Assembly (NCBI GenBank): GCA_902626605.1
Contig: CACOFZ010000001.1
Location: forward strand, 99,501 to 163,500
From: an uncultured PS1 clade bacterium
Lineage (GTDB): Bacteria > Pseudomonadota > Alphaproteobacteria > MED-G09
DNA: 64,000 nucleotides
Reading direction: 5' to 3'
The notes under the pieces were generated by a model. The model had not been told where the DNA came from. It searched no databases and saw only the letters and a list, made by a program, of their open reading frames with translations. The first letter of the stretch is position 1. Each line of letters starts with the position of its first letter. Position numbers and translations under genes: made by a program. Positions 1-64,000 of the stretch are shown here, piece after piece.

Positions 1-3000
1 AGCTAGGTCTTCAATTGAATAGATATCATGGTGAGGAGGAGGTGAGATCAGGCCAACACCAGGTGTAGAAAATCTTACACTTGCTATTGTTTGATCGACT
101 TTGTGGCCAGGAAGTTGACCACCCTCTCCAGGCTTTGCTCCTTGAGCCATTTTTATTTGTATCATATCAGAATTTGCCAAATATTCTGCTGTAACGCCAA
201 ATCTTCCAGATGCAACTTGCTTAATTGAAGAACGCATGGAGTCTCCATTTTCGAGTGTAAGAAAACGATCGGCCTCTTCTCCACCTTCACCAGTATTTGA
301 TCGGCCGCCGATTCTATTCATTGCAATTGCAAGGGTCGTGTGTGCCTCTCTACTGATTGATCCAAATGACATGGCACCGGTAGCAAAACGTTTAACAATT
401 TCTTTCGCTTCTTCAACTTCTTCAATTGGTATGGATTTTTTTGAGACATCTTCTGCATTTTTGATCCTAAATAGTCCTCTTAAAGTCATTAACTTTTCAT
501 TTTGGATGTTCATTGAGTCAGCATATTTTTGATAAGTTTGTGGATTATTTGAACGAGCCGCATGTTGAAGATCTCTTACGGTATCACTTTCCCATGAGTG
601 TCTCTCTCCTCTTAAACGAACCGCATACTCTCCTCCAACATCAAGTAAGTTTTCTAAGCCAGGAGTTTTTGAAAATGCATCTTTATGTCTAGACTTTGTT
701 TCTTCTTCAATCTCAGCAATACCAAGTCCTTCAACTAAACTTGAGGTTCCTGTGAAAAATTCATCAATGAACTCAGATGATAAACCAATTGCATCAAATA
801 TTTGCGCACCGCAATATGACTGGTATGTACAAATTCCCATTTTAGACATAACCTTTTTAATCCCTTTGCCTAGAGCTTTAATATAATTTTCAACTGCTTT
901 TTCTTTGTTATTTTCTTCAGCCAATTCTTTTACAACCTGATGGGCAAGCCATGGGTGAATTGCATCAGCACCATATCCAGCTAAACAACAAAAATGATGT
1001 ACTTCCCTTGCTTCTCCAGTTTCAATAACTAATCCAGCAGAAGTTCTTAATCCTTTATCAATTAAATATTGATGAACTTTTGATGTAACAAGGAGAGAAG
1101 GAATTGGAATTCTTTTTTCTGAAATAAATTTATCTGAGAGGATGATAATCGTTTTGCCATTATTAATTTCATTCTCAGCTTTTTTGCAAACTTTTTTTAA
1201 CACATCCTTAATATTATCATTGTCAAATTCAAAGGTGATATCTATTACTGTTGATGAAATAAATGAATTATTTTCCTTTGATAGATTTCTTATCTTATTT
1301 CCTTCCTCTTCGTTTAAAATTGGGGTATCAATTTTAATAAATTTTGAAACTTCCTTCTGATTTAAATTTAAAACGTTTGGCCTAGGACCAATATAATTAT
1401 TAACTGACATAACCATTTCTTCTCTAATAGGATCAATGGGTGGGTTAGTAACTTGAGCAAACTTTTGTTTGAAATATGTAAACATTGGTTTATTTTTTAG
1501 AGATAATGGAGCTATAGGAGTATCCGTTCCCATAGAACCAGTTGCTTCCATACCATTTATAATCATAGGGTTTAAAAGAAACTTTTCATCCTCTTGCGTA
1601 TAACCAAAGGCTTTTTGAAGATCTTTAATAGAGAACTCATTTTTAAAATCTTCAGTTGATGAAGGTATGTCATTAATATTAATTTGATTTAAGTCTAAAA
1701 GTTTATTCCATGGTCTTTTGTTAGCAACAAAATCTTTTATTTCTTGGTCATCAACCATAACTCCTTTTTCTAAATCTATGAGAAGCATTTTTCCAGGCTC
1801 AAGTCTCCACTTAGACCTAACCTTTGACTCATCGACAGGAATTAAACCCATTTCAGAAGCAAAAATTACCTTATCATCTTCAGTAATTAAATACCTCGCC
1901 GGCCTTAAACCATTTCTATCCAATAATGCACCAATCTGCTTACCATCTGTGAAGGCAATATTGGCCGGGCCATCCCAAGGTTCCATAATGGGCGCATGAT
2001 ACTCATAAAAGCTTTTTAATTTTCGATCCATGACCTCATTATTCTGCCATGCCTCTGGAACCATTATTAACATTGCTTCAGCTATTGAATATCCTCCTTG
2101 AACTAAAAGTTCTAATGCATTATCAAATGAAGCAGTGTCTGATTGTCCTTCTTCTATTATTGGCCAGATTTTATCGAGATCGTTTTCAGAAAAAGCTGGT
2201 GATGCTAAATTTTTTTGTCGAGCATTCATCCAATTGATGTTACCTCTAACAGTGTTAATTTCTCCGTTATGGCACAGCATTCTGAAGGGCTGAGAAAGAC
2301 TCCATGTTGGGAATGTATTTGTTGAAAATCTTTGATGGATTAGGGCAAAAGAAGACTCAATATCTTTATCCGTTAAATCCTCATAAAATCCTAATTTATC
2401 TCCAAGACCACCAACTTGGTCAGCAAGAACCATTCCTTTGTATAAAATTGTTCTTGATGAAAATGATGGTATATAAAATCCTTCTTTAACTTTATCCGAT
2501 ATATCTAAAACTGCTTTTTCAATGCAGCGTCTCAAGATGTAGAGTTCTCTCTCAAAATCATCTTGAGATTTTTCTTTGTCTGGTTTTTCAAGGAATAATT
2601 GATAAACGATTGGCGTTGAAGGTAAGACAGACCAACCTAATTCTTTTGTATAAGTTGGGCAGAGTCTCCAACCCAATATTTTAATCCCTTCTCTCGTACA
2701 AACATCTTCAACTAATTTCTTAATTTTCTTCTCATCATTTTTATCATCAGGTATGAACATTACACCGACAGCATAGTCACCAGGCTTTGGTAAAGAGAAA
2801 TTCTTAGCAACTTTTTTTGCTAAAAATTTATGAGGAATTTGAATTAATAGACCAGAGCCATCACCAGCTTTTGGATCTGCTCCAACAGCACCTCTATGTT
2901 CAAGATTACAAAGCATAGCTAGGCCTTTTTCAACAATATCAAATGAGGGTCTATTTTTTATATCTAAAACCATACCAACTCCACAGGCATCATGTTCATT

Positions 3001-3069
3001 TGTTGGATTGTAAAGTCCTTGTGCCTTTGGTAAGCCAGCTATTTTAAATTTTGTTTTTTTCTCAGACAT
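1..3069 (-). CDS. gltB: Glutamate synthase (NADPH) large subunit, C-terminally truncated by window edge
   Basis: The first about 1023 residues of the GOGAT large (alpha) subunit, which transfers the glutamine amide to 2-oxoglutarate to give glutamate. I translated it from the minus strand because the frame stays open to base 1. The N-terminus starts [14 protein letters not shown] and holds the Ntn amidotransferase nucleophile in [11 protein letters not shown] (Cys near residue 29), so a short propeptide is expected. [37 protein letters not shown] and the glutamate-synthase central domain follow. The last visible residues, [16 protein letters not shown], belong to the FMN/Fe-S synthase domain. 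About one third of the usual 1500 residues lies outside the window. The gene is preceded by a 291-nt leader with two perfect palindromes. Confidence 0.97.
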
Positions 3070-3110
3070 AAAATGACCTGCGGTTGATTATTTTTTTTAT
3101 ATATAAAATG

Positions 3111-3128
3111 CTAAATAATATTATTTAG
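3111..3128. promoter_or_regulatory. Perfect 18-bp palindrome upstream of gltB
   Basis: CTAAATAATATTATTTAG is a perfect 9+9 inverted repeat with no spacer, 42 bp upstream of the gltB start. It could be an operator, or part of an AT-rich promoter -10 region. The regulator is not recognisable. AT-rich palindromes do arise by chance in DNA of this composition, so the call rests mainly on length and position. Confidence 0.35.
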
Positions 3129-3192
3129 ATAAAGAATTTAAATTTCTCAGAGATACGTATATATACAAAAGATTCGAAGAATGCAAGGGACT

Positions 3193-3208
3193 GTTGTAAA
3201 AATACAAC
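3193..3208. repeat. Small inverted repeat in the gltB leader
   Basis: GTTGTA-AAAA-TACAAC, a 6-bp stem with a 4-nt loop, lies 2 bp from the Fur-like palindrome. No T-run follows, so it is not an intrinsic terminator. It may be a second operator half or a small hairpin in the 3' region of the upstream carboxyltransferase transcript. Confidence 0.3.
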
Positions 3209-3209
3209 C

Positions 3210-3228
3210 ATTGAGAATGATTCTCAAT
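3210..3228. promoter_or_regulatory. Fur/Irr-like 19-bp palindrome upstream of gltB
   Basis: ATTGAGAAT-G-ATTCTCAAT is a perfect 9-1-9 inverted repeat, 141 bp upstream of the gltB start. Its GAGAATGATTCTC core has the size, symmetry and odd-base centre of Fur-superfamily boxes (Fur, Mur, Irr). GltB/GltD carry Fe-S clusters, so iron-dependent control is plausible. Which regulator binds, if any, is inference. The remainder of the 3070-3360 gap is AT-rich with no gene that I can support. Confidence 0.5.
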
Positions 3229-3360
3229 TTAAGCCATTGAAAAAACATTAAAATCTAAGAAAAAAAACCAGAATATAGCTCTTTATAAATTATTTTTTCT
3301 ATTAAAAATATTACAATAATTTAAAAAAAATATGCGTTTTAATTATTTTTAATTAAAAAT

Positions 3361-4908
3361 TTATGGCCTTAGACCAAATGATCTCTTTCCAGGTATTATC
3401 AATTTAGAAGAAATATTTGCAAACTCACATATTAATTTTCTTGTGTCCCTAGGGTCAATAATTTCTTCGACTAAAAATGCTTCAGCTGTTCTAAATGGTG
3501 AACGTACACTATCCATTTCTTTTTCAATTTTTTCTAATAATTGTTTTGGGTTCTCTGATTTTTCTAATTCTGATTTATAAGCTGCTTCTATGCCTCCTTC
3601 TATCGGGAGAGATCCCCAATCGCCTGAGGGCCATGCATATCGATAACTCAATCTAGATGCATTCATATGAGATGCACCGGCAACTCCAAATACTTTTCTT
3701 ATTATAATTGAACACCAAGGAACCGTAGCTTGATATACAGCTGCAAGAGCTCTTGCACCATGTCGAATGGTTGCTTGTTTCTCAGACTCAACTCCAATTA
3801 AAAAACCTGGATTATCTACTAAATTTATTACTGGTAGATGAAAAGTTTCTGCAATATCAATAAATCTAGTGACCTTATTTGAGGAGTCTGCAGTCCAGCC
3901 TCCACCATAAAAATATGGATCACCAGCCAAAATTGCCACAGGCCAACCATCTACTCTTGCCAAGCCTGTTATGATAGATTTACCATAATTCTCACCAACT
4001 TCTAAAAATGTCTTTTTATCAATTATTGAATTAATGATTTTTCTCATATCATAAACTTTTCTTCTGTCTTTCGGTATTGCATCAATAAGCCATTCATCTC
4101 TTCTCTTAGGGTTGTCGTTAGTTTTTTCTCTTTTTGGAAGCTCATAAATAGATGAAGGAAGATAGGATAAGATTTTTTTTGTGACCTCAAATGCCTCATC
4201 TTCGGTTTTTACAAAAATATCAATTGCACCATTTTTAGAATGAATTTCTGATCCTCCAAGTTCTTCTTTGGTTACATCTTGTCCTATTCTTTTAACTACG
4301 GGGGGTCCAGCTACAAATAGTTGAGAGATTTTTTCTACCATTATTGAAAAATGGCTTGTCACCATTCTCGCTGCACCCAACCCAGCGACTGGCCCAAGTC
4401 CTAGGGCTATAACTGGAACGGTTGATAAATTGCTTATCACCCATTCCCAACCTGGATTAGCTGGGATATATGTTCTTGAATCTGAATTAATAGATTTTAC
4501 TGAACCACCGCCACCTGTTCCTTCTATTATTCTAATCATGGGAATTTTCAGTTCATTCGCCATTTGTTCGGCCATAATCTGCTTTTCTTTTATAGAGGCA
4601 TCTGCAGCACCACCTCTTACAGTGAAATCATCACCACCAACAACAACAAATTTTTTATTGATAGTTCCTCTTCCAAAAATAAAATTTGCTGGTGTAAAAT
4701 CTTTAATTTTACCATTTTGATCATATTCGGCCTTTCCAGCAATTTTTCCTATCTCGTGAAAGCTCTCTTTATCAAGGAGTCTATCAATTCTCTCTCTTAC
4801 GTTAAGTCGATTATTTGCTTTTTGTTTTTTTAATTTTTTAACTCCACCCATTTTTTCGGCAAGTTTTTCTCTTTTTTTTAATTCATCAATTTCTTTTTTC
4901 CAGCTCAT
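3361..4908 (-). CDS. Acyl-CoA carboxylase carboxyltransferase (beta) subunit, substrate unknown
   Basis: A 515-residue carboxyltransferase of the crotonase-like PccB/AccD fold, which moves a carboxyl group from carboxybiotin to an acyl-CoA. Visible features are the N-terminal helix MSWKKEIDELKKREKLAEKM, VVGGDDFTVRGGAAD (about 90-105), the Gly-rich EGTGGGGSVKS oxyanion region (about 128-138), GLGPVAGLGAARM, FVAGPPVVKRIGQD, and the second half with LVDNPGFLIGVESEKQ and FGVAGASHM. Length is normal for the family. No biotin carboxylase or biotin-carrier gene lies beside it, so the partner must be elsewhere. The start overlaps the stop of the upstream peptide transporter gene (TAATG), so the two are co-transcribed. 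Substrate (propionyl-, methylcrotonyl- or another acyl-CoA) cannot be decided from motifs. Confidence 0.85.
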   Translation of the reverse strand: MSWKKEIDELKKREKLAEKMGGVKKLKKQKANNRLNVRERIDRLLDKESFHEIGKIAGKAEYDQNGKIKDFTPANFIFGRGTINKKFVVVGGDDFTVRGGAADASIKEKQIMAEQMANELKIPMIRIIEGTGGGGSVKSINSDSRTYIPANPGWEWVISNLSTVPVIALGLGPVAGLGAARMVTSHFSIMVEKISQLFVAGPPVVKRIGQDVTKEELGGSEIHSKNGAIDIFVKTEDEAFEVTKKILSYLPSSIYELPKREKTNDNPKRRDEWLIDAIPKDRRKVYDMRKIINSIIDKKTFLEVGENYGKSIITGLARVDGWPVAILAGDPYFYGGGWTADSSNKVTRFIDIAETFHLPVINLVDNPGFLIGVESEKQATIRHGARALAAVYQATVPWCSIIIRKVFGVAGASHMNASRLSYRYAWPSGDWGSLPIEGGIEAAYKSELEKSENPKQLLEKIEKEMDSVRSPFRTAEAFLVEEIIDPRDTRKLICEFANISSKLIIPGKRSFGLRP

Positions 4909-6383
4909 TAATTATCCTTTTTAAAAACCCAATTATGCATAGGTTTTGCTATCAAAATTAATAGTAACCCAAAAAATGATCCAATAATTGCAATTTGGTT
5001 AAATAATTCAGGCATAGATGATAAACCCTCATTGGTAGCCTGCCCAGAAATTAATCCTGCTAATATTGCACCTAAGGACGAGGCTAAGAACCAAATACCC
5101 ATCATTTGGCCGATAAATCTTTTTGGTGACAATGATGAAATTGCTGCTAAGCCAATAGGACTTAAAATAAGCTCTCCAATAGTATGAAAAAGGTAGGTTA
5201 ATAATAACCATTCAGCTCCTGCAAGTCCCTCATTTAATGCAACATTAGCACCTAAAGCTATAATGATAAAACCTATTGCCATAAAAATTAATCCTAGTCC
5301 AAATTTAAAAGGTAATGACGGGTCTAGCATTTTTTTGCCGAGAAAAATCCATATGTAAGACATAAAAGGAGCAAGGATTACTACAAAAAGTGGATTTAGG
5401 ATTTGCAACCAACTGGCAGGATATTCCCAACCAAAAATAATTCTATCAGTGTATTCCTTTGCAAAGATATTAAAAGAACTTCCTCCTTGATCGAAACCTG
5501 CCCAAAACAAAGCTGCGCCAATAAAAAGGGTAAAGATTAAGATAACTTTCTTTTTTTCATCATTATTTAACTGTCCAAAGAAATAAAGATACAAGAAATA
5601 AATAAGACTTATTGATCCAATAATAAAAGTTAAAACACTAGCCAAGGGCACAGGGTTTATTTTCCAAAATCCAAATAAACCAGAAAAAATAAATAGTGAA
5701 ATTATTCCAGAAATTATTAACGTATTCTTTTTATATTGTTTTTTTCTTTCTTCGCTAACTTGGTTTGCTGGGAGGAGTCCTACATCTCCAAGAGAATTCA
5801 AATTTAACTTATATTGCAATACCCCTAGAAACATACCTATTCCTGCTGCACCAAATCCATAATGCCAGCCAATATTTTCGCCAAGATATCCGCATATGAA
5901 AAAACCTAAAATACTTCCTATATTGATCGACATGTAAAAGATGGTAAAACCAGACTCTCTTAACGATGTTTTTTTTTCGTACAAACCTCCAACTATTGCT
6001 GAAATATTTGGCTTCAATAATCCTGTTCCAATTACGACAAGTATTAATCCTAAATAGAAAAAGGTCATGTTAGGTATTGCTAATGATAAATGACCAAACA
6101 TAATTACAATACCACCAAAAAGAATTGTTTTTTGTTGTCCGAAAATATTATCCGCAATCCACCCGCCTGGTAATGCCATTAGATAAACTGCAGCGGCATA
6201 AATTCCATAAATTGCACTAGCTGATGCATTATTAAAATCTAATCCTCCATTGGTTATAGAGGCAGTCATAAAAAGAACAAGAATACCTCTCATTCCATAG
6301 TAAGACATTCTTTCCCACATTTCGGTGAAAAACAATGTTCTCAAACCTAATGGGTGTCTATTTTCACTCATATTTGTATTCAC
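4908..6383 (-). CDS. POT/PTR2-family proton-dependent oligopeptide transporter
   Basis: A 491-residue major-facilitator protein with about 12-14 hydrophobic helices, importing di- and tripeptides with protons across the inner membrane. The N-terminal FFTEMWERMSYYGMRGILVLF carries the family's ExxERFxYY-type signature (ERMSYY). GGWIADNIFGQQKTI is the loop 2-3 motif, and FYMSINIGSILGFFICGYLG matches the PTR2 signature in helix 5. The conserved GELILSPIGL lies near residue 415. The start MNTNMSENRHPLG could equally be the second Met, 4 residues in. It overlaps the carboxyltransferase gene by 1 nt, giving a two-gene minus-strand unit. It is divergent from the methyltransferase gene at 6553; the 169-nt gap holds AT-rich promoter-like DNA without a clear consensus. 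Confidence 0.92.
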   Translation of the reverse strand: MNTNMSENRHPLGLRTLFFTEMWERMSYYGMRGILVLFMTASITNGGLDFNNASASAIYGIYAAAVYLMALPGGWIADNIFGQQKTILFGGIVIMFGHLSLAIPNMTFFYLGLILVVIGTGLLKPNISAIVGGLYEKKTSLRESGFTIFYMSINIGSILGFFICGYLGENIGWHYGFGAAGIGMFLGVLQYKLNLNSLGDVGLLPANQVSEERKKQYKKNTLIISGIISLFIFSGLFGFWKINPVPLASVLTFIIGSISLIYFLYLYFFGQLNNDEKKKVILIFTLFIGAALFWAGFDQGGSSFNIFAKEYTDRIIFGWEYPASWLQILNPLFVVILAPFMSYIWIFLGKKMLDPSLPFKFGLGLIFMAIGFIIIALGANVALNEGLAGAEWLLLTYLFHTIGELILSPIGLAAISSLSPKRFIGQMMGIWFLASSLGAILAGLISGQATNEGLSSMPELFNQIAIIGSFFGLLLILIAKPMHNWVFKKDN

Positions 6384-6520
6384 CTTTTAACTTAGCTTAA
6401 AAAAATGTTAATCTCAAAATTAATGGATTTGTATATAAAATAATAAATATTGTTTTATTTAATTGTCAATTACACTGATAATTTACTAAAATAAAAATAA
6501 TTATATCTGGGGGGATTTAG

Positions 6521-6556
6521 ATGAATATAATTATAAAAAATCTATTTAGACTTTGA
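6521..6556 (+). CDS. Possible 11-residue leader peptide coupled to the FkbM-like gene
   Basis: ATG at 6521 has a strong G-rich Shine-Dalgarno (GGGGGGA at about 6509-6515) and encodes MNIIIKNLFRL before TGA at 6554-6556. The downstream gene's TTG start at 6553 overlaps that stop (TTTGA). The layout fits translational coupling, or a recent frameshift that split the true N-terminus from the body. The sequence alone does not decide which. Confidence 0.35.
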   Translation: MNIIIKNLFRL

Positions 6557-7353
6557 CTGCTGAAAAAATTAATAATTCATTAAAAGAGGGGGTAAAATCT
6601 TTTTTTAAAAATGATGATAATTCCTATATCGAAAATGCAAATCAAGCATTAAGATTTTTAGCTAAATACCGAAGCGCTCTTTTGGCAAATAATTTTAAAG
6701 AAAAATATGGTACAAAAATTTATAGCGGACCTTTTCAAGGAATGGAATTTTTAGATGAAGTATCCGAAGGTTGTTATCTTCCAAAATTACTTGGAATTTA
6801 TGAATCTGAAATTCATGACTATATTTTATCAATCATTAAAAAAAAGCCTGATATTTTTATAAATGTAGGATCTGCTGAGGGTTATTATTCAGTTGGTCTT
6901 AAAAGACTTCTTCCTGATACAGAGGTATTTGCTTTTGACTTAAATCCCGATGCTCAAAATAAGTGTAAAATTTTGTCAGAAAAAAATTCCGTTAATGTTT
7001 CAATTGAAGGAGAATTTCACACTGACTTTATAAAAAAATTCGAAGGTAAGACTATATTTTTTATGTGTGATATTGAAGGTTTTGAGTCACAATTGATCAA
7101 TGAGAATAATATTGAGTTATTTAAAGATTGCGATGTTTGTATGGAACTACATAAATATAATGGCATACATAATATTGAGGTTGTGCCAAAATTATTTGAA
7201 AAAAGCCATGATATAGATATTATTTATCAGGACGGTAAAAGTTTTTCTGTGCCAGAGGTTATTCATAAAATTTCTCATTTGGATATTCTTCTATCTGCAT
7301 GGGAGTGGAGATCTTATCCAACCCCTTGGTTAATAGCGAGGAAAAAATCTTAA
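6553..7353 (+). CDS. FkbM-like SAM-dependent methyltransferase
   Basis: A 266-residue protein with a class I methyltransferase core. INVGSAEGYYSVGLKRLL is motif I (SAM-binding loop, residues about 110-127), VFAFDLNPDAQNKCK is the acidic post-I strand, and FFMCDIEGFESQL matches the FkbM DIEGFE motif (about 175-188). The family usually O-methylates sugars or polyketides. The location next to the surface locus suggests methylation of a surface glycan, which is inference. The start codon is TTG; the only strong ribosome binding site upstream belongs to the short overlapping reading frame at 6521. The N-terminal 80 residues are Lys-rich, helical and unrecognised. Confidence 0.75.
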   Translation: MTAEKINNSLKEGVKSFFKNDDNSYIENANQALRFLAKYRSALLANNFKEKYGTKIYSGPFQGMEFLDEVSEGCYLPKLLGIYESEIHDYILSIIKKKPDIFINVGSAEGYYSVGLKRLLPDTEVFAFDLNPDAQNKCKILSEKNSVNVSIEGEFHTDFIKKFEGKTIFFMCDIEGFESQLINENNIELFKDCDVCMELHKYNGIHNIEVVPKLFEKSHDIDIIYQDGKSFSVPEVIHKISHLDILLSAWEWRSYPTPWLIARKKS

Positions 7354-7374
7354 CAATTCTCAACAATAAGTTTT

Positions 7375-7432
7375 TTTATATACATTATATATAGTGATTT
7401 ATATACATTATATATGGTGCTATATATGGTGC
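7375..7432. repeat. AT-rich 23-nt tandem repeat between the methyltransferase and lipoprotein genes
   Basis: Two near-identical 23-nt units (7375-7397 and 7398-7420, built on TATATACATTATATAT followed by AGTG or GGTG) are followed by a partial 12-nt third copy (7421-7432). The 7354-7660 gap otherwise contains only AT-rich DNA plus the promoter-region block at 7577. The repeats lie 230-290 nt upstream of the lipoprotein start and could be binding sites or a slippage product. Confidence 0.6.
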
Positions 7433-7576
7433 TTTTAATGAGTATTAAAATTTTTAGTTAATTTAGAATTTATCTTCAAAAATAAAAAAAATAATTCTTT
7501 TTAATTTAAAGTTTGAGATTTTAAAAAAATCCCTATAAAAAGATAAAATAAAAATTACTGTATTTTTTTTAGTTTG

Positions 7577-7590
7577 AATTTTATATTGAC
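7577..7590 (+). promoter_or_regulatory. Promoter-region block shared with the S-layer-like gene (copy 1)
   Basis: AATTTTATATTGAC at 7577-7590 is identical to the block at 9647-9660 upstream of the giant RTX gene. The embedded TTGACA (7586-7591) resembles a -35 hexamer, but I see no good -10 at 16-18 bp. Both leaders also contain TTGTTACAT nearby (7613 onwards here). Shared sequence suggests co-regulation of the two surface proteins. Confidence 0.4.
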
Positions 7591-7660
7591 AATAACAATT
7601 TAGACTAAGAAATTGTTACATTCTGCTTTTTCGTAAAGCATTAATATGGGAGCATATATA

Positions 7661-9529
7661 ATGAACGGACAAAATTTACTATCACCCAAAAATGTAAAAG
7701 ATAATAATCTTGATTTAGAAGATAAAAATCTAGTTAAAATTTCTCGTAGTAAATTAGGATACTTTAGCGCAATTACACTTCCAATGATCCTTGCTGCTTG
7801 TGGCGGCGGTGGAGGTGGAGGCTATGATGCGCCTGTTAGTCCTACTCCAGACTCAGGTGGATCAGGTTCAGGTGGATCAGGTTCAGGTGGATCAGGTTCA
7901 GGTGGGTCAGGTTCAGGTGGAGGCTCTTCATCAACAGCTGGAATAAATGCTAATGCTGGACGATATACAGCAACAGCAGATGCTGATACTTATTTATATG
8001 ACGTTACTTTTGCAGCAGGTGGGTCCGTTACCTCTGCAGCTGATGGTAATGTTATTATAACTGGTTTTGATGCAAACAATGATGTGCTTGTTCTAAGAGG
8101 TACAGGCGCACCTTCATCATTCACTTCAGGTGGTTCCTCAAACGTGGATGTTGCTTCTGATATAAATGGCGACACTATTGTAACTCTAGGTAGTGATAAT
8201 GATGCTACCGGTACTATTACTCTTAAAGGTGTTTCTGACTCATCATCAGTTGTTATTAATACAGCTGACGAAGCCGCTGATGCAGGTTCACCAACAATTG
8301 ATTTATCAAGTGGTAGTGTTGCAAGTTCTGCTGCAGGAGAAATTTTCGAATATTCTGTTAAATTTTTAAATGGTGTTCCTGTTGCAATTGACGGAAATAC
8401 TTCTATAACAAATTTTGACGCTGCAATCGATAGAATTGTAATTAAAACAGAAACTTTACCTGCCGGTTACTCTAAAGAAGATCTGTTATCAACATTAGGT
8501 GTTGATGTAACTACAGGTATTAATTCAACAAGGATTGATTTCGGGGTTAATGCTGATGGAAATAGTGGCTCTATTGATATTGATGGTATCGCAGATTCAG
8601 ATTTATCTTCAATAGACCTTACTTTTTCAATTTCCTCTCCAGCAATTTCAGGTAATCGTGTAGATATTGACTCTTCAAGTGTAACTGCGAGTGCAGATGC
8701 TGAGACTTTTGTATACGATGCGACTTCAAGCGGATCAAATGTAGTTGGTGCTGATGGTAATGTTACAATTTCTGGTTTTGACTTATCTAAAGATAAAATA
8801 ATTGTTCTTGGTGCTGGTATAGCTAGCGGTTATGACTTAAGCAGATTTGAAGCAAATGAATCACATGATTATTCTATTGATGAAATTAATAATAAGACAG
8901 TTATATATTTTGCTCCTGATGCTGATGGAAGCAGTACAACTCTAACCCTTGATGGCGTTACCGATAAAGATAAAGCCTTAAATATTGTTTTTGGTTCATC
9001 AATCGGAGATGAAGCTGCTCCAGCTCCAGCTGCAGAAGCTCCAGCTGAGGAAACTCCAGCCGAGGAAACTCCAGCTGAAGAAACTCCAGCCGAAGAAACT
9101 CCAGCTGAAGAAACTCCAGCTGAGGAAACTCCAGCTGCATCATATACAGTTGTAAATATTTCAGCTTCAGAAGATACAACTGTAACAGCAACTTCTGCAG
9201 CCGAAGAATTTAGGTATGAAGTTTCTAGTTCGGGTGTCTCTGAAGAAGGTGCATATACAGTAACTATAGATGGCTTTGACGCTGCTACTGATAAATTAAC
9301 ACTTGTTGTAGTTAATGGAACTTCAAATTTAACCACTCAAGAATTTGACCAGCTAACAAATGTTGAAGTTACATCAGATGGTATTTCTGGAACACAGATA
9401 TTATTTGCACCTGATAGTAATGCACAAAGTGGTAAGTTAGTTTTACCTAATATTGAAGAGTCATTTGATACTGATTGGACTGCAACTACATATACAGTTG
9501 AAATCGTTACTGACTCAAATTTAACGTAA
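7661..9529 (+). CDS. Gly/Ser-linker lipoprotein with repeated beta domains, surface-locus partner of the RTX protein
   Basis: Predicted outer-membrane or surface lipoprotein of about 622 residues. I chose ATG 7661 over the upstream in-frame ATG 7646 because GGGAG at 7648-7652 sits 8 nt before it. A long N-region is followed by a hydrophobic stretch and the lipobox LAAC (Cys about residue 47), then a poly-Gly run and a (GGSGS)n linker. Four divergent domains of about 110-130 residues follow, each with a TASADAETFVYD-like start, an ITGFDxxxDxxxV-type strand and a DGxSxTLTLxGV-type end. A (PAEET)6 linker separates the third and fourth. I cannot name the domain family. Its place immediately upstream of the RTX giant and the shared promoter-region block suggest a role in display or anchoring of that protein, which is inference. 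Confidence 0.75.
   Translation: MNGQNLLSPKNVKDNNLDLEDKNLVKISRSKLGYFSAITLPMILAACGGGGGGGYDAPVSPTPDSGGSGSGGSGSGGSGSGGSGSGGGSSSTAGINANAGRYTATADADTYLYDVTFAAGGSVTSAADGNVIITGFDANNDVLVLRGTGAPSSFTSGGSSNVDVASDINGDTIVTLGSDNDATGTITLKGVSDSSSVVINTADEAADAGSPTIDLSSGSVASSAAGEIFEYSVKFLNGVPVAIDGNTSITNFDAAIDRIVIKTETLPAGYSKEDLLSTLGVDVTTGINSTRIDFGVNADGNSGSIDIDGIADSDLSSIDLTFSISSPAISGNRVDIDSSSVTASADAETFVYDATSSGSNVVGADGNVTISGFDLSKDKIIVLGAGIASGYDLSRFEANESHDYSIDEINNKTVIYFAPDADGSSTTLTLDGVTDKDKALNIVFGSSIGDEAAPAPAAEAPAEETPAEETPAEETPAEETPAEETPAEETPAASYTVVNISASEDTTVTATSAAEEFRYEVSSSGVSEEGAYTVTIDGFDAATDKLTLVVVNGTSNLTTQEFDQLTNVEVTSDGISGTQILFAPDSNAQSGKLVLPNIEESFDTDWTATTYTVEIVTDSNLT
7853..7922 (+). repeat. 15-bp tandem repeats encoding a (GGSGS)n linker
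   Basis: About four and a half copies of a 15-bp unit (GGTGGATCAGGTTCA) encode a flexible Gly/Ser spacer directly after the lipidated cysteine. Copies differ by only one base (GGTGGG in one). A change in copy number would keep the reading frame. Confidence 0.85.
9046..9135 (+). repeat. 15-bp tandem repeats encoding a (PAEET)6 linker
   Basis: Six 15-bp units (CCAGCTGAGGAAACT with GCT/GCC and GAG/GAA variants) encode PAEET repeats, an extended acidic spacer before the last domain of the lipoprotein. As with the Gly/Ser tract, unit gain or loss would be in frame. Confidence 0.85.
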
Positions 9530-9564
9530 GGAAATTTGAAACAATTTAATAAGGTTAATATTTT

Positions 9565-9618
9565 TTTATCAACCGCCTTATTTAAGACATAATTAAAATT
9601 TAAAAAAAGGTTGATAAA
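9565..9618. repeat. 10-bp inverted repeat between the lipoprotein and RTX genes
   Basis: TTTATCAACC (9565-9574) and GGTTGATAAA (9609-9618) are perfect complements with 34 nt between them. The left arm overlaps an alternative weak hairpin formed by AATAAGG (9548-9554) and CCTTATT (9576-9582). The two structures exclude each other, so this could be an attenuator or simply a composition effect. The rest of the 9530-9760 gap holds promoter-like DNA for the RTX gene. Confidence 0.4.
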
Positions 9619-9646
9619 GTTTGTTACATTTGGTTACAATATAAAT

Positions 9647-9660
9647 AATTTTATATTGAC
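9647..9660 (+). promoter_or_regulatory. Promoter-region block shared with the lipoprotein gene (copy 2)
   Basis: AATTTTATATTGAC is repeated exactly from 7577-7590. It lies 101 nt upstream of the RTX start and would give a long 5' untranslated leader if TTGACG (9656-9661) is the -35. TTGTTACAT at 9621 is also shared with the other leader. No consensus -10 is evident. Confidence 0.4.
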
Positions 9661-9693
9661 GTTTTTGACGAAATGTAGGATTTTGTGATTCGT

Positions 9694-9709
9694 TAGCAAA
9701 TTTTTGCTA
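9694..9709 (+). repeat. Leader hairpin upstream of the RTX gene
   Basis: TAGCAAA-TT-TTTGCTA is a perfect 7-bp inverted repeat 51 nt before the start codon, inside the predicted leader. It may be an mRNA-stabilising hairpin, as often found on highly expressed surface-protein messages, or an operator. Confidence 0.35.
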
Positions 9710-9760
9710 TCGAAGTTTTTTTGAGTACAACGACTTGTTGTTATTTTAGGGAGAAAATAA

Positions 9761-12700
9761 ATGGCGACTATTAATCACAGTTCTGGTGCGGACATCATCG
9801 TACCTTCTAATAATGGAACCACGTACAGAGGTTTAGGTGGGGATGATACATATATTCTATCAAACTCAATCGAAGCTAATGCAGCAATTACAATTGTTGA
9901 TACAAGTGGTGCTAATAAAATTCAGTTAGTAAACGGTTTATCTGTTTCTTCAACTAAATTTGCAGCAGACGCTGTGCAACTAACATTGAGTAATGGTGCT
10001 GTTGTAACGATTAATGGTGCAAGTAATTTTACTTTTGATTTAGGTGGTAATGCAACTGCAGGAACAACTGGTTCAGTAAGTTCTTTTGCTGACTTTGCTG
10101 CTGGAGCTGGTGTTGCTTCACTTCCAACTTCTGGATCTGTGGCTGGTGCTTCTGATGTATCAGTTCAAGGTACTGCATGGTCAAGTGGTGGTGGCGCTTC
10201 TTATACTGTAACAAAATCTGCTACTAGTGTAACAGAAGGTAATGCTGCCGTATTTACAATTACATCTAGTGTCGCTGTAACTGCTGACACTTCTTTCTCC
10301 TGGACTGTAATTGGTGATGACAATGGTGGTACTGTCGATAAAGCTGGAACAACTGATGTTGATCTTTTATCCGGTACAGCAACAATAGCCGCTGGCTCAA
10401 CTTCAACAACCTTCTCTGTAACTCCAACAACTGACTCAACCGTTGAGGGTATTGAAGGTATGAAAATTAGTGTTTTTGACTCTAATTCAAATTCAATTTC
10501 TAGCGATATAATTCTTATTAATAACGATGGTTCATCAGCTACCACAGCTGCATTCACACTTACAACCGGTGTTGATACATTTACAGGTAGAAGTGGTAAT
10601 GACTCTTTTGATGGAACTACAGCTGATAGTCTAAATGACTATGATGTTCTAGATGGTGGTGCTGGTACAGATACATTAACTGTTAAAAGTGCATCAGCAG
10701 CTGGTGGATTAACTCTAATTCCTCAATTATCTAATATAGAAGTTATCCAAGCCACTAATAGCATCGCAGATGATACTATCGCAGATGATGATACATTAAC
10801 TATCGCTCTTGCTGGTATTTCAGGTATTACTTCATTAGCTAACATAGCTGGTGGTGATGGTGTTACTTTTAATGACCTAGCAAACCCAGTTGATTTAACA
10901 GTTAAATCAGCTCCAAATATAACTACAGTTAATTATGCAGCAACAGCTTTAACAGGAGCTGCAGACTCAATGACTTTGACACTTTCTGGTACAAACTCAA
11001 CCACTGTAGCTATTACAGACGATAGCACTTCAACATCAAGTGCTCTTGAATCTTTAACTATTAATAGTATTTCTGTTGCAAATACTCTTGCAGATCTTCA
11101 AATAGACGGTGTTCTAACTCCGACATTAACTGTAACTGGTGGTTCAGCATTAACAATCACTGCTGCTTTAGACTCAAATGTTACAACAGTTGATGCTTCT
11201 GCGAATACTGGTGGTCTTACATTAACTAATGCTCCTGGTGCTACAAATGTAACAATTACTGGTAGTGCTGCTGCGGATACATTAACCGCTGTAGCTACTG
11301 GTAAAAATACACTTTCAATGGGTGGTGGTAATGATACTGCTGACTTTGATGGAACATGGGCTGGAACCGATACATATGATGGTGGTGATGGAACAGATAC
11401 CTTAAGATTAGATGGTAACTATACGAATGCTGGTGCTTCATCCACTGTTTTTGGTGGATTAAGTAATGTTGAAGTTGTTGCGATCGACACTGCACATTCA
11501 TTAACGCTTGAATCAAATATTTCAGCAACTACTATTGATGTGCAACATGACTCTGCTCAAACAATCAATCTTAATGACGGTTATACAAATGCAACAACAG
11601 TTAAAATTGGATCAGATGCTGCATCTACAGATGTAATTAACAATAATGCAAATGTTCAACTTACTGTTCAAGCTAATAATGGTTCATTTGGAACTGATGT
11701 TGATATTACAGGTAGTACAGGTACTAGCGATGTATTAAATATCGTGAATACTGCAACTGGTACAACAACTTTTGATACCAACAATGATGTTTTCGAAACT
11801 ATTAATTTAGTAGCATTCGGTGCAACTGCTGCTCCAACAATTGTTACCGGAGCTTACTCTATTGGAACTCCTGCTGGAACAGGTGTTTTAACAATTAACG
11901 CTGATACACTAACAGCTCTTAATGTTGTTACTATTACAGGTACAAGCGCTGCAACACCTCTTGATGTTAAAACAGGTGCTGCTAGTGATATTGTTACACT
12001 TGGTACAAAAAACGATACACTAACATCTGGTGCTGGTAATGATATTATCGATGCTAATGCTGGTGTTAACACAATTGATTCAGGTGCTGGTAACGATACT
12101 ATTACTCTAGGTACTGGTGCTGATAACATTACAGCAGGTGACGGTAATGATATTATTACTGCAGAATCAAGCCTTGCTAATACTGATATAATTGATGGTG
12201 GAGCAGGAACCGATACCCTTACAACAACTGCCGGTATTTCTAATTCATCAGTTATGGGCGGTGTAAGTAATATTGAAATAATTAATCCAATTGGTGCTAT
12301 TAACATTACTGCTGATGGTGATATGGGTGGTGCTACATCATTTAAAATTGATTCAGCATCTGCTCAAATTCTAACACTTGGTGGTACAGGTAAAACATGG
12401 ACCGCAGATACAACAGTCACAGTTACTGATGTTGGTGCTACTAATAATAAAGCAATTATCAACTCAGCAAATGTTGGTTTAACTGTTAAAGGTAATACAA
12501 CTGACGTTGTTGACGGCTTTACAATTACAGGTGGTTCAGGAACTGATACTCTTGAGCTTACTGCTGATGGTGCTACAACTGCAGATCTTGATGACGTTAC
12601 TAAAGTAGAGAAAGTTATCATTAAAGACTCTACTTCTGCTGGTACAGATGCAAAACTTACTGTTAACGAAAGTATTACAACTGCTACTGAGTCACTTCTC

Positions 12701-15700
12701 ACTATTGATGCTACCGAACTTGATGGTTCAACCTCAGCTGATGAAGTATTCACTCTAATTGGTGATGGTTCACAGATTCCACTAAGCGTAACTTCTGGTG
12801 GTGGTGCTGATATTCTTGATGGTGGTACTGCTAATGATACTATTTTAGGTGGTGAAGGAGCTGATACAATTGACGGTAATGAAGGCTTGGATAGTATGTC
12901 GGGTGGTGCAGGTAATGATACCTTTACTCTTAATGCTAAGACTGAGTATTCAACAGCGACTGGTACTGACATCATTGATGGTGGTGCTGGTAACGATACT
13001 GTTACATTTACAGGTGCTCAAAATCTTACCGCAGCTCAACTTTCTACAATTTCTAATACTGAAAATTGGACAATTCCAGAAGGTAGTGACTTTACAATAA
13101 GTGATACCGTACTTGCCAATAACCCAGGACTTGCATTTAATTTTAGTGGTGCTGGTACTTTGTCAAGTGGAGAGGATACTGCAGGTGCTTCATTAATGTC
13201 TACGGCCATTAATGTTAAATCTACTGCTGCTGGTAATCTTAAATTAGTTGGTTCATCAGCAGATGATTCATTTACTTTCCAAGCTACTGAAAGTTTAACC
13301 GCTGATGATACTATTGATGGTAATGCTGGTACTGATATCATCTATCTTCAAAATGATGATGATGCGAATACTGTTGGTGATGCAACAACTGGTGCCATTG
13401 GTGCAAATGTAACTAATGTTGAAAAGATTGTAGTTACTGACCTTGCTGTAGATCAAAATGCTGGTGATGTTACTGTTACTATTGCTTCTGGTTTCTTAGG
13501 AGCAGCAATTACAGTTGATGGTTCAGCTCTAGATGCTAATGTTACAACATTGACAAATGGTGAATTACTGACTGTTACAAATAGTGATAATACTAAATTA
13601 ACAGCTATCGGTGGTGGATTTGGTGACAGTCTGACAGGTGGTTCAGGTACTGACTCATTAACTGGTAACGGTGGTAATGATACACTAATAGGTGCTGCAG
13701 GTAATGATACTATTGAAGGTGGCGCTGGTATTGACAGTATTACAGGTGGAGCTGGAGTTGATCATATTACTGCTGGTGATGGTAATGATATTATCATCGT
13801 TGCAGATGATGCTCACTTCAAAGTTACTGCTGGTGTTGAAACAGTTGATGGTGGTGCTGGTACAGACACATTATCATTTACAGAGGCGGCTGATCTAACT
13901 CTTACCGCTCCTGAGCTTTCTAAATTGATTGGTATTGAAAAAATTGCCCTTGCAAGTAACACTACAAGTCTTACTTTTGGTAATGAGACATTTACTAGTC
14001 TTGGCCAAGCTACTTTAACAATTACAAGTACAACTACTGATAATGTAACAACTATTGACGGTTCTGCTGTATCTAATGGTGCGTTCTTAATTATCGACGA
14101 TGGTAGTAATAACAATTCCGATAGTTTCACTGGTGGTTCTGGTGATGATACTTTCAGATTTGATGGTACAACTAACTTAGTAGATGGTGATACTGTTGCT
14201 GGTGGTGCTGGTACTGATACTATCCAACTTGAAAATGATGCTGCTGTAACTGGTGTTCTAGATTTCAATGAAATTACTGGAATTGAAAAAGTTGTTATAT
14301 ACACAGCTGACGGAGTTACAAGTGGTGCTGCTGATATCCAAATCAAGCCTCATAGTACTACAGCTTTAAATACTGGAACTATGACAATTGATTTATCTGC
14401 TAAAACTGTTGGATCTGCGACATTCAATGTTAATAATTCAGTTGATACAGTAGATATTGACTTTACTATTACCGGTGGTACGGCTTCTGACCAACTTATT
14501 GGATCAAAAGGTGATGATACTATTACAGGTGGTGGTACTACTACAGGTGACACTTTAACAGGTGGTTCTGGTAAAGACTCAATTACTGGTAATTCTGGTG
14601 CTGACACTATAAGTGGTGGTGCTGGTAATGATATCTTGAATGGTGGTGCAGGTAATGACATTGTTAATGGTGGAGCCGGAAATGATGTTATTGGTGGTGG
14701 TGACGGAACTGACACCCTTGAAGGTGATGCAGGTGCCGATAATCTTACTGGTGGTGCTGGTAATGATATCTTTAAGTATGACACTATTGCAGACTCATCT
14801 GGTAACACCAAAGATACGATCACAGACTTTACGCAATCAACACTAAATGCTACTACAGGCGCGCAAGTTACTAATGGTGACTCAATCAGCCTAATAGTTT
14901 CATCTGGTAATGTTGCAGATGGAAATACAACATCCTTTATCCTAGCTGATAAAGGTGACGTGTCTAATGCTGGTGAAGCAGTTAATGCAATGAATAATTC
15001 AAGTGGTAGTTTCGTTTTTGCCAAAGATAACGATGTTCTTTACATCGACATGGATGGTGACTCAACTCTTAACTCTGATGACTATGCATTCACTCTTACA
15101 GGTCTAGATAGTTTCCATGGTGCTGATATTGACGTTACTGTATCTGGTGACGACGATGCTGCTACTACAATTACAACCCTGGATGGTAATGACATAATTA
15201 CTACTGGTTCAGCTAATGATACCATTACTTCTGGTGCTGGTGCTGATATTATCGTAGCTGGTGCTGGTGCTAATACTATTACATCTGGCGCAGGTGCTGA
15301 TAGCATTACTTCAGGTGCAGGTGCTGATATTATTGATGCTGGTGCTGGTAACGATACAATCGTTTCAAGCACAGGTGTTGATGTTCTTACAGGTGGTACA
15401 GGAGATGATACTTTCTTAGCTCTTGGTGTTGTTACAGCTAACAGAACAGAAATCAATGATTTCGAAGATGCTGGTTCGACTGTAGGTGACGTTGTTCATC
15501 TTGAGAATACAGCTTCAGAGTTTGCGGGTAATGATAATGTTGCTCCAGTGTTGAAAACTCTGGAAGTAACAGCTGTTGGTAATGGTATTACCTTTAATAT
15601 TGGGGCTGCTAACGATAGTGATGGTATTAATATTGATACTGCTGCCATCGATATCGTTGAGCTTACAGGTATTAGAACTGGTGATGGTAACCTTGCTACT

Positions 15701-15949
15701 GACTTTGCAGCAGGAACGGGTGTAGAATTACTTAAAACTCTATCATCTGGAGCTACTGCGGCAAGTATTACATCCGATGGTGCTGATGATGATTACTATT
15801 TGATTGCTTATGATACAAATGTAACTGTTATCTACCATGTTGATGGAACAACTAATCCAAACGTTGCAGCTGACTTAATACCGGTTGTTATGTTTGATCA
15901 GACTATTACTGACGGTGCATTTGTTGCAGCTGACTTCTTAATGGTCTAA
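9761..15949 (+). CDS. Giant RTX calcium-binding, S-layer-like type I secreted protein
   Basis: A 2062-residue secreted protein with no N-terminal signal peptide, as expected for type I secretion. The N-terminal 130 residues form an unrecognised domain with one GLGGDDTYIL motif. Residues about 145-260 look Calx-beta-like (SVTEGNAAVFTI ... SSDIILINND). GGxGxDxxx nonapeptide blocks recur near residues 750-797, 1011-1053, 1286-1346, 1603-1670 and 1806-1880, separated by long Thr/Ala/Asn-rich beta stretches. A serralysin-like motif (GNDIFKYDTIADSS ... DTITDF) follows the fourth block. The C-terminus ends in hydrophobic ADFLMV, typical of a type I signal. I noticed no cysteine. GGGAGA lies about 8 nt before ATG. 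RTX, Thr/Ala/Gly bias, size and linked T1SS and glycan genes fit an S-layer protein; a giant adhesin is the main alternative. Confidence 0.85.
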   Translation: MATINHSSGADIIVPSNNGTTYRGLGGDDTYILSNSIEANAAITIVDTSGANKIQLVNGLSVSSTKFAADAVQLTLSNGAVVTINGASNFTFDLGGNATAGTTGSVSSFADFAAGAGVASLPTSGSVAGASDVSVQGTAWSSGGGASYTVTKSATSVTEGNAAVFTITSSVAVTADTSFSWTVIGDDNGGTVDKAGTTDVDLLSGTATIAAGSTSTTFSVTPTTDSTVEGIEGMKISVFDSNSNSISSDIILINNDGSSATTAAFTLTTGVDTFTGRSGNDSFDGTTADSLNDYDVLDGGAGTDTLTVKSASAAGGLTLIPQLSNIEVIQATNSIADDTIADDDTLTIALAGISGITSLANIAGGDGVTFNDLANPVDLTVKSAPNITTVNYAATALTGAADSMTLTLSGTNSTTVAITDDSTSTSSALESLTINSISVANTLADLQIDGVLTPTLTVTGGSALTITAALDSNVTTVDASANTGGLTLTNAPGATNVTITGSAAADTLTAVATGKNTLSMGGGNDTADFDGTWAGTDTYDGGDGTDTLRLDGNYTNAGASSTVFGGLSNVEVVAIDTAHSLTLESNISATTIDVQHDSAQTINLNDGYTNATTVKIGSDAASTDVINNNANVQLTVQANNGSFGTDVDITGSTGTSDVLNIVNTATGTTTFDTNNDVFETINLVAFGATAAPTIVTGAYSIGTPAGTGVLTINADTLTALNVVTITGTSAATPLDVKTGAASDIVTLGTKNDTLTSGAGNDIIDANAGVNTIDSGAGNDTITLGTGADNITAGDGNDIITAESSLANTDIIDGGAGTDTLTTTAGISNSSVMGGVSNIEIINPIGAINITADGDMGGATSFKIDSASAQILTLGGTGKTWTADTTVTVTDVGATNNKAIINSANVGLTVKGNTTDVVDGFTITGGSGTDTLELTADGATTADLDDVTKVEKVIIKDSTSAGTDAKLTVNESITTATESLLTIDATELDGSTSADEVFTLIGDGSQIPLSVTSGGGADILDGGTANDTILGGEGADTIDGNEGLDSMSGGAGNDTFTLNAKTEYSTATGTDIIDGGAGNDTVTFTGAQNLTAAQLSTISNTENWTIPEGSDFTISDTVLANNPGLAFNFSGAGTLSSGEDTAGASLMSTAINVKSTAAGNLKLVGSSADDSFTFQATESLTADDTIDGNAGTDIIYLQNDDDANTVGDATTGAIGANVTNVEKIVVTDLAVDQNAGDVTVTIASGFLGAAITVDGSALDANVTTLTNGELLTVTNSDNTKLTAIGGGFGDSLTGGSGTDSLTGNGGNDTLIGAAGNDTIEGGAGIDSITGGAGVDHITAGDGNDIIIVADDAHFKVTAGVETVDGGAGTDTLSFTEAADLTLTAPELSKLIGIEKIALASNTTSLTFGNETFTSLGQATLTITSTTTDNVTTIDGSAVSNGAFLIIDDGSNNNSDSFTGGSGDDTFRFDGTTNLVDGDTVAGGAGTDTIQLENDAAVTGVLDFNEITGIEKVVIYTADGVTSGAADIQIKPHSTTALNTGTMTIDLSAKTVGSATFNVNNSVDTVDIDFTITGGTASDQLIGSKGDDTITGGGTTTGDTLTGGSGKDSITGNSGADTISGGAGNDILNGGAGNDIVNGGAGNDVIGGGDGTDTLEGDAGADNLTGGAGNDIFKYDTIADSSGNTKDTITDFTQSTLNATTGAQVTNGDSISLIVSSGNVADGNTTSFILADKGDVSNAGEAVNAMNNSSGSFVFAKDNDVLYIDMDGDSTLNSDDYAFTLTGLDSFHGADIDVTVSGDDDAATTITTLDGNDIITTGSANDTITSGAGADIIVAGAGANTITSGAGADSITSGAGADIIDAGAGNDTIVSSTGVDVLTGGTGDDTFLALGVVTANRTEINDFEDAGSTVGDVVHLENTASEFAGNDNVAPVLKTLEVTAVGNGITFNIGAANDSDGINIDTAAIDIVELTGIRTGDGNLATDFAAGTGVELLKTLSSGATAASITSDGADDDYYLIAYDTNVTVIYHVDGTTNPNVAADLIPVVMFDQTITDGAFVAADFLMV

Positions 15950-15968
15950 TCAATAACTTATTGAAATT

Positions 15969-15996
15969 AAGGGAAGCTTCGGCTTCCCTTTTTTTT
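15969..15996 (+). terminator. Intrinsic terminator of the RTX gene
   Basis: A 9-bp stem AAGGGAAGC / GCTTCCCTT closed by a TTCG tetraloop is followed by eight T residues, starting 20 nt after the RTX stop. It is the only textbook Rho-independent terminator I found in the window. This fits an abundant transcript that must be insulated from the glycan genes downstream. Confidence 0.92.
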
Positions 15997-16031
15997 ATGC
16001 AAAATAATTTCTTTAATTTATAATAAGTACT

Positions 16032-16655
16032 ATGACTAAAACTTTTTTGCATGTAGGTCCCGGTACTTCTTATAAAGACAATACTACCCCTGTCTTTAAT
16101 TCTGATGATTGGAAGGAAGTTCGTTTAGATATTAACCCTGATGTTAATCCTGATATTATTAGTTCAATTCAAGATATGGATAGTGTCGAAGATTCTACCT
16201 TTGATGCAGTTTATTCAGCTCATAATATTGAACATGTTTTTGCTCATGAAGTTATTCCAACACTTCAAGAATTTAAAAGAGTTTTAAATGATGATGGATT
16301 TTTGGTTCTCACTTGTCCTGATATTAAGTCGGTATGCAAACTAATTGGAGAGGGTAATATCAGAAAAAAACTCTATACAGCACCCTCTGGCGATATTTAT
16401 CCCTTAGATATTTTATATGGTCATAGACCATCAATGGCAGCTGGAAATGAATATATGGCTCATCGTAATGGTTTCACCTCTGAGAGTATGATTGATATAT
16501 TAAATCATTCGGGTTTTGAAAGTTTTATTATTGGCGAAGATAAGAATGCCTATGCTTTATGGGCTTTAGCTTATAAATCAAAATCATTAACCAAAGAAGA
16601 ATTATCAGCTGATATTTCACAACATGTAAGTAAAAAGAGATCTAGTAATGGCTAA
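16032..16655 (+). CDS. Class I SAM-dependent methyltransferase (Methyltransf_11-like)
   Basis: A 207-residue protein with a class I SAM-methyltransferase layout: KTFLHVGPGTSYKDN at the N-terminus (motif I variant), an acidic strand VRLDINPDVNPDIISS, STFDAVYSAHNIEHV (the SxHxxEH motif common in glycan-linked methyltransferases), and a post-core FKRVLNDDGFLVLTCPDI segment. The likely role is modifying a sugar or lipid-linked glycan. It is first in a plus-strand run of surface-polysaccharide genes. Its stop overlaps the next start by 8 nt (ATGGCTAA), indicating translational coupling. Confidence 0.8.
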   Translation: MTKTFLHVGPGTSYKDNTTPVFNSDDWKEVRLDINPDVNPDIISSIQDMDSVEDSTFDAVYSAHNIEHVFAHEVIPTLQEFKRVLNDDGFLVLTCPDIKSVCKLIGEGNIRKKLYTAPSGDIYPLDILYGHRPSMAAGNEYMAHRNGFTSESMIDILNHSGFESFIIGEDKNAYALWALAYKSKSLTKEELSADISQHVSKKRSSNG

Positions 16656-18348
16656 TAATTATCATAGCGAATTCCCTTATTGGTCAATTTATTATGACGA
16701 TGAAGGTTATGATATAAAAGGTAATAGAATAATGGGTCGTCAAGCCGCGGGTTGGTCTTTTTTGCAAGCTTTAATAAAGGATGATCCCAAGAGAATAAGC
16801 GCCTATATTAAAAATCAGGACCAAAAAGAACTTTTACTTAATAAAGTTAAACCGCTTGTAAAAAAGGATCAAAAATTAGAGGTTGATTTTATTCCTTATA
16901 ATCAGCCCTTTAAGTCTCAACCGTATGGTGGTATCTTTCTGCCAGGGCCTGGAATAAATGATTTCGCAAGCAAAAGAAGTATTCATGGACATGATAGCTA
17001 TAGTTTAGTTGGAATTACTCATACCACAGCCTCTCATGCGGTAATGTCTGGTATATCAAATATCATAATGTCAGATATTATGCCATGGGATGCAATAATT
17101 TGTACCTCAAACTGTGTCTTAGATACTGTTGAAAAAATTATCGACCATAGATACCAAAGGTTAAAATCTAAATTTAACATTTCTAAACCTGAGTTACCCT
17201 TGTTACCCGTTATTCCATTAGGACTTGATGTTGATGAATTTAATTATTCAAAAGATTTTAAGAAAAAATCAAGACTGTCACTTGATATAAATGATGAAGA
17301 TATTGTTATTGCCTATGTTGGAAGATTAAGCTTTCATGCAAAGGCTCATCATTTACCTATGTATTTAGCTATTGAAGAGATTTCAAAGGAGCTGAAGGAT
17401 AATCAAAAAATTCATATTATTCAAACAGGCTGGTTTGCAAATGACTTCGTAAAGGATGCATTTGTTGAAGAAGGTCTAAAAATATGTCCATCAATTGAAT
17501 TTCATTTTTTGGATGGTAAAGATCAGGATAATAAACATAAAACCCTCGCTGCAGGTGATATTTTTGTTTCATTAAGTGATAACATTCAGGAGACATTTGG
17601 TCTAACTCCTCTGGAGGGTATGGCTGCCGGTCTTCCAGTCTTGGTATCGGATTGGGATGGTTACAAATCAACAGCGAGAGATAATGTAGATGGTTTTAGA
17701 GCAAAAACTATTTCTTTGCCAGATGGTTATGGAGAAGATATTGCTTATAGGTATATGATGAATGATATAAATTATGATCTTTATGTTGGTCTTTCGGTTC
17801 AAAAGGTTGGTGTGGATATAAAAGATTGTATTGATAAACTGAGAATTTTAATTACGGATGATGAAAAGAGAAAGAAATTTGGTAAATCAGCAAAAATAAG
17901 AGCCAAGGAAGATTTTAATTGGCCTGTAATTCTTTCAATGTATAGGGATTTATCAACTGAATTAAATAAAATTAGAAACACAGTGTCATCAAACTATGAA
18001 ACGTTCTGTTTAAAGAGTTTACCCAGTGATAGGCTAGACCCATTTTTAACTTTTTCTTCATATCCTTCAATTATCCTTAATAAGAAAACAGAATTATACA
18101 AATTACAGAATATTAATAATTTATCATTTAAAGAGCTTTTAAAATTTAAGAGTGTAGAATATGCACAAAGAGACTTGCCGTCAGAAGATAATATTAAAAC
18201 TATCTATGAATTATTTCCTAATAATAATAAATTAAACGTTGAAGAAGTTATTAATAGTTCAGGTATAGAAGAGTCAAAAGTTTTTGAAACTATTGTTTGG
18301 CTTATTAAGTTTGGATATTTAACTACAAGTGGGGAAAGCGATGGCTAA
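16648..18348 (+). CDS. GT4-type glycosyltransferase with C-terminal winged-helix-like extension
   Basis: A 566-residue cytosolic glycosyltransferase. The first half has GGIFLPGPGINDFA and SLVGITHTTASHAVMSG. The second half carries the GT-B core: IVIAYVGRLSFHAKAHHLP (about 212-230), GDIFVSLSDNIQETFGLTPLEGMAAGLPVLVSDWDGY (about 300-340; the E-x7-E donor-site pattern of GT4). After about residue 450 there is an extra region whose end (DNIKTIYELFPNNN ... SKVFETIVWLIKFGYL) reads like a small winged-helix domain, unusual in this family. It overlaps both neighbours by 8 nt with the same ATGGCTAA junction. It probably builds the surface polysaccharide or modifies surface protein; the sugar is unknown. 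Confidence 0.8.
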   Translation: MANNYHSEFPYWSIYYDDEGYDIKGNRIMGRQAAGWSFLQALIKDDPKRISAYIKNQDQKELLLNKVKPLVKKDQKLEVDFIPYNQPFKSQPYGGIFLPGPGINDFASKRSIHGHDSYSLVGITHTTASHAVMSGISNIIMSDIMPWDAIICTSNCVLDTVEKIIDHRYQRLKSKFNISKPELPLLPVIPLGLDVDEFNYSKDFKKKSRLSLDINDEDIVIAYVGRLSFHAKAHHLPMYLAIEEISKELKDNQKIHIIQTGWFANDFVKDAFVEEGLKICPSIEFHFLDGKDQDNKHKTLAAGDIFVSLSDNIQETFGLTPLEGMAAGLPVLVSDWDGYKSTARDNVDGFRAKTISLPDGYGEDIAYRYMMNDINYDLYVGLSVQKVGVDIKDCIDKLRILITDDEKRKKFGKSAKIRAKEDFNWPVILSMYRDLSTELNKIRNTVSSNYETFCLKSLPSDRLDPFLTFSSYPSIILNKKTELYKLQNINNLSFKELLKFKSVEYAQRDLPSEDNIKTIYELFPNNNKLNVEEVINSSGIEESKVFETIVWLIKFGYLTTSGESDG

Positions 18349-19621
18349 AAAGAAAATTTTATTTATTCATCAAAATTTTCCTGGACAGTATAAATCACTG
18401 GCACCATTTTTGAGTAATAAAAAAAAGTATGAAATTCATAGTTTATCTGTAAGCAATAGTGATCCAGCTGAGACTGAAGAAAGGTTAAGTAACTTTAAAG
18501 ATATTACTAATCATCTATATGATATAAAAAAGGGAACCTCAAAAAATATTCACACATTGGCTGTTGAATTTGAGACGAAAATGATAAGGGCTGAAGCTGT
18601 ATCTCTAAAATGTTTAGAGTTAAAAAACAGTGGATTTAATCCAGATTTAATTATAGATCATCCAGGGTGGGGAGAAACCTTTTTAATAAAAGAAATATGG
18701 CCTGATACAAAGCTTTTATCTTATTTTGAGTTTTATTATAACACTATTAATTCAGATGTGGACTTTGATACAAACGAACCACATTATCCAAAGCCTAATT
18801 TAGAGTTATTTTCTAGGTTAAGGGCAAGAAACGCACCAGGAATGATGTCATATTTAGAAGCTGATTTACTGATATGTCCAACAAAATTTCAAAAATCGAC
18901 AGCACCAAAAATTCTGCATAAAAAAATTAATGTAATTCATGATGGTATCGATACAGATATTATTCGTCCTGTAAGTAGTGGTGATATTACAATGACATTA
19001 CCAACAAAAGAAAAGATAAAGCTAACAAAGAAGAATAAAATAATTACATTTGTTAATCGGAATTTAGAGCCTTATAGAGGATATCACTCATTTATGAGGT
19101 CATTACCTAATATACAAAAAAAACATCCTGATGCTTATATTTTAATAATTGGAGGTGATAAAGTTAGCTATGGTTCTAACTCAATTACTGGTGAAAGTTT
19201 TAAGGACATCTATTTCAATGAGGTCAAGGATGACTTAATTGATCCAGAGAAAATTTTATTTCTTGGTAGGATTAATTATGGTAATTTTCTTAAAATTTTA
19301 GCCATATCAAGCGTTCACATTTATTTGACATATCCATTTGTTCTCTCTTGGTCAATGCTAGAAGCAATGGCCCTTGAAACTCTAATTATTGGTTCAAAAA
19401 CTGCCCCGGTAGAAGAAGTTATTAAAAATAATAAAAATGGTCTGCTTGTTGATTTCTTTGATATTGAGGGTCTATCAAAGTTAGTTATCGATGTTTTAAA
19501 TAATCCTGAAAAATATAAATTATTGAAAAAAAATGCTCGAAAAACTATTGTTAACAATTATGACTTGAAATCTATAAGTTTACCCAAGCAATTAGAATTA
19601 GTGGAGACTTTGCTTAAATGA
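18341..19621 (+). CDS. GT4-type glycosyltransferase
   Basis: About 426 residues. I prefer ATG 18341 (MAKKKILFIHQNFPGQYK) to the in-frame GTG 18329 because GGGGAAAG lies just upstream of the ATG. The N-terminal Rossmann half contains FIHQNFPGQYKSLAPFL and DLIIDHPGWGETFLIKE. The C-terminal half contains KIITFVNRNLEPYRGYHSFM, ILIIGGDKVSYG, ILFLGRINYGNFLKIL and the donor-binding WSMLEAMALETLIIGSKTAPVEEVI. This is the GT-B fold of family 4, with the acceptor unknown. It overlaps the preceding gene by 8 nt and the following rmlC by 4 nt (ATGA), so it sits inside one operon with dTDP-rhamnose synthesis. Confidence 0.85.
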   Translation: MAKKKILFIHQNFPGQYKSLAPFLSNKKKYEIHSLSVSNSDPAETEERLSNFKDITNHLYDIKKGTSKNIHTLAVEFETKMIRAEAVSLKCLELKNSGFNPDLIIDHPGWGETFLIKEIWPDTKLLSYFEFYYNTINSDVDFDTNEPHYPKPNLELFSRLRARNAPGMMSYLEADLLICPTKFQKSTAPKILHKKINVIHDGIDTDIIRPVSSGDITMTLPTKEKIKLTKKNKIITFVNRNLEPYRGYHSFMRSLPNIQKKHPDAYILIIGGDKVSYGSNSITGESFKDIYFNEVKDDLIDPEKILFLGRINYGNFLKILAISSVHIYLTYPFVLSWSMLEAMALETLIIGSKTAPVEEVIKNNKNGLLVDFFDIEGLSKLVIDVLNNPEKYKLLKKNARKTIVNNYDLKSISLPKQLELVETLLK

Positions 19622-20169
19622 GAAAGAAAGTTGTTTTTAATGATGTTATTAATATTTTGCCTGATGTTATAGAGGATAAAAGAGGTTCTTTTGCCGAGAT
19701 ATATAATAAAAAAAAGATGGCTGAATTGGGAATAATGGATGATTTTATTCAAGATAATTCCTCTTTTTCAATTTATGCAAATACTTTAAGAGGCATTCAT
19801 TTTCAAATAAATCCTTATGCTCAGTCTAAGCTAGTCAAAGTTGAAAAAGGTAAAATATTTGACGTTTTTATAGATCTTAAAAGAAATTCTAGTAATTTTG
19901 AAACTTATTCCTCTTGTATTTTAACTCCAAAAGACGGTTGGTTGTATATACCCAAAGGCTATGCGCATGGTTTTTGCACATTAGAGAACGATACAAAAGT
20001 TATTTATAAAGTTGATAATTATTATAATAAGGAATTTGAACAGGGTTTGAGATGGAATGATCCTTTTTTTAAAATAAATTGGCCCATTGATGAAAAGAAA
20101 TTAATAATATCGGACAAAGATTTAGAGTTACCTTTTTGGAGTGATATTCGTGAGAAGATAGATTTTTAA
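19618..20169 (+). CDS. rmlC: dTDP-4-dehydrorhamnose 3,5-epimerase
   Basis: A 183-residue cupin-type epimerase, third enzyme of dTDP-L-rhamnose synthesis. It contains EDKRGSFAEIYN, DNSSFSIYANTLRGIHFQ with the catalytic His in RGIHFQ (about residue 60), LVKVEKGKIFDVFIDLKRNS, and IPKGYAHGFCTLEND with the second conserved His. Length is normal for the family. It overlaps the upstream glycosyltransferase by 4 nt and leads the rmlC-B-D-A set. Confidence 0.95.
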   Translation: MRKKVVFNDVINILPDVIEDKRGSFAEIYNKKKMAELGIMDDFIQDNSSFSIYANTLRGIHFQINPYAQSKLVKVEKGKIFDVFIDLKRNSSNFETYSSCILTPKDGWLYIPKGYAHGFCTLENDTKVIYKVDNYYNKEFEQGLRWNDPFFKINWPIDEKKLIISDKDLELPFWSDIREKIDF

Positions 20170-20179
20170 GGAGAATTTT

Positions 20180-21229
20180 TTGTACAATAAAATATTAATT
20201 ACTGGGGGTTGTGGTTTTATAGGGTCATGTTTGATTAGATCTCTCTCAAAAAATAATGATATTGAAATTCTTAATATCGATAATCTTACATATGCAGCAA
20301 ATATTAATGCTACCCAAGTTACTAATAAAACCAACTATCAGTTAATTAAGGCTGATATTTCCAAAAGTAATGAAATAAAGGATATTTTTACAAATTTTCA
20401 ACCTGACGCCGTTTTTCATTTAGCAGCTGAAACTCATGTTGATAGATCAATAGATGGTCCAAGTTCTTTTATTGAAACTAATATATTAGGAACATATAAT
20501 TTATTAAATGAAAGCCTTTCGTATTGGAAAAATTTAGATACGAAAAATAAAAAAAATTTTAGATTTATTCATATATCTACTGATGAGGTTTATGGCTCTC
20601 TTGGTCAAAATGATCAACCATTCATAGAAGATAATAATTATAAACCAAATAGTCCTTACTCAGCCTCAAAAGCATCAGCAGATCATTTAGTTAGAGCTTG
20701 GTATCAAACTTATAAATTACCGCTAATAATAACAAATACTTCTAATAATTACGGACCATGGCAATTTCCAGAAAAATTAATTCCTTTAACTATAAATAAA
20801 TGTTTAAAAAGGGAGAAAATTCCAGTTTTTGGGGACGGTAAACAGATTCGAGATTGGATTAGGGTTGAAGATCATGTAAAGGGTTTATTACAAGTTTTAG
20901 ATAAAGGAATTATTGGAGAGAAGTACAACATTGGTAGTAATTGTGAGATTGAAAATATTGAAGTTATAAATAGTATTTGCAATATTTTAAATGAAATACT
21001 TCCTCTAAAGAATTTTTCATATAATGAATTAATTAATTTTGTTGAAGATCGTCCAGGGCATGATTTTAGATATGCAATTGACAGCAGTAAAATGAAAGAA
21101 TTAGGCTGGAAGCCTATATTCTCTTGGGAAGAGGGTATTAAGGATACAGTTGAATGGTATTTAAATAATAAAAATTATTTAAATTTGAATGAAAAAAAAT
21201 ATTCAGGTGAAAGACTTGGAAAACTATAA
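20180..21229 (+). CDS. rmlB: dTDP-glucose 4,6-dehydratase
   Basis: A 349-residue short-chain dehydrogenase-like NAD enzyme, second step of dTDP-L-rhamnose synthesis. It has the N-terminal ILITGGCGFIGSCLIR dinucleotide motif, AETHVDRSIDGPSSFIETN, STDEVYGSLG (catalytic Asp-Glu after the Thr), and YSASKASADHLVRA (YxxxK). The start is TTG at 20180 with AAGGAG about 9 nt upstream; no better ATG is available. Its 3' end overlaps the rmlD reading frame by up to 41 nt. Confidence 0.95.
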   Translation: MYNKILITGGCGFIGSCLIRSLSKNNDIEILNIDNLTYAANINATQVTNKTNYQLIKADISKSNEIKDIFTNFQPDAVFHLAAETHVDRSIDGPSSFIETNILGTYNLLNESLSYWKNLDTKNKKNFRFIHISTDEVYGSLGQNDQPFIEDNNYKPNSPYSASKASADHLVRAWYQTYKLPLIITNTSNNYGPWQFPEKLIPLTINKCLKREKIPVFGDGKQIRDWIRVEDHVKGLLQVLDKGIIGEKYNIGSNCEIENIEVINSICNILNEILPLKNFSYNELINFVEDRPGHDFRYAIDSSKMKELGWKPIFSWEEGIKDTVEWYLNNKNYLNLNEKKYSGERLGKL

Positions 21230-22139
21230 CAAAAATTTAAAAGTTTTAGTTATCGGTGGGTCAGGTCAAGTTGGAACCGAAATAAAAAATCAAAAGTATA
21301 AAACCAATTTTGAATTTTTTTTTCCTTCTTCTAAGGAACTTAATTTGGCGGATCAAGGGTCAATTAAAAACTTCCTTAATAATGATAATTTTGACTACAT
21401 TATTAATTTAGGTGCATATACTGATGTAAATGGTGCAGAAAAAAAAAGAGATATTAGCAAAAGTATTAATCATATAGGAGTTGAGATTTTATCAAAGGAG
21501 GCTGATACTAAAAATATCAATCTTATTCATATTTCTACAGATTACGTATTTGGAGAAACTTTAAGAGCTCCTTTTCATCCTAATGACAATAAATCCCCAG
21601 TTAATTTTTATGGTCTAACTAAGTCTAATGGTGAGAATGCTGTTTTAACAAATCATAAATCGGGAATTATAATTCGTTTTTCTTCAGTTTTTAGTCAGTA
21701 TGGAACTAACTTTGTAAAGAATATGATAAAATTATTGCTCACAAATCCTCATGTAAGAGTAGTTTCTGATCAAAAAATTTCTTTGACATTTGCTAAAGAT
21801 TTTTCAACAAATATTGTACAAATTATTGATTTATATAAGAAAAATATAAATACTAATGAAAGAATATTTCATTTTTGTTCTCCTGGTTTTTCAACCTGGT
21901 ACTCAGTTGCTAAAATTATTTTCAGTGAATTAGAAATTATTTTACAAAGATCCTTAGATACAGAATTAATACCTATAAAATTAAGTGAATGGAAATCTGA
22001 TGCTAAGAGATCTAATGATACAAGACTATATACTGATTTTGATTACTATTTAAAAAATGATATAAAATTTTCTTCCTGGGAAGACTCTGTTAAGTTAGTT
22101 GTAAGAAAAGCCTTGCCTCAAATTTTAGATGAGATTTAA
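21189..22139 (+). CDS. rmlD: dTDP-4-dehydrorhamnose reductase
   Basis: A 316-residue NADPH-dependent reductase, last step of dTDP-L-rhamnose synthesis. It has VLVIGGSGQVGTEI (dinucleotide motif), INLGAYTDVNGAEK, HISTDYVFGE and NFYGLTKSNGENAV (YxxxK). The ATG at 21189 overlaps rmlB by 41 nt. In-frame GTG 21207 or TTG 21216 would put the start closer to the usual N-terminus (KVLVIGGSG), so the start is uncertain. The stop TAA (22137-22139) directly abuts the rmlA ATG with no gap. Confidence 0.92.
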   Translation: MKKNIQVKDLENYNKNLKVLVIGGSGQVGTEIKNQKYKTNFEFFFPSSKELNLADQGSIKNFLNNDNFDYIINLGAYTDVNGAEKKRDISKSINHIGVEILSKEADTKNINLIHISTDYVFGETLRAPFHPNDNKSPVNFYGLTKSNGENAVLTNHKSGIIIRFSSVFSQYGTNFVKNMIKLLLTNPHVRVVSDQKISLTFAKDFSTNIVQIIDLYKKNINTNERIFHFCSPGFSTWYSVAKIIFSELEIILQRSLDTELIPIKLSEWKSDAKRSNDTRLYTDFDYYLKNDIKFSSWEDSVKLVVRKALPQILDEI

Positions 22140-22895
22140 ATGAGTATTGATAATAATCAAAATATTAAAGGTATTATTCTTGCTGGTGGAGCAGGTACGC
22201 GCCTTTACCCGTTAACAAAAATTACTTCAAAGCAACTTTTACCGGTATATGATAAACCAATGATTTTTTATCCTTTATCAGTCTTAGTCAATGCTGGAGT
22301 TAAAGAAATTATGATTATTACAACAAAAGAGGATCAAGAAAATTTTAAAAAACTCTTGGGGTATGGAACCGATTGGGGTGTAAATATTGATTATATCGTT
22401 CAAAAAGAACCTGAGGGAATCGCTCAATCATTAATGATTTGTGAGGATTGGATAAATAATTCAAGTGTTGCGCTTATTTTAGGTGATAATCTCTTTTTTG
22501 GACCAAATTTTAATGAGTTATTAATTGACGCTATCAATAATAATCAAGGTGCAACAATTTTTTGTATAGAGTCTGATACTCCTGAAAGATTTGGTGTTAT
22601 AGATTTTGATGAAGATTTTAAGGTTTTATCAATTGAGGAAAAGCCAAAAGATCCAAAAACAAATTGGATTGTTACGGGTTTGTATATATATGATAAAAGT
22701 GCTTCATCATTAGCTCATACACTAAAAAAATCTAATAGAGGTGAATTTGAAATTACAGATTTAAATATGATTTATTTAAACAACAAAAAATTAAATGTAA
22801 AAAAACTAGACTCAAGCTTTTCTTGGCTTGATACAGGTACATTTGATACATTATTAGAGGCATCTAATTACGTTAAAAATTTAGAAAAAAATTAA
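22140..22895 (+). CDS. rmlA: Glucose-1-phosphate thymidylyltransferase (short form)
   Basis: A 251-residue nucleotidyltransferase, first step of dTDP-L-rhamnose synthesis (dTTP + glucose-1-phosphate). It contains IILAGGAGTRLYPLTKITSKQLLP (signature and catalytic Arg/Lys), DKPMIFYPLSVL, ALILGDNLFFG (metal-binding Asp), IEEKPKDPKTNW and SWLDTGTFDTLLEAS. It ends at VKNLEKN, about 40 residues before the usual E. coli-type end, so the C-terminal allosteric segment is missing. The active-site motifs are all present. It is convergent with the HlyD-like gene, with a single base between the two stops. Confidence 0.92.
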   Translation: MSIDNNQNIKGIILAGGAGTRLYPLTKITSKQLLPVYDKPMIFYPLSVLVNAGVKEIMIITTKEDQENFKKLLGYGTDWGVNIDYIVQKEPEGIAQSLMICEDWINNSSVALILGDNLFFGPNFNELLIDAINNNQGATIFCIESDTPERFGVIDFDEDFKVLSIEEKPKDPKTNWIVTGLYIYDKSASSLAHTLKKSNRGEFEITDLNMIYLNNKKLNVKKLDSSFSWLDTGTFDTLLEASNYVKNLEKN

Positions 22896-22896
22896 A

Positions 22897-23874
22897 TCAC
22901 TCTTGTAAAGCTCTTTTTGAAAGTTTTGTGATAGGATTGAGAACATAGCTAATTACTGTTCTCTCTTCCCCAATGATCGATACATCAGAAATCATACCAG
23001 ATTGAAGAATAACTTTTCTGTCAGAGTTTTTTATATCTTCATAGTTTAATTCTATAATAGCAGGATAATAGGTTTCTCCCTCTTTGTTCGATGTTGTATT
23101 GGCTGCTACTTTTTTGACAATACCTTCAAATTGTCCGTAAATAGCTAAATCATAGGCTGAAAAAGCTATTTTAGCTTTTTGACCTTGTCTTACATAGGCA
23201 ATATCTTTTGGATTTATAAAAGCTTCGATTTTTAGGAAATCATCTTTTGGGACAATTTCTGAGAGCAAGTCACCTGAGGATACTAATTGTCCAATATTTG
23301 TAACATTTTGATTACTAATACTACCTGATATTGGAGCTTTTACAGTCGAAAATTCGAGATTTTTTTTAGCTGAATTGTACCTTCCTTCAGCGTCTACTAA
23401 CAATAGCTCTTCATCTAATAGTCTAAATTCAGAATCCGATCCACTGCTAACAAGATTTCTTAATATTTCCACTTTTCTTAAACGGGTTTCATATTCTTTC
23501 TTGGCTAAATCATAAAACTTTTGTGTATTAGCTTGATCAACTAAATAAAGTACATCTCCTTTTTCAACCTTATCATCAAGCTTGATATTTATTTTTTGTA
23601 TTGGACCAGAAATGCCTGACTGAACAAGGTGTACTTTAGAGTCTGGAACAACAGTTCCCTGCGCTCTGACAACTTGATTTACTTCTGCAAAAGATGCCCA
23701 AATTAAAAAAAATATTGTAAATATGCCGATAAACCAAAATAGTAAAAAAGATTTTCTATTTGATGCCCAAAACTCCGGAACCAAATAGGGTATAAGACTT
23801 TCAAATTTTTCTCTATTGATAGAATTAAAAAAGTTATGAATAAATAATTTTATTTTTTCTAAAAGGTTCTTCAT
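22897..23874 (-). CDS. HlyD-family type I secretion periplasmic adaptor (short)
   Basis: A 325-residue membrane-fusion protein linking the ABC exporter to the outer-membrane channel. After about 40 cytosolic residues comes one membrane helix (SFLLFWFIGIFTIFFLIW, about 44-61). Next are the first half-lipoyl (VVRAQGTVVPDSKVHLVQS, GPIQKINIKLDDKVEKGDVL), a coiled-coil segment of only about 65 residues, the second half-lipoyl (FSTVKAPISGSISNQNVTNIGQLV), and the beta-barrel with the HlyD signature-like GQKAKIAFSAYD. HlyD proteins are usually 430-470 residues, so the helical hairpin is much shortened. It starts directly after the ABC gene stop, making one operon with it and the TolC-like gene. Confidence 0.88.
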   Translation of the reverse strand: MKNLLEKIKLFIHNFFNSINREKFESLIPYLVPEFWASNRKSFLLFWFIGIFTIFFLIWASFAEVNQVVRAQGTVVPDSKVHLVQSGISGPIQKINIKLDDKVEKGDVLYLVDQANTQKFYDLAKKEYETRLRKVEILRNLVSSGSDSEFRLLDEELLLVDAEGRYNSAKKNLEFSTVKAPISGSISNQNVTNIGQLVSSGDLLSEIVPKDDFLKIEAFINPKDIAYVRQGQKAKIAFSAYDLAIYGQFEGIVKKVAANTTSNKEGETYYPAIIELNYEDIKNSDRKVILQSGMISDVSIIGEERTVISYVLNPITKLSKRALQE

Positions 23875-25587
23875 TTAGTTTTCAACCTTTTCATTACTTT
23901 GTCTTAAGATTTTTTCTCTTGGACCATATTGTACTAATTGGCCATCTATCAGGATGCCTATTTTATCAACTCTTGCTAAATGGTTTGTTCGGTGTGTTGA
24001 AACAATAACGGTTGGTTTGTATGAAAGGGATAAAAGATTATTAATAATCTTTTCTTCGGTATTGCCATCCATAGAGCTTGTAGGTTCATCTAACACTAAT
24101 ACTTTTGGTTTTCTTACCAAACACCTTGCTAGGGCTATAGCTTGTCTTTGACCTCCAGATAAATTTGATCCGTTATCATTTAAAATATAATTGTAGCCAC
24201 CAGGCATCTTTGTTATGAAATCATGCGCACAGGATAATTTCGCTGCTTCAATTACATCATCCTCTGTAATACCCTCAATTCCAGTGCTAATATTTTCTAA
24301 AATACTACCAGTAAATAAATCAATCTTTTGAGGACAATATCCAATATAATCTCTTAATTCCTCAGATGGAATATTTTTTAAATCATACCCACTCAAAGTT
24401 ACATTTCCTTTAGTAGGTAAGTAAAAACCAATTATATTTCTTAATAGTGATGTTTTTCCACTCCCAATATTACCAACGAAGCCCACTTTTTCTCCATCGT
24501 TTATATCCAAAGTTATATTTTTTAAAATAGCAATCTCATTTATATCATAAGACAAATCTTTAAGTTTTATATCACCACTATTAAGGGACGTCGCTTTATA
24601 GTCTTTTGTAAGATCATCTCTAGACTCAATTTGCATTAATTCGTCAATTTTCTTAAAAGCTGATAACGCATGGTTAAATTTGGTGAGTAATTGTCCAGCT
24701 TGAACTAATGGTGATAAAACTCTTCCAGATAAAATCACACATGCAATCAATGCACCTGATGTTATATCTAATGAGCCAACTAGAACAACTCCATAGCAGA
24801 CAATACCTGCTTGTGCTATCTGCAAACTAGTTTGAGAAAATGTAACTGCAAAGTTTGAAATACCTCTTGCGCTAGTTGCATTTTTACTTTGATTCTCAAC
24901 ACTAGAATTCCATTTGTTATGTAAAAATTTTCCACCTGCTATTGTCCTTACCGTTTCAACATTATTTAATAGTTCATGTAAAACAATCATTTTTCCTTGT
25001 TGGTTTATCAAATTTTTATCACTAGATCTTTTTAAAATTGGTTGAATAATAGCTGATACACCTAAAACTAAAGGTACAATAAGAATAGGAACAATTGATA
25101 AAGGTCCTGCGATTGTATAAATAACAAATAAAAATAAGAACATAAATGGAAGATCAATAAAAGCAACCATACTTGCGGATGTAAAGAAATCTCTTACCCC
25201 CTCAAACTCCCTTACTGTGTGAGCAACACCAGATGTTTTATTTAGGAATTGATGATCATGGCTAGTTATTTTTTTAAAAAGAGAGTCATTAATATCTTTT
25301 TCCATACTGTTTCCAGCCATATCAACAAAAAAGGCTCGTAAGAGCTTTACTAAGAAATCAAATAAAATAACTACTGCCATACCAATTGTTAGAGCAATAA
25401 GAGTGTTATAGGCTGAATTTGGCATAACCCTGTCATAAACAGTCATAATATAAAAAGCACTAGCCAGGCCAAATAGATTAATAAAAATTGAAGCAAGTGC
25501 AATTTGAACATATGTTCCTTTATTCTTTAATAGAGAACCCCAAAACCAATGTTCACTTAAAGTTTGTTTTTTTTTGGCTTCACTCAT
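23875..25587 (-). CDS. Type I secretion ABC transporter (HlyB/LapB type, no C39-like domain)
   Basis: A 570-residue half-transporter with an N-terminal exporter membrane domain (about 20-310, six helices, including AFYIMTVYDRVMPN) and a C-terminal nucleotide-binding domain. The Walker A is VGNIGSGKTSLL (about 362-373), the signature is LSGGQRQAIALARCL, Walker B VLVLDEPTSSMD, and H-loop STHRTNH. LapB-type exporters usually carry an N-terminal C39 peptidase-like domain before the HWFWG-type segment. That domain is absent, as in PrtD/RsaD-like exporters of RTX and S-layer proteins. It sits between the TolC-like and HlyD-like genes and overlaps the former by 4 nt. The 2062-residue RTX protein on the other strand is the obvious substrate. 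Confidence 0.92.
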   Translation of the reverse strand: MSEAKKKQTLSEHWFWGSLLKNKGTYVQIALASIFINLFGLASAFYIMTVYDRVMPNSAYNTLIALTIGMAVVILFDFLVKLLRAFFVDMAGNSMEKDINDSLFKKITSHDHQFLNKTSGVAHTVREFEGVRDFFTSASMVAFIDLPFMFLFLFVIYTIAGPLSIVPILIVPLVLGVSAIIQPILKRSSDKNLINQQGKMIVLHELLNNVETVRTIAGGKFLHNKWNSSVENQSKNATSARGISNFAVTFSQTSLQIAQAGIVCYGVVLVGSLDITSGALIACVILSGRVLSPLVQAGQLLTKFNHALSAFKKIDELMQIESRDDLTKDYKATSLNSGDIKLKDLSYDINEIAILKNITLDINDGEKVGFVGNIGSGKTSLLRNIIGFYLPTKGNVTLSGYDLKNIPSEELRDYIGYCPQKIDLFTGSILENISTGIEGITEDDVIEAAKLSCAHDFITKMPGGYNYILNDNGSNLSGGQRQAIALARCLVRKPKVLVLDEPTSSMDGNTEEKIINNLLSLSYKPTVIVSTHRTNHLARVDKIGILIDGQLVQYGPREKILRQSNEKVEN

Positions 25588-26945
25588 AATCTAATCCTTA
25601 AATGTGAGGTTAAAGATTGATTTTGGTGAAGGAAAGTAAAATATCCATGCAACATATTCATTTCTATCGATAAAGCTTGATTCAGTAAATCAATCTCCTC
25701 AATACTACTTGTTACAAAACTTTCTGGAGAAAAGTTGGTAGAGTCTAGTCTGTTTTTAATTATTCTTCTTTGATTTTTTGTATCATTTAGTGAATTGATA
25801 ATATCTTCTCTTGTATTGAAAGCACTTTTTACAAGGTTAACAACTTCATTTTCTGCGACATCATCATTTTTTCTTTCAACATCTATAGACATTTTAAGCG
25901 CATTTTCCTTTGCTTTAGATGCAGAAATTTTTGCAGTTGACCTTCCGAATGTGAATATTGGCATGGAGAAGAAAATTCCACCTCTTATATCTGTATCATT
26001 ATCATCCTCATCTAAATCGTAGATTGTATATCGTGTATTAAAACCAAACTTTGGCCTGAATTCACCTTTTACTATATTTGTATCTTCCTTTGATCCCTCA
26101 AAATTTAGTTTAGAAGCCTTAACTTCATAGGCTTCATTATTTTTATCCATTTCTATTTCTGGAACAAAAATATTAGGAAAATAAATGGAATTAAACTTAA
26201 CACCAAAAAAATACTCAAATATACCAATATCCCTGTTCATCTCAGTTTTTAGAATTTGAGATTTTGATTTAAGAGAATTGTATTTAATTGAAAATAATGC
26301 CAATTCAATAGGATCAGATATGCCTAAATCTACTCTTTCTTTTACTTTATTAAGATAAGGCTCAATTTCGTTTACCATTTTATCAGCGTGATTAAACATT
26401 GTATAAGATTTAACAGCATTTAGATAAATTCTATTTGCATCTAAAATAAGCATTGATAATGCATTTTCTCTTTCAACCTCTGATAAATTTTTATCTGTGA
26501 TTGATTTTCTTATTTGTGCATTGATAGTTCCACCAGAGTATATTGGTTGTGATAATTCTATTGCAGCATCAAAGCTGTCATCTTGTCTTTTTCTTAGAGA
26601 GTTTTGTTCGCTTACATCTCTTTCTAAAACATGATCATTAATTATTCTAGTTGATAATTCTGGCCACCTTTGTCTCTGAGCAAATTTTAATGATTCACTT
26701 TTCTCCGTATAATTAGAGTTTGCATATAAAAATTCTGGCTGTTCAATAATACTACTTCGAATAAAATCAAAATATTCATCCTCGCCAATTGTTTTTGTTT
26801 CCATGAGAATTTTCGAAAATGACAATTGTGAGTTATTTACCACAAAATTTTCAATATCATCTGCTGCATGAATTGGCAGTATGGTAAAAATAGTAATAAA
26901 AGTTATTTTTATTACAAAAAATGAATGTAAAAAGATTTTATTCAT
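25584..26945 (-). CDS. TolC-like outer membrane channel of type I secretion
   Basis: A 453-residue outer-membrane efflux protein. The N-terminus (MNKIFLHSFFVIKITFITIF ... IHAAD) is a cleavable signal peptide. The rest is long helices with the duplicated TolC pattern: EYFDFIRSSIIEQPEF, FAQRQRWPELSTRI, IELSQPIYSGGTINAQIRKS (first half), and FRPKFGFNTRYTIYD, GGIFFSMPIFTFGRSTAKISASK (second half). Length is normal. It would form the trans-periplasmic tunnel docked by the short HlyD-like adaptor. It starts 3 nt after the small Lys-tailed gene and overlaps the ABC gene by 4 nt. Confidence 0.88.
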   Translation of the reverse strand: MNKIFLHSFFVIKITFITIFTILPIHAADDIENFVVNNSQLSFSKILMETKTIGEDEYFDFIRSSIIEQPEFLYANSNYTEKSESLKFAQRQRWPELSTRIINDHVLERDVSEQNSLRKRQDDSFDAAIELSQPIYSGGTINAQIRKSITDKNLSEVERENALSMLILDANRIYLNAVKSYTMFNHADKMVNEIEPYLNKVKERVDLGISDPIELALFSIKYNSLKSKSQILKTEMNRDIGIFEYFFGVKFNSIYFPNIFVPEIEMDKNNEAYEVKASKLNFEGSKEDTNIVKGEFRPKFGFNTRYTIYDLDEDDNDTDIRGGIFFSMPIFTFGRSTAKISASKAKENALKMSIDVERKNDDVAENEVVNLVKSAFNTREDIINSLNDTKNQRRIIKNRLDSTNFSPESFVTSSIEEIDLLNQALSIEMNMLHGYFTFLHQNQSLTSHLRIRL

Positions 26946-26948
26946 TAA

Positions 26949-27203
26949 CTATTTCTTTTTATTTTTAGATGGTTTTTCTTTCTTGCTAGATTTATCACTT
27001 TTACTGGATGAAGCATTTTCGTTTAACTTCTCAGATATTCCAGTTGCACCAGCACTTAGTCCATTAATAACATCAGCAACCATATTTCCAGGTATTTCAA
27101 TATTACCTGACTCTTTCATGTTTCCATCTGCAGCTACCGCTAATGCCTGTATTCTCAAAATTCCATTTACAAAAGAAACTTTTCCTAATCCTTCTAATAA
27201 CAT
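26949..27203 (-). CDS. Small uncharacterised protein leading the type I secretion operon
   Basis: An 84-residue soluble protein; I do not recognise the family. The ordered part (MLLEGLGKVSFVNGILRIQA ... ESGNIEIPGNMVADVINGLSAG) has alternating hydrophobic strands and a Gly-Pro-Gly turn. The C-terminal 30 residues are a disordered Ser/Lys tail ending KPSKNKKK. I chose ATG 27203 over an in-frame ATG 15 nt upstream because GGAGGTGG sits immediately before it. It is 3 nt from the TolC-like gene and clearly in the secretion operon. It could be a secretion accessory factor or a chaperone for the exported protein. Function is not inferable from sequence. Confidence 0.65.
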   Translation of the reverse strand: MLLEGLGKVSFVNGILRIQALAVAADGNMKESGNIEIPGNMVADVINGLSAGATGISEKLNENASSSKSDKSSKKEKPSKNKKK

Positions 27204-27338
27204 TTTATCCACCTCCATTAATTAAAAAACATTATGTTGATTAATTGGTTATTAAATTAAATTTTTCAAGGTTAGAGTAATTTGATTCGTATATTATTAG
27301 TTTTTTAACTTATAAAAGTTTTAATATAAGTAAGCTCT

Positions 27339-27953
27339 TTAGTCTTCGCTCAAGGTATCTGGAAAATGAAAACATCCCCTCAAAACAAATTTCTCATTCT
27401 CCATCATAATATTTTCTCTGTTAATGTGGGTCCAATCAGCAGGAAAAATTAGAATAGAGCCTTTTTTTGGCTTGATTGAGAGACCTTGATATAGAAAATC
27501 TACACTACCCTCATTTTCGTTAAAATCATTTAAATATATTGCCCATGAAAAAATTTTATGTGAGGAGTTAATGTTATTAATATCACAATGGTAAGCAAGA
27601 TGGTGTCCAGAAACTAAATATTTTTCAATTTTAAATTCTCCCAAATACATTTTTTCCCAGCTTTGAAGAAAATTCCAATTTTTTTTATACTCTTGAAAAC
27701 ATACTTTCAAAACATCAACATAAGTCGAAAAAAAATTTAATTTTTTCTCTCTAATTTCTTTTGGTGTAATGATTAATTCTAAGAAATCTCTCTCTTTCTT
27801 ATTGATTTTACCACTTGAATCAAGGCTTGGATTTTGGCGTTCAAGATTTTTATTAAAAAAATTAACAGTTTGATTTAATAAATCTTCATTATCAATTTTC
27901 CATGATCCAATAAAATTTTTTATATCATTATTTTTTATATTAATTTTTTCCAT
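27339..27953 (-). CDS. 2-oxoglutarate/Fe(II)-dependent oxygenase (prolyl-hydroxylase-like)
   Basis: About 204 residues. The start is ATG 27953; an upstream in-frame TTG adds only two residues. The C-terminal half carries an Fe(II)/2OG double-stranded beta-helix: an HxD pair in LAYHCDINN, AIYLNDFNENEGSVDFLYQG, KPKKGSILIFPADWTHIN (distal His), and an Arg in KFVLRGCFHF for 2-oxoglutarate. The first 100 residues are helical and unrecognised. The substrate is unknown. It lies between the secretion operon and a TPR gene, and two more oxygenases follow beyond the tRNA. Confidence 0.75.
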   Translation of the reverse strand: MEKINIKNNDIKNFIGSWKIDNEDLLNQTVNFFNKNLERQNPSLDSSGKINKKERDFLELIITPKEIREKKLNFFSTYVDVLKVCFQEYKKNWNFLQSWEKMYLGEFKIEKYLVSGHHLAYHCDINNINSSHKIFSWAIYLNDFNENEGSVDFLYQGLSIKPKKGSILIFPADWTHINRENIMMENEKFVLRGCFHFPDTLSED

Positions 27954-27994
27954 GATCAAGTATACAATCCATATTCATCAATAATTTAAATTTT

Positions 27995-28648
27995 CTAAAT
28001 TATGAAAACACCATTTCTATTTTTTGAATGAAAAATTGCTTCATTCTTCATTCCCGATAAATGATAAAAACTTATTAATTGGCTATAAAAAATATCATTA
28101 TCTCTGTCTAATTCATGAGTTTTTTCAAAATATTTTTTTGCTTCACGTAATTTTTTAATATCCTTATCCTTTAAAAAAATACTTATAATAGCGATTCCTA
28201 ATTTATTAATTGCATTAATATTTTTTTTTGACATATCTAAATTTACGGATTTTTTATAGTATTCAATTGCCTTTGTTAATTTTCCTTTATTTAGGTAAAT
28301 ATCAGCCAATATATTCAATCCTGGTACAAATTTTTTGTTGAGTGATATAGACTTTTCATAATTAATGATAGCTTCATCATCTTTTTTGAATTTCTTATAT
28401 AAAGTACCTAAATTAAAGTAGATTGAAAAATTGTCTGGCTCTTCTTTTTTTGCTTTTAAAAGATAATCTAACGCTTTTGAGTTTTCCCCAATATCCAAAA
28501 AAGCCTTGCTTATATTTTGAAGAATTAATGTATTATTTGGAAATTTCTTTTCAAGATTTATAAAATTTTCCGCTAGTTCTGCAATAGAAGAATTTTTTCT
28601 AATATTCTCAATTTCAATTGATAGTTTTTTGTAGTTATCCTTATTCAT
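27995..28648 (-). CDS. Tetratricopeptide repeat protein
   Basis: A 217-residue helical protein with four to five TPR motifs. The clearest are NISKAFLDIGENSKALDYLLKA, YFNLGTLYKKFKKDDEAIINYEKSI and LNILADIYLNKGKLTKAIEYYKKSV, each with the TPR spacing of small residues and a terminal basic/acidic helix. No catalytic domain or signal peptide is present. It probably serves as a protein-protein scaffold in the cytosol. The position beside 2OG oxygenases, two of which carry TPRs of their own, suggests a shared complex, but that is inference. Confidence 0.8.
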   Translation of the reverse strand: MNKDNYKKLSIEIENIRKNSSIAELAENFINLEKKFPNNTLILQNISKAFLDIGENSKALDYLLKAKKEEPDNFSIYFNLGTLYKKFKKDDEAIINYEKSISLNKKFVPGLNILADIYLNKGKLTKAIEYYKKSVNLDMSKKNINAINKLGIAIISIFLKDKDIKKLREAKKYFEKTHELDRDNDIFYSQLISFYHLSGMKNEAIFHSKNRNGVFII

Positions 28649-28670
28649 ATTTTTCTCAATATCCTATCAA

Positions 28671-28745
28671 TGGTGGGCGCGGCTGGGTTTGAACCAGCGA
28701 CCCCTACGATGTCACCGTAGTGCTCTACCGCTGAGCTACGCGCCC
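28671..28745 (-). tRNA. tRNA-Val (anticodon GAC)
   Basis: The complement folds as a 75-nt tRNA including encoded CCA: acceptor GGGCGCG/CGCGCCC, D-arm GCTC-AGCGGTAGA-GAGC-type, anticodon stem CTACG/CGTAG with 7-nt loop GTGACAT (anticodon GAC, U33 before it, A37 after), and T-arm with GGTTCAAACC. CCA is encoded at 28671-28673. It reads GUC and GUU valine codons. Confidence 0.97.
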
Positions 28746-28854
28746 AACTTTAATCAGTGTTATAAAGTTATAATCTGATTTTATATATGATAATAATAGA
28801 TATAAACAAATAATTATATTAAAATCAGTTTTTTAAGCTGTATGGTTTGATAAA

Positions 28855-30129
28855 ATGAAAAAAACTACTAAAGAATATAGTTTAAATGATTTACCAGTCT
28901 TCTTTAGGAGTCAAAATTATGAAGAACTAAAAAATGCTTCATTATTTATTCTTAAAAAAGATGAAAAAAACTTTGATGCTCTAAATTCCCTCGCTGTTGC
29001 ATATAAAAACCTTGGTAATACAAATAAAGCAATAGAGGTCTTTACACATTTAGTTAATTTAAATCCAAAAAAGGATTTTATTTATTCTAATGCGGGTAAC
29101 TTCTTTTTTGACATAGGAAAAGCTGAACAGGCCCAACAGTGTCATGAGCATGCTATAAAACTGAATCCAAAAAATTGGAACTCACTTAATCAAATTGGAG
29201 TTATTCAAGCAAATAAAGGTAAAAACGAGGAGGCAATAAATTATTATAAAAAAGCTTTGAGTGTTAATCCAAAAGAGGAAGCAATCTATATAACAATGGC
29301 AAATTCCTACAGGGCACTTGAGAATTACTCTGAAGCAGCAAAATATTATGACTTTTCATCAAAAAAATTATCTAAATGCCAACAGTTGGAATGTTATTAC
29401 ATGCTGGGGGATTATGAAAATTTTTACAAAAAACTTGATGAATTCTCTAAAAACTCTTCCCCGCATCCTTTGGCGGCAACTTTAAGCGCTCATGCAGCTA
29501 TAAGATTTGACAAAGAGGACAATTATAATTTTTGTAATGACACTTTTTCATTTATTCAAAAAACTAATCTTTACAAAGTTAAGGATTATAATGATTCACT
29601 TGTTGAAGATCTTTTAAATTGCTTCAATCGTTTAAAAATTTCTACTAAAGCCCAATCATTGCTCACAAATGGAGTTCAATCTACTGGTAATATTTTCTTA
29701 GTTGAAGAGGAGCCTATTCAAAAATTAAAAAAAATAATTATGCATAAAATTGATGTTTATAAAGAGAAGATGGCCTCAAAAAAATCAGATTTTATAGAAC
29801 ATTGGCCTAAAAATTTTTTTCTCTATGGATGGTTAATAGTAATGAATGAAGGAGGAACTCTCGGTTTTCATATGCATAAAGAGGGGTGGATGAGTGGAAG
29901 TCTCTACCTAAAAAGACCAAAAAAATTAGATAAATATGATGGCGATATTGTTTTTAGTAAGCATGGATCAAATTATCCAACAGACGGAAAATTTTATGAA
30001 CAGAGGATAGTTGATATTAATAGAGGGGATATGGTTTTATTTCCATCTTCTATATTTCATGGGACTGTTCCTTTTGAGTCAAATGAACAGAGAATAACGC
30101 TTGCATTTGATATAATACCAATTGAGTAA
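28855..30129 (+). CDS. TPR protein with C-terminal 2OG-Fe(II) oxygenase domain (paralogue 1)
   Basis: A 424-residue two-domain protein. Residues about 15-190 are TPR repeats (NSLAVAYKNLGNTNKAIEVF, IYSNAGNFFFDIGKAEQAQQ, NQIGVIQANKGKNEEAINYY, ITMANSYRALENYSEAAKYY). Residues about 260-424 resemble the putative 2OG-Fe(II) oxygenase family (2OG-FeII_Oxy_5): FHMHKEGWMSGSLYL with His339/His341, RGDMVLFPSSIFHGTVPF with His402, and QRITLAFD with Arg413 as the likely 2-oxoglutarate ligand. It is followed 26 nt downstream by a clear paralogue. Related TPR-oxygenases hydroxylate or modify cellular macromolecules, but the substrate here is unknown. Confidence 0.82.
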   Translation: MKKTTKEYSLNDLPVFFRSQNYEELKNASLFILKKDEKNFDALNSLAVAYKNLGNTNKAIEVFTHLVNLNPKKDFIYSNAGNFFFDIGKAEQAQQCHEHAIKLNPKNWNSLNQIGVIQANKGKNEEAINYYKKALSVNPKEEAIYITMANSYRALENYSEAAKYYDFSSKKLSKCQQLECYYMLGDYENFYKKLDEFSKNSSPHPLAATLSAHAAIRFDKEDNYNFCNDTFSFIQKTNLYKVKDYNDSLVEDLLNCFNRLKISTKAQSLLTNGVQSTGNIFLVEEEPIQKLKKIIMHKIDVYKEKMASKKSDFIEHWPKNFFLYGWLIVMNEGGTLGFHMHKEGWMSGSLYLKRPKKLDKYDGDIVFSKHGSNYPTDGKFYEQRIVDINRGDMVLFPSSIFHGTVPFESNEQRITLAFDIIPIE

Positions 30130-30155
30130 ATTGTATCGATAGGTGCTTAAAGAAA

Positions 30156-31418
30156 ATGAATTATAAAAGCAAAGACCCCTTGGAGGAATTTAAGTCTCTT
30201 TTTAAAAATAAAAAATATAAAGATTTAGAGTTTTCTCTAGATAAATTCCTTAGGGAAAATAGTGAAAATAAAGAAGCTTTGCTTTTGTATTCAATTGTAT
30301 GCAGACGCCTTATGAAATTTGCTGACGCTGAGAAATCACTTATAAAATTAATAAATCTAGACCCTGAAAATCCATATTTCTATGCTGTTTACGGAGAATT
30401 ATTATTTTATACTGGAATAAATGATATTTCAAAAGCTATGTACAAAAAAAGCCTCGAACTTAATCAAGACTTTGTTCTATCGCTTTTTGGATTAGGTCAA
30501 GTTTATGAAAGAGAAAAAAATTTTAAAAAGGCTACTTTTTTATTAGAAAGGGCAATAAATTTAGATAAAAATTTTCCTGATTCCAAAAATCTTCTCGCAT
30601 CTATATATAAAAAAAATAAATCATATAAAAAGGCATTAAATCTTTTTCAAGAAACAAAAGATAACTCTAATTTAGCTGAACAGTTAGAATGTTTATACTA
30701 TTTAAATGATAAAGATAATTTTTATAAAAAATTAGATCATGCTATTAACCAATCTATTAAATCCCCAAAAATTGCGTCTTTAAGCTCACATGCATCTATT
30801 AGGTATAGTCGAATAGATAATTATAGTTTTTGTAAAGACCCTTTAAATTTTATTTATAAAAAAAACTTATTAAAAGGTAATTTAAATAAAAATTTAATAA
30901 ATGATTTATTAATTTTTATAAATCAAGACTCAAATATTTATAGAAAACAAAATCTTCTCAATAAAGGCAAACAAACCGCTGGTAATTTATTTTTAAGAAA
31001 CAACAAAAGTATTCAATTTCTTTTGGAAATTATTAAAAGAGAGATAAAGCTCTATCAAAAAAGTTTTAAAAATAGCTGTGATATGATCAATCTTTTTCCA
31101 AAAAATTTTTTTATAAATGGATGGGTCATTAAAATTCAAAATGAAGGTTATCTAGATTCTCATATTCATGAAAAAGGGTGGCTAAGTGGTAGTATTTATT
31201 TGGATATTCCAAAAGACGTTTCAACTGGGGAGGGCGATATAATATTTGGTTTGCATGGGGGTAATTATCCAGTGGAGGATAAAAAATTTCCAGAAAAGAG
31301 ATTGGGCCCTAAGACTGGTGATATCATAATTTTCCCTTCTTCACTTTTTCATTCAACTGCACCAATAAAAAACAACTCAAATCGAATAAGCATAGCTTTT
31401 GATTTAGTTCCAATATAG
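30156..31418 (+). CDS. TPR protein with C-terminal 2OG-Fe(II) oxygenase domain (paralogue 2)
   Basis: A 420-residue tandem paralogue of the preceding gene. The architecture and many motifs match: ASLSSHASIRYSRIDNYSFC versus ATLSAHAAIRFDKEDNYNFC, FPKNFFINGWVI versus WPKNFFLYGWLI, and HIHEKGWLSGSIYL versus HMHKEGWMSGSLYL. Iron-ligand candidates are in SHIHEKGW and PSSLFHSTAPI, with Arg in NRISIAFD. TPR units include LSLFGLGQVYEREKNFKKAT and KNLLASIYKKNKSYKKALNL. Divergence between the copies is large enough that duplication was not recent. It is convergent with the alpha/beta hydrolase gene, 3 nt apart. Confidence 0.82.
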   Translation: MNYKSKDPLEEFKSLFKNKKYKDLEFSLDKFLRENSENKEALLLYSIVCRRLMKFADAEKSLIKLINLDPENPYFYAVYGELLFYTGINDISKAMYKKSLELNQDFVLSLFGLGQVYEREKNFKKATFLLERAINLDKNFPDSKNLLASIYKKNKSYKKALNLFQETKDNSNLAEQLECLYYLNDKDNFYKKLDHAINQSIKSPKIASLSSHASIRYSRIDNYSFCKDPLNFIYKKNLLKGNLNKNLINDLLIFINQDSNIYRKQNLLNKGKQTAGNLFLRNNKSIQFLLEIIKREIKLYQKSFKNSCDMINLFPKNFFINGWVIKIQNEGYLDSHIHEKGWLSGSIYLDIPKDVSTGEGDIIFGLHGGNYPVEDKKFPEKRLGPKTGDIIIFPSSLFHSTAPIKNNSNRISIAFDLVPI

Positions 31419-31421
31419 TGA

Positions 31422-32387
31422 TTATTTTGTATTTCTGAGAAAGTCATCTATGCCTTTCCACATTTTAGCTCTATGAAAATCTTTTTCCATAAAAATTTCG
31501 TGCATACACCCTTTAAAATCCAAAATTTTTGAATTTTGTATTCTTCTCGACATTTCTAAAGTTTTATTGGGATCTACAACACTATCGTCAAGACTGTTAA
31601 TAATGAATATCTCTAATTTTATTTTTTCTGCCCAATTTTTTGAACGCATTATTTTAAATCTTTTATTTACAGCCTTTGCGAAAGAATTTGTAACGCCCCA
31701 TAATCTTATATCTGGATGTTTTCTTACCAAGTTAATAATTCTGTCATACCTCACAGGATCACTTGTAAGATCATTTTCTTCAAAAGGGGTTTCTCTGCCC
31801 ATATTTGGCCTTGAACCTAAAAGATAATCCGTATCTCTTCTAAGAATGTTCATTATCGATGATGCCGCTCTTAAAAATCTTTCATTTTTAAATCCTAGCA
31901 TTGGTGCAGATAATATGCCTTTAGAAAAGCTATTTGGATGTTCGTGAAATGCTGACAACATTAAGCATCCGCCCATAGAGTGACCAATCCCAATTAGTGG
32001 TTTAGGGAAATTTTTTTCAATAATTACCTCCAAAATATATTTTAAATCTTTGTCATGCCTTTTATAATCTTTGATATAGGATTTGTGAATATTGGTAAGT
32101 TGGTGATCAGACATGCCTTGTCCCCTCCAATCAAAAGCAATTACCGAGTATTTTCTGTCTAAAAATTCTTGAATAGTCTCAAAGTATTTTTCAATAAATT
32201 CATTATGTCCTTGTTGTAAAAAAATTGTACCTTTCGATAATTTACTATCATTAATCCAATGGCATACTCTTAAATTTACTCCATCATCCATTGTAACAAA
32301 GTATGATTTAATTCCTTTTGGGGCTTTATAATTTTCAAGTTCTAAATAGGGAGCATTTTTGTATTTTGAAAAATTAGACTCTTCCAT
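31422..32387 (-). CDS. Alpha/beta hydrolase, lysophospholipase/monoacylglycerol lipase-like (Hydrolase_4)
   Basis: About 321 residues; I chose ATG 32387 because GAGG lies 6-7 nt upstream, although an in-frame ATG at 32393 is possible. Motifs are TIFLQQGHNEFIEKYFE (oxyanion HG-type strand), YSVIAFDWRGQGMSD, LIGIGHSMGGCLML (nucleophile Ser in GHSMGG, about residue 136), a catalytic Asp candidate in INSLDDSVVDP, and His in DFKGCMHEIF. It is cytosolic, without a signal peptide, and probably acts on lipid or ester substrates. It overlaps the end of the nucleotidyltransferase-cupin gene by 14 nt, so the two are co-expressed. Confidence 0.85.
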   Translation of the reverse strand: MEESNFSKYKNAPYLELENYKAPKGIKSYFVTMDDGVNLRVCHWINDSKLSKGTIFLQQGHNEFIEKYFETIQEFLDRKYSVIAFDWRGQGMSDHQLTNIHKSYIKDYKRHDKDLKYILEVIIEKNFPKPLIGIGHSMGGCLMLSAFHEHPNSFSKGILSAPMLGFKNERFLRAASSIMNILRRDTDYLLGSRPNMGRETPFEENDLTSDPVRYDRIINLVRKHPDIRLWGVTNSFAKAVNKRFKIMRSKNWAEKIKLEIFIINSLDDSVVDPNKTLEMSRRIQNSKILDFKGCMHEIFMEKDFHRAKMWKGIDDFLRNTK

Positions 32388-33153
32388 AATCATCCTCTAA
32401 CCTAATGATATCATCCTCTTTTAAATCTTTACCAAGTTGGATTTCGATAAATATAAGTTCTTCTTTTCCAATATTTTCAATTCTATGAATAGTATTTTCT
32501 GGAATATATATGTGATTTTTTTCCTTTAAAAAATATATTTTTTCTTCAACTATTATTTTACACTCCCCTTTAACTATTTGCCAAAATTCTGACCTACTTT
32601 TATGTTTTTGAAGAGATAGTTTTGAATTTTCAAAAACTCTTATCTCTTTAATTTGATAACCAGTATTTTTAGCAATGATGTGGTAATTTCCCCATGGTTT
32701 CTCTTCAATATTTCCTAAATAATTTTTAGTTAATTCACTGCTACTTTCTATTTTTTCTTCACCTCCAACACCAAATACAAGATCTATACCAAGTTTTTTA
32801 CAAGTATCTGCCTCTCTTATATTTTCTATGTTGCTTCTATCACCTCCGTTGCAATAACAAATATTCTTTTTTTGATTATTTTCAGCGAATTCTTCAATTG
32901 CTAAACTACTACTTTTCTCGCTTGATTTTTGAATTATCACCTCTGTTATACTTTCGAATTCCTCTAAAATTTCTTTTCTTTGTTTTTGGTTCATAAAAGG
33001 TTTGCCTTTTTTTCTAATCAACCAATCATCATTATTTAGAAGAATTATAACATTATCCGATAATTTTTTTGCATCTTGAAACATTCTCAAATGCCCAACA
33101 TGAACAGGATCAAAACCTCCACTAACAATTGCATAATCATATTTTTTCGTCAT
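32374..33153 (-). CDS. Cytidylyltransferase-like domain fused to a mannose-6-phosphate-isomerase-type cupin
   Basis: About 259 residues; I start at ATG 33153, which has AAGGA 6 nt upstream, rather than at the open frame end near 33216. Residues 1-130 are a class I nucleotidyltransferase: AIVSGGFDPVHVGHLRMFQDAKK holds the HxGH-type motif, KGKPFMNQKQRKEILEEF the second signature, and NGGDRSNI the closing motif. Residues about 150-259 are a cupin like the C-terminal part of ManC/type II PMI: KPWGNYHIIAKNTGYQIKEI, LQKHKSRSEFWQIVKGECKI, YIPENTIHRIENIGKEEL. This could make a nucleotide-activated sugar and isomerise its precursor, but the substrate is not inferable. The fusion is unusual. Confidence 0.75.
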   Translation of the reverse strand: MTKKYDYAIVSGGFDPVHVGHLRMFQDAKKLSDNVIILLNNDDWLIRKKGKPFMNQKQRKEILEEFESITEVIIQKSSEKSSSLAIEEFAENNQKKNICYCNGGDRSNIENIREADTCKKLGIDLVFGVGGEEKIESSSELTKNYLGNIEEKPWGNYHIIAKNTGYQIKEIRVFENSKLSLQKHKSRSEFWQIVKGECKIIVEEKIYFLKEKNHIYIPENTIHRIENIGKEELIFIEIQLGKDLKEDDIIRLEDDYGRV

Positions 33154-33263
33154 TTTATTCCTTATTATTTTGAATATTAGTGAACAAATATTAAAATACC
33201 TAACAAATATTGACATAATCGTAATATCAATCTAGCTTCCTCACGAATACAGGAAAAAATAAG

Positions 33264-33389
33264 ATGAAAGTAAGAAATTCTTTAAAATCTCTAAAAGGTA
33301 GACACAGGGATAATCGTGTGGCTAAAAGAAAAGGCCGTATGTATATAATTAACAAAACTAATCCTCGTTTCAAAGCAAGACAAGGTTAA
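33264..33389 (+). CDS. rpmJ: Ribosomal protein bL36
   Basis: A 41-residue ribosomal protein, too short for most ORF lists. The product begins [18 protein letters not shown], continues [16 protein letters not shown] and ends RFKARQG. This is the C-minus, zinc-free bL36 type with the conserved MKVRxSLK start and [11 protein letters not shown] end. It is convergent with pyk, 2 nt from its stop. Confidence 0.97.
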
Positions 33390-33391
33390 TT

Positions 33392-34840
33392 TTATTTTAT
33401 ACTAGTAACCCTTATTAAATTTGTTGTTCCTTGAACTTTAAGCGGTAAACCAGCTGTAATAACCACTTTATCACCAGAACTAGCTAAACCACTTTTTTTA
33501 ACAGTAATTTTTGTGGATTCTATCATTTTTTCTAAATTTTTTTCATCTTTTTGAAGAAAGCATAAAACACCCCATGCTAAGGATAATTTCCTTGCTGTTT
33601 CGATAACTGGTGTAATCGTAATAATAGTTTGGCTAGGCCTAACTCTTGAAACTTTGATACCAGTTGACCCCGACTCTGTATAACAAACAATGATTGGAGA
33701 AGATAATTCATCCGCAAGAGTTTTTGCTGCTGTGGCAATTGCATCAGGAGTTGTGTTTGGTGTTTGTTCAATTTGATTTGCTATAATGCTATTATAATTT
33801 TTTTCGTTTTCTGTACTGAAAGCAATTTTGTGCATCATTTTAACAGTTTCGACTGGATATTGGCCAGATGCGGATTCTGCGGATAACATAATTGCATCAG
33901 CACCTTCAAATACTGCATTTGCTACATCTGATACCTCAGCTCTTGTTGGAGTTAAAGATGATGTCATGGACTCTAGCATTTGAGTTGAAACAACAACTGG
34001 TTTACCTTTTAATCTTGAAGTACGTATTATTTTCTTTTGCCAACCAGGTATTGTTTCAATAGGAAGCTCGACGCCTAAGTCACCTCGTGCAATCATAATA
34101 CCATCAGCAATTTCACATATTTTATTTATATATTTTAATGCTGAAGGTTTTTCAATTTTAGCCATAATTGAAATTTTATTATTACAAATCTTTCTTAGTT
34201 CTCTAATATCCGATGGTTTCTGAACAAATGATAGAGCTATCCAATCAACATCTAAATTTGAAGCCACTTTTACAAACTTTTTATCAGATGTTGATAAAGC
34301 AGAAGTTTTTATATCAGAATGGGGTAGGTTAAGACCCTTATTAGATTTTAGAATTCCACCCTGAATAACCCTAGTTCTAATAATATCCTTTTTAATGCTA
34401 GTTACTTTAATATGAATATTACCATCATCAATTAGAATTAAATGACCTTTTTTTACTGAATTAAATATTTTTTTATTAGATAAATAAACTCTTTTATTAT
34501 TTCCTATCTCTTTTGAATTATCTAAAATAAAAATATCATCTTTTTTTAAAAGATTTTGATTTTTTGAAACCTCACCAATTCTCAATTTGGGTCCTTGTAA
34601 ATCTACTAAAATACCAATTGGTTTTTTTATTATTTTTTCTGCTCTTCTTATTTTTTTTATATACTCTTCCAAATCCTTTTCATTTAAATGAGAGCAATTT
34701 AAACGAAATACATTCGCTCCAGCATTCGAAAGTTCAATTATTTTTTTAATTGTATTAGAAGATGGGCCTAGAGTTGCTAGAATTTTTGTTTTTCTCTCAA
34801 TAAACTCTTTATTATTCATAATTATTTTTAACAGATTCAT
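33392..34840 (-). CDS. pyk: Pyruvate kinase
   Basis: A 482-residue glycolytic enzyme converting phosphoenolpyruvate and ADP to pyruvate and ATP. It has KTKILATLGPSS at the N-terminus, FRLNCSH, ILVDLQGPKLRIGEV, the active-site IMAKIEKPSALKYI (catalytic Lys) and IMIARGDLGVELP, plus MLESM and PTRAEVSDVANAV. The C-terminal domain holds CYTESGSTGIKVSRVRP. The likely start is the internal ATG at 34819 (MNNKEFIERKTKI), because the first seven residues have no clear ribosome binding site. It is adjacent to rpmJ and the amidohydrolase gene, a common alphaproteobacterial order. Confidence 0.97.
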   Translation of the reverse strand: MNLLKIIMNNKEFIERKTKILATLGPSSNTIKKIIELSNAGANVFRLNCSHLNEKDLEEYIKKIRRAEKIIKKPIGILVDLQGPKLRIGEVSKNQNLLKKDDIFILDNSKEIGNNKRVYLSNKKIFNSVKKGHLILIDDGNIHIKVTSIKKDIIRTRVIQGGILKSNKGLNLPHSDIKTSALSTSDKKFVKVASNLDVDWIALSFVQKPSDIRELRKICNNKISIMAKIEKPSALKYINKICEIADGIMIARGDLGVELPIETIPGWQKKIIRTSRLKGKPVVVSTQMLESMTSSLTPTRAEVSDVANAVFEGADAIMLSAESASGQYPVETVKMMHKIAFSTENEKNYNSIIANQIEQTPNTTPDAIATAAKTLADELSSPIIVCYTESGSTGIKVSRVRPSQTIITITPVIETARKLSLAWGVLCFLQKDEKNLEKMIESTKITVKKSGLASSGDKVVITAGLPLKVQGTTNLIRVTSIK

Positions 34841-35086
34841 TTTATTTTTGTTAAAATCTTTTATAAAAAATATTTTTAATAAATGAAAAAGTAAAAGTTT
34901 TATTTATCGTAGCCATATAGAACAAAGTGGGACGAATTATCGCACGTAAGTCATAAAAAAACATTGATTTATATTTTGCTTTGTATTTAATATTAAAGTT
35001 ATATAATTATTTATGTTTAATTATTAGGTATTTGATAATCAGCTTGTGCACCTTGGATTTCCTAAAGCACTAAAGAGAGAAAAAAA

Positions 35087-35896
35087 ATTAATAATCTTAA
35101 AATAAATCCCAGAAATGCTGAAATAAATAACAATCATAATTATGAAAGTAATTTTCTAATTATTTGTGACCATGCTTCTAATAATATTCCATCTAATTTC
35201 CAGAATTTAGGATTAGATAATAAACTTTTAAGTACGCATATAGCCTACGACATTGGTGCTAAAGAAGTTGCTACTCATTTATCAAAAATTTTAAATTGTC
35301 CTTTAGTAATGTCTGATTTTTCTCGATTATTAATTGATCCTAACAGGGGTGTTGATGACCCCACTCTAGTAATGAAAATTTCCGATGATAAAATAATTGA
35401 GGGTAATAAAAATGTTTGTAATTTTAGAGAAAGTGATGAAAAAAATAAAAGAATAGAAAATTATTATAATACTTATCATGATAAGGTTTCAGGATTAATT
35501 AAACAAAAAATTGATAATCAAAAATATCCTGCCATAATTTCTATTCATAGCTTTACACCATTTTGGAAAAATAAGAAGAGAGACATTGATATTGGAATTC
35601 TATGGGATAATGATGAGCGACTTCCTGACATTTTTTTTAAATATTTTAAAGAAAATAGACCAGATTTAATTATTGGAGATAATCAACCATATACTGGTAG
35701 GTTAAAGAACGACACTATTTATAAACATGCAACTGTTAATGGTTTATCAAATATCTTAATAGAAATTAGGCAAGATTTAATTACAAAGAAAAGTGATCAA
35801 AAACATTTTGCAGAAATTTTATCCAAACCTTTATTATTGAATAGTGATAATCCAGTTTTGTTCAGTAAAAAGTTATATCCATCTTTAGCAAAGTAA
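35087..35896 (+). CDS. N-formylglutamate amidohydrolase, atypical start codon
   Basis: About 270 residues with the FGase family motifs: LIICDHASNNIP (metal-binding), HIAYDIGAKEVATHLS, VMSDFSRLLIDPNRGVDDPTLV, ISIHSFTPFW and IGDNQPYTGRLKNDTIYKHA. The conserved part begins well before the first in-frame ATG (35309), so that ATG is not the start. Upstream the frame stays open only to a stop at 35063-35065, and this stretch has no ATG, GTG or TTG. ATT at 35087, preceded by GAGAG, is the best candidate; a frameshift near the N-terminus is the alternative. Enzyme role: hydrolysis of formyl-amino acids. Next to DUF1244, as in other alphaproteobacteria. Confidence 0.8.
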   Translation: MNNLKINPRNAEINNNHNYESNFLIICDHASNNIPSNFQNLGLDNKLLSTHIAYDIGAKEVATHLSKILNCPLVMSDFSRLLIDPNRGVDDPTLVMKISDDKIIEGNKNVCNFRESDEKNKRIENYYNTYHDKVSGLIKQKIDNQKYPAIISIHSFTPFWKNKKRDIDIGILWDNDERLPDIFFKYFKENRPDLIIGDNQPYTGRLKNDTIYKHATVNGLSNILIEIRQDLITKKSDQKHFAEILSKPLLLNSDNPVLFSKKLYPSLAK

Positions 35897-35916
35897 ATTA
35901 AAATGGGAGGTCAGAG

Positions 35917-36162
35917 TTGAAAATAGAAAAAAAAACACAAATTGAAGCAGCTGTTTTTAGAAAATTAATTAAACATTTTCAAGAAAGAACCGACGTCCAG
36001 AATATTGATATTATGAATCTAGCAGGTTTTTGCAGGAATTGTTTATCAAGATGGTATCAAGAATCTTCAATCGAACTTGGAGACGATATTTCAAAAAATG
36101 ACTCAAGAGAAATTATCTATGGTATGCCTCATAAAGAGTGGAAAGAAAAATATCAAAAATAA
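35917..36162 (+). CDS. DUF1244 family protein
   Basis: An 81-residue member of a small alphaproteobacterial family of unknown function. The conserved core EAAVFRKLIKHFQERTDVQN, IMNLAGFCRNCLSRWYQE and EIIYGMPHKEWKEKYQ is clear. The CRNC pair might bind a metal or form a disulfide. The start is TTG at 35917 with GGGAGG about 10 nt upstream. It follows the amidohydrolase gene by 20 nt. Confidence 0.9.
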   Translation: MKIEKKTQIEAAVFRKLIKHFQERTDVQNIDIMNLAGFCRNCLSRWYQESSIELGDDISKNDSREIIYGMPHKEWKEKYQK

Positions 36163-36265
36163 ACTAATTTTTTTTAACTAATTCACAATAAATAAAAAAA
36201 AGACTAGAAAACATTATCTTTTTGACGTAACTAATATTACCCGATTTTTAAAAAAGATATGTTAG

Positions 36266-37381
36266 ATGAAAATATATATTGTTAAAGAAACTGCAACAGA
36301 TGAGAAGCGTGTAGCTTTAGTACCAGACGTTGCAAAAAAGTTTATTAAAGAAGGCTTTGAAATTTTTTTAGAAAAAAGTGCCGGCCATTTAAGTAAATTT
36401 ACTGATGAAGATTATTCATCTTTGGGTGTTATCATTGATGATAGTCAAGAAGGCATTTCAGATGCTGATATAATTTTTTGTGTAAGAATTCCTAGTGATA
36501 ATATTATTAATAAAATTAAATCGGGCGCATGTTTAATAGGCCTACTAAACCCATACGATAATCAAGAAAAATTAGAGCTTTTATCCAAGAAAGGAGTTAA
36601 CGCCTTCTCAATGGAGTTAATTCCTAGGTCACCCAGAGCACAATCAATGGATGTTTTATCCTCACAATCTAATTTAGCTGGATACAAAGCAGTAATTAAT
36701 AGTGCATCTCTTTATAATAGAGCGATGCCAATGATGATGACAGCAGCTGGTACGATTGCTCCTGCAAAAATTTTTATTATGGGAGTTGGAGTTGCCGGAT
36801 TACAGGCGATTGCTACTGCAAAAAGACTTGGAGCTGTAGTTTCGGCTACTGATGTTAGAAGAGCAGCTGGTGAACAATGTGAAAGCTTAGGTGCTTCATT
36901 TATCATGGTTGATGAAGAAGAAGACTCAGAAGACTCAGGTGGGTATGCAAAAGAAATGTCAAAAGATTATCAAGAAAGACAAAATAAACTTATTGCTGAG
37001 CACATAAAATCTCAAGATATTGTTATTTGCTCAGCTCTTATTCCAGGAAAAACTGCTCCTACTTTGCTAACTGAAGAGATGGTTAAGTCAATGAAGCCAG
37101 GTTCTGTTATAGTTGATATGGCAATTGAAAGAGGTGGAAATTGTGCATTAACAGTAGCTAATGAAAATGCTGAAATCGGTGGTGTAACAATTATTGGTGA
37201 TATGAATATGATAGGGGGATTAGCTCCAGATGCCTCGAATTTATACTCTAGAAATCTTTATTCTTTTTTATCATTGTTTATTGATTTAAGTGCTGATCAA
37301 AAAGTAAATTGGGAAGATGAAATTGTTGAGGCAGTAAATATTATTAAAGATAGTAAAATATCAGAGAGTTTTGTTAAATAA
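36266..37381 (+). CDS. pntAA: NAD(P) transhydrogenase subunit alpha part 1
   Basis: A 371-residue NAD(H)-binding domain I of the proton-translocating transhydrogenase. It is similar to alanine dehydrogenase: MKIYIVKETATDEKRVALVP at the start, ELIPRSPRAQSMDVLSSQSN, the Rossmann motif FIMGVGVAGLQAIATAKRLG (about 175-194), VIVDMAIERGGNCALT and IGDMNMIGGLAPDASN. As in alphaproteobacteria and R. rubrum, it is a separate polypeptide from the membrane part. It is first gene of pntAA-pntAB-pntB, which makes NADPH from NADH using the proton gradient. Confidence 0.96.
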   Translation: MKIYIVKETATDEKRVALVPDVAKKFIKEGFEIFLEKSAGHLSKFTDEDYSSLGVIIDDSQEGISDADIIFCVRIPSDNIINKIKSGACLIGLLNPYDNQEKLELLSKKGVNAFSMELIPRSPRAQSMDVLSSQSNLAGYKAVINSASLYNRAMPMMMTAAGTIAPAKIFIMGVGVAGLQAIATAKRLGAVVSATDVRRAAGEQCESLGASFIMVDEEEDSEDSGGYAKEMSKDYQERQNKLIAEHIKSQDIVICSALIPGKTAPTLLTEEMVKSMKPGSVIVDMAIERGGNCALTVANENAEIGGVTIIGDMNMIGGLAPDASNLYSRNLYSFLSLFIDLSADQKVNWEDEIVEAVNIIKDSKISESFVK

Positions 37382-37399
37382 ATTTAATAGGTAAAAATT

Positions 37400-37711
37400 A
37401 TGGATATTAGTCCTTTAGTTTATTATGGAAGTATTTTTGTTCTGGCTATTTTTGTTGGTTATTATGTTGTTTGGTCTGTAACCCCAGCCCTTCATACACC
37501 ACTAATGTCAGTTACTAATGCTATTTCAGCGGTTATTATAGTGGGCGCTATTATTGCTATGGGGACTGAAAGCTCAGGTACATCTGGGACAATCTCTAAA
37601 ATCGTCTCTTTCTTTGCTTTAATTTTTGCCTCAATTAATATTTTTGGTGGATTCCTTGTTACTCAACGAATGCTAGAAATGTACAAAAAAAAGGCGAAGA
37701 AAGATGTTTAA
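37400..37711 (+). CDS. pntAB: NAD(P) transhydrogenase subunit alpha part 2
   Basis: A 103-residue membrane subunit with three to four helices (YYGSIFVLAIFVGYYVVW, AISAVIIVGAIIAMGTE, KIVSFFALIFASINIFGGFLV). HTPLMSVTNAISAV is the diagnostic family motif. It overlaps pntB by 8 nt and starts 18 nt after pntAA. Confidence 0.96.
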   Translation: MDISPLVYYGSIFVLAIFVGYYVVWSVTPALHTPLMSVTNAISAVIIVGAIIAMGTESSGTSGTISKIVSFFALIFASINIFGGFLVTQRMLEMYKKKAKKDV

Positions 37712-39119
37712 TGATTTTATGTCAGTAGATTTAACAGCATCTTTATATCTTTTGTCTGGAGTATTTTTCATACTTGCCATTAGAGGTTTATCTTCACCAG
37801 AAACTGCAAGAATTGGTAATTATCTTGGTATGTCAGGTATGCTCATAGCATTCACCGTTACAATACTTAATCTTGAAGATAATTCTCTTCCAAATTTAAT
37901 ATTAATAGCCTCAGGTATTTCAATTGGCGGTTTAATAGGTACGTTTTTATCAAAAAAAGTCGCGATGACTGATATGCCTCAAATGGTAGCTGCTTTAAAT
38001 TCTATGGGAGGCATGTCAGCTGTTTTAGTTGCATGGGCAGCTTTTTTATCTCCCGCGGCTTTTGGTTTAGAAGTTAATGGATATATTGCTACTGCTAGTA
38101 TGGTTGAGATGTTATTAGGGATTCTTGTTGGTGCTGTTACATTTTCAGGTTCTGTTATTGCTTTTCTAAAACTGCAAGGTTTAATGAAGAGTGCTCCTGT
38201 TATTCTTCCGTTAAGACATGTTATTTCAATTGGTGTTTTTTCAACCATTTTAGTTTGTGCATATTTGATTTTAGCTGGATCTCAAAATGATCAGCTCTTA
38301 TTTCTAATTATTAGTATTCTCTCTCTAACTTTGGGTTTACTTTTAATAATACCAATTGGTGGGGCAGATATGCCAGTTGTAATAGCGGTTCTGAATTCAT
38401 ATTCAGGATTTGCTGCAGCAATTATTGGTTTCACGCTAAATAATTTAGCTCTAGTTATAACAGGCGCATTGGTAGGATCTTCTGGAGCAATTCTCTCGTA
38501 TATTATGTGTGTAGCAATGAATAGATCTTTCTTTTCAGTTATTATGGGTGGATTTGGTGACGAAGGAACTGGAGGTGAACAAGTTAAAGAGACTAGGCCT
38601 GTTAAGATAGGTTCAGCAGATGATGCTGCTTTTATTCTTAAAAATGCAAGTTCAGTAATTATAGTTCCAGGCTATGGTATGGCAGTTGCTAGAGCTCAAA
38701 ACTCTCTTAAAGAGATGGTAGATAAATTGAAAGAACTTGGTATTAAAGTTACTTATGCAATTCACCCTGTGGCAGGAAGAATGCCAGGCCACATGAATGT
38801 ATTATTGGCTGAAGCTGACGTTCCATATGATGATATATATGAATTAACTGAAATTAATTCAGACTTCGCTCAAGCTGATGTAGCATTTGTAATAGGTGCT
38901 AATGATGTTACTAATCCCGCAGCTAAATCTGATCCTAATAGTCCGATCTTTGGTATGCCTATTTTAGAAGTTGAAAACGCCAAAACAGTCTTATTTGTTA
39001 AAAGAAGCCTTGGAATTGGTTATGCGGGCATTGATAACGATTTATTTTATCAAGAAAATACTATGATGCTTCTCGATGATGCAAAAAAGATGTCAGAAGA
39101 TATTTCAACTAGTATATAA
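37704..39119 (+). CDS. pntB: NAD(P) transhydrogenase subunit beta
   Basis: A 471-residue protein with an N-terminal membrane domain II (about nine helices to residue 270) and a C-terminal NADP(H)-binding domain III. Markers are DMPQMVAALNSMGGMSA, GADMPVVIAVLNSYSGFAAA, and in domain III VIIVPGYGMAVARAQ, YAIHPVAGRMPGHMNVLLAEA, VAFVIGANDVTNPAA and FVKRSLGIGYAGIDN. Full length. The stop is 14 nt from the convergent rpsU stop. Confidence 0.97.
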   Translation: MFNDFMSVDLTASLYLLSGVFFILAIRGLSSPETARIGNYLGMSGMLIAFTVTILNLEDNSLPNLILIASGISIGGLIGTFLSKKVAMTDMPQMVAALNSMGGMSAVLVAWAAFLSPAAFGLEVNGYIATASMVEMLLGILVGAVTFSGSVIAFLKLQGLMKSAPVILPLRHVISIGVFSTILVCAYLILAGSQNDQLLFLIISILSLTLGLLLIIPIGGADMPVVIAVLNSYSGFAAAIIGFTLNNLALVITGALVGSSGAILSYIMCVAMNRSFFSVIMGGFGDEGTGGEQVKETRPVKIGSADDAAFILKNASSVIIVPGYGMAVARAQNSLKEMVDKLKELGIKVTYAIHPVAGRMPGHMNVLLAEADVPYDDIYELTEINSDFAQADVAFVIGANDVTNPAAKSDPNSPIFGMPILEVENAKTVLFVKRSLGIGYAGIDNDLFYQENTMMLLDDAKKMSEDISTSI

Positions 39120-39133
39120 AGATTAATAATTAT

Positions 39134-39376
39134 TTAATAAGATTTTCTTTCATCAGAGCTTTTCTTCATTGGAATAAGACCTTCACGCATAGCTCTTTTC
39201 CTTGCTAGTTTTCTTGCTCTTCTTATAGATTCAGAATGTTCTCTTGCTTTCTTTTCAGATGGTTTCTCATAACAGTTCCTGAGTTTTACTTCTCTAAAAA
39301 CACCTTCTCTCTGCATTTTCTTTTTTAAAACTCTCAACGCTTGTTCTACGTTGTTATCTCTTACTGAAACTTCCAT
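39134..39376 (-). CDS. rpsU: Ribosomal protein bS21
   Basis: An 80-residue basic protein with the bS21 pattern: [40 protein letters not shown] and a Lys/Arg-rich C-terminal helix ([14 protein letters not shown]). It sits between pntB and purK, on the strand opposite to pntB. Confidence 0.96.
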
Positions 39377-39463
39377 ATAAATCCTATAATATTATTTATT
39401 CAGTTTGCTTACCAAAGGTGATTAATAATGTCTAGTAAACAAATAATTTATATTTCTAAAAAA

Positions 39464-40525
39464 TTAAAAAATTTTATCTTTTTTAAATAATTCGGTTACA
39501 TGACCCATTTTTCTACCTTTTTTTACTTCTTTTTTATTATAAAGGTGAATTTTTACATTTTCTGTATTATTTTTATCACACCAATCTTCTATTTCCTCAC
39601 CAATAATATTAATCATATGGGCACTATTTTTTAACACCACTTCCTTAATTTCATTTCCTGATACACATATCATGTGCTGTTCAAATTGACTTATGTTGCA
39701 CGCATCAATAGTCCAATGACCAGAATTATGAACTCTTGGAGCAATTTCATTAACTAGGATTTGATCTTTTGCAATAAAGAATTCTACCGCAAGAACACCT
39801 ATGTGATTAAGTTTAGTAATTATTTTTTTTGAATAATCAATTAGTTTTTTAGTTTGATTCTCAGATAGACTTATTGGATTGTATGTATGTTTCAATATGT
39901 GATTTTCATGTATATTTTTTCCTATAGGAAAAAAAGATGTATTACCTCCAATATCTCTTGCAATTATAACAGATACTTCAAATTCAAAAGGTATTTTTTT
40001 TTCAATAATTGAATTACTATGAATCTTATTAAAAACTTCGTTTGGATTATCAGATTCTTTTAGACTAAATTGCCCCTTTCCATCGTAACCAAGAGTTCTG
40101 GTTTTTATAATGCTATCAGTAAATTCAACCTGTGCAGAAGATATATCATCTATACTTCTTAAATCTTTATATGGAGCAATAGGTATTTCTAATTCATCTA
40201 AAAATTTTTTTTCAGTTAGTCTATCTTGGGTTAATAATAAACTTTTTTTCCCTGGTCTTATTTTTTTCTGATCTTTTATACAATCTAATGTTTCAATGGG
40301 AATATTTTCAAATTCATAGGTAATATAATCAACATTATTTGAAAATTTAATTATTTCCTTTTCATTGGTATAATCTCCAACGCTGAAATAAGTTGATCTT
40401 CCTTTAGATGGACAGTCATTCTCAGGACAAAAAATATGAGTTTCAATATCTATATTTTTTGCTGCATCGCATAGCATCATTCCTAATTGACCGCCGCCTA
40501 ATATTCCGATTATTGGCTTAGTCAT
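39464..40525 (-). CDS. purK: N5-carboxyaminoimidazole ribonucleotide synthase
   Basis: A 353-residue ATP-grasp enzyme of purine synthesis (AIR + bicarbonate + ATP to N5-CAIR). It has [93 protein letters not shown]. The start overlaps the purE stop region by 8 nt, indicating purE-purK translational coupling. Confidence 0.96.
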
Positions 40526-41021
40526 TAATTGGACTTAAAGCTACTGATTTTGTTTGTTTTTGCCGCCAAGTTTCTAAATTTTTAGCAATTTGCGGATTTT
40601 TATTTGATAATATTGATACAGCTAACAAAGCAGCATTTTTTGCTCCAGCCGATCCAATTGCTAATGTTCCAACTGGAACACCTGTTGGCATTTGAAGTAT
40701 TGATAATAAACTATCAATTCCTTTTAAAGATTTACTCTCAATAGGTACACCAAGAACAGGTAATGTTGTTAATGAGGCAATCATTCCTGGTAGATGAGCC
40801 GCTCCACCTGCTCCAGCTATAATTACATTAATACCATTTGATTTTGCTTTTTTTGCGTAATTAAAGAGTCTATTGGGTGTACGATGCGCAGAAACTATTT
40901 TAGTTTCATAAGGTATCTTAAATTCATCTAAAATTTCGCATGTATCTTGCATGGTTTCCCAATCTGATTTACTTCCCATAACTACTGAAACTAAGGCTTT
41001 TTTATCAGATTTTTTGTTCAC
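40518..41021 (-). CDS. purE: N5-carboxyaminoimidazole ribonucleotide mutase
   Basis: A 167-residue class I PurE that converts N5-CAIR to CAIR. It contains [28 protein letters not shown] (catalytic His), [28 protein letters not shown] and [21 protein letters not shown]. It lies 14 nt downstream of the TrcR gene and overlaps purK by 8 nt. Confidence 0.97.
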
Positions 41022-41035
41022 ACTAATTCTCTATT

Positions 41036-41824
41036 TTAATCTTCTTTTTTTAACTCATTGAGCTTTGCAAAAACACTATCTGAAGTATATTCTTTCTCCT
41101 CTTGATTATTGCTTTCTTCGGGAGATATTTTTTCTTCAGTTTTTTCCTCTGTAGCTGTTTCAGTCTCTGTATTAACTGGATTAACTGGCTCTACATTTTG
41201 TTCAATATTTATTTCTTCTACTTGCTCATTAATTATATTTTCAGGAGCTGAAATTCCTTCACCTTCATATTTTTTTGCTTCTTCAGCTTTTCTCTTTTCA
41301 ATTCTTTTAAAAGCTTTCTGAACTGCGTTATCAAGATCAACTTGAGTACATAATCCAACTGATACGGGGTCAACAGGGGTAAGGTTTGCTGAATTCCAAT
41401 GTGTTCTATCTCGTATAGACTGAATTGTAGATTTTGTTGTTCCAACAAGTTTGCCAATTTGAGAATCTAATAGCTCAGGGTGATTTCTTACCAACCAAAA
41501 GATAGAGTCCGGTCTATCTTGTCTTTTAGATAAAGGGGTATATTTCTTTCCAACTCTTCTTGCAACCTCGGGTAGATCATCTCTTTTCTGAATAGCCTTT
41601 AATCTTGCATTTTTATCTTTTTGACAATCTTCAATTTCTAATCTTGTAAGTTGACCTGCAGCAATAGGGTCAGCACCTCTAATGCCATGATCTACATCAC
41701 CATCAGCAATACCTTTAACTTCAAGTATATGTAAGCTGCAAAAGTCTGCAATTTGTTCAAAAGTTAATGCTGTATTATCTATTAACCAAACAGCTGTAGC
41801 TTTAGGCATTAGTGGTTGATTCAT
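41036..41824 (-). CDS. trcR: TrcR/DUF1013 cell-cycle transcriptional regulator family protein
   Basis: About 262 residues; I start at ATG 41824 (MNQPLMPKATAVWLIDNTAL), which has GGAG 8 nt upstream, rather than at TTG 41836. The N-terminal 160 residues carry the conserved DUF1013 core: LTFEQIADFCSLHILEVKGIADGD (HTH-like), QLTRLEIEDCQKDKNARLK, KYTPLSKRQDRPDSIFWLVRNHPEL and IGKLVGTTKSTIQSIRDRTHW (second HTH-like). The C-terminal 100 residues are Glu/Asn-rich and probably disordered. TrcR-family proteins associate with RNA polymerase at cell-cycle promoters in alphaproteobacteria. It lies directly upstream of purEK. Confidence 0.88.
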   Translation of the reverse strand: MNQPLMPKATAVWLIDNTALTFEQIADFCSLHILEVKGIADGDVDHGIRGADPIAAGQLTRLEIEDCQKDKNARLKAIQKRDDLPEVARRVGKKYTPLSKRQDRPDSIFWLVRNHPELLDSQIGKLVGTTKSTIQSIRDRTHWNSANLTPVDPVSVGLCTQVDLDNAVQKAFKRIEKRKAEEAKKYEGEGISAPENIINEQVEEINIEQNVEPVNPVNTETETATEEKTEEKISPEESNNQEEKEYTSDSVFAKLNELKKED

Positions 41825-41988
41825 ATTTTTCTCCAAAGGTAATAATTTTTATAAATTACTATCGGCAATCTATATAAGATAAAATGTAATTTGTAAAAAA
41901 TTCTGTATAAAAATCTATAAAATAATAATCTTAGGTTATACTATTAATAATATTGTTGAAAAAATAAGAATAATCAATGGATTAATTA

Positions 41989-42177
41989 ATGGAAGATGAA
42001 GTTTTAATAAAACAGTCAATTATTGATGAATTAAAAAAAGAATATCTTGATGATTTAAGTATTAATGAGCTTGAGGAGAGAATTTTATCTTTGAAAGAAG
42101 AAATAGATAGGGTTGAAAGGAAAATAGAGGTGAAAAAACTATCCAAGGACAATGCTGAAAGTATTTTTAAAAATTAA
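41989..42177 (+). CDS. DUF1192 family small coiled-coil protein
   Basis: A 62-residue protein starting MEDEVLIKQS, with LSINELEERILSLKEEIDRVERKIEVKK as a coiled coil and ending DNAESIFKN. This matches the alphaproteobacterial DUF1192 pattern (N-terminal MEDE, a SVxELxERIxxLxxEIxRL-type helix, AAExFF-like end). Its function is unknown. It is convergent with rpmE, 24 nt apart. Confidence 0.85.
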   Translation: MEDEVLIKQSIIDELKKEYLDDLSINELEERILSLKEEIDRVERKIEVKKLSKDNAESIFKN

Positions 42178-42201
42178 ATTAATTAAAATCTATAAATATA
42201 A

Positions 42202-42492
42202 CTAGGATTTTGTTTCTTCTTGTTCAGAATTGTCTAATGTATTCTTTTTAGAACTATCTTTTTTTGATGATTCACCAAGAAAACCCTCGAATTTTTTATT
42301 AAACTTACCAACTCTTCCATCACGATCTAGGATTTTTTGACCACCACCAGTCCAAGCAGGGTGTGTTGTTGGATCAATATCTAAAACCAAAGTACCATTA
42401 GCTTCACCCCAGGTTGAACGTGTTTGAAAACTCGAGCCATCGGTCATTTTAACCGTAATCATATGATAGTCAGGATGAATATCTTTTTTCAT
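42202..42492 (-). CDS. rpmE: Ribosomal protein bL31
   Basis: A 96-residue bL31 with [42 protein letters not shown] and [19 protein letters not shown]. No zinc-binding CxxC is present (C-minus type), matching the zinc-free bL36 in this window. A Ser/Lys/Glu tail follows residue 75. Confidence 0.96.
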
Positions 42493-42545
42493 TTTATTAC
42501 CTATTTTTTGAACGTTTTACATTGCATTTGTATCTCATGCAAGGA

Positions 42546-43328
42546 TTAAAAACCTAATTTTTCACTTAAAGCTAAAATTATATCATCATTTCCAGATATT
42601 ATATTTCCATTCCAAAGGTCTTTATCACTCCCATCAATCCCTTTTGCAAAACCACCTGCTTCACGTACCAATAAAACCCCAGCTGCTATATCCCAAATGG
42701 AAAGACCTCTTTCCCAAAAAATATCGTACCTACCAGCGGCAATCCATGCAAGGTCAAGAGCTGCAGAACCAGATCTTCGGATACCAGCAACTTCTGGAAT
42801 AATTATATCCATTTCTTTTATAAATAATTTTTTATTACCTCTTCCTAGATGAGGAATTCCTGTTATTAAAATTGACTCAGAGAGTTTTTTTCTGGTTGCT
42901 ACTCTTATTCTTTTATCATTTAAGAAAGATCCCTTGCCCCTCTCTGCTGCAAACATTTCATCTGTAATAGGGGAATAAATAATTGCTGCCTCTAATCGAT
43001 CATTAATTTCAGCTGCAATTGAAATAGCAAAGTTTGGATTTCCATGCATAAAGTTTGTTGTACCGTCAATTGGATCTACTATAAATCTGGCTTTTGTATT
43101 TTTATTTTCTATTGGCTTAGACTCTTCCATTACAAAGGACCAATCTGGTTTTGCATATGATAATTCATCGTAAATTATTTCTTGGGTTCTTATATCTGAG
43201 GCTGTTACAAAGTTTGCAGGCCCTTTAGTTTTAACCTGAAGATTTTCAAGTTCATTAAAATCTCGTCTTAATCCTCTCGAAGCTTTTTTTGCAGCCTTTT
43301 GCATGATATTTATAAGAGGTGAGTCCAT
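42546..43328 (-). CDS. Inositol monophosphatase family protein (SuhB-like)
   Basis: A 260-residue Mg-dependent phosphatase. Metal-site motifs are EESKPIEN (Glu), RFIVDPIDGTTNFMHGNPNF (DPIDGT) and SIWDIAAGVLLVREAGG (WDIAAG near the C-terminus). It hydrolyses inositol-1-phosphate or a related sugar phosphate, or acts as a SuhB rRNA-processing factor. The overlap with efp (ATG within the TAATG junction) makes it the last gene of the tkt-gap-pgk-fba-efp run, where a role in sugar phosphates fits. Confidence 0.9.
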   Translation of the reverse strand: MDSPLINIMQKAAKKASRGLRRDFNELENLQVKTKGPANFVTASDIRTQEIIYDELSYAKPDWSFVMEESKPIENKNTKARFIVDPIDGTTNFMHGNPNFAISIAAEINDRLEAAIIYSPITDEMFAAERGKGSFLNDKRIRVATRKKLSESILITGIPHLGRGNKKLFIKEMDIIIPEVAGIRRSGSAALDLAWIAAGRYDIFWERGLSIWDIAAGVLLVREAGGFAKGIDGSDKDLWNGNIISGNDDIILALSEKLGF

Positions 43329-43891
43329 TAATCAACACGTTTAACATAAGATAGTTCTTCTGTATTAATAACAATTTTCTCATTAGTTTGCACGAATGGT
43401 GGTACCATTACTCTTAATCCATTCTCTAATATTGCTGGCTTGTATGATGCAGCTGCAGTCTGTCCTTTTACAGTTGGTTCAGTCTCTTTAACAATTAAAG
43501 TTACTTGATCTGGTAAAGCAATATTAATAGGTGTTCCTTCATGACTCTCAATTTCAACATCCATTCCATCTTGAAGTAATGCTATTTTTTCACCTATAAA
43601 ATCCAAAGATACTTCAATTTGCTCATACGTTTCTTTATCCATAAATGAGGCAAGGTTTCCCTCTGTATATAAATATTGATATGGTTTATTATCAAGTCTT
43701 AATCTTTCTACTGTTTCTGAAGCACGAAATCTCTCATTAAGCTTGGTACCATCTGGTATTTTTTTTAATTCTACCTGAGCAAAAGCTCCTCCTTTACCAG
43801 GTTTTACGTGTGAAGTCTTAACTGCAACCCAAATTGCATCATTGTGTTGAATTATATTACCCGGTTTAATCTCATTACCATTAATCTTCAT
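43328..43891 (-). CDS. efp: Translation elongation factor P
   Basis: A 187-residue three-domain EF-P that relieves stalling at polyproline. It has [36 protein letters not shown] with the tip residue Lys (about position 34) in KPGKGG, and [19 protein letters not shown]. The C-terminal [20 protein letters not shown] and [11 protein letters not shown] match the family. It lies between fba and the monophosphatase gene. Confidence 0.96.
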
Positions 43892-43906
43892 TAGAAATCC
43901 CTAATA

Positions 43907-44917
43907 TTAGTTTTCCTGATCTTTAGTCCACATACCTTTTGTTGCAAGAGAATTCATTTTTGCTCTATGAAGGAAGGCTTTTGAGCATTCCTGTTCATTT
44001 TCCTGCAATCCCTGCCAAGCTTGCAAAGCTGAAGCTTGAAGAGCTCTACCATAAGAAAAACTTAAATTCCATGGAGTTCCTTCAATTTTATTAATTGCAT
44101 TAAGGTTCTCAGTTGCTTCAACTTCAGATTGACCACCAGATAAAAAAACTATTCCAGGAACTTCTGATGGAACAGTTTCCTTGAAGCAATTGACTGTCAT
44201 ATTTGCAATTTCTTCTGGTGAAGATTTCTTTGAGGAGTTTTTTCCATCTATAACCATATTAGGTTTAAGGCAAATGCCTGTTAGATCAACTTTATGTTTA
44301 ACTAAATCATCAAAAACTTTTGTAAGAGTATTCTTTGTTACTTCATAACATCTCTCTATTGAATGAGAGCCGTCCATTAATACTTCTGGCTCAACAATAG
44401 GTACAATACCTGCCTCTTGGCAAAGAGCAGAATATCTTGCAAGAGCATGAGAGTTTGCATCAATACAAAGAGAGGAGGGAATTTCATCGGAAATTGCAAT
44501 GACTGCTCTCCATTTTGCAAATTTAGCACCCAAACTTGAGTATTCTTCTAATCTTTCCCTTAATCCATCTAAACCCTCGGTAACAGTTTCACCAGACATC
44601 ATTGCCAATTCCTTGGCTCCCATATCAACTTTAATACCAGGAAGCGAACCAGCTTCATTAATAGTATCAATTAGTTTTTTACCTTCTTTATTTGATTGTC
44701 TAATTGTTTCATCAAAAAGAATTACACCAGAAATATAATTCTTCATTGCCTCTTCAGTCTCAAACAAAATTCTTCTGTAATTCATTCTGTTATCTTCTGT
44801 TGACTCAACATTAATTGAATCAAACCTTTTTTTAATAGTACCTGAACTCTCATCAGCCGCTAAGATTCCTTTTCCAGGAGCTACCATTTGTTTTGCTATC
44901 TCATTAATATCTGTCAT
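43907..44917 (-). CDS. fba: Fructose-bisphosphate aldolase class I
   Basis: A 336-residue class I (Schiff-base) aldolase. It carries MVAPGKGILAADESSGTIKKRF, NYRRILFETEEAMKNYISGVILFDETIRQ, FAKWRAVIAIS, IVPIVEPEVLMDGSHSIE, TGICLKPNMVIDGK (Schiff-base Lys in LKPN), IVFLSGGQSEVEAT and NLSFSYGRALQASAL. It cleaves fructose-1,6-bisphosphate, or condenses trioses in gluconeogenesis. Between pgk (1 nt) and efp (15 nt). Confidence 0.96.
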   Translation of the reverse strand: MTDINEIAKQMVAPGKGILAADESSGTIKKRFDSINVESTEDNRMNYRRILFETEEAMKNYISGVILFDETIRQSNKEGKKLIDTINEAGSLPGIKVDMGAKELAMMSGETVTEGLDGLRERLEEYSSLGAKFAKWRAVIAISDEIPSSLCIDANSHALARYSALCQEAGIVPIVEPEVLMDGSHSIERCYEVTKNTLTKVFDDLVKHKVDLTGICLKPNMVIDGKNSSKKSSPEEIANMTVNCFKETVPSEVPGIVFLSGGQSEVEATENLNAINKIEGTPWNLSFSYGRALQASALQAWQGLQENEQECSKAFLHRAKMNSLATKGMWTKDQEN

Positions 44918-44918
44918 T

Positions 44919-46130
44919 TTATTTTCCCTTATTTTTTAATACTTCCAATCCTGGCAATATTTCACCAGCTAATAATTCTAAAAAAGCCCCACCTGCAGTA
45001 GATATATATGTAAAGTCCTTATTATAATTTGATTGACTTAGGGCAGCAACTGTATCACCACCACCGGCCACTGAAATAATTTTTTTATTTTTTGTTAGTG
45101 TCGATATTTTTTTTGCAACAGAAACTGTTCCTGTCTGAAAAGGATTTAGTTCAAATAAACCAAGTGGGCCACACCAAACAACAGTAGACATATCCTCGAG
45201 AATACCACTAATTTTACTAATTGTTTTTGAACCTATATCCAATATTAAAGCATCAGGAGGAATTTCATTAACTGATGTTTCGTTATATGATGTTCCTTTT
45301 TCCATATCCTTTGCAACCAATGCATCAACAGGTAAAATTATTTCACAATTATTTTTATTTGCATTTAAGATTATATTTTTTGCAGTATTTATCATCGATC
45401 TTTCGCACAAAGATTTTCCAATTTTATAACCTTGTGCAAGAAGAAAAGTATTTGCCATTCCTCCTCCAACAAAAAGTTTATCAACATTTTCGGTAAGGTT
45501 TTCAAGAACTTTTAATTTTGTAGATATTTTCGAGCCACCGATAATACCAAGTCTTTTTCCTGAGCCGGTACTTAAAGATTTATTAATCATTAAAATTTCT
45601 TTCTCTAGATATCTTCCAGAATAAGAAGGAAGATATTCTGCAATACCTACAGTAGAAACATGAGATCTATGTGAAACTGAAAATGCATCATTTACAAAAT
45701 AATCACCATTTTGAGCAACCTTCATTGCTAAATCTTTATCATTTTTTTGTTCACCGTCATGAAATCTTGTATTTTCATATAATACTATCTCATCGAATGA
45801 GGATGATTGTATTTTATTTTTTACATTATCTTCAAAAGAATTTTCTATAAATAGGATATCTTTTTTTAAATGTTTTTCCAATGATGCTATGACTTTCGAA
45901 AGAGAAAATTCTTTATTATTAGTACCATCAGGTCTTCCAAAGTGAGACAATAGACAAATTTTTGAACCTTTATCTGATAATTCTTTAATTGTTGGAGTAA
46001 TTCTCTCTATTCTTGTATCGTCTAAAACAATATCATCTTTAATAGGAACATTAAGGTCTACTCTAATAAAGACTATCTTATCTTTTAAATTTTCTTTTAA
46101 AAGTTGATCTAAGTTTCTTAAATTTAACAT
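44919..46130 (-). CDS. pgk: Phosphoglycerate kinase
   Basis: A 403-residue two-lobed kinase. The N-lobe has KIVFIRVDLNVPIKDD, ICLLSHFGRPDG and VLYENTRFHDGEQKND. The hinge and C-lobe have KRLGIIGGSKISTKLKVLENL, GGGMANTFLLAQGYKIG, and IISVAGGGDTVAALSQ, with FTYISTAGGAFLELLAGE. Full length. It lies 8 nt after gap and 1 nt before fba. Confidence 0.97.
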   Translation of the reverse strand: MLNLRNLDQLLKENLKDKIVFIRVDLNVPIKDDIVLDDTRIERITPTIKELSDKGSKICLLSHFGRPDGTNNKEFSLSKVIASLEKHLKKDILFIENSFEDNVKNKIQSSSFDEIVLYENTRFHDGEQKNDKDLAMKVAQNGDYFVNDAFSVSHRSHVSTVGIAEYLPSYSGRYLEKEILMINKSLSTGSGKRLGIIGGSKISTKLKVLENLTENVDKLFVGGGMANTFLLAQGYKIGKSLCERSMINTAKNIILNANKNNCEIILPVDALVAKDMEKGTSYNETSVNEIPPDALILDIGSKTISKISGILEDMSTVVWCGPLGLFELNPFQTGTVSVAKKISTLTKNKKIISVAGGGDTVAALSQSNYNKDFTYISTAGGAFLELLAGEILPGLEVLKNKGK

Positions 46131-46138
46131 TATTTATT

Positions 46139-47146
46139 TTAAATAAGTTTACCAATCACTGAAGCGGTGTCACTCATTCTATTTGCAAAGCCCCATTCAT
46201 TATCATACCAGCTTAAAACTCTTCCTAATCTTCCACCAATTACCTCAGTTTGTGTTAGATCAAATGTTGAGCTCGCAGGATTATGATTATAGTCAATTGA
46301 TACTAGAGGTTCTTCAGAAACATTTAGCACACCTTTTAACGCGCCAGAGGAAATCTTTCTCATAGCGTTATTAATTTGGTCGATAGTAACTTTCCTCTTA
46401 GAATTAAAAACCAAATCTATCATTGATACATTAGGTGTAGGTACTCTTACAGCCGTTCCATCTAATTTACCTAATAGCTGAGGTAATACAAGGCCAACAG
46501 CTTTTGCAGCTCCAGTAGATGTAGGAATTATTGACTGTGATGCAGATCTAGCTCTTCTTTTGTCAGAATGGAGAGTATCAAGTATAGCTTGGTCACCAGT
46601 GAAAGCATGAACAGTTGTCATATATCCTTGATTAATACCGCAAAGTTTATCTAAAACCATCGCCACTGGCGCGAGACAGTTTGTTGTGCAAGAGGCGTTT
46701 GAAATTACTTTATGACTTTTTCTTATTTTTTTATGGTTGACTCCATATACCACAGTAATATCTGCATCTTTTGATGGAGCACTTATAAGTACTCTTTTTG
46801 CACCAGCTTTTAAATGCATCGATGCTTTGGCTTTATCAGTGAAGATTCCTGTACATTCCATTACAATATCAACATCCAATTTTCCCCAAGGAAGATCTTC
46901 AGGATTTCTCTCTGAGTAAATTTTAATTGGACCAAGTCCAGCATTTATTGACGTTTTTGTACATTTAACTTTGTGAGGGAATTGTCCATGAATTGAATCA
47001 TATTGAAGTAAATGGGCATTGAAATCTGGAGTTCCTAAATCATTGATCGCAACCACCGAAATATCTTTTCTTTTTGACTCAATTATCGCTCTTAAAGCTA
47101 AGCGTCCAATTCTTCCAAATCCATTAATTGCAACTTTAGTAACCAT
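46139..47146 (-). CDS. gap: Glyceraldehyde-3-phosphate dehydrogenase
   Basis: A 335-residue type I GAPDH. It has VAINGFGRIGRLALRA, VVAINDLGTPDFNAHLLQYDS, VISNASCTTNCLAPVA with the catalytic Cys, DLVFNSKRKVT and SWYDNEWGFANRM. Residue after the second strand is Asp (NDL), which suggests NAD preference. It sits between tkt and pgk. Confidence 0.97.
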   Translation of the reverse strand: MVTKVAINGFGRIGRLALRAIIESKRKDISVVAINDLGTPDFNAHLLQYDSIHGQFPHKVKCTKTSINAGLGPIKIYSERNPEDLPWGKLDVDIVMECTGIFTDKAKASMHLKAGAKRVLISAPSKDADITVVYGVNHKKIRKSHKVISNASCTTNCLAPVAMVLDKLCGINQGYMTTVHAFTGDQAILDTLHSDKRRARSASQSIIPTSTGAAKAVGLVLPQLLGKLDGTAVRVPTPNVSMIDLVFNSKRKVTIDQINNAMRKISSGALKGVLNVSEEPLVSIDYNHNPASSTFDLTQTEVIGGRLGRVLSWYDNEWGFANRMSDTASVIGKLI

Positions 47147-47161
47147 TTCTTCACCTATTAT

Positions 47162-49144
47162 TTATAAATTTTCTTTAATAACTCTAAGAACATTTTCTTT
47201 ATTAATCTCAAAATGCTCATACAAATCAGATGCAGGCGCACTTGCTCCAAAACTTTTCATTCCAATGAAATAACCCTTGTCTCCAAGATATTTTTCCCAT
47301 CCTGTACCAACTGATGCTTCGATTCCTATACGGATTCCATTGGTTTCTAAAAGTGTTTTTTTATAATCATCAGATTGTTTTTCAAATAATTCAAAACTCG
47401 GCATTGAAATAACTTTACAAACTGTACCTTTTTTCTCTAATTCTTTTTTTACATCTAAGGCAATAGAAACTTCACTACCTGTTGAAATTATGCAAACATC
47501 AGGCTTTTTTGATACTGAACCAATTTCATAACCACCTAATTCACATTTATTAGACCTTTCAAATGTATCTCTGAAATGTTCGCAGCCTTGTCTACTAAGG
47601 GCAATTACTGTTGGTCGATTAGATTTAATAGCAATTTCCCAACATTCAGCAACCTCAGTAGCGTCCCCAGGTCTAAAAACATTTAAATTAGGGATAGATC
47701 TTAGACTCGGAATTTGCTCAACTGGTTGATGTGTAGGGCCATCTTCACCCACACCTATAGAATCATGTGTCATAACATGGATAACTTTTATACCCATTAA
47801 AGCTGCAAGTCTTATTGACGGCCTGCAATAATCGGAAAAAATTAAAAATGTCCCAGAGTAAGGAATTATTCCTTTATGAAGCGCCATACCATTCATGGCA
47901 GCAGCCATTCCATGCTCTCTAATTCCATAATGAATAAATCTTCCATTAAAATTGTTCTTTGAAATTGGGTTTATGTCTTTAGTTTTTGTATTATTTGATG
48001 GAGTGAGATCTGCTGAACCACCAATCATCTCTTCAATTATTGGATTTATAATTTCTAAAACTTGCTGGGAAGATTGTCTTGTTGCAAGTTTAGGGCTTTC
48101 AGAAGAATATTTTTCTTTTAAATCTTGTATATTCTTTGTGACTAAATCAGAAATATCACCATTGATTGCATGAAGAAATTTAACTTTCTTTTTATCATCA
48201 ATTTTTGATAATCTTTCTTCCCAATCTTTTCTTTTGCGTGTATTTTTTAGCCCTACAAGTCTCCATGCATCCTTTAGGTCAGTAGGTATTTCAAATGGAC
48301 CATGAGTCCATTGAAGGTTATTTCTCATATTATCAATTTCTTCTTGATTAAGAGGCGCTCCGTGTGAGGCGGATGTTCCTGCTTTATCTGGAGATCCATA
48401 ACCAATTGTTGTTTTACAAACGATTAAAGATGGGGTATCTGTTTTTAATTCTTGAGCAATGGCATCTTCGATTTGAGCATGATCATGACCATCTATCTCT
48501 ATAGTACTCCATCCAGATGCTTCAAATCTCTTACTTTGATCGGTTGAGTCTGATAAGTCTAATGACCCATCAATTGATATATTATTACTATCATAAAGTA
48601 CAATAAGTTTTGATAATCCTAAATGACCAGCTAAACCAATAGCCTCGTGACTTATGCCTTCCATTAAATCCCCGTCAGATGCAATAACATAAGTATGGTG
48701 ATCTACTATTTCATCGCCAAAACGAGAGTTAAGAATTCTCTCTGCGATAGCCATACCAACAGCTGTTGAAATTCCTTGGCCAAGAGGCCCTGTGGTCGTT
48801 TCAATTCCAAGAGTATGACCATACTCAGGATGTCCAGGTGTTACAGAATTTAATTGTCTGAAGTTTCTAATCTGATCAATGGTCATATCTTTATAACCAA
48901 TTAAATGATGTATTGCATACAACAACATTGAACCGTGACCTGCAGATAAAACTAATCTATCTCTATCTTGCCAGTCAGGAGCTTTAGGATCAATTTTTAG
49001 AAATTTAGAAAATAAAACAGTTGCAAAATCTGCTGCTCCCATAGGCATACCTGGGTGACCACAATTTGCATTCTTAACAGCATCAACTGCAAGAAATCTT
49101 ACTGCATCAGCCATCTTTTTTTGACTAACATCACTACTTTCCAT
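47162..49144 (-). CDS. tkt: Transketolase
   Basis: A 660-residue thiamine-diphosphate enzyme of the pentose-phosphate pathway. It has NCGHPGMPMGAADFATVLF, LVLSAGHGSMLLYAIHHL, IETTTGPLGQGISTAVGMA, VIASDGDLMEGISHEAIGLAG (ThDP site), SHGAPLNQEEI, RFIHYGIREHGMAAAMNG, and MTHDSIGVGEDGPTHQPVEQ. First gene of the tkt-gap-pgk-fba-efp-suhB-like run on the minus strand. Its need for thiamine diphosphate links it to the thiamine-uptake unit at 61.4 kb. Divergent from the zapA gene group; the 154-nt gap is AT-rich with no clear site. Confidence 0.97.
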   Translation of the reverse strand: MESSDVSQKKMADAVRFLAVDAVKNANCGHPGMPMGAADFATVLFSKFLKIDPKAPDWQDRDRLVLSAGHGSMLLYAIHHLIGYKDMTIDQIRNFRQLNSVTPGHPEYGHTLGIETTTGPLGQGISTAVGMAIAERILNSRFGDEIVDHHTYVIASDGDLMEGISHEAIGLAGHLGLSKLIVLYDSNNISIDGSLDLSDSTDQSKRFEASGWSTIEIDGHDHAQIEDAIAQELKTDTPSLIVCKTTIGYGSPDKAGTSASHGAPLNQEEIDNMRNNLQWTHGPFEIPTDLKDAWRLVGLKNTRKRKDWEERLSKIDDKKKVKFLHAINGDISDLVTKNIQDLKEKYSSESPKLATRQSSQQVLEIINPIIEEMIGGSADLTPSNNTKTKDINPISKNNFNGRFIHYGIREHGMAAAMNGMALHKGIIPYSGTFLIFSDYCRPSIRLAALMGIKVIHVMTHDSIGVGEDGPTHQPVEQIPSLRSIPNLNVFRPGDATEVAECWEIAIKSNRPTVIALSRQGCEHFRDTFERSNKCELGGYEIGSVSKKPDVCIISTGSEVSIALDVKKELEKKGTVCKVISMPSFELFEKQSDDYKKTLLETNGIRIGIEASVGTGWEKYLGDKGYFIGMKSFGASAPASDLYEHFEINKENVLRVIKENL

Positions 49145-49298
49145 TTTTTTTTCTCTGAGTCATATGATTAATTTTTTGAAGTATTAAACAAAATCTAATT
49201 TGAAGAACTAATTATGAAACGTCAATCTTAATCTTAAATTATTCATTTTTTTAATATACTATTGAACCAATTTAATATTGGTGTAATTATAAAATTAT

Positions 49299-49514
49299 AT
49301 GAACAAAACTTTTGAAAATTTAAAGATTTATATTAATGAAGCTGATACTAACATATCAGACTTAATCGATCTTTATATAAAAAAATCAGCTGAATTAGAA
49401 AGAGCTAGTCAACTTACAGAGGACCTATCAAAAAAACTATTAGCAAGTGAAAATATAAATAGAGAAGCTAAGAAAGAAATAGAGTCTTTAATTAATTTTG
49501 TTAAAAATAACTAA
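49299..49514 (+). CDS. Small coiled-coil protein upstream of zapA
   Basis: A 71-residue, mostly helical, charged protein (NISDLIDLYIKKSAELERAS, TEDLSKKLLASENINREAKK, IESLINFVKN) with heptad-like spacing. I do not recognise the family firmly. Alphaproteobacteria commonly have a short coiled-coil gene between tkt and zapA. It lies 8 nt upstream of zapA, so a division-associated (ZapA partner) role is plausible but inferred. Confidence 0.6.
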   Translation: MNKTFENLKIYINEADTNISDLIDLYIKKSAELERASQLTEDLSKKLLASENINREAKKEIESLINFVKNN

Positions 49515-49522
49515 GGAATTAA

Positions 49523-49801
49523 ATGGGAAATATATCCATTGAAATCAATAATAGAGAGTTTTTAATTGCTTGTACTGATGGTGATGAGGACAAGGTAAGA
49601 AATCTTGCATTAAAATTTGCTAGTAGAGTTAGTAGTATAAAAGAGAGAGTTGGAGAACTCGATCAACAGAGACTTTTTTTGTTGGCTGGTATTTTAGCTG
49701 AGGAAGAAAATCAAGAACTTAATGATGACCTAAGCATTGATGAAATGACAAAAGTTTTAAAAGGAATAACAAAAAAAATAAAAAGTAATATTGATAAATG
49801 A
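49523..49801 (+). CDS. zapA: Cell division protein ZapA
   Basis: A 92-residue ZapA-like FtsZ-ring stabiliser. It has SIEINNREFLIACTDGDEDK (N-terminal beta-strands), VRNLALKFASRVSSIKERVG (helix) and QQRLFLLAGILAEEENQEL (conserved LxxAxLxxxxE helix). The 5-formyl-THF cyclo-ligase gene follows within 28 nt, leaving no room for the 6S RNA gene that often lies here. Confidence 0.88.
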   Translation: MGNISIEINNREFLIACTDGDEDKVRNLALKFASRVSSIKERVGELDQQRLFLLAGILAEEENQELNDDLSIDEMTKVLKGITKKIKSNIDK

Positions 49802-49829
49802 CTCCAGTAGTAATATTAAAGCTTGCTAT

Positions 49830-50408
49830 ATGTCAAAAGATCAAGCCAAAGAAAAAAATAAACTGAGATTATTGTGGAAAGAGAGAAGAAAAAATATTTC
49901 TCTTAACTTTTATGATAAATATGAAAAAAATTTTATAAAAAATTTCAAAAAAGCTGTCGGTAGTTTTAGAAATAAAATAATTGCTGGTTATAATCCTATA
50001 AATCACGAAGCAAATTGTTTAAATTTACTAAATTTTGCATCAAATGAAGGATCAAAAATAGCACTTCCTTATACAAATAAAAATAAAATATTAGAATTTA
50101 GAGAGTGGTATTTTAATGAACCATTAACAAAAGATAAATATGGTATTTTATCTCCGTCGTCAAAAAAAATTGTTATACCTGATGTTATAATAATTCCGTT
50201 GTTATGTTTTGACTTAAATGGTACTAGACTTGGCATGGGTCTAGGTATTTATGATAGAAGTCTTCCATTTTATGAATTAAGTGATAAATATGGTCTGGCT
50301 TTTTCCGGTCAGGAGACAAAAAATCTTATTAAAGAAGAACATGATTTCTTGATTGATGGTGTAATTACAGAAAAGAACTTTTTAAGTTTTGAAAGGAAGA
50401 AGAATTGA
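49830..50408 (+). CDS. 5-formyltetrahydrofolate cyclo-ligase
   Basis: About 192 residues from ATG 49830 (MSKDQAKEKNKLRLLWKERR). An in-frame TTG at 49791 would overlap zapA and add 13 residues, and neither start has a strong ribosome binding site. The ATP- and folate-binding motifs are LRLLWKERRKN, IIAGYNPINHEANCLNLL, EGSKIALPYTNK, and RLGMGLGIYDRSL (the family's GxGxGYYDR-type motif). It converts 5-formyl-THF to 5,10-methenyl-THF. The stop overlaps the YmdB-like start by 4 nt. Confidence 0.9.
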   Translation: MSKDQAKEKNKLRLLWKERRKNISLNFYDKYEKNFIKNFKKAVGSFRNKIIAGYNPINHEANCLNLLNFASNEGSKIALPYTNKNKILEFREWYFNEPLTKDKYGILSPSSKKIVIPDVIIIPLLCFDLNGTRLGMGLGIYDRSLPFYELSDKYGLAFSGQETKNLIKEEHDFLIDGVITEKNFLSFERKKN

Positions 50409-51211
50409 GAATATTATTTTTAGGCGATATTGTTGGCAGATCAGCAAGAGAAACTGTTATAAAAAAAATGCCTGATATAAGAAGAGATTATTTCCTAGAT
50501 TTTGTAATTGTAAATGGTGAAAATGCTGCTGGTGGATTTGGAATAACCGAAGATATTTGTGAAAAACTTTTTTCTTCAGGAGTTGATTGCATTACAACTG
50601 GAAATCATGTTTGGGATCAGAGAGAACTTTTAAAATATATTGATAATGAAAATAGATTATTACGACCTGTAAACTTTCCAGTTGATACACCTGGTAAAGG
50701 TTTGAATATTTTCCATAATCAATTTGGTCGTATCCTTGTTGTAAATGTTATGGGAAGGCTCTTTATGGAGTCATTAGACGATCCTTTCTCAGCAATAGAA
50801 AAAGTATTATCTGAGAATCATTTAGGTGTAAATTGCGAGGCTATAATCATTGATATTCATGCTGAAACTACTTCAGAAAAAACTGCAATGGGGCATTTTT
50901 GTGATGGAAAAGTAAGCCTGGTTGTAGGAACTCATACTCATATACCTACTGCTGATTATCAAATTTTACCTTACGGAACTGCTTATCAAACCGACGCAGG
51001 AATGTGTGGTGATTATGACTCTGTTATAGGTATGGAAAAGACTGAACCTATAAGAAGATTTGTTGAAAAAACACCTGGGGGTAGATTTAATCCAGCTCAA
51101 GGTGACCCAACCCTTTGTGGTGTAATTATTGAAACTTCAAGTGATGGGTTGAGTGAATCAATTGAACCGTTTAGAATTGGAGGTATTCTGTCTCAAACAA
51201 AGAAACAATAA
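50405..51211 (+). CDS. TIGR00282 family metallophosphoesterase (YmdB-like)
   Basis: A 268-residue calcineurin-like phosphoesterase. Di-metal motifs are LFLGDIVGRSARE (Asp), VIVNGENAAGGFGIT (Asn, Glu), TTGNHVWDQRE (GNH), IIIDIHAETTSEKTAMGHF and VVGTHTHIPTAD (HxH). YmdB of Bacillus has 2',3'-cyclic-nucleotide phosphodiesterase activity; the alphaproteobacterial role is not established. The start is TTG at 50405, overlapping the stop of the cyclo-ligase gene. Confidence 0.9.
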   Translation: MRILFLGDIVGRSARETVIKKMPDIRRDYFLDFVIVNGENAAGGFGITEDICEKLFSSGVDCITTGNHVWDQRELLKYIDNENRLLRPVNFPVDTPGKGLNIFHNQFGRILVVNVMGRLFMESLDDPFSAIEKVLSENHLGVNCEAIIIDIHAETTSEKTAMGHFCDGKVSLVVGTHTHIPTADYQILPYGTAYQTDAGMCGDYDSVIGMEKTEPIRRFVEKTPGGRFNPAQGDPTLCGVIIETSSDGLSESIEPFRIGGILSQTKKQ

Positions 51212-51244
51212 TTAATTAAAGATAGAATTAAAAGAGTTTATAAA

Positions 51245-51988
51245 ATGGCAGGACATTCCAAGTTTAAAAACATACAATTTCGAAAAGGCGCTCAAGATAA
51301 AAAGAGAGCTAAAATTTTTGCGAAAATTTCCAAAGAAATTACTGTTGCAGCTAAGCTTGGTTTACCCGATCCAAGTGCAAACCCAAGATTACGCTCTGCA
51401 ATTGCTCTTGGTAAAGCTCAAAATATGCCAAAGGATAATATAGAAAGGGCTATAAAAAAGAGCTACGATGAGAATGGTGAGAATTATGAATCTGTTCGTT
51501 ACGAAGGTTTTGGAATTGAAGGGGTTGGGATAATAGTAGAAACACTTACAGATAATAGAAATAGAACTGCTGGAGATATTAGATCAGTTTTTTCTAAACA
51601 TGGTGGTAATTTAGGTGAGACCGGCTCAGTTAGTTTTATGTTTAATCATTTAGGTATAGTAAAATTTCCAAAATCCGCAGGAAATTTTGATGATATTTTC
51701 GAGATCGCTACTGATGCAGGTGCTCTTGACTGTGATTTAATAGATGATGAATATGAGATAGCTTGTTCAACTGACGAATTGCATCAAGTCACGGAAAATA
51801 TCGAAAATACTCTTAGTTGCGATATTACATCTCAGCTGACTTGGAAACCATCAAATCAAATACCTTTAAATAAAGAAAAAGCTCTAAAAATAATAGAAAT
51901 GATTGAAGTATTAGAGGATCATGACGATGTACAAGAAGTTTTTGCCAATTTTGATTTACCTGAAGAGGTTTTAAATGAATTACAGTAA
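51245..51988 (+). CDS. YebC/PmpR family protein
   Basis: A 247-residue member of the YebC family. It has AGHSKFKNIQFRKGAQDKKR, KISKEITVAAKLG, NPRLRSAIALGKAQNMPKDN, YESVRYEGFGIEGVGIIVE and TDNRNRTAGDIRSVFSKHGG. These proteins act as transcriptional regulators or, as shown for some YebC-type proteins, translation factors at proline stretches. In related genomes ruvC follows yebC; here a nuclease of another family does. Confidence 0.94.
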   Translation: MAGHSKFKNIQFRKGAQDKKRAKIFAKISKEITVAAKLGLPDPSANPRLRSAIALGKAQNMPKDNIERAIKKSYDENGENYESVRYEGFGIEGVGIIVETLTDNRNRTAGDIRSVFSKHGGNLGETGSVSFMFNHLGIVKFPKSAGNFDDIFEIATDAGALDCDLIDDEYEIACSTDELHQVTENIENTLSCDITSQLTWKPSNQIPLNKEKALKIIEMIEVLEDHDDVQEVFANFDLPEEVLNELQ

Positions 51989-52002
51989 GAAGATTTTTTA
52001 AA

Positions 52003-52509
52003 ATGCCTTCACCTCAAAAAGTAAAGGGAAAGTCATTTGAAAATGCAAAAGCAAAATTTTTAACAGAAATTTATGGTGAAAAATTTATAAGAGTTCCAAC
52101 ATCTGGTGCCTTTTTAGGTGGACAAAATTATGACAGAAGGCATACAATGTCTCAAGGTCAGGTTATGGCCTTTAAAGGCGATATAATACCTCCTGATGAT
52201 TGGATTTATTTCAATTGTGAATGTAAATTCTATAAAGATTTTAAATTTCATTTATTATTCAATAAGTCAAAAGTATTGGATGGTTGGATTGATGAAACAT
52301 TATCAACTGCTAACGAGAACGACCTTAATATTATTTTTATGAAATTTAACAATATTGGTGAGTATGTTGCTTATCAAAGGAGCGAAAAATTCAAAGTTAA
52401 AAATTTTATCTCATATTCAAAGGGATGGAATTTTACTTCTCATGAATGTTTTTGGAATGATTATAATATTAGTAAAATAAGAGATAGGTCCAAGGGAATT
52501 AATCTTTAA
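52003..52509 (+). CDS. PD-(D/E)XK nuclease-like protein in the ruvC position
   Basis: A 168-residue protein. KGKSFENAKAKFLTEIYG (helix with a conserved Glu), IRVPTSGAFLGGQNYD, then FKGDIIPPDD and FNCECKFYKDF give the GD...ExK layout of a PD-(D/E)XK active site (Glu near 25, Asp near 64, Glu-Cys-Lys near 78-80). The motif order and the PTSGA segment recall phage-encoded Holliday-junction-resolvase-like nucleases. It is 14 nt after yebC and 25 nt before tilS. In many alphaproteobacteria ruvC-ruvA-ruvB and tol-pal genes occupy this interval, so it may replace RuvC. Substrate is not proven by sequence. Confidence 0.65.
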   Translation: MPSPQKVKGKSFENAKAKFLTEIYGEKFIRVPTSGAFLGGQNYDRRHTMSQGQVMAFKGDIIPPDDWIYFNCECKFYKDFKFHLLFNKSKVLDGWIDETLSTANENDLNIIFMKFNNIGEYVAYQRSEKFKVKNFISYSKGWNFTSHECFWNDYNISKIRDRSKGINL

Positions 52510-52534
52510 AAAAATATAACTTTAAAATAACGTT

Positions 52535-53821
52535 ATGAAAAATAAAAAATCAATGAAAGATTTACCAGAGGTAAAACTTTTTAATAAATACATCGATGAT
52601 AAACCTATTGCTCTTGCTGTTTCAGGTGGTCCTGACTCTACTGCAATGATGCAAATAGCAGCTCTTTCAAAAAAATTAAAAAATAACAACGTTACAGTTA
52701 TTGTTGTTGATCATGGTCTTAGAGAAGAGTCAAAAAATGAAGCAAATATAGTTGGTCAAAATGCAAAATTACTTGGCTTTAAGTTTAAAATTCTTAAATG
52801 GGATGGTGTTAAACCAAAAACTCGTATTCAAGAAATAGCAAGAAAAACAAGATATAAATTAATGACCTCTTGGTGCAAAAAAAAAGGAATTGAAAAACTT
52901 TTCTTGGCGCACCATCTCGATGATCAAGTTGAAACTTTTTTAATGCGTCTTGGTAAGGGCTCTGGTGTTGATGGTCTTGCTGTTATGAATTATGTTACAG
53001 AAATATCTTCGCTTAAATTGGTGAGGCCTTTTTTAGAAATACCCAAGACCAGATTTATAAAAATACTGAGTATCACGAATCTTGAATGGATTTCGGACCC
53101 AAGTAATTTTAACTCAGATTATAAAAGGTCAAGGATTAGAAAAATTTTACCAATTTTATCTAAAGAAGGAATTAATTCAAAACAAATTGGCTTAGTAATA
53201 AAAAGGATGCGATCCGCAAAAGATGCTTTAAATACTCAAACTAATATTCTGCTAAAAAAATACTTATCAAATGTAGATAATGTGGCATATTTTTTGAATA
53301 AAGAATTATTGAAAGATGTAAAAGAAAAAGAGATATTACTCAGAGTTTTAGAAAAAATTTTTATGAATATTTCTGGATCTATTTATCCTCCAAGGAGAAA
53401 TAAACTTGAAAATATTATATCTTGGATTTTAAAAAATAATAATATTAAAGCCAAAACTTTAACTGGTGTGGTTGTTAGAAAAAGAAAAAGTGAACTAATT
53501 TTTTATAGAGAACCAGATGATTGTTATAAATCGGTTAATATTAGACCTCTGACTTCAAGGTACAGCTGTTGGGATGATAGGTTTTTTTTAAAAGCAAATA
53601 AATCTAATGATCTACAAATAAGAGCTCTTGGTGATGTTGGCATTAAGATATTAAAAGAAGAAAAGATACTAAAAAGACAAGGTTTTCAAAATGTTCCATT
53701 ATCAGCATGGAAAACAGTTCCAGGAGTTTGGTCAAAAAAAAGACTTATTTCAGTGCCAACTTTAGGTTATTGTAAACAAAAAGATTTAAAAATTTATATA
53801 AAATCGAATAAAAATATATAA
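52535..53821 (+). CDS. tilS: tRNA(Ile)-lysidine synthase
   Basis: A 428-residue N-type ATP pyrophosphatase. It has IALAVSGGPDSTAMM (PP-loop SGGPDS, about 25-30), VVDHGLREESKNEAN, LFLAHHLDDQVETFLMRLGKGSG and WISDPSNFNSDYKRSRIRK. The C-terminal half carries the weaker TilS C domain (LPLSAWKTVPGVWSKKRLISVPTLGY-like end). It modifies C34 of tRNA-Ile2 to lysidine and is essential in bacteria with that tRNA. It lies upstream of ftsH, a conserved order. Confidence 0.93.
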   Translation: MKNKKSMKDLPEVKLFNKYIDDKPIALAVSGGPDSTAMMQIAALSKKLKNNNVTVIVVDHGLREESKNEANIVGQNAKLLGFKFKILKWDGVKPKTRIQEIARKTRYKLMTSWCKKKGIEKLFLAHHLDDQVETFLMRLGKGSGVDGLAVMNYVTEISSLKLVRPFLEIPKTRFIKILSITNLEWISDPSNFNSDYKRSRIRKILPILSKEGINSKQIGLVIKRMRSAKDALNTQTNILLKKYLSNVDNVAYFLNKELLKDVKEKEILLRVLEKIFMNISGSIYPPRRNKLENIISWILKNNNIKAKTLTGVVVRKRKSELIFYREPDDCYKSVNIRPLTSRYSCWDDRFFLKANKSNDLQIRALGDVGIKILKEEKILKRQGFQNVPLSAWKTVPGVWSKKRLISVPTLGYCKQKDLKIYIKSNKNI

Positions 53822-53897
53822 ATGCACTAGTAATTCGTTATTTAGTAACTATTTATATATTTATGTAATTAACAATTGTTAAGAAAGAAGGTAAAAA

Positions 53898-55817
53898 GTG
53901 AATAACGGAAATTTAAGAAACTTTATTGTTTGGGTCATATTAGCATTTTCTTTATTAGGTTTATATAACTTAATTGATAATCCTATTGTTTCAAAGAATC
54001 AGTCAGAGATAACCTTTTCTCAACTTTTAGCTGAAGTCGATGCTGGAAATGTTGTAGATGTTGAGATTTCTGGCGATAATATTTCTGGTCATTATTCTGA
54101 TGGAAGATCTTTTAAAACATTTGCTCCTTCTGATCCATCTTTAATCGATAGGTTGTACAATAGGGGAGTATCAATATCAGCTAAACCAGAAAAAGAAGGT
54201 GGCTCAATTTTTCTAAATATACTTATCTCATGGTTCCCAATGTTATTATTAATTGCTGTATGGATCTTTTTCATGCGTCAAATGCAAGGGGGTGGCGGTA
54301 AAGCTATGGGCTTTGGTAAGTCAAAAGCTAAACTTCTAAATGAAAAAAGCGGTAAAGTTACATTTGAAGATGTTGCTGGTGTTGATGAAGCAAAAGATGA
54401 CTTACAAGAGATAGTTGAATTTCTAAAGGATCCGTCAAAATTTCAAAGATTAGGCGGTCGTATCCCAAAGGGAGCCTTATTGGTAGGACCTCCAGGTACA
54501 GGTAAAACATTACTTGCAAGAGCTATTGCTGGTGAGGCAAATGTTCCATTTTTTACTATTTCCGGTTCTGATTTTGTAGAAATGTTTGTAGGTGTAGGCG
54601 CTAGTCGTGTAAGGGATATGTTTGAACAGGCAAAAAAGAATGCTCCCTGTATAATTTTTATAGATGAAATTGATGCTGTAGGAAGATCTCGAGGAGCTGG
54701 TTTAGGTGGTGGAAATGATGAAAGAGAACAAACTCTTAATCAGCTTTTGGTTGAAATGGATGGATTTGAAACAAATGAGGGAATTATTTTGATAGCTGCT
54801 ACTAATAGACCAGATGTTCTTGACCCTGCTTTATTAAGACCAGGAAGGTTTGATAGGCAAGTCGTGGTTCCAAATCCAGATATAATAGGAAGAGAAAAAA
54901 TATTAAAAGTTCACGTCCGAAAAGTTCCAATATCTTCAGATGTTGATATCAGAGCGATAGCCAGAGGTACACCAGGATTTTCCGGAGCTGATCTCGCCAA
55001 TATTGTTAATGAAGCGGCATTACTTGCTGCAAGAAGAGGCTTAAAATTAGTTTCTAATGCAGAGTTTGAGGATTCAAAAGATAAAGTTATGATGGGTCCA
55101 GAGAGAAGATCTATGGTTATGACTGAGGAGGAAAGAACTCTAACTGCATATCATGAAGCTGGTCATGCATTGGTTTCTTTGAATTATTCTTCTTCTGATC
55201 CAATTCATAAGGCAACTATTATACCTAGAGGACGCGCTTTAGGTATGGTAATGCGGCTACCTGAAAGAGATCAAATTTCTATTACTAGAGAAAAAATGTT
55301 TGCTAATCTTGCTGTAGCAATGGGCGGAAGAATTGCTGAAGAAGAAGTATTCGGTTATGATAAAGTCACTTCAGGTGCGTCATCTGATATTAAGCAAGCA
55401 ACTGACTTGGCAAGAGCCATGGTTATGCAATACGGAATGTCTGAAAAATTAGGTTTTTTATCCTATGGCGATAATGAAGAAGAGGTTTTTCTTGGAAGAT
55501 CTGTTGCTAGAACTCAGAGTATGTCTGAAGAAACACAAAAACAAGTTGACTCAGAAGTTAAAGTAATAGTTGATACGTCGTATAAAAATGCTGAAAAAAT
55601 AATAAAAGATAAAAGAAAAGATTTAGATATTATTGCCAGAGGATTACTTGATTATGAAACACTTACTGGTAATGAAATAATCAATCTTTTAAAAGGTATT
55701 GATCCAACAAGGGAAAATCCATCAGATGATGATAAAGGTTCAAAAACGTTATCGGGATCTGTTCCGAAAACAGGAGGAAAAGCTCAAAAATCAGAACCAG
55801 GTCTTCAAGGTACTTAA
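53898..55817 (+). CDS. ftsH: ATP-dependent zinc metalloprotease FtsH
   Basis: A 639-residue membrane AAA protease. Two membrane helices (about 9-26 and 107-125) flank a periplasmic domain. The AAA module has [20 protein letters not shown] (Walker A), [15 protein letters not shown] (Walker B) and the SRH with [19 protein letters not shown]. The protease site is [11 protein letters not shown] (HExGH), with the third ligand in [16 protein letters not shown]. The start is GTG at 53898 with AAGAAGG upstream. It degrades misfolded membrane and regulatory proteins, including LpxC in related bacteria. Confidence 0.97.
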
Positions 55818-55839
55818 TAAATCTTTTTTGGGGGATTGA

Positions 55840-57195
55840 TTGAATAAAAAACTCTTTGGTACCGATGGTATTCGTGGAACAGTAAATGAATCATATTTAA
55901 CTGCTGACACCGCATTAAAATTAGGGATTGCTGCCGGAAAAGTATTTACAAGAGGTCCGCATATTCATCGTGTTGTTATAGGAAAAGATACTAGAGTATC
56001 TGGATATATGCTTGAAACAGCTCTAACATCAGGTTTTACATCTGTAGGAATGGATGTTTTCCTATTTGGTCCAATCCCAACACCTGCAGTTGCTTTTTTA
56101 ACTCAAGCGTTAAGAGCTGATATTGGTGTAATGATAACAGCATCCCATAATACTTATGAGGATAATGGTTTTAAATTATTTGGACCAGATGGTTACAAAC
56201 TATCAGATGAAAAAGAACTTGAAATAGAAAACTTAATGCTATCAGAGGATTTGTTAAATTTTCCTCGTTCAGAATATATCGGCAGAGCCAAGAGAATAGA
56301 TGATGCTCAAGCTAGGTATATTGAATATGCTAAAAGATCCTTTCCAAAAGATAAAACTCTTGAAAATATTAAAATTGTTCTTGATTGCGCTAACGGTGCA
56401 TCTTATAAAGTCGCCCCCGAAACATTTTGGGAACTTGGAGCACAAGTGACAGTTATTGGTAATCAACCAAACGGAAAGAATATTAATCTTAACTGTGGTT
56501 CTACAAATACTGATTTATTAAAAAAAACAGTTATTGAGAAAAGTGCAGATATTGGTATAGCACTTGATGGTGATGCTGATAGAATGATTGTTGTCGATGA
56601 AAAAGGAAAAGAAGTTGACGGCAATCTTTTGTTTGCTTCAATTATAAAGAATTTGAGTGATAGAGATATGATTGGGAATAAATCTGTTGCTTCAACAATT
56701 ATGGCAAACTTTGCACTAGAAAAATATTTATCAAGTATCGGAATTAATCTCATCCGAACAAATGTTGGCGATAGGCATTTAGTAAAAAGCATGAGGGAAA
56801 ATGATCTACTAATAGGCGGTGAACCTTCCGGTCATATTGTAATGAGAAATTTTGGTACAACAGGTGACGGATTGATTGCTTCTCTTCAAGTTTTATCTAT
56901 GATGACCTATGAGGATAAACCAATTAGTGAACTTACGGATTTATTTGAACCTTATCCTCAAAAGAATATATCAGTATCAATAAAGAATAAAAATCCTCTT
57001 AATGACCCAATCGTAAAAAAAGTAATTAAAGAACAAGAATTATCCTTAGCTAACAATGGAAGAATTATTGTTAGAGAGAGTGGAACAGAGCCAATTATAA
57101 GGGTTATGGTTGAGTCAAAAAAGAAAGCATTGATAAATGATATTTGTGAAATAATTGTTTCCACTATAGAAAAATCTGTAAATACAAATAACTAA
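55840..57195 (+). CDS. glmM: Phosphoglucosamine mutase
   Basis: A 451-residue phosphohexomutase giving glucosamine-1-phosphate for UDP-GlcNAc. It has KLFGTDGIRGTVNE, IGKDTRVSGYMLE, VMITASHNTYEDNGFKLFGP (phosphoserine loop), GIALDGDADRMIVVDEKG (metal site), GGEPSGHIVM and VRESGTEPIIRVMVES (phosphate-binding). The start is TTG at 55840, with GGGGGA upstream. It follows ftsH by 22 nt. Confidence 0.97.
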   Translation: MNKKLFGTDGIRGTVNESYLTADTALKLGIAAGKVFTRGPHIHRVVIGKDTRVSGYMLETALTSGFTSVGMDVFLFGPIPTPAVAFLTQALRADIGVMITASHNTYEDNGFKLFGPDGYKLSDEKELEIENLMLSEDLLNFPRSEYIGRAKRIDDAQARYIEYAKRSFPKDKTLENIKIVLDCANGASYKVAPETFWELGAQVTVIGNQPNGKNINLNCGSTNTDLLKKTVIEKSADIGIALDGDADRMIVVDEKGKEVDGNLLFASIIKNLSDRDMIGNKSVASTIMANFALEKYLSSIGINLIRTNVGDRHLVKSMRENDLLIGGEPSGHIVMRNFGTTGDGLIASLQVLSMMTYEDKPISELTDLFEPYPQKNISVSIKNKNPLNDPIVKKVIKEQELSLANNGRIIVRESGTEPIIRVMVESKKKALINDICEIIVSTIEKSVNTNN

Positions 57196-57244
57196 ATCCC
57201 CTTAATTATAAATTTCATTTGACTAAAAGTTTGATAGATTATAT

Positions 57245-57302
57245 TCCCATAAATGGGTTACCCTTCCCCAACGGGGGGCAACTATCTGGAAGGGTAGAGT
57301 AA
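57245..57302 (+). ncRNA. Structured serC leader RNA (serC-motif-like), sequesters the ribosome binding site
   Basis: A small hairpin CCCA-TAAA-TGGG (57246-57257) is followed by ACCCTTCC (57260-57267), which pairs perfectly with GGAAGGGT (57288-57295). That second arm is the serC Shine-Dalgarno, 7 nt before ATG 57303. CCCC-AAC-GGGG (57266-57276) forms a competing or nested hairpin sharing C66-C67. Folding of the 8-bp stem would block initiation, and opening it would allow it. Location directly before serC-serA matches the serC RNA motif described for alphaproteobacteria. I identify it by position and folding, not by alignment to that model. Confidence 0.6.
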
Positions 57303-58472
57303 ATGATAAAAGAAAAGCCATTAAACAAGCCTGTATGTATGAATTTTTCATCAGGTCCTTGTACAAAAAGACCAGGATGGAGCGCAAATTCTCTTGATCA
57401 CGCTCTCTTAGGTAGAAGTCACAGAAGCAAAGAAGGTAAAATAAAGCTAAAAAGTGCTATTGATAAAACAATAGATATCTTAGGTATTCCTGACGGATAT
57501 AAGGTTGGAATTGTCGCTGGCTCTGATACTGGAGCTATAGAGATGGCGATGTGGAATTTATTAGGATCTAAACCTGTTGAAATTTTAGCTTGGGAAGTAT
57601 TTGGAAATGATTGGAAAAAAGACATTATAGAACAATTAAAAATTCCAAATTCAACACCTCATACTGCCGATTTTGGATATTTACCTGACCTTGCAAAAGT
57701 TAACTTTAATAATGATGTTATATTTACTTGGAACGGGACTACTGCTGGAGTTAAAGTTCCTAATGCCGATTGGATTCCTGAAGAAAGAGAAGGGTTAGTT
57801 CTCTGTGACGCTACATCAGCAGTTTTTGCCCAAGATGTTGAATGGACTAAGCTAGATGTTGTAACTTATAGTTGGCAAAAAGTTCTTGGCGGAGAAGCAG
57901 CTCACGGAATTATTGTACTCAGCCCTAAAGCTCTAAGTCATTTAGAAAACTTCTCTCCTAATTGGCCTATTCCTAAGATTTTTAGACTAACCAAAGAGAA
58001 TAAAATTATTGAAGGTGTTTTCAGAGGTGAAACCTTAAATACTCCATCTATGTTATGTGTAGAGGATTATCTCGATGTTCTTAATTGGGTAGAAAAAATT
58101 GGCGGTTTGAGCTCATGCATCGCAAGAGCAAATAAAAGTCTATCTAATATAGAAAGTTGGATTGATAATTCAGATTTTTTTGATTTCTTATGTGATAGAG
58201 CAGAATCCAGATCTAATACTTCTGTTTGTCTAAAGTTTAATAAGGCTGACATAATTAATAAAGATGAAGAATGGCAAAGAAAACTTGCAAAAGAAATAGG
58301 TTCTATTCTTGAAGAGGAGGAGGTTGCCTTTGATATTGTTAATCATAGAAGCGCACCCCCTGGTTTAAGAATATGGACTGGAGCTACAGTTGAAAGTTCT
58401 GATGTTGAAAAACTTTTACCTTGGATTGACTGGGCTTATGAGAAAGCTTTAACCAATATCGATAGCAATTAA
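57303..58472 (+). CDS. serC: Phosphoserine aminotransferase
   Basis: A 389-residue PLP enzyme of the alphaproteobacterial SerC type, converting 3-phosphohydroxypyruvate to phosphoserine. It has MNFSSGPCTKRPGWS, GRSHRSKEGKIKLKSAID, VAGSDTGAIEMAMWN, IFTWNGTTAGVKVP, DATSAVFAQDVEW and TYSWQKVLGGEAAHG with the PLP Lys in SWQK (about residue 193). The structured leader covers its ribosome binding site. serA follows after 10 nt. Confidence 0.96.
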   Translation: MIKEKPLNKPVCMNFSSGPCTKRPGWSANSLDHALLGRSHRSKEGKIKLKSAIDKTIDILGIPDGYKVGIVAGSDTGAIEMAMWNLLGSKPVEILAWEVFGNDWKKDIIEQLKIPNSTPHTADFGYLPDLAKVNFNNDVIFTWNGTTAGVKVPNADWIPEEREGLVLCDATSAVFAQDVEWTKLDVVTYSWQKVLGGEAAHGIIVLSPKALSHLENFSPNWPIPKIFRLTKENKIIEGVFRGETLNTPSMLCVEDYLDVLNWVEKIGGLSSCIARANKSLSNIESWIDNSDFFDFLCDRAESRSNTSVCLKFNKADIINKDEEWQRKLAKEIGSILEEEEVAFDIVNHRSAPPGLRIWTGATVESSDVEKLLPWIDWAYEKALTNIDSN

Positions 58473-58482
58473 GGAGCTAGTT

Positions 58483-61379
<2,897 letters not shown>

Positions 61380-61422
61380 ATTTTACTTGCAAGCATTAAT
61401 AAACCGTTATAACAAAACATAT

Positions 61423-61504
61423 GTCCAAGGGGTGCCAATTGGCTGAGATGGTAATAACCAATCCCTTTGAACCTGATCCGGTTAATTCCGGCGTAGGAAT
61501 GGAT
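61423..61504 (+). ncRNA. TPP riboswitch (thi-box)
   Basis: The hallmark blocks are present in order: AGGGGTGCC, GGCTGAGATGG, CCCTTTGAACCTGATCCGG, and TTAATTCCGGCGTAGGAA. P1 can pair TCCA (61424-61427) with TGGA (61500-61503). CTGAGA binds the pyrimidine and the GCGTAGGAA side contacts the pyrophosphate in this family. The 5' end is uncertain by a few bases. No terminator is obvious in the 60 nt before the TonB-receptor gene (start 61564), so translational control via its ribosome binding site (GGAG, about 61553) is likely. Confidence 0.95.
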
Positions 61505-61563
61505 TTTTCTCTACAGCCACGTATTAATCGTTTCTGCATAGTATAATTTGTAGGAGTAATTTT

Positions 61564-63762
61564 ATGCGATATTTTTTTTATATTTATCTTTTGGTCTTTA
61601 GCATTAATTTTGTGTCAGCCCAAGAAACTCAATCTCAGTTAAGAATAGATGAAATTGTTGTAACAGCGGAGTTTAATGATGTTGATGCATATAATATTTC
61701 TTCAAGCATTTCTGTTATTAGCGAAAATGATATCTTTAAAAGAAATGCCAACCATTTAGAAGATTTGCTCTTTATAACTCCAAATGTGAACTACTCATCC
61801 GGTGCATCAAGAGGGAAGTTTTATCAAATTAGAGGTATTGGTGAGAGAAGTGAATTTACAGAACCTGTAAATTATTCCGTTGGCGTTATTATAGATGGTA
61901 TAGATTTTACAGGTATTGCTCTAGGAGCATCAACATTTGATGTAAAGCAAGTAGAAGTTCTTAGAGGTCCTCAAGGAACTCTCTACGGAGCAAATGCTCT
62001 AGCTGGTTTAATAAATATTGTTAGTAATGATCCAACCGAAAATTTTTATTCAGAAATATCTGGTTCAATTTCAGAATTTGGGGGAAAAGATTTTGGAATT
62101 ATTCTAAGTAATTCAAATGATAATAATTTTGGTTATAGGCTGGGTTTTAAGAATTCAAAAAGTGATGGATTTGTCAAAAACATTTACCTAAACAGAGATG
62201 ATACAAACGATATTGATGAAACAATTTCCAGAGCTAAATTTACAAAAAATAATGATACCACGAAATTAACTTTAAATATTTTTTATGCTGACATTGATAA
62301 TGGTTATGACGCATTTAGTCTTGATAATACTCGAACTACGTATTCTGATGAGCCTGGCTATGATAGGCAGAAAACTACTGCAGCATCTGCTAAATTTGAA
62401 AAAACTCTTAGAAATAGTCATACTATCGAAATCCTAGCAAGTTTTGCTGATTCAGAGCTTGGTTATGCTTATGATGAAGACTGGAGTAATACAGGAATTT
62501 GCGAGAAAACACCCTGTGACTCTGCATTATTTGGTTTTGACTGGTGGTACTCATCTTTTGATAGCTTCAATCGTGACAATACAAATCATTCCATAGATTT
62601 ACGATATATTTCAAATTCTGAAAATACTAATTGGGTTGTTGGTCTATATAATAGAGATCAAGATATAAATCTTATAAGAAAATATACTTATTTGCAGAAT
62701 GATTTTAAAAGTTCTTTTGATACTAGAAATTCAGCAATTTATGGTCAATTTACTAATAACCTTACAGACAAAATAAAATTTCAAGCTGGCTTAAGGTATG
62801 AAGATAGGAAAGCTGATTATTTAGATAATAACGGACCTATTCCAGAGGGCTTCTTTTGTATAGAAATTTATCCAAGGCCAGACAGTTGTCTTTTTGATAA
62901 TAAGTATTCTAAATCTGAAAACTTTTGGGGAGGCCAAATTTCTTTACAAAATCAAATAATTGAGAACACTATGATTTATGCACTGTTATCAAGAGGCTAT
63001 AAACCTGGTGGTGTAAATATTGACGGCCAAATTAGTCAACAAAATCTTAACTATGACTCTGAAACAATGTGGAATTATGAGTTAGGTGTAAAAACAAATA
63101 ATCAAAATAAAACTATTTTTTTACAAGCTTCTGTTTTTTATCAAGATCGAGATGATGTTCAAACTAAACAAAGTTTAGTTACCTCCATAGATAGCGGAAT
63201 TGTGGGTGGAGATTGTCCATGTAGCTTTGCTGATTATATTGGGAATGCTGCTTCAGGAAGTAATTATGGTCTTGAACTTGAGTTTCTTTGGATACTAAAC
63301 AATAAAATAGAAATTTTTTCAACTCTAGGACTTCTTGAAACAGAATTTAAAAATTTTATTAGCTACTCTCATATTAATGCTGACCCCGGAAACGGTAGAG
63401 GTTTTGATTTATCTGGAAGAGAACAGTCACACGCTCCAAAATACCAATTTAATTTATCATTAAATTATAATTTAAGTGAAAATTTATTCTTTAACTTAAA
63501 TCTTGAGTCAAAAGATGAATTTTATTTTTCAGATAGACATGATGCTAAATCTAAAAGTTATAATCTTTTAAATTTTGCGGTTTCTTATAAGAAAAATTCC
63601 TACGAAATCAATTTTTATGGAAAAAATATAACTAATGAGGATTATCAGACAAGAGGCTTTGGTAGCTTTGGAAATGATCCAAGAAAATTTTATATAACCG
63701 AACAATATAATCAATATGCTGCACCAAGAGTATTTGGTATTAATGGTAAAAGATTCTTTTAA
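61564..63762 (+). CDS. TonB-dependent receptor, predicted thiamine (precursor) uptake
   Basis: A 732-residue outer-membrane receptor. It has a signal peptide (MRYFFYIYLLVFSINFVSAQE), a TonB-box-like DEIVVTAEF (about 29-37), a plug domain with DLLFITPNVNYSSG, RGIGERSEF, VGVIIDGIDFTG, VEVLRGPQGTLYGANALAGLINIV, and a beta-barrel ending in APRVFGINGKRFF with a C-terminal Phe. It lies directly under a TPP riboswitch and is followed 13 nt later by a PnuC-like permease gene, so it most likely imports thiamine or a precursor. The substrate is inferred from control and neighbour, not from the receptor sequence. Confidence 0.9.
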   Translation: MRYFFYIYLLVFSINFVSAQETQSQLRIDEIVVTAEFNDVDAYNISSSISVISENDIFKRNANHLEDLLFITPNVNYSSGASRGKFYQIRGIGERSEFTEPVNYSVGVIIDGIDFTGIALGASTFDVKQVEVLRGPQGTLYGANALAGLINIVSNDPTENFYSEISGSISEFGGKDFGIILSNSNDNNFGYRLGFKNSKSDGFVKNIYLNRDDTNDIDETISRAKFTKNNDTTKLTLNIFYADIDNGYDAFSLDNTRTTYSDEPGYDRQKTTAASAKFEKTLRNSHTIEILASFADSELGYAYDEDWSNTGICEKTPCDSALFGFDWWYSSFDSFNRDNTNHSIDLRYISNSENTNWVVGLYNRDQDINLIRKYTYLQNDFKSSFDTRNSAIYGQFTNNLTDKIKFQAGLRYEDRKADYLDNNGPIPEGFFCIEIYPRPDSCLFDNKYSKSENFWGGQISLQNQIIENTMIYALLSRGYKPGGVNIDGQISQQNLNYDSETMWNYELGVKTNNQNKTIFLQASVFYQDRDDVQTKQSLVTSIDSGIVGGDCPCSFADYIGNAASGSNYGLELEFLWILNNKIEIFSTLGLLETEFKNFISYSHINADPGNGRGFDLSGREQSHAPKYQFNLSLNYNLSENLFFNLNLESKDEFYFSDRHDAKSKSYNLLNFAVSYKKNSYEINFYGKNITNEDYQTRGFGSFGNDPRKFYITEQYNQYAAPRVFGINGKRFF

Positions 63763-63775
63763 AAGAGTGTAAATA

Positions 63776-64000
63776 ATGCTTCTTGAGGTTTTTGCAGTAA
63801 TTTTTGCTATTGCTTATTTATTGCTTGCTGTAAGACAAAATATTTTATGTTGGTATGCAGCATTTATTAGTACCTCGATTTATATTTTTTTATACTGGGA
63901 TGTTTCATTATATATGGAGTCTATCCTAAATATTTATTATTTATTAATGGCAATTTATGGTTGGATAAACTGGAAAAATAGGAAAGATAAAATTAATTTA
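63776..64000 (+). CDS. PnuC/PnuT-like vitamin permease, cut by window edge
   Basis: The first 75 residues of a small integral membrane protein: MLLEVFAVIFAIAYLLLAVR, LCWYAAFISTSIYIFLYWD, ILNIYYLLMAIYGWINWK. The NILCWY and YLLMAIYGWINW segments are characteristic of the PnuC family (nicotinamide riboside, riboflavin and thiamine permeases). Location under the TPP riboswitch with a TonB receptor points to the thiamine subtype (PnuT). The frame is open to base 64000; the family is usually about 190-240 residues. Confidence 0.85.
   Translation, partial: MLLEVFAVIFAIAYLLLAVRQNILCWYAAFISTSIYIFLYWDVSLYMESILNIYYLLMAIYGWINWKNRKDKINL

Follow-up and report, generated by a model that had tools for sequence, protein, structure and literature searches.

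What does a phage-like nuclease do in a bacterial chromosome at the position where ruvCAB usually lies, and has it taken over the resolution of Holliday junctions? The question is raised by positions 51989-52534 of the window (the whole 64,000-nucleotide stretch that was analysed), which consist of one nuclease gene and the intergenic gaps on both sides of it. The host is a marine alphaproteobacterium of the PS1/OCS116 clade (genome 1.29 Mb, assembly 93% complete).

A nuclease gene between yebC and tilS

An earlier note on this DNA had described a 168-residue nuclease with a GD...ECK motif after yebC, followed by tilS-ftsH-glmM. We recovered this arrangement: the open reading frame at 52003-52509 belongs to PDDEXK_15, and E13, G59-D60 and E73-C-K75 are present. 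The features of the locus are as follows.

50405-51211, + strand: metallophosphoesterase gene (TIGR00282-type), conserved left neighbour, which adjoins yebC in locus L130 too
51245-51988, + strand: yebC, conserved left neighbour, which precedes ruvC in other alphaproteobacteria
51989-52002, + strand: gap of 14 nt between yebC and the nuclease gene (13-15 nt in 11 of 11 sequences compared); co-directional, operon-like
52003-52509, + strand: PD-(D/E)XK nuclease of 168 aa (PDDEXK_15 / phrog_244), an ORF with ATG start in the ruvCAB slot; proposed Holliday junction resolvase
52039-52041, + strand: Glu13 codon, motif I (helix 1); invariant in 48 sequences and aligned with Glu10 of the Thermus phage Hjc
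52180-52182, + strand: Asp60 codon, motif II (GD, G59-D60); invariant in 48 sequences
52219-52227, + strand: Glu73-Cys74-Lys75 codons, motif III (E-x-K); E73 and K75 invariant in 48 sequences
52535-53821, + strand: tilS, conserved right neighbour, starting 25 nt after the nuclease gene
53898-55817, + strand: ftsH
55840-57195, + strand: glmM, followed by a serC-like gene

Upstream of the locus lie the TIGR00282-type phosphoesterase gene, a 5-FCL-type gene, zapA and a divergent transketolase gene. Neighbouring genes were named by sequence recognition, and profile tests were applied to the nuclease and YbgC. Two side observations concern the surroundings. The contigs of L012, L015, L016 and L021 start 1.7-2.5 kb upstream of the nuclease gene, with the break in or near zapA or the 5-FCL gene, and a 2062-aa ORF at window positions 9761-15949 is by far the longest in the window.

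The nuclease gene occupies the ruvCAB slot

We compared the gene order of this interval across families. In four unrelated alphaproteobacterial families (L128-L131) the order is yebC-ruvC-ruvA-ruvB-ybgC-tol genes-tilS-ftsH, which bears out the earlier statement that ruvCAB and tol genes are the usual content between yebC and tilS. In the PS1 family, 11 genomes have this interval assembled, and in each of them the nuclease gene comes directly after yebC. Two sister genera (L018; L019 and L021) show the order yebC-nuclease-ybgC-tilS. The best NCBIfam match of the gene between the nuclease gene and tilS in these three loci is TIGR02799, the tol-pal-associated thioesterase YbgC (E=4e-37 to 1e-40), with scores slightly below the strict cut-off of TIGR02799 and above that of the YbgC/FadM subfamily. 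Since ybgC, the first gene of tol-pal, is kept in the sister genera, the nuclease gene occupies exactly the ruvCAB slot, and the loss of tolQRAB-pal was a deletion of its own, on the right-hand side of ybgC. The genus of the window has no ybgC in the interval either. The earlier wording "in place of ruvC" was thus right about the position and too narrow about the loss, because the whole ruvCAB block has gone from the lineage.

Seven family genomes (G001, G005, G007, G010, G012, G013 and G016) have no nuclease gene. They are not counter-examples, since yebC is missing from all of them too, and in addition five also lack ftsH, while the remaining two have contigs that break off within ybgC or where tilS begins. 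The entire locus is missing from G010 (95% complete, 8 contigs). Outside the family, the nuclease gave no match in the 98 further relatives that were sampled, and among 385 alphaproteobacteria the only match beyond the PS1 family was a single partial one below the cut-off. Beyond the Alphaproteobacteria the search covered 14 control genomes and one narrow scan, with no nuclease match in the 14, and no plasmid carries a relative of the nuclease.

RuvABC and TolB are absent from the PS1/OCS116 family

We then examined whole genomes by profile search, using the window's genome and 17 family relatives, most of them metagenome-assembled or single-cell genomes that are 55-97% complete. RuvC was found in 0 of these 18 genomes and in 92 of 98 other alphaproteobacteria sampled, and RuvA in 0 of 18 and in 21 of 23 others. 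The RuvB search gave only weak matches in the 18 (about E=1e-6), against E<=4.1e-70 in 21 of 23 other genomes; the family matches were rejected because these ORFs look like other AAA+ ATPases. For TolB_N the counts were 0 of 18 and 13 of 13 others. Of the genes that the earlier note had described as absent from the interval, ruvA, ruvB, ruvC and tolB are gone from this genome and its 17 relatives, and no normal ruvC lies elsewhere in the genome or the family. As a further observation, the tol-pal operon is apparently lost in the family, judging from TolB, although two genera still have ybgC, the first gene of the operon.

Among other junction-processing proteins, RusA is absent from all 18 family genomes, whereas RecG and RuvX/YqgF were each found in 11 of the 13 family genomes sampled, which indicates that the search method works on such assemblies. 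RuvX also occurs in RuvC-bearing genomes. The wider check for resolvases that the earlier note called for came out ambiguous on one point, the presence of RuvX/YqgF. Separately, a 0.6 Mb single-contig alphaproteobacterial relative (G034) has a RuvC match (C1:545986-546423) with no RuvA and no true RuvB, possibly a case of RuvC without its motor.

The nuclease belongs to a phage family linked to recombination genes

The nuclease matched Pfam PF24608 (PDDEXK_15) in the Pfam scan with E=2.7e-22 and 79.9 bits (cut-off 27), and PHROG phrog_244 with E=1.3e-13. The PDDEXK_15 cut-off was exceeded in 11 of 11 PS1-family members, in all of which E13, D60, E73 and K75 are kept. Across 48 sequences, K8, G9, E13, R30, S34, G35, D60, E73 and K75 are among the invariant residues. 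The phrog_244 label reads phage putative PDDEXK endonuclease, "RusA-like Holliday junction resolvase"; this is an annotation, and RusA itself is another family. The profiles of RuvC (PF02075), RusA (PF05866) and Hjc (PF01870) did not match the nuclease in the Pfam scan, nor did that of RecU (PF03838) in the full scan at E<=10. NCBIfam, PADLOC and phmmer against the PDB gave no match. Profile searches of the PDB also brought up AcrIIC5, YadA and uridylate kinase, which we discounted as chance matches.

The other PDDEXK_15 carriers examined are phages, whereas the PS1 copy sits in a chromosomal housekeeping locus in 11 genomes. The closest annotated relatives come from jumbo phages (Salicola SCTP-2, 46% identity; the Pseudomonas PA5oct group, 45%; Sinorhizobium Phosso, 41%). 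IMG/VR was scanned with patterns seeded with phage sequences, one of which matched at least 544 contig stretches; patterns from PS1 sequences alone were too narrow and gave 0 matches. The nearest marine phage contigs showed 51-59% identity over most or the N-terminal part of the protein, and the maximum of 59% was reached over the N-terminal 126 residues. All 11 PS1 sequences grouped as a single clade (100/100) in a maximum-likelihood tree, inside a larger clade (97/96) with marine phage sequences around them. This nesting, with the root placed on a very long outgroup branch, suggests transfer from phage to bacterium, in agreement with the phage origin proposed earlier. The simplest reading is one ancient capture from a phage followed by vertical inheritance in the family.

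In the phages, the gene lies beside a gp46/gp47 (SbcC/SbcD-like) recombination nuclease in 30 of 32 long non-redundant loci, usually together with a baseplate hub gene and gp55; PA5oct, Phosso and Atu_ph07 are annotated examples. In an SPO1-like phage the relative sits between primase and DNA polymerase. In Phosso, a ribonuclease HI gene was also observed about 1 kb from the nuclease gene on the opposite strand (L134:4600-4986, L134:6001-6525).

Sequence profiles, motifs and fold hint at Hjc-type resolvases

Hjc_15-6, from a Thermus phage, has been shown experimentally to cut X-shaped DNA, and its proposed catalytic residues are E10, D40, E53 and K55 (PMC8805305). The order of motifs KG-x3-E ... 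RVP-SGA-GG ... D ... E-x-K is common to the nuclease, Hjc_15-6 of Tth15-6 (PDB 7BGS/7BNX) and the archaeal and viral Hjc proteins. In hhalign, the nuclease aligned with a profile of Thermus phage and rudivirus Hjc at 84% probability (E=7.7e-6, in one pairwise test), with the catalytic residues in register; the sequence match to 7BGS alone was not significant (E=0.17). The AlphaFold2 model of the nuclease (pLDDT 84.6, pTM 0.82) has low confidence in the SGA-GG loop, which corresponds to residues 30-37 of Hjc_15-6, the segment that was not seen in its crystals (PMC8805305). The best Foldseek matches of the model in the PDB were to Archaeoglobus fulgidus Hjc; these matches were weak, with E=0.011 at best and TM of 0.26-0.46 among the Hjc entries. 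Viral-library matches to the nuclease include proteins named Holliday junction resolvase.

The nuclease differs from Hjc (PF01870) in a longer loop between motifs I and II and in its C-terminal half, and it was not filed as Hjc because it has no Pfam Hjc match. In the papers searched, neither an activity for any PDDEXK_15 protein nor the name of the family came up. The profile alignment, the motif order and the fold matches all lean the same way, weakly, towards Hjc-type Holliday junction resolvases, and four-way junction resolution is our best guess at the function of the nuclease.

A phage-derived resolvase probably replaced ruvCAB in place

We consider it probable that the nuclease is a phage-derived, structure-selective Holliday junction resolvase, captured once by the PS1/OCS116 ancestor, which replaced ruvCAB in place. 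The earlier proposal of a domesticated phage resolvase standing in for RuvC is supported: no RuvC lies elsewhere in the genome or the family, the nuclease groups with a recombination-linked phage family, and the tree favours a phage origin. It is also probable, though somewhat less so, that the family gave up the whole RuvABC system and works with one stand-alone phage resolvase in the old ruvCAB position, RecG being the only known branch-migration motor. Since the loss of ruv and the gain of the nuclease fall on one branch, they count statistically as a single event.

In the mechanism that we propose, the nuclease would act as a dimer with a PD-(D/E)XK site made up of E13, D60, E73 and K75 with Mg2+. 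The mobile RVP-SGA-GG loop, together with the basic N-terminal region, may bind four-way junctions made by RecA, and two opposing strands of the junction would then be nicked. As there is no RuvAB motor to load or position the nuclease, it would recognise the shape of the junction directly, as phage and archaeal resolvases do, and branch migration would fall to the retained RecG. After the separate deletion of tolQRAB-pal, ybgC would have stayed behind in two genera, with nothing kept in the genus of the window.

The serious rival to this reading is RuvX. RuvX/YqgF, or RecG together with fork-restart routes, might resolve the junctions, with the nuclease doing another DNA job such as trimming branches or flaps, unrelated to the loss of ruvCAB. 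RuvX is retained in most of the family genomes sampled, many PD-(D/E)XK enzymes are not resolvases, and for genomes with neither RuvC nor RecU, YqgF or prophage proteins have been suggested as the resolvases (PMC1193525). However, RuvX co-occurs with RuvC in genomes, which argues against a simple equivalence of the two (PMC1193525), and a nuclease with an unrelated job fits poorly with the exact ruvCAB slot, the Hjc motif layout and the origin in phage recombination gene clusters. We therefore regard this explanation as unlikely.

A role in restriction or anti-phage defence is far less likely still. PD-(D/E)XK folds are common among restriction enzymes, but PADLOC gave no match, no methylase or defence gene adjoins the nuclease gene, and the gene is strictly conserved rather than patchy. 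The nuclease groups with the recombination-linked phage family and not with a restriction or defence family, the grouping that would have spoken against the original proposal.

The nearest relatives of the nuclease are phage proteins, and it could on that ground be taken for a relic of a prophage or mobile element, or a passenger, with no housekeeping role. The selection and synteny data contradict this. The dN/dS of the nuclease against its relatives was 0.03-0.09, with larger distances saturated at synonymous sites. Protein identity to the sister genera was 74-77% for the nuclease, compared with 68-70% for YebC, 37-49% for TilS and 84% for FtsH. Synteny is fixed in three genera with the short gap to yebC, no phage gene adjoins, and a single origin was followed by inheritance within the family. 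Low dN/dS, conserved identity and invariant catalytic residues indicate that the nuclease is evidently a working housekeeping gene under strong purifying selection, and a relic is hardly credible.

Finally, we give practically no weight to the idea that ruvABC are only apparently absent, hidden by the incompleteness of most family genomes or by extreme divergence, since three separate protein families gave 0 of 18 by a method that found RecG and RuvX, and 11 assemblies span the usual ruv position with no ruv gene in it. Multiplying (1 - completeness) across all 18 genomes gives 5e-16, a rough estimate in which gaps are taken to be independent. Incomplete assemblies thus cannot explain the absence.

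Comparison with known systems

A free-living marine clade without RuvA, RuvB and RuvC means that the resolvasome is dispensable outside symbionts. RuvAB ranks among the most widespread of all bacterial recombination proteins: of 117 genomes surveyed in 2005, Wigglesworthia and Aquifex were the only RecA-bearing ones that lacked it (PMC1193525). The open-access papers searched contained no description of a free-living clade without RuvABC and with a phage nuclease in the slot. The PS1 clade makes it possible to ask, in a natural setting, if resolution depends on a branch-migration motor; if our reading is true, an in-place switch took place from motor-coupled to motor-free resolution. The chromosomal position also provides an in-place hint to the function of a very common, uncharacterised phage family.

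Two elements of this picture are already known, namely the enzyme family from phages and the replacement of RuvC by RecU in Firmicutes. The phage proteins of PDDEXK_15 / phrog_244 have the same length and motifs as the PS1 nuclease (those of PA5oct and SCTP-2 at the 45-46% identity given above), but the PS1 nuclease is a fixed chromosomal gene of a bacterial family, in place of ruvCAB. RecU is a nuclease of the PD-(D/E)XK type, and RusA, a resolvase of phage origin, is able to substitute for RuvC in E. coli; RusA (PF05866) belongs to a different family from the PS1 nuclease. In the RecU-bearing Firmicutes, RuvC has likewise been replaced by an analogous resolvase (PMC1193525), although these bacteria keep RuvAB, whereas the PS1 family is without RuvAB too. 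RuvC (PF02075) itself shares with the PS1 nuclease the chromosomal position and probably the reaction, on an unrelated RNase H-like fold.
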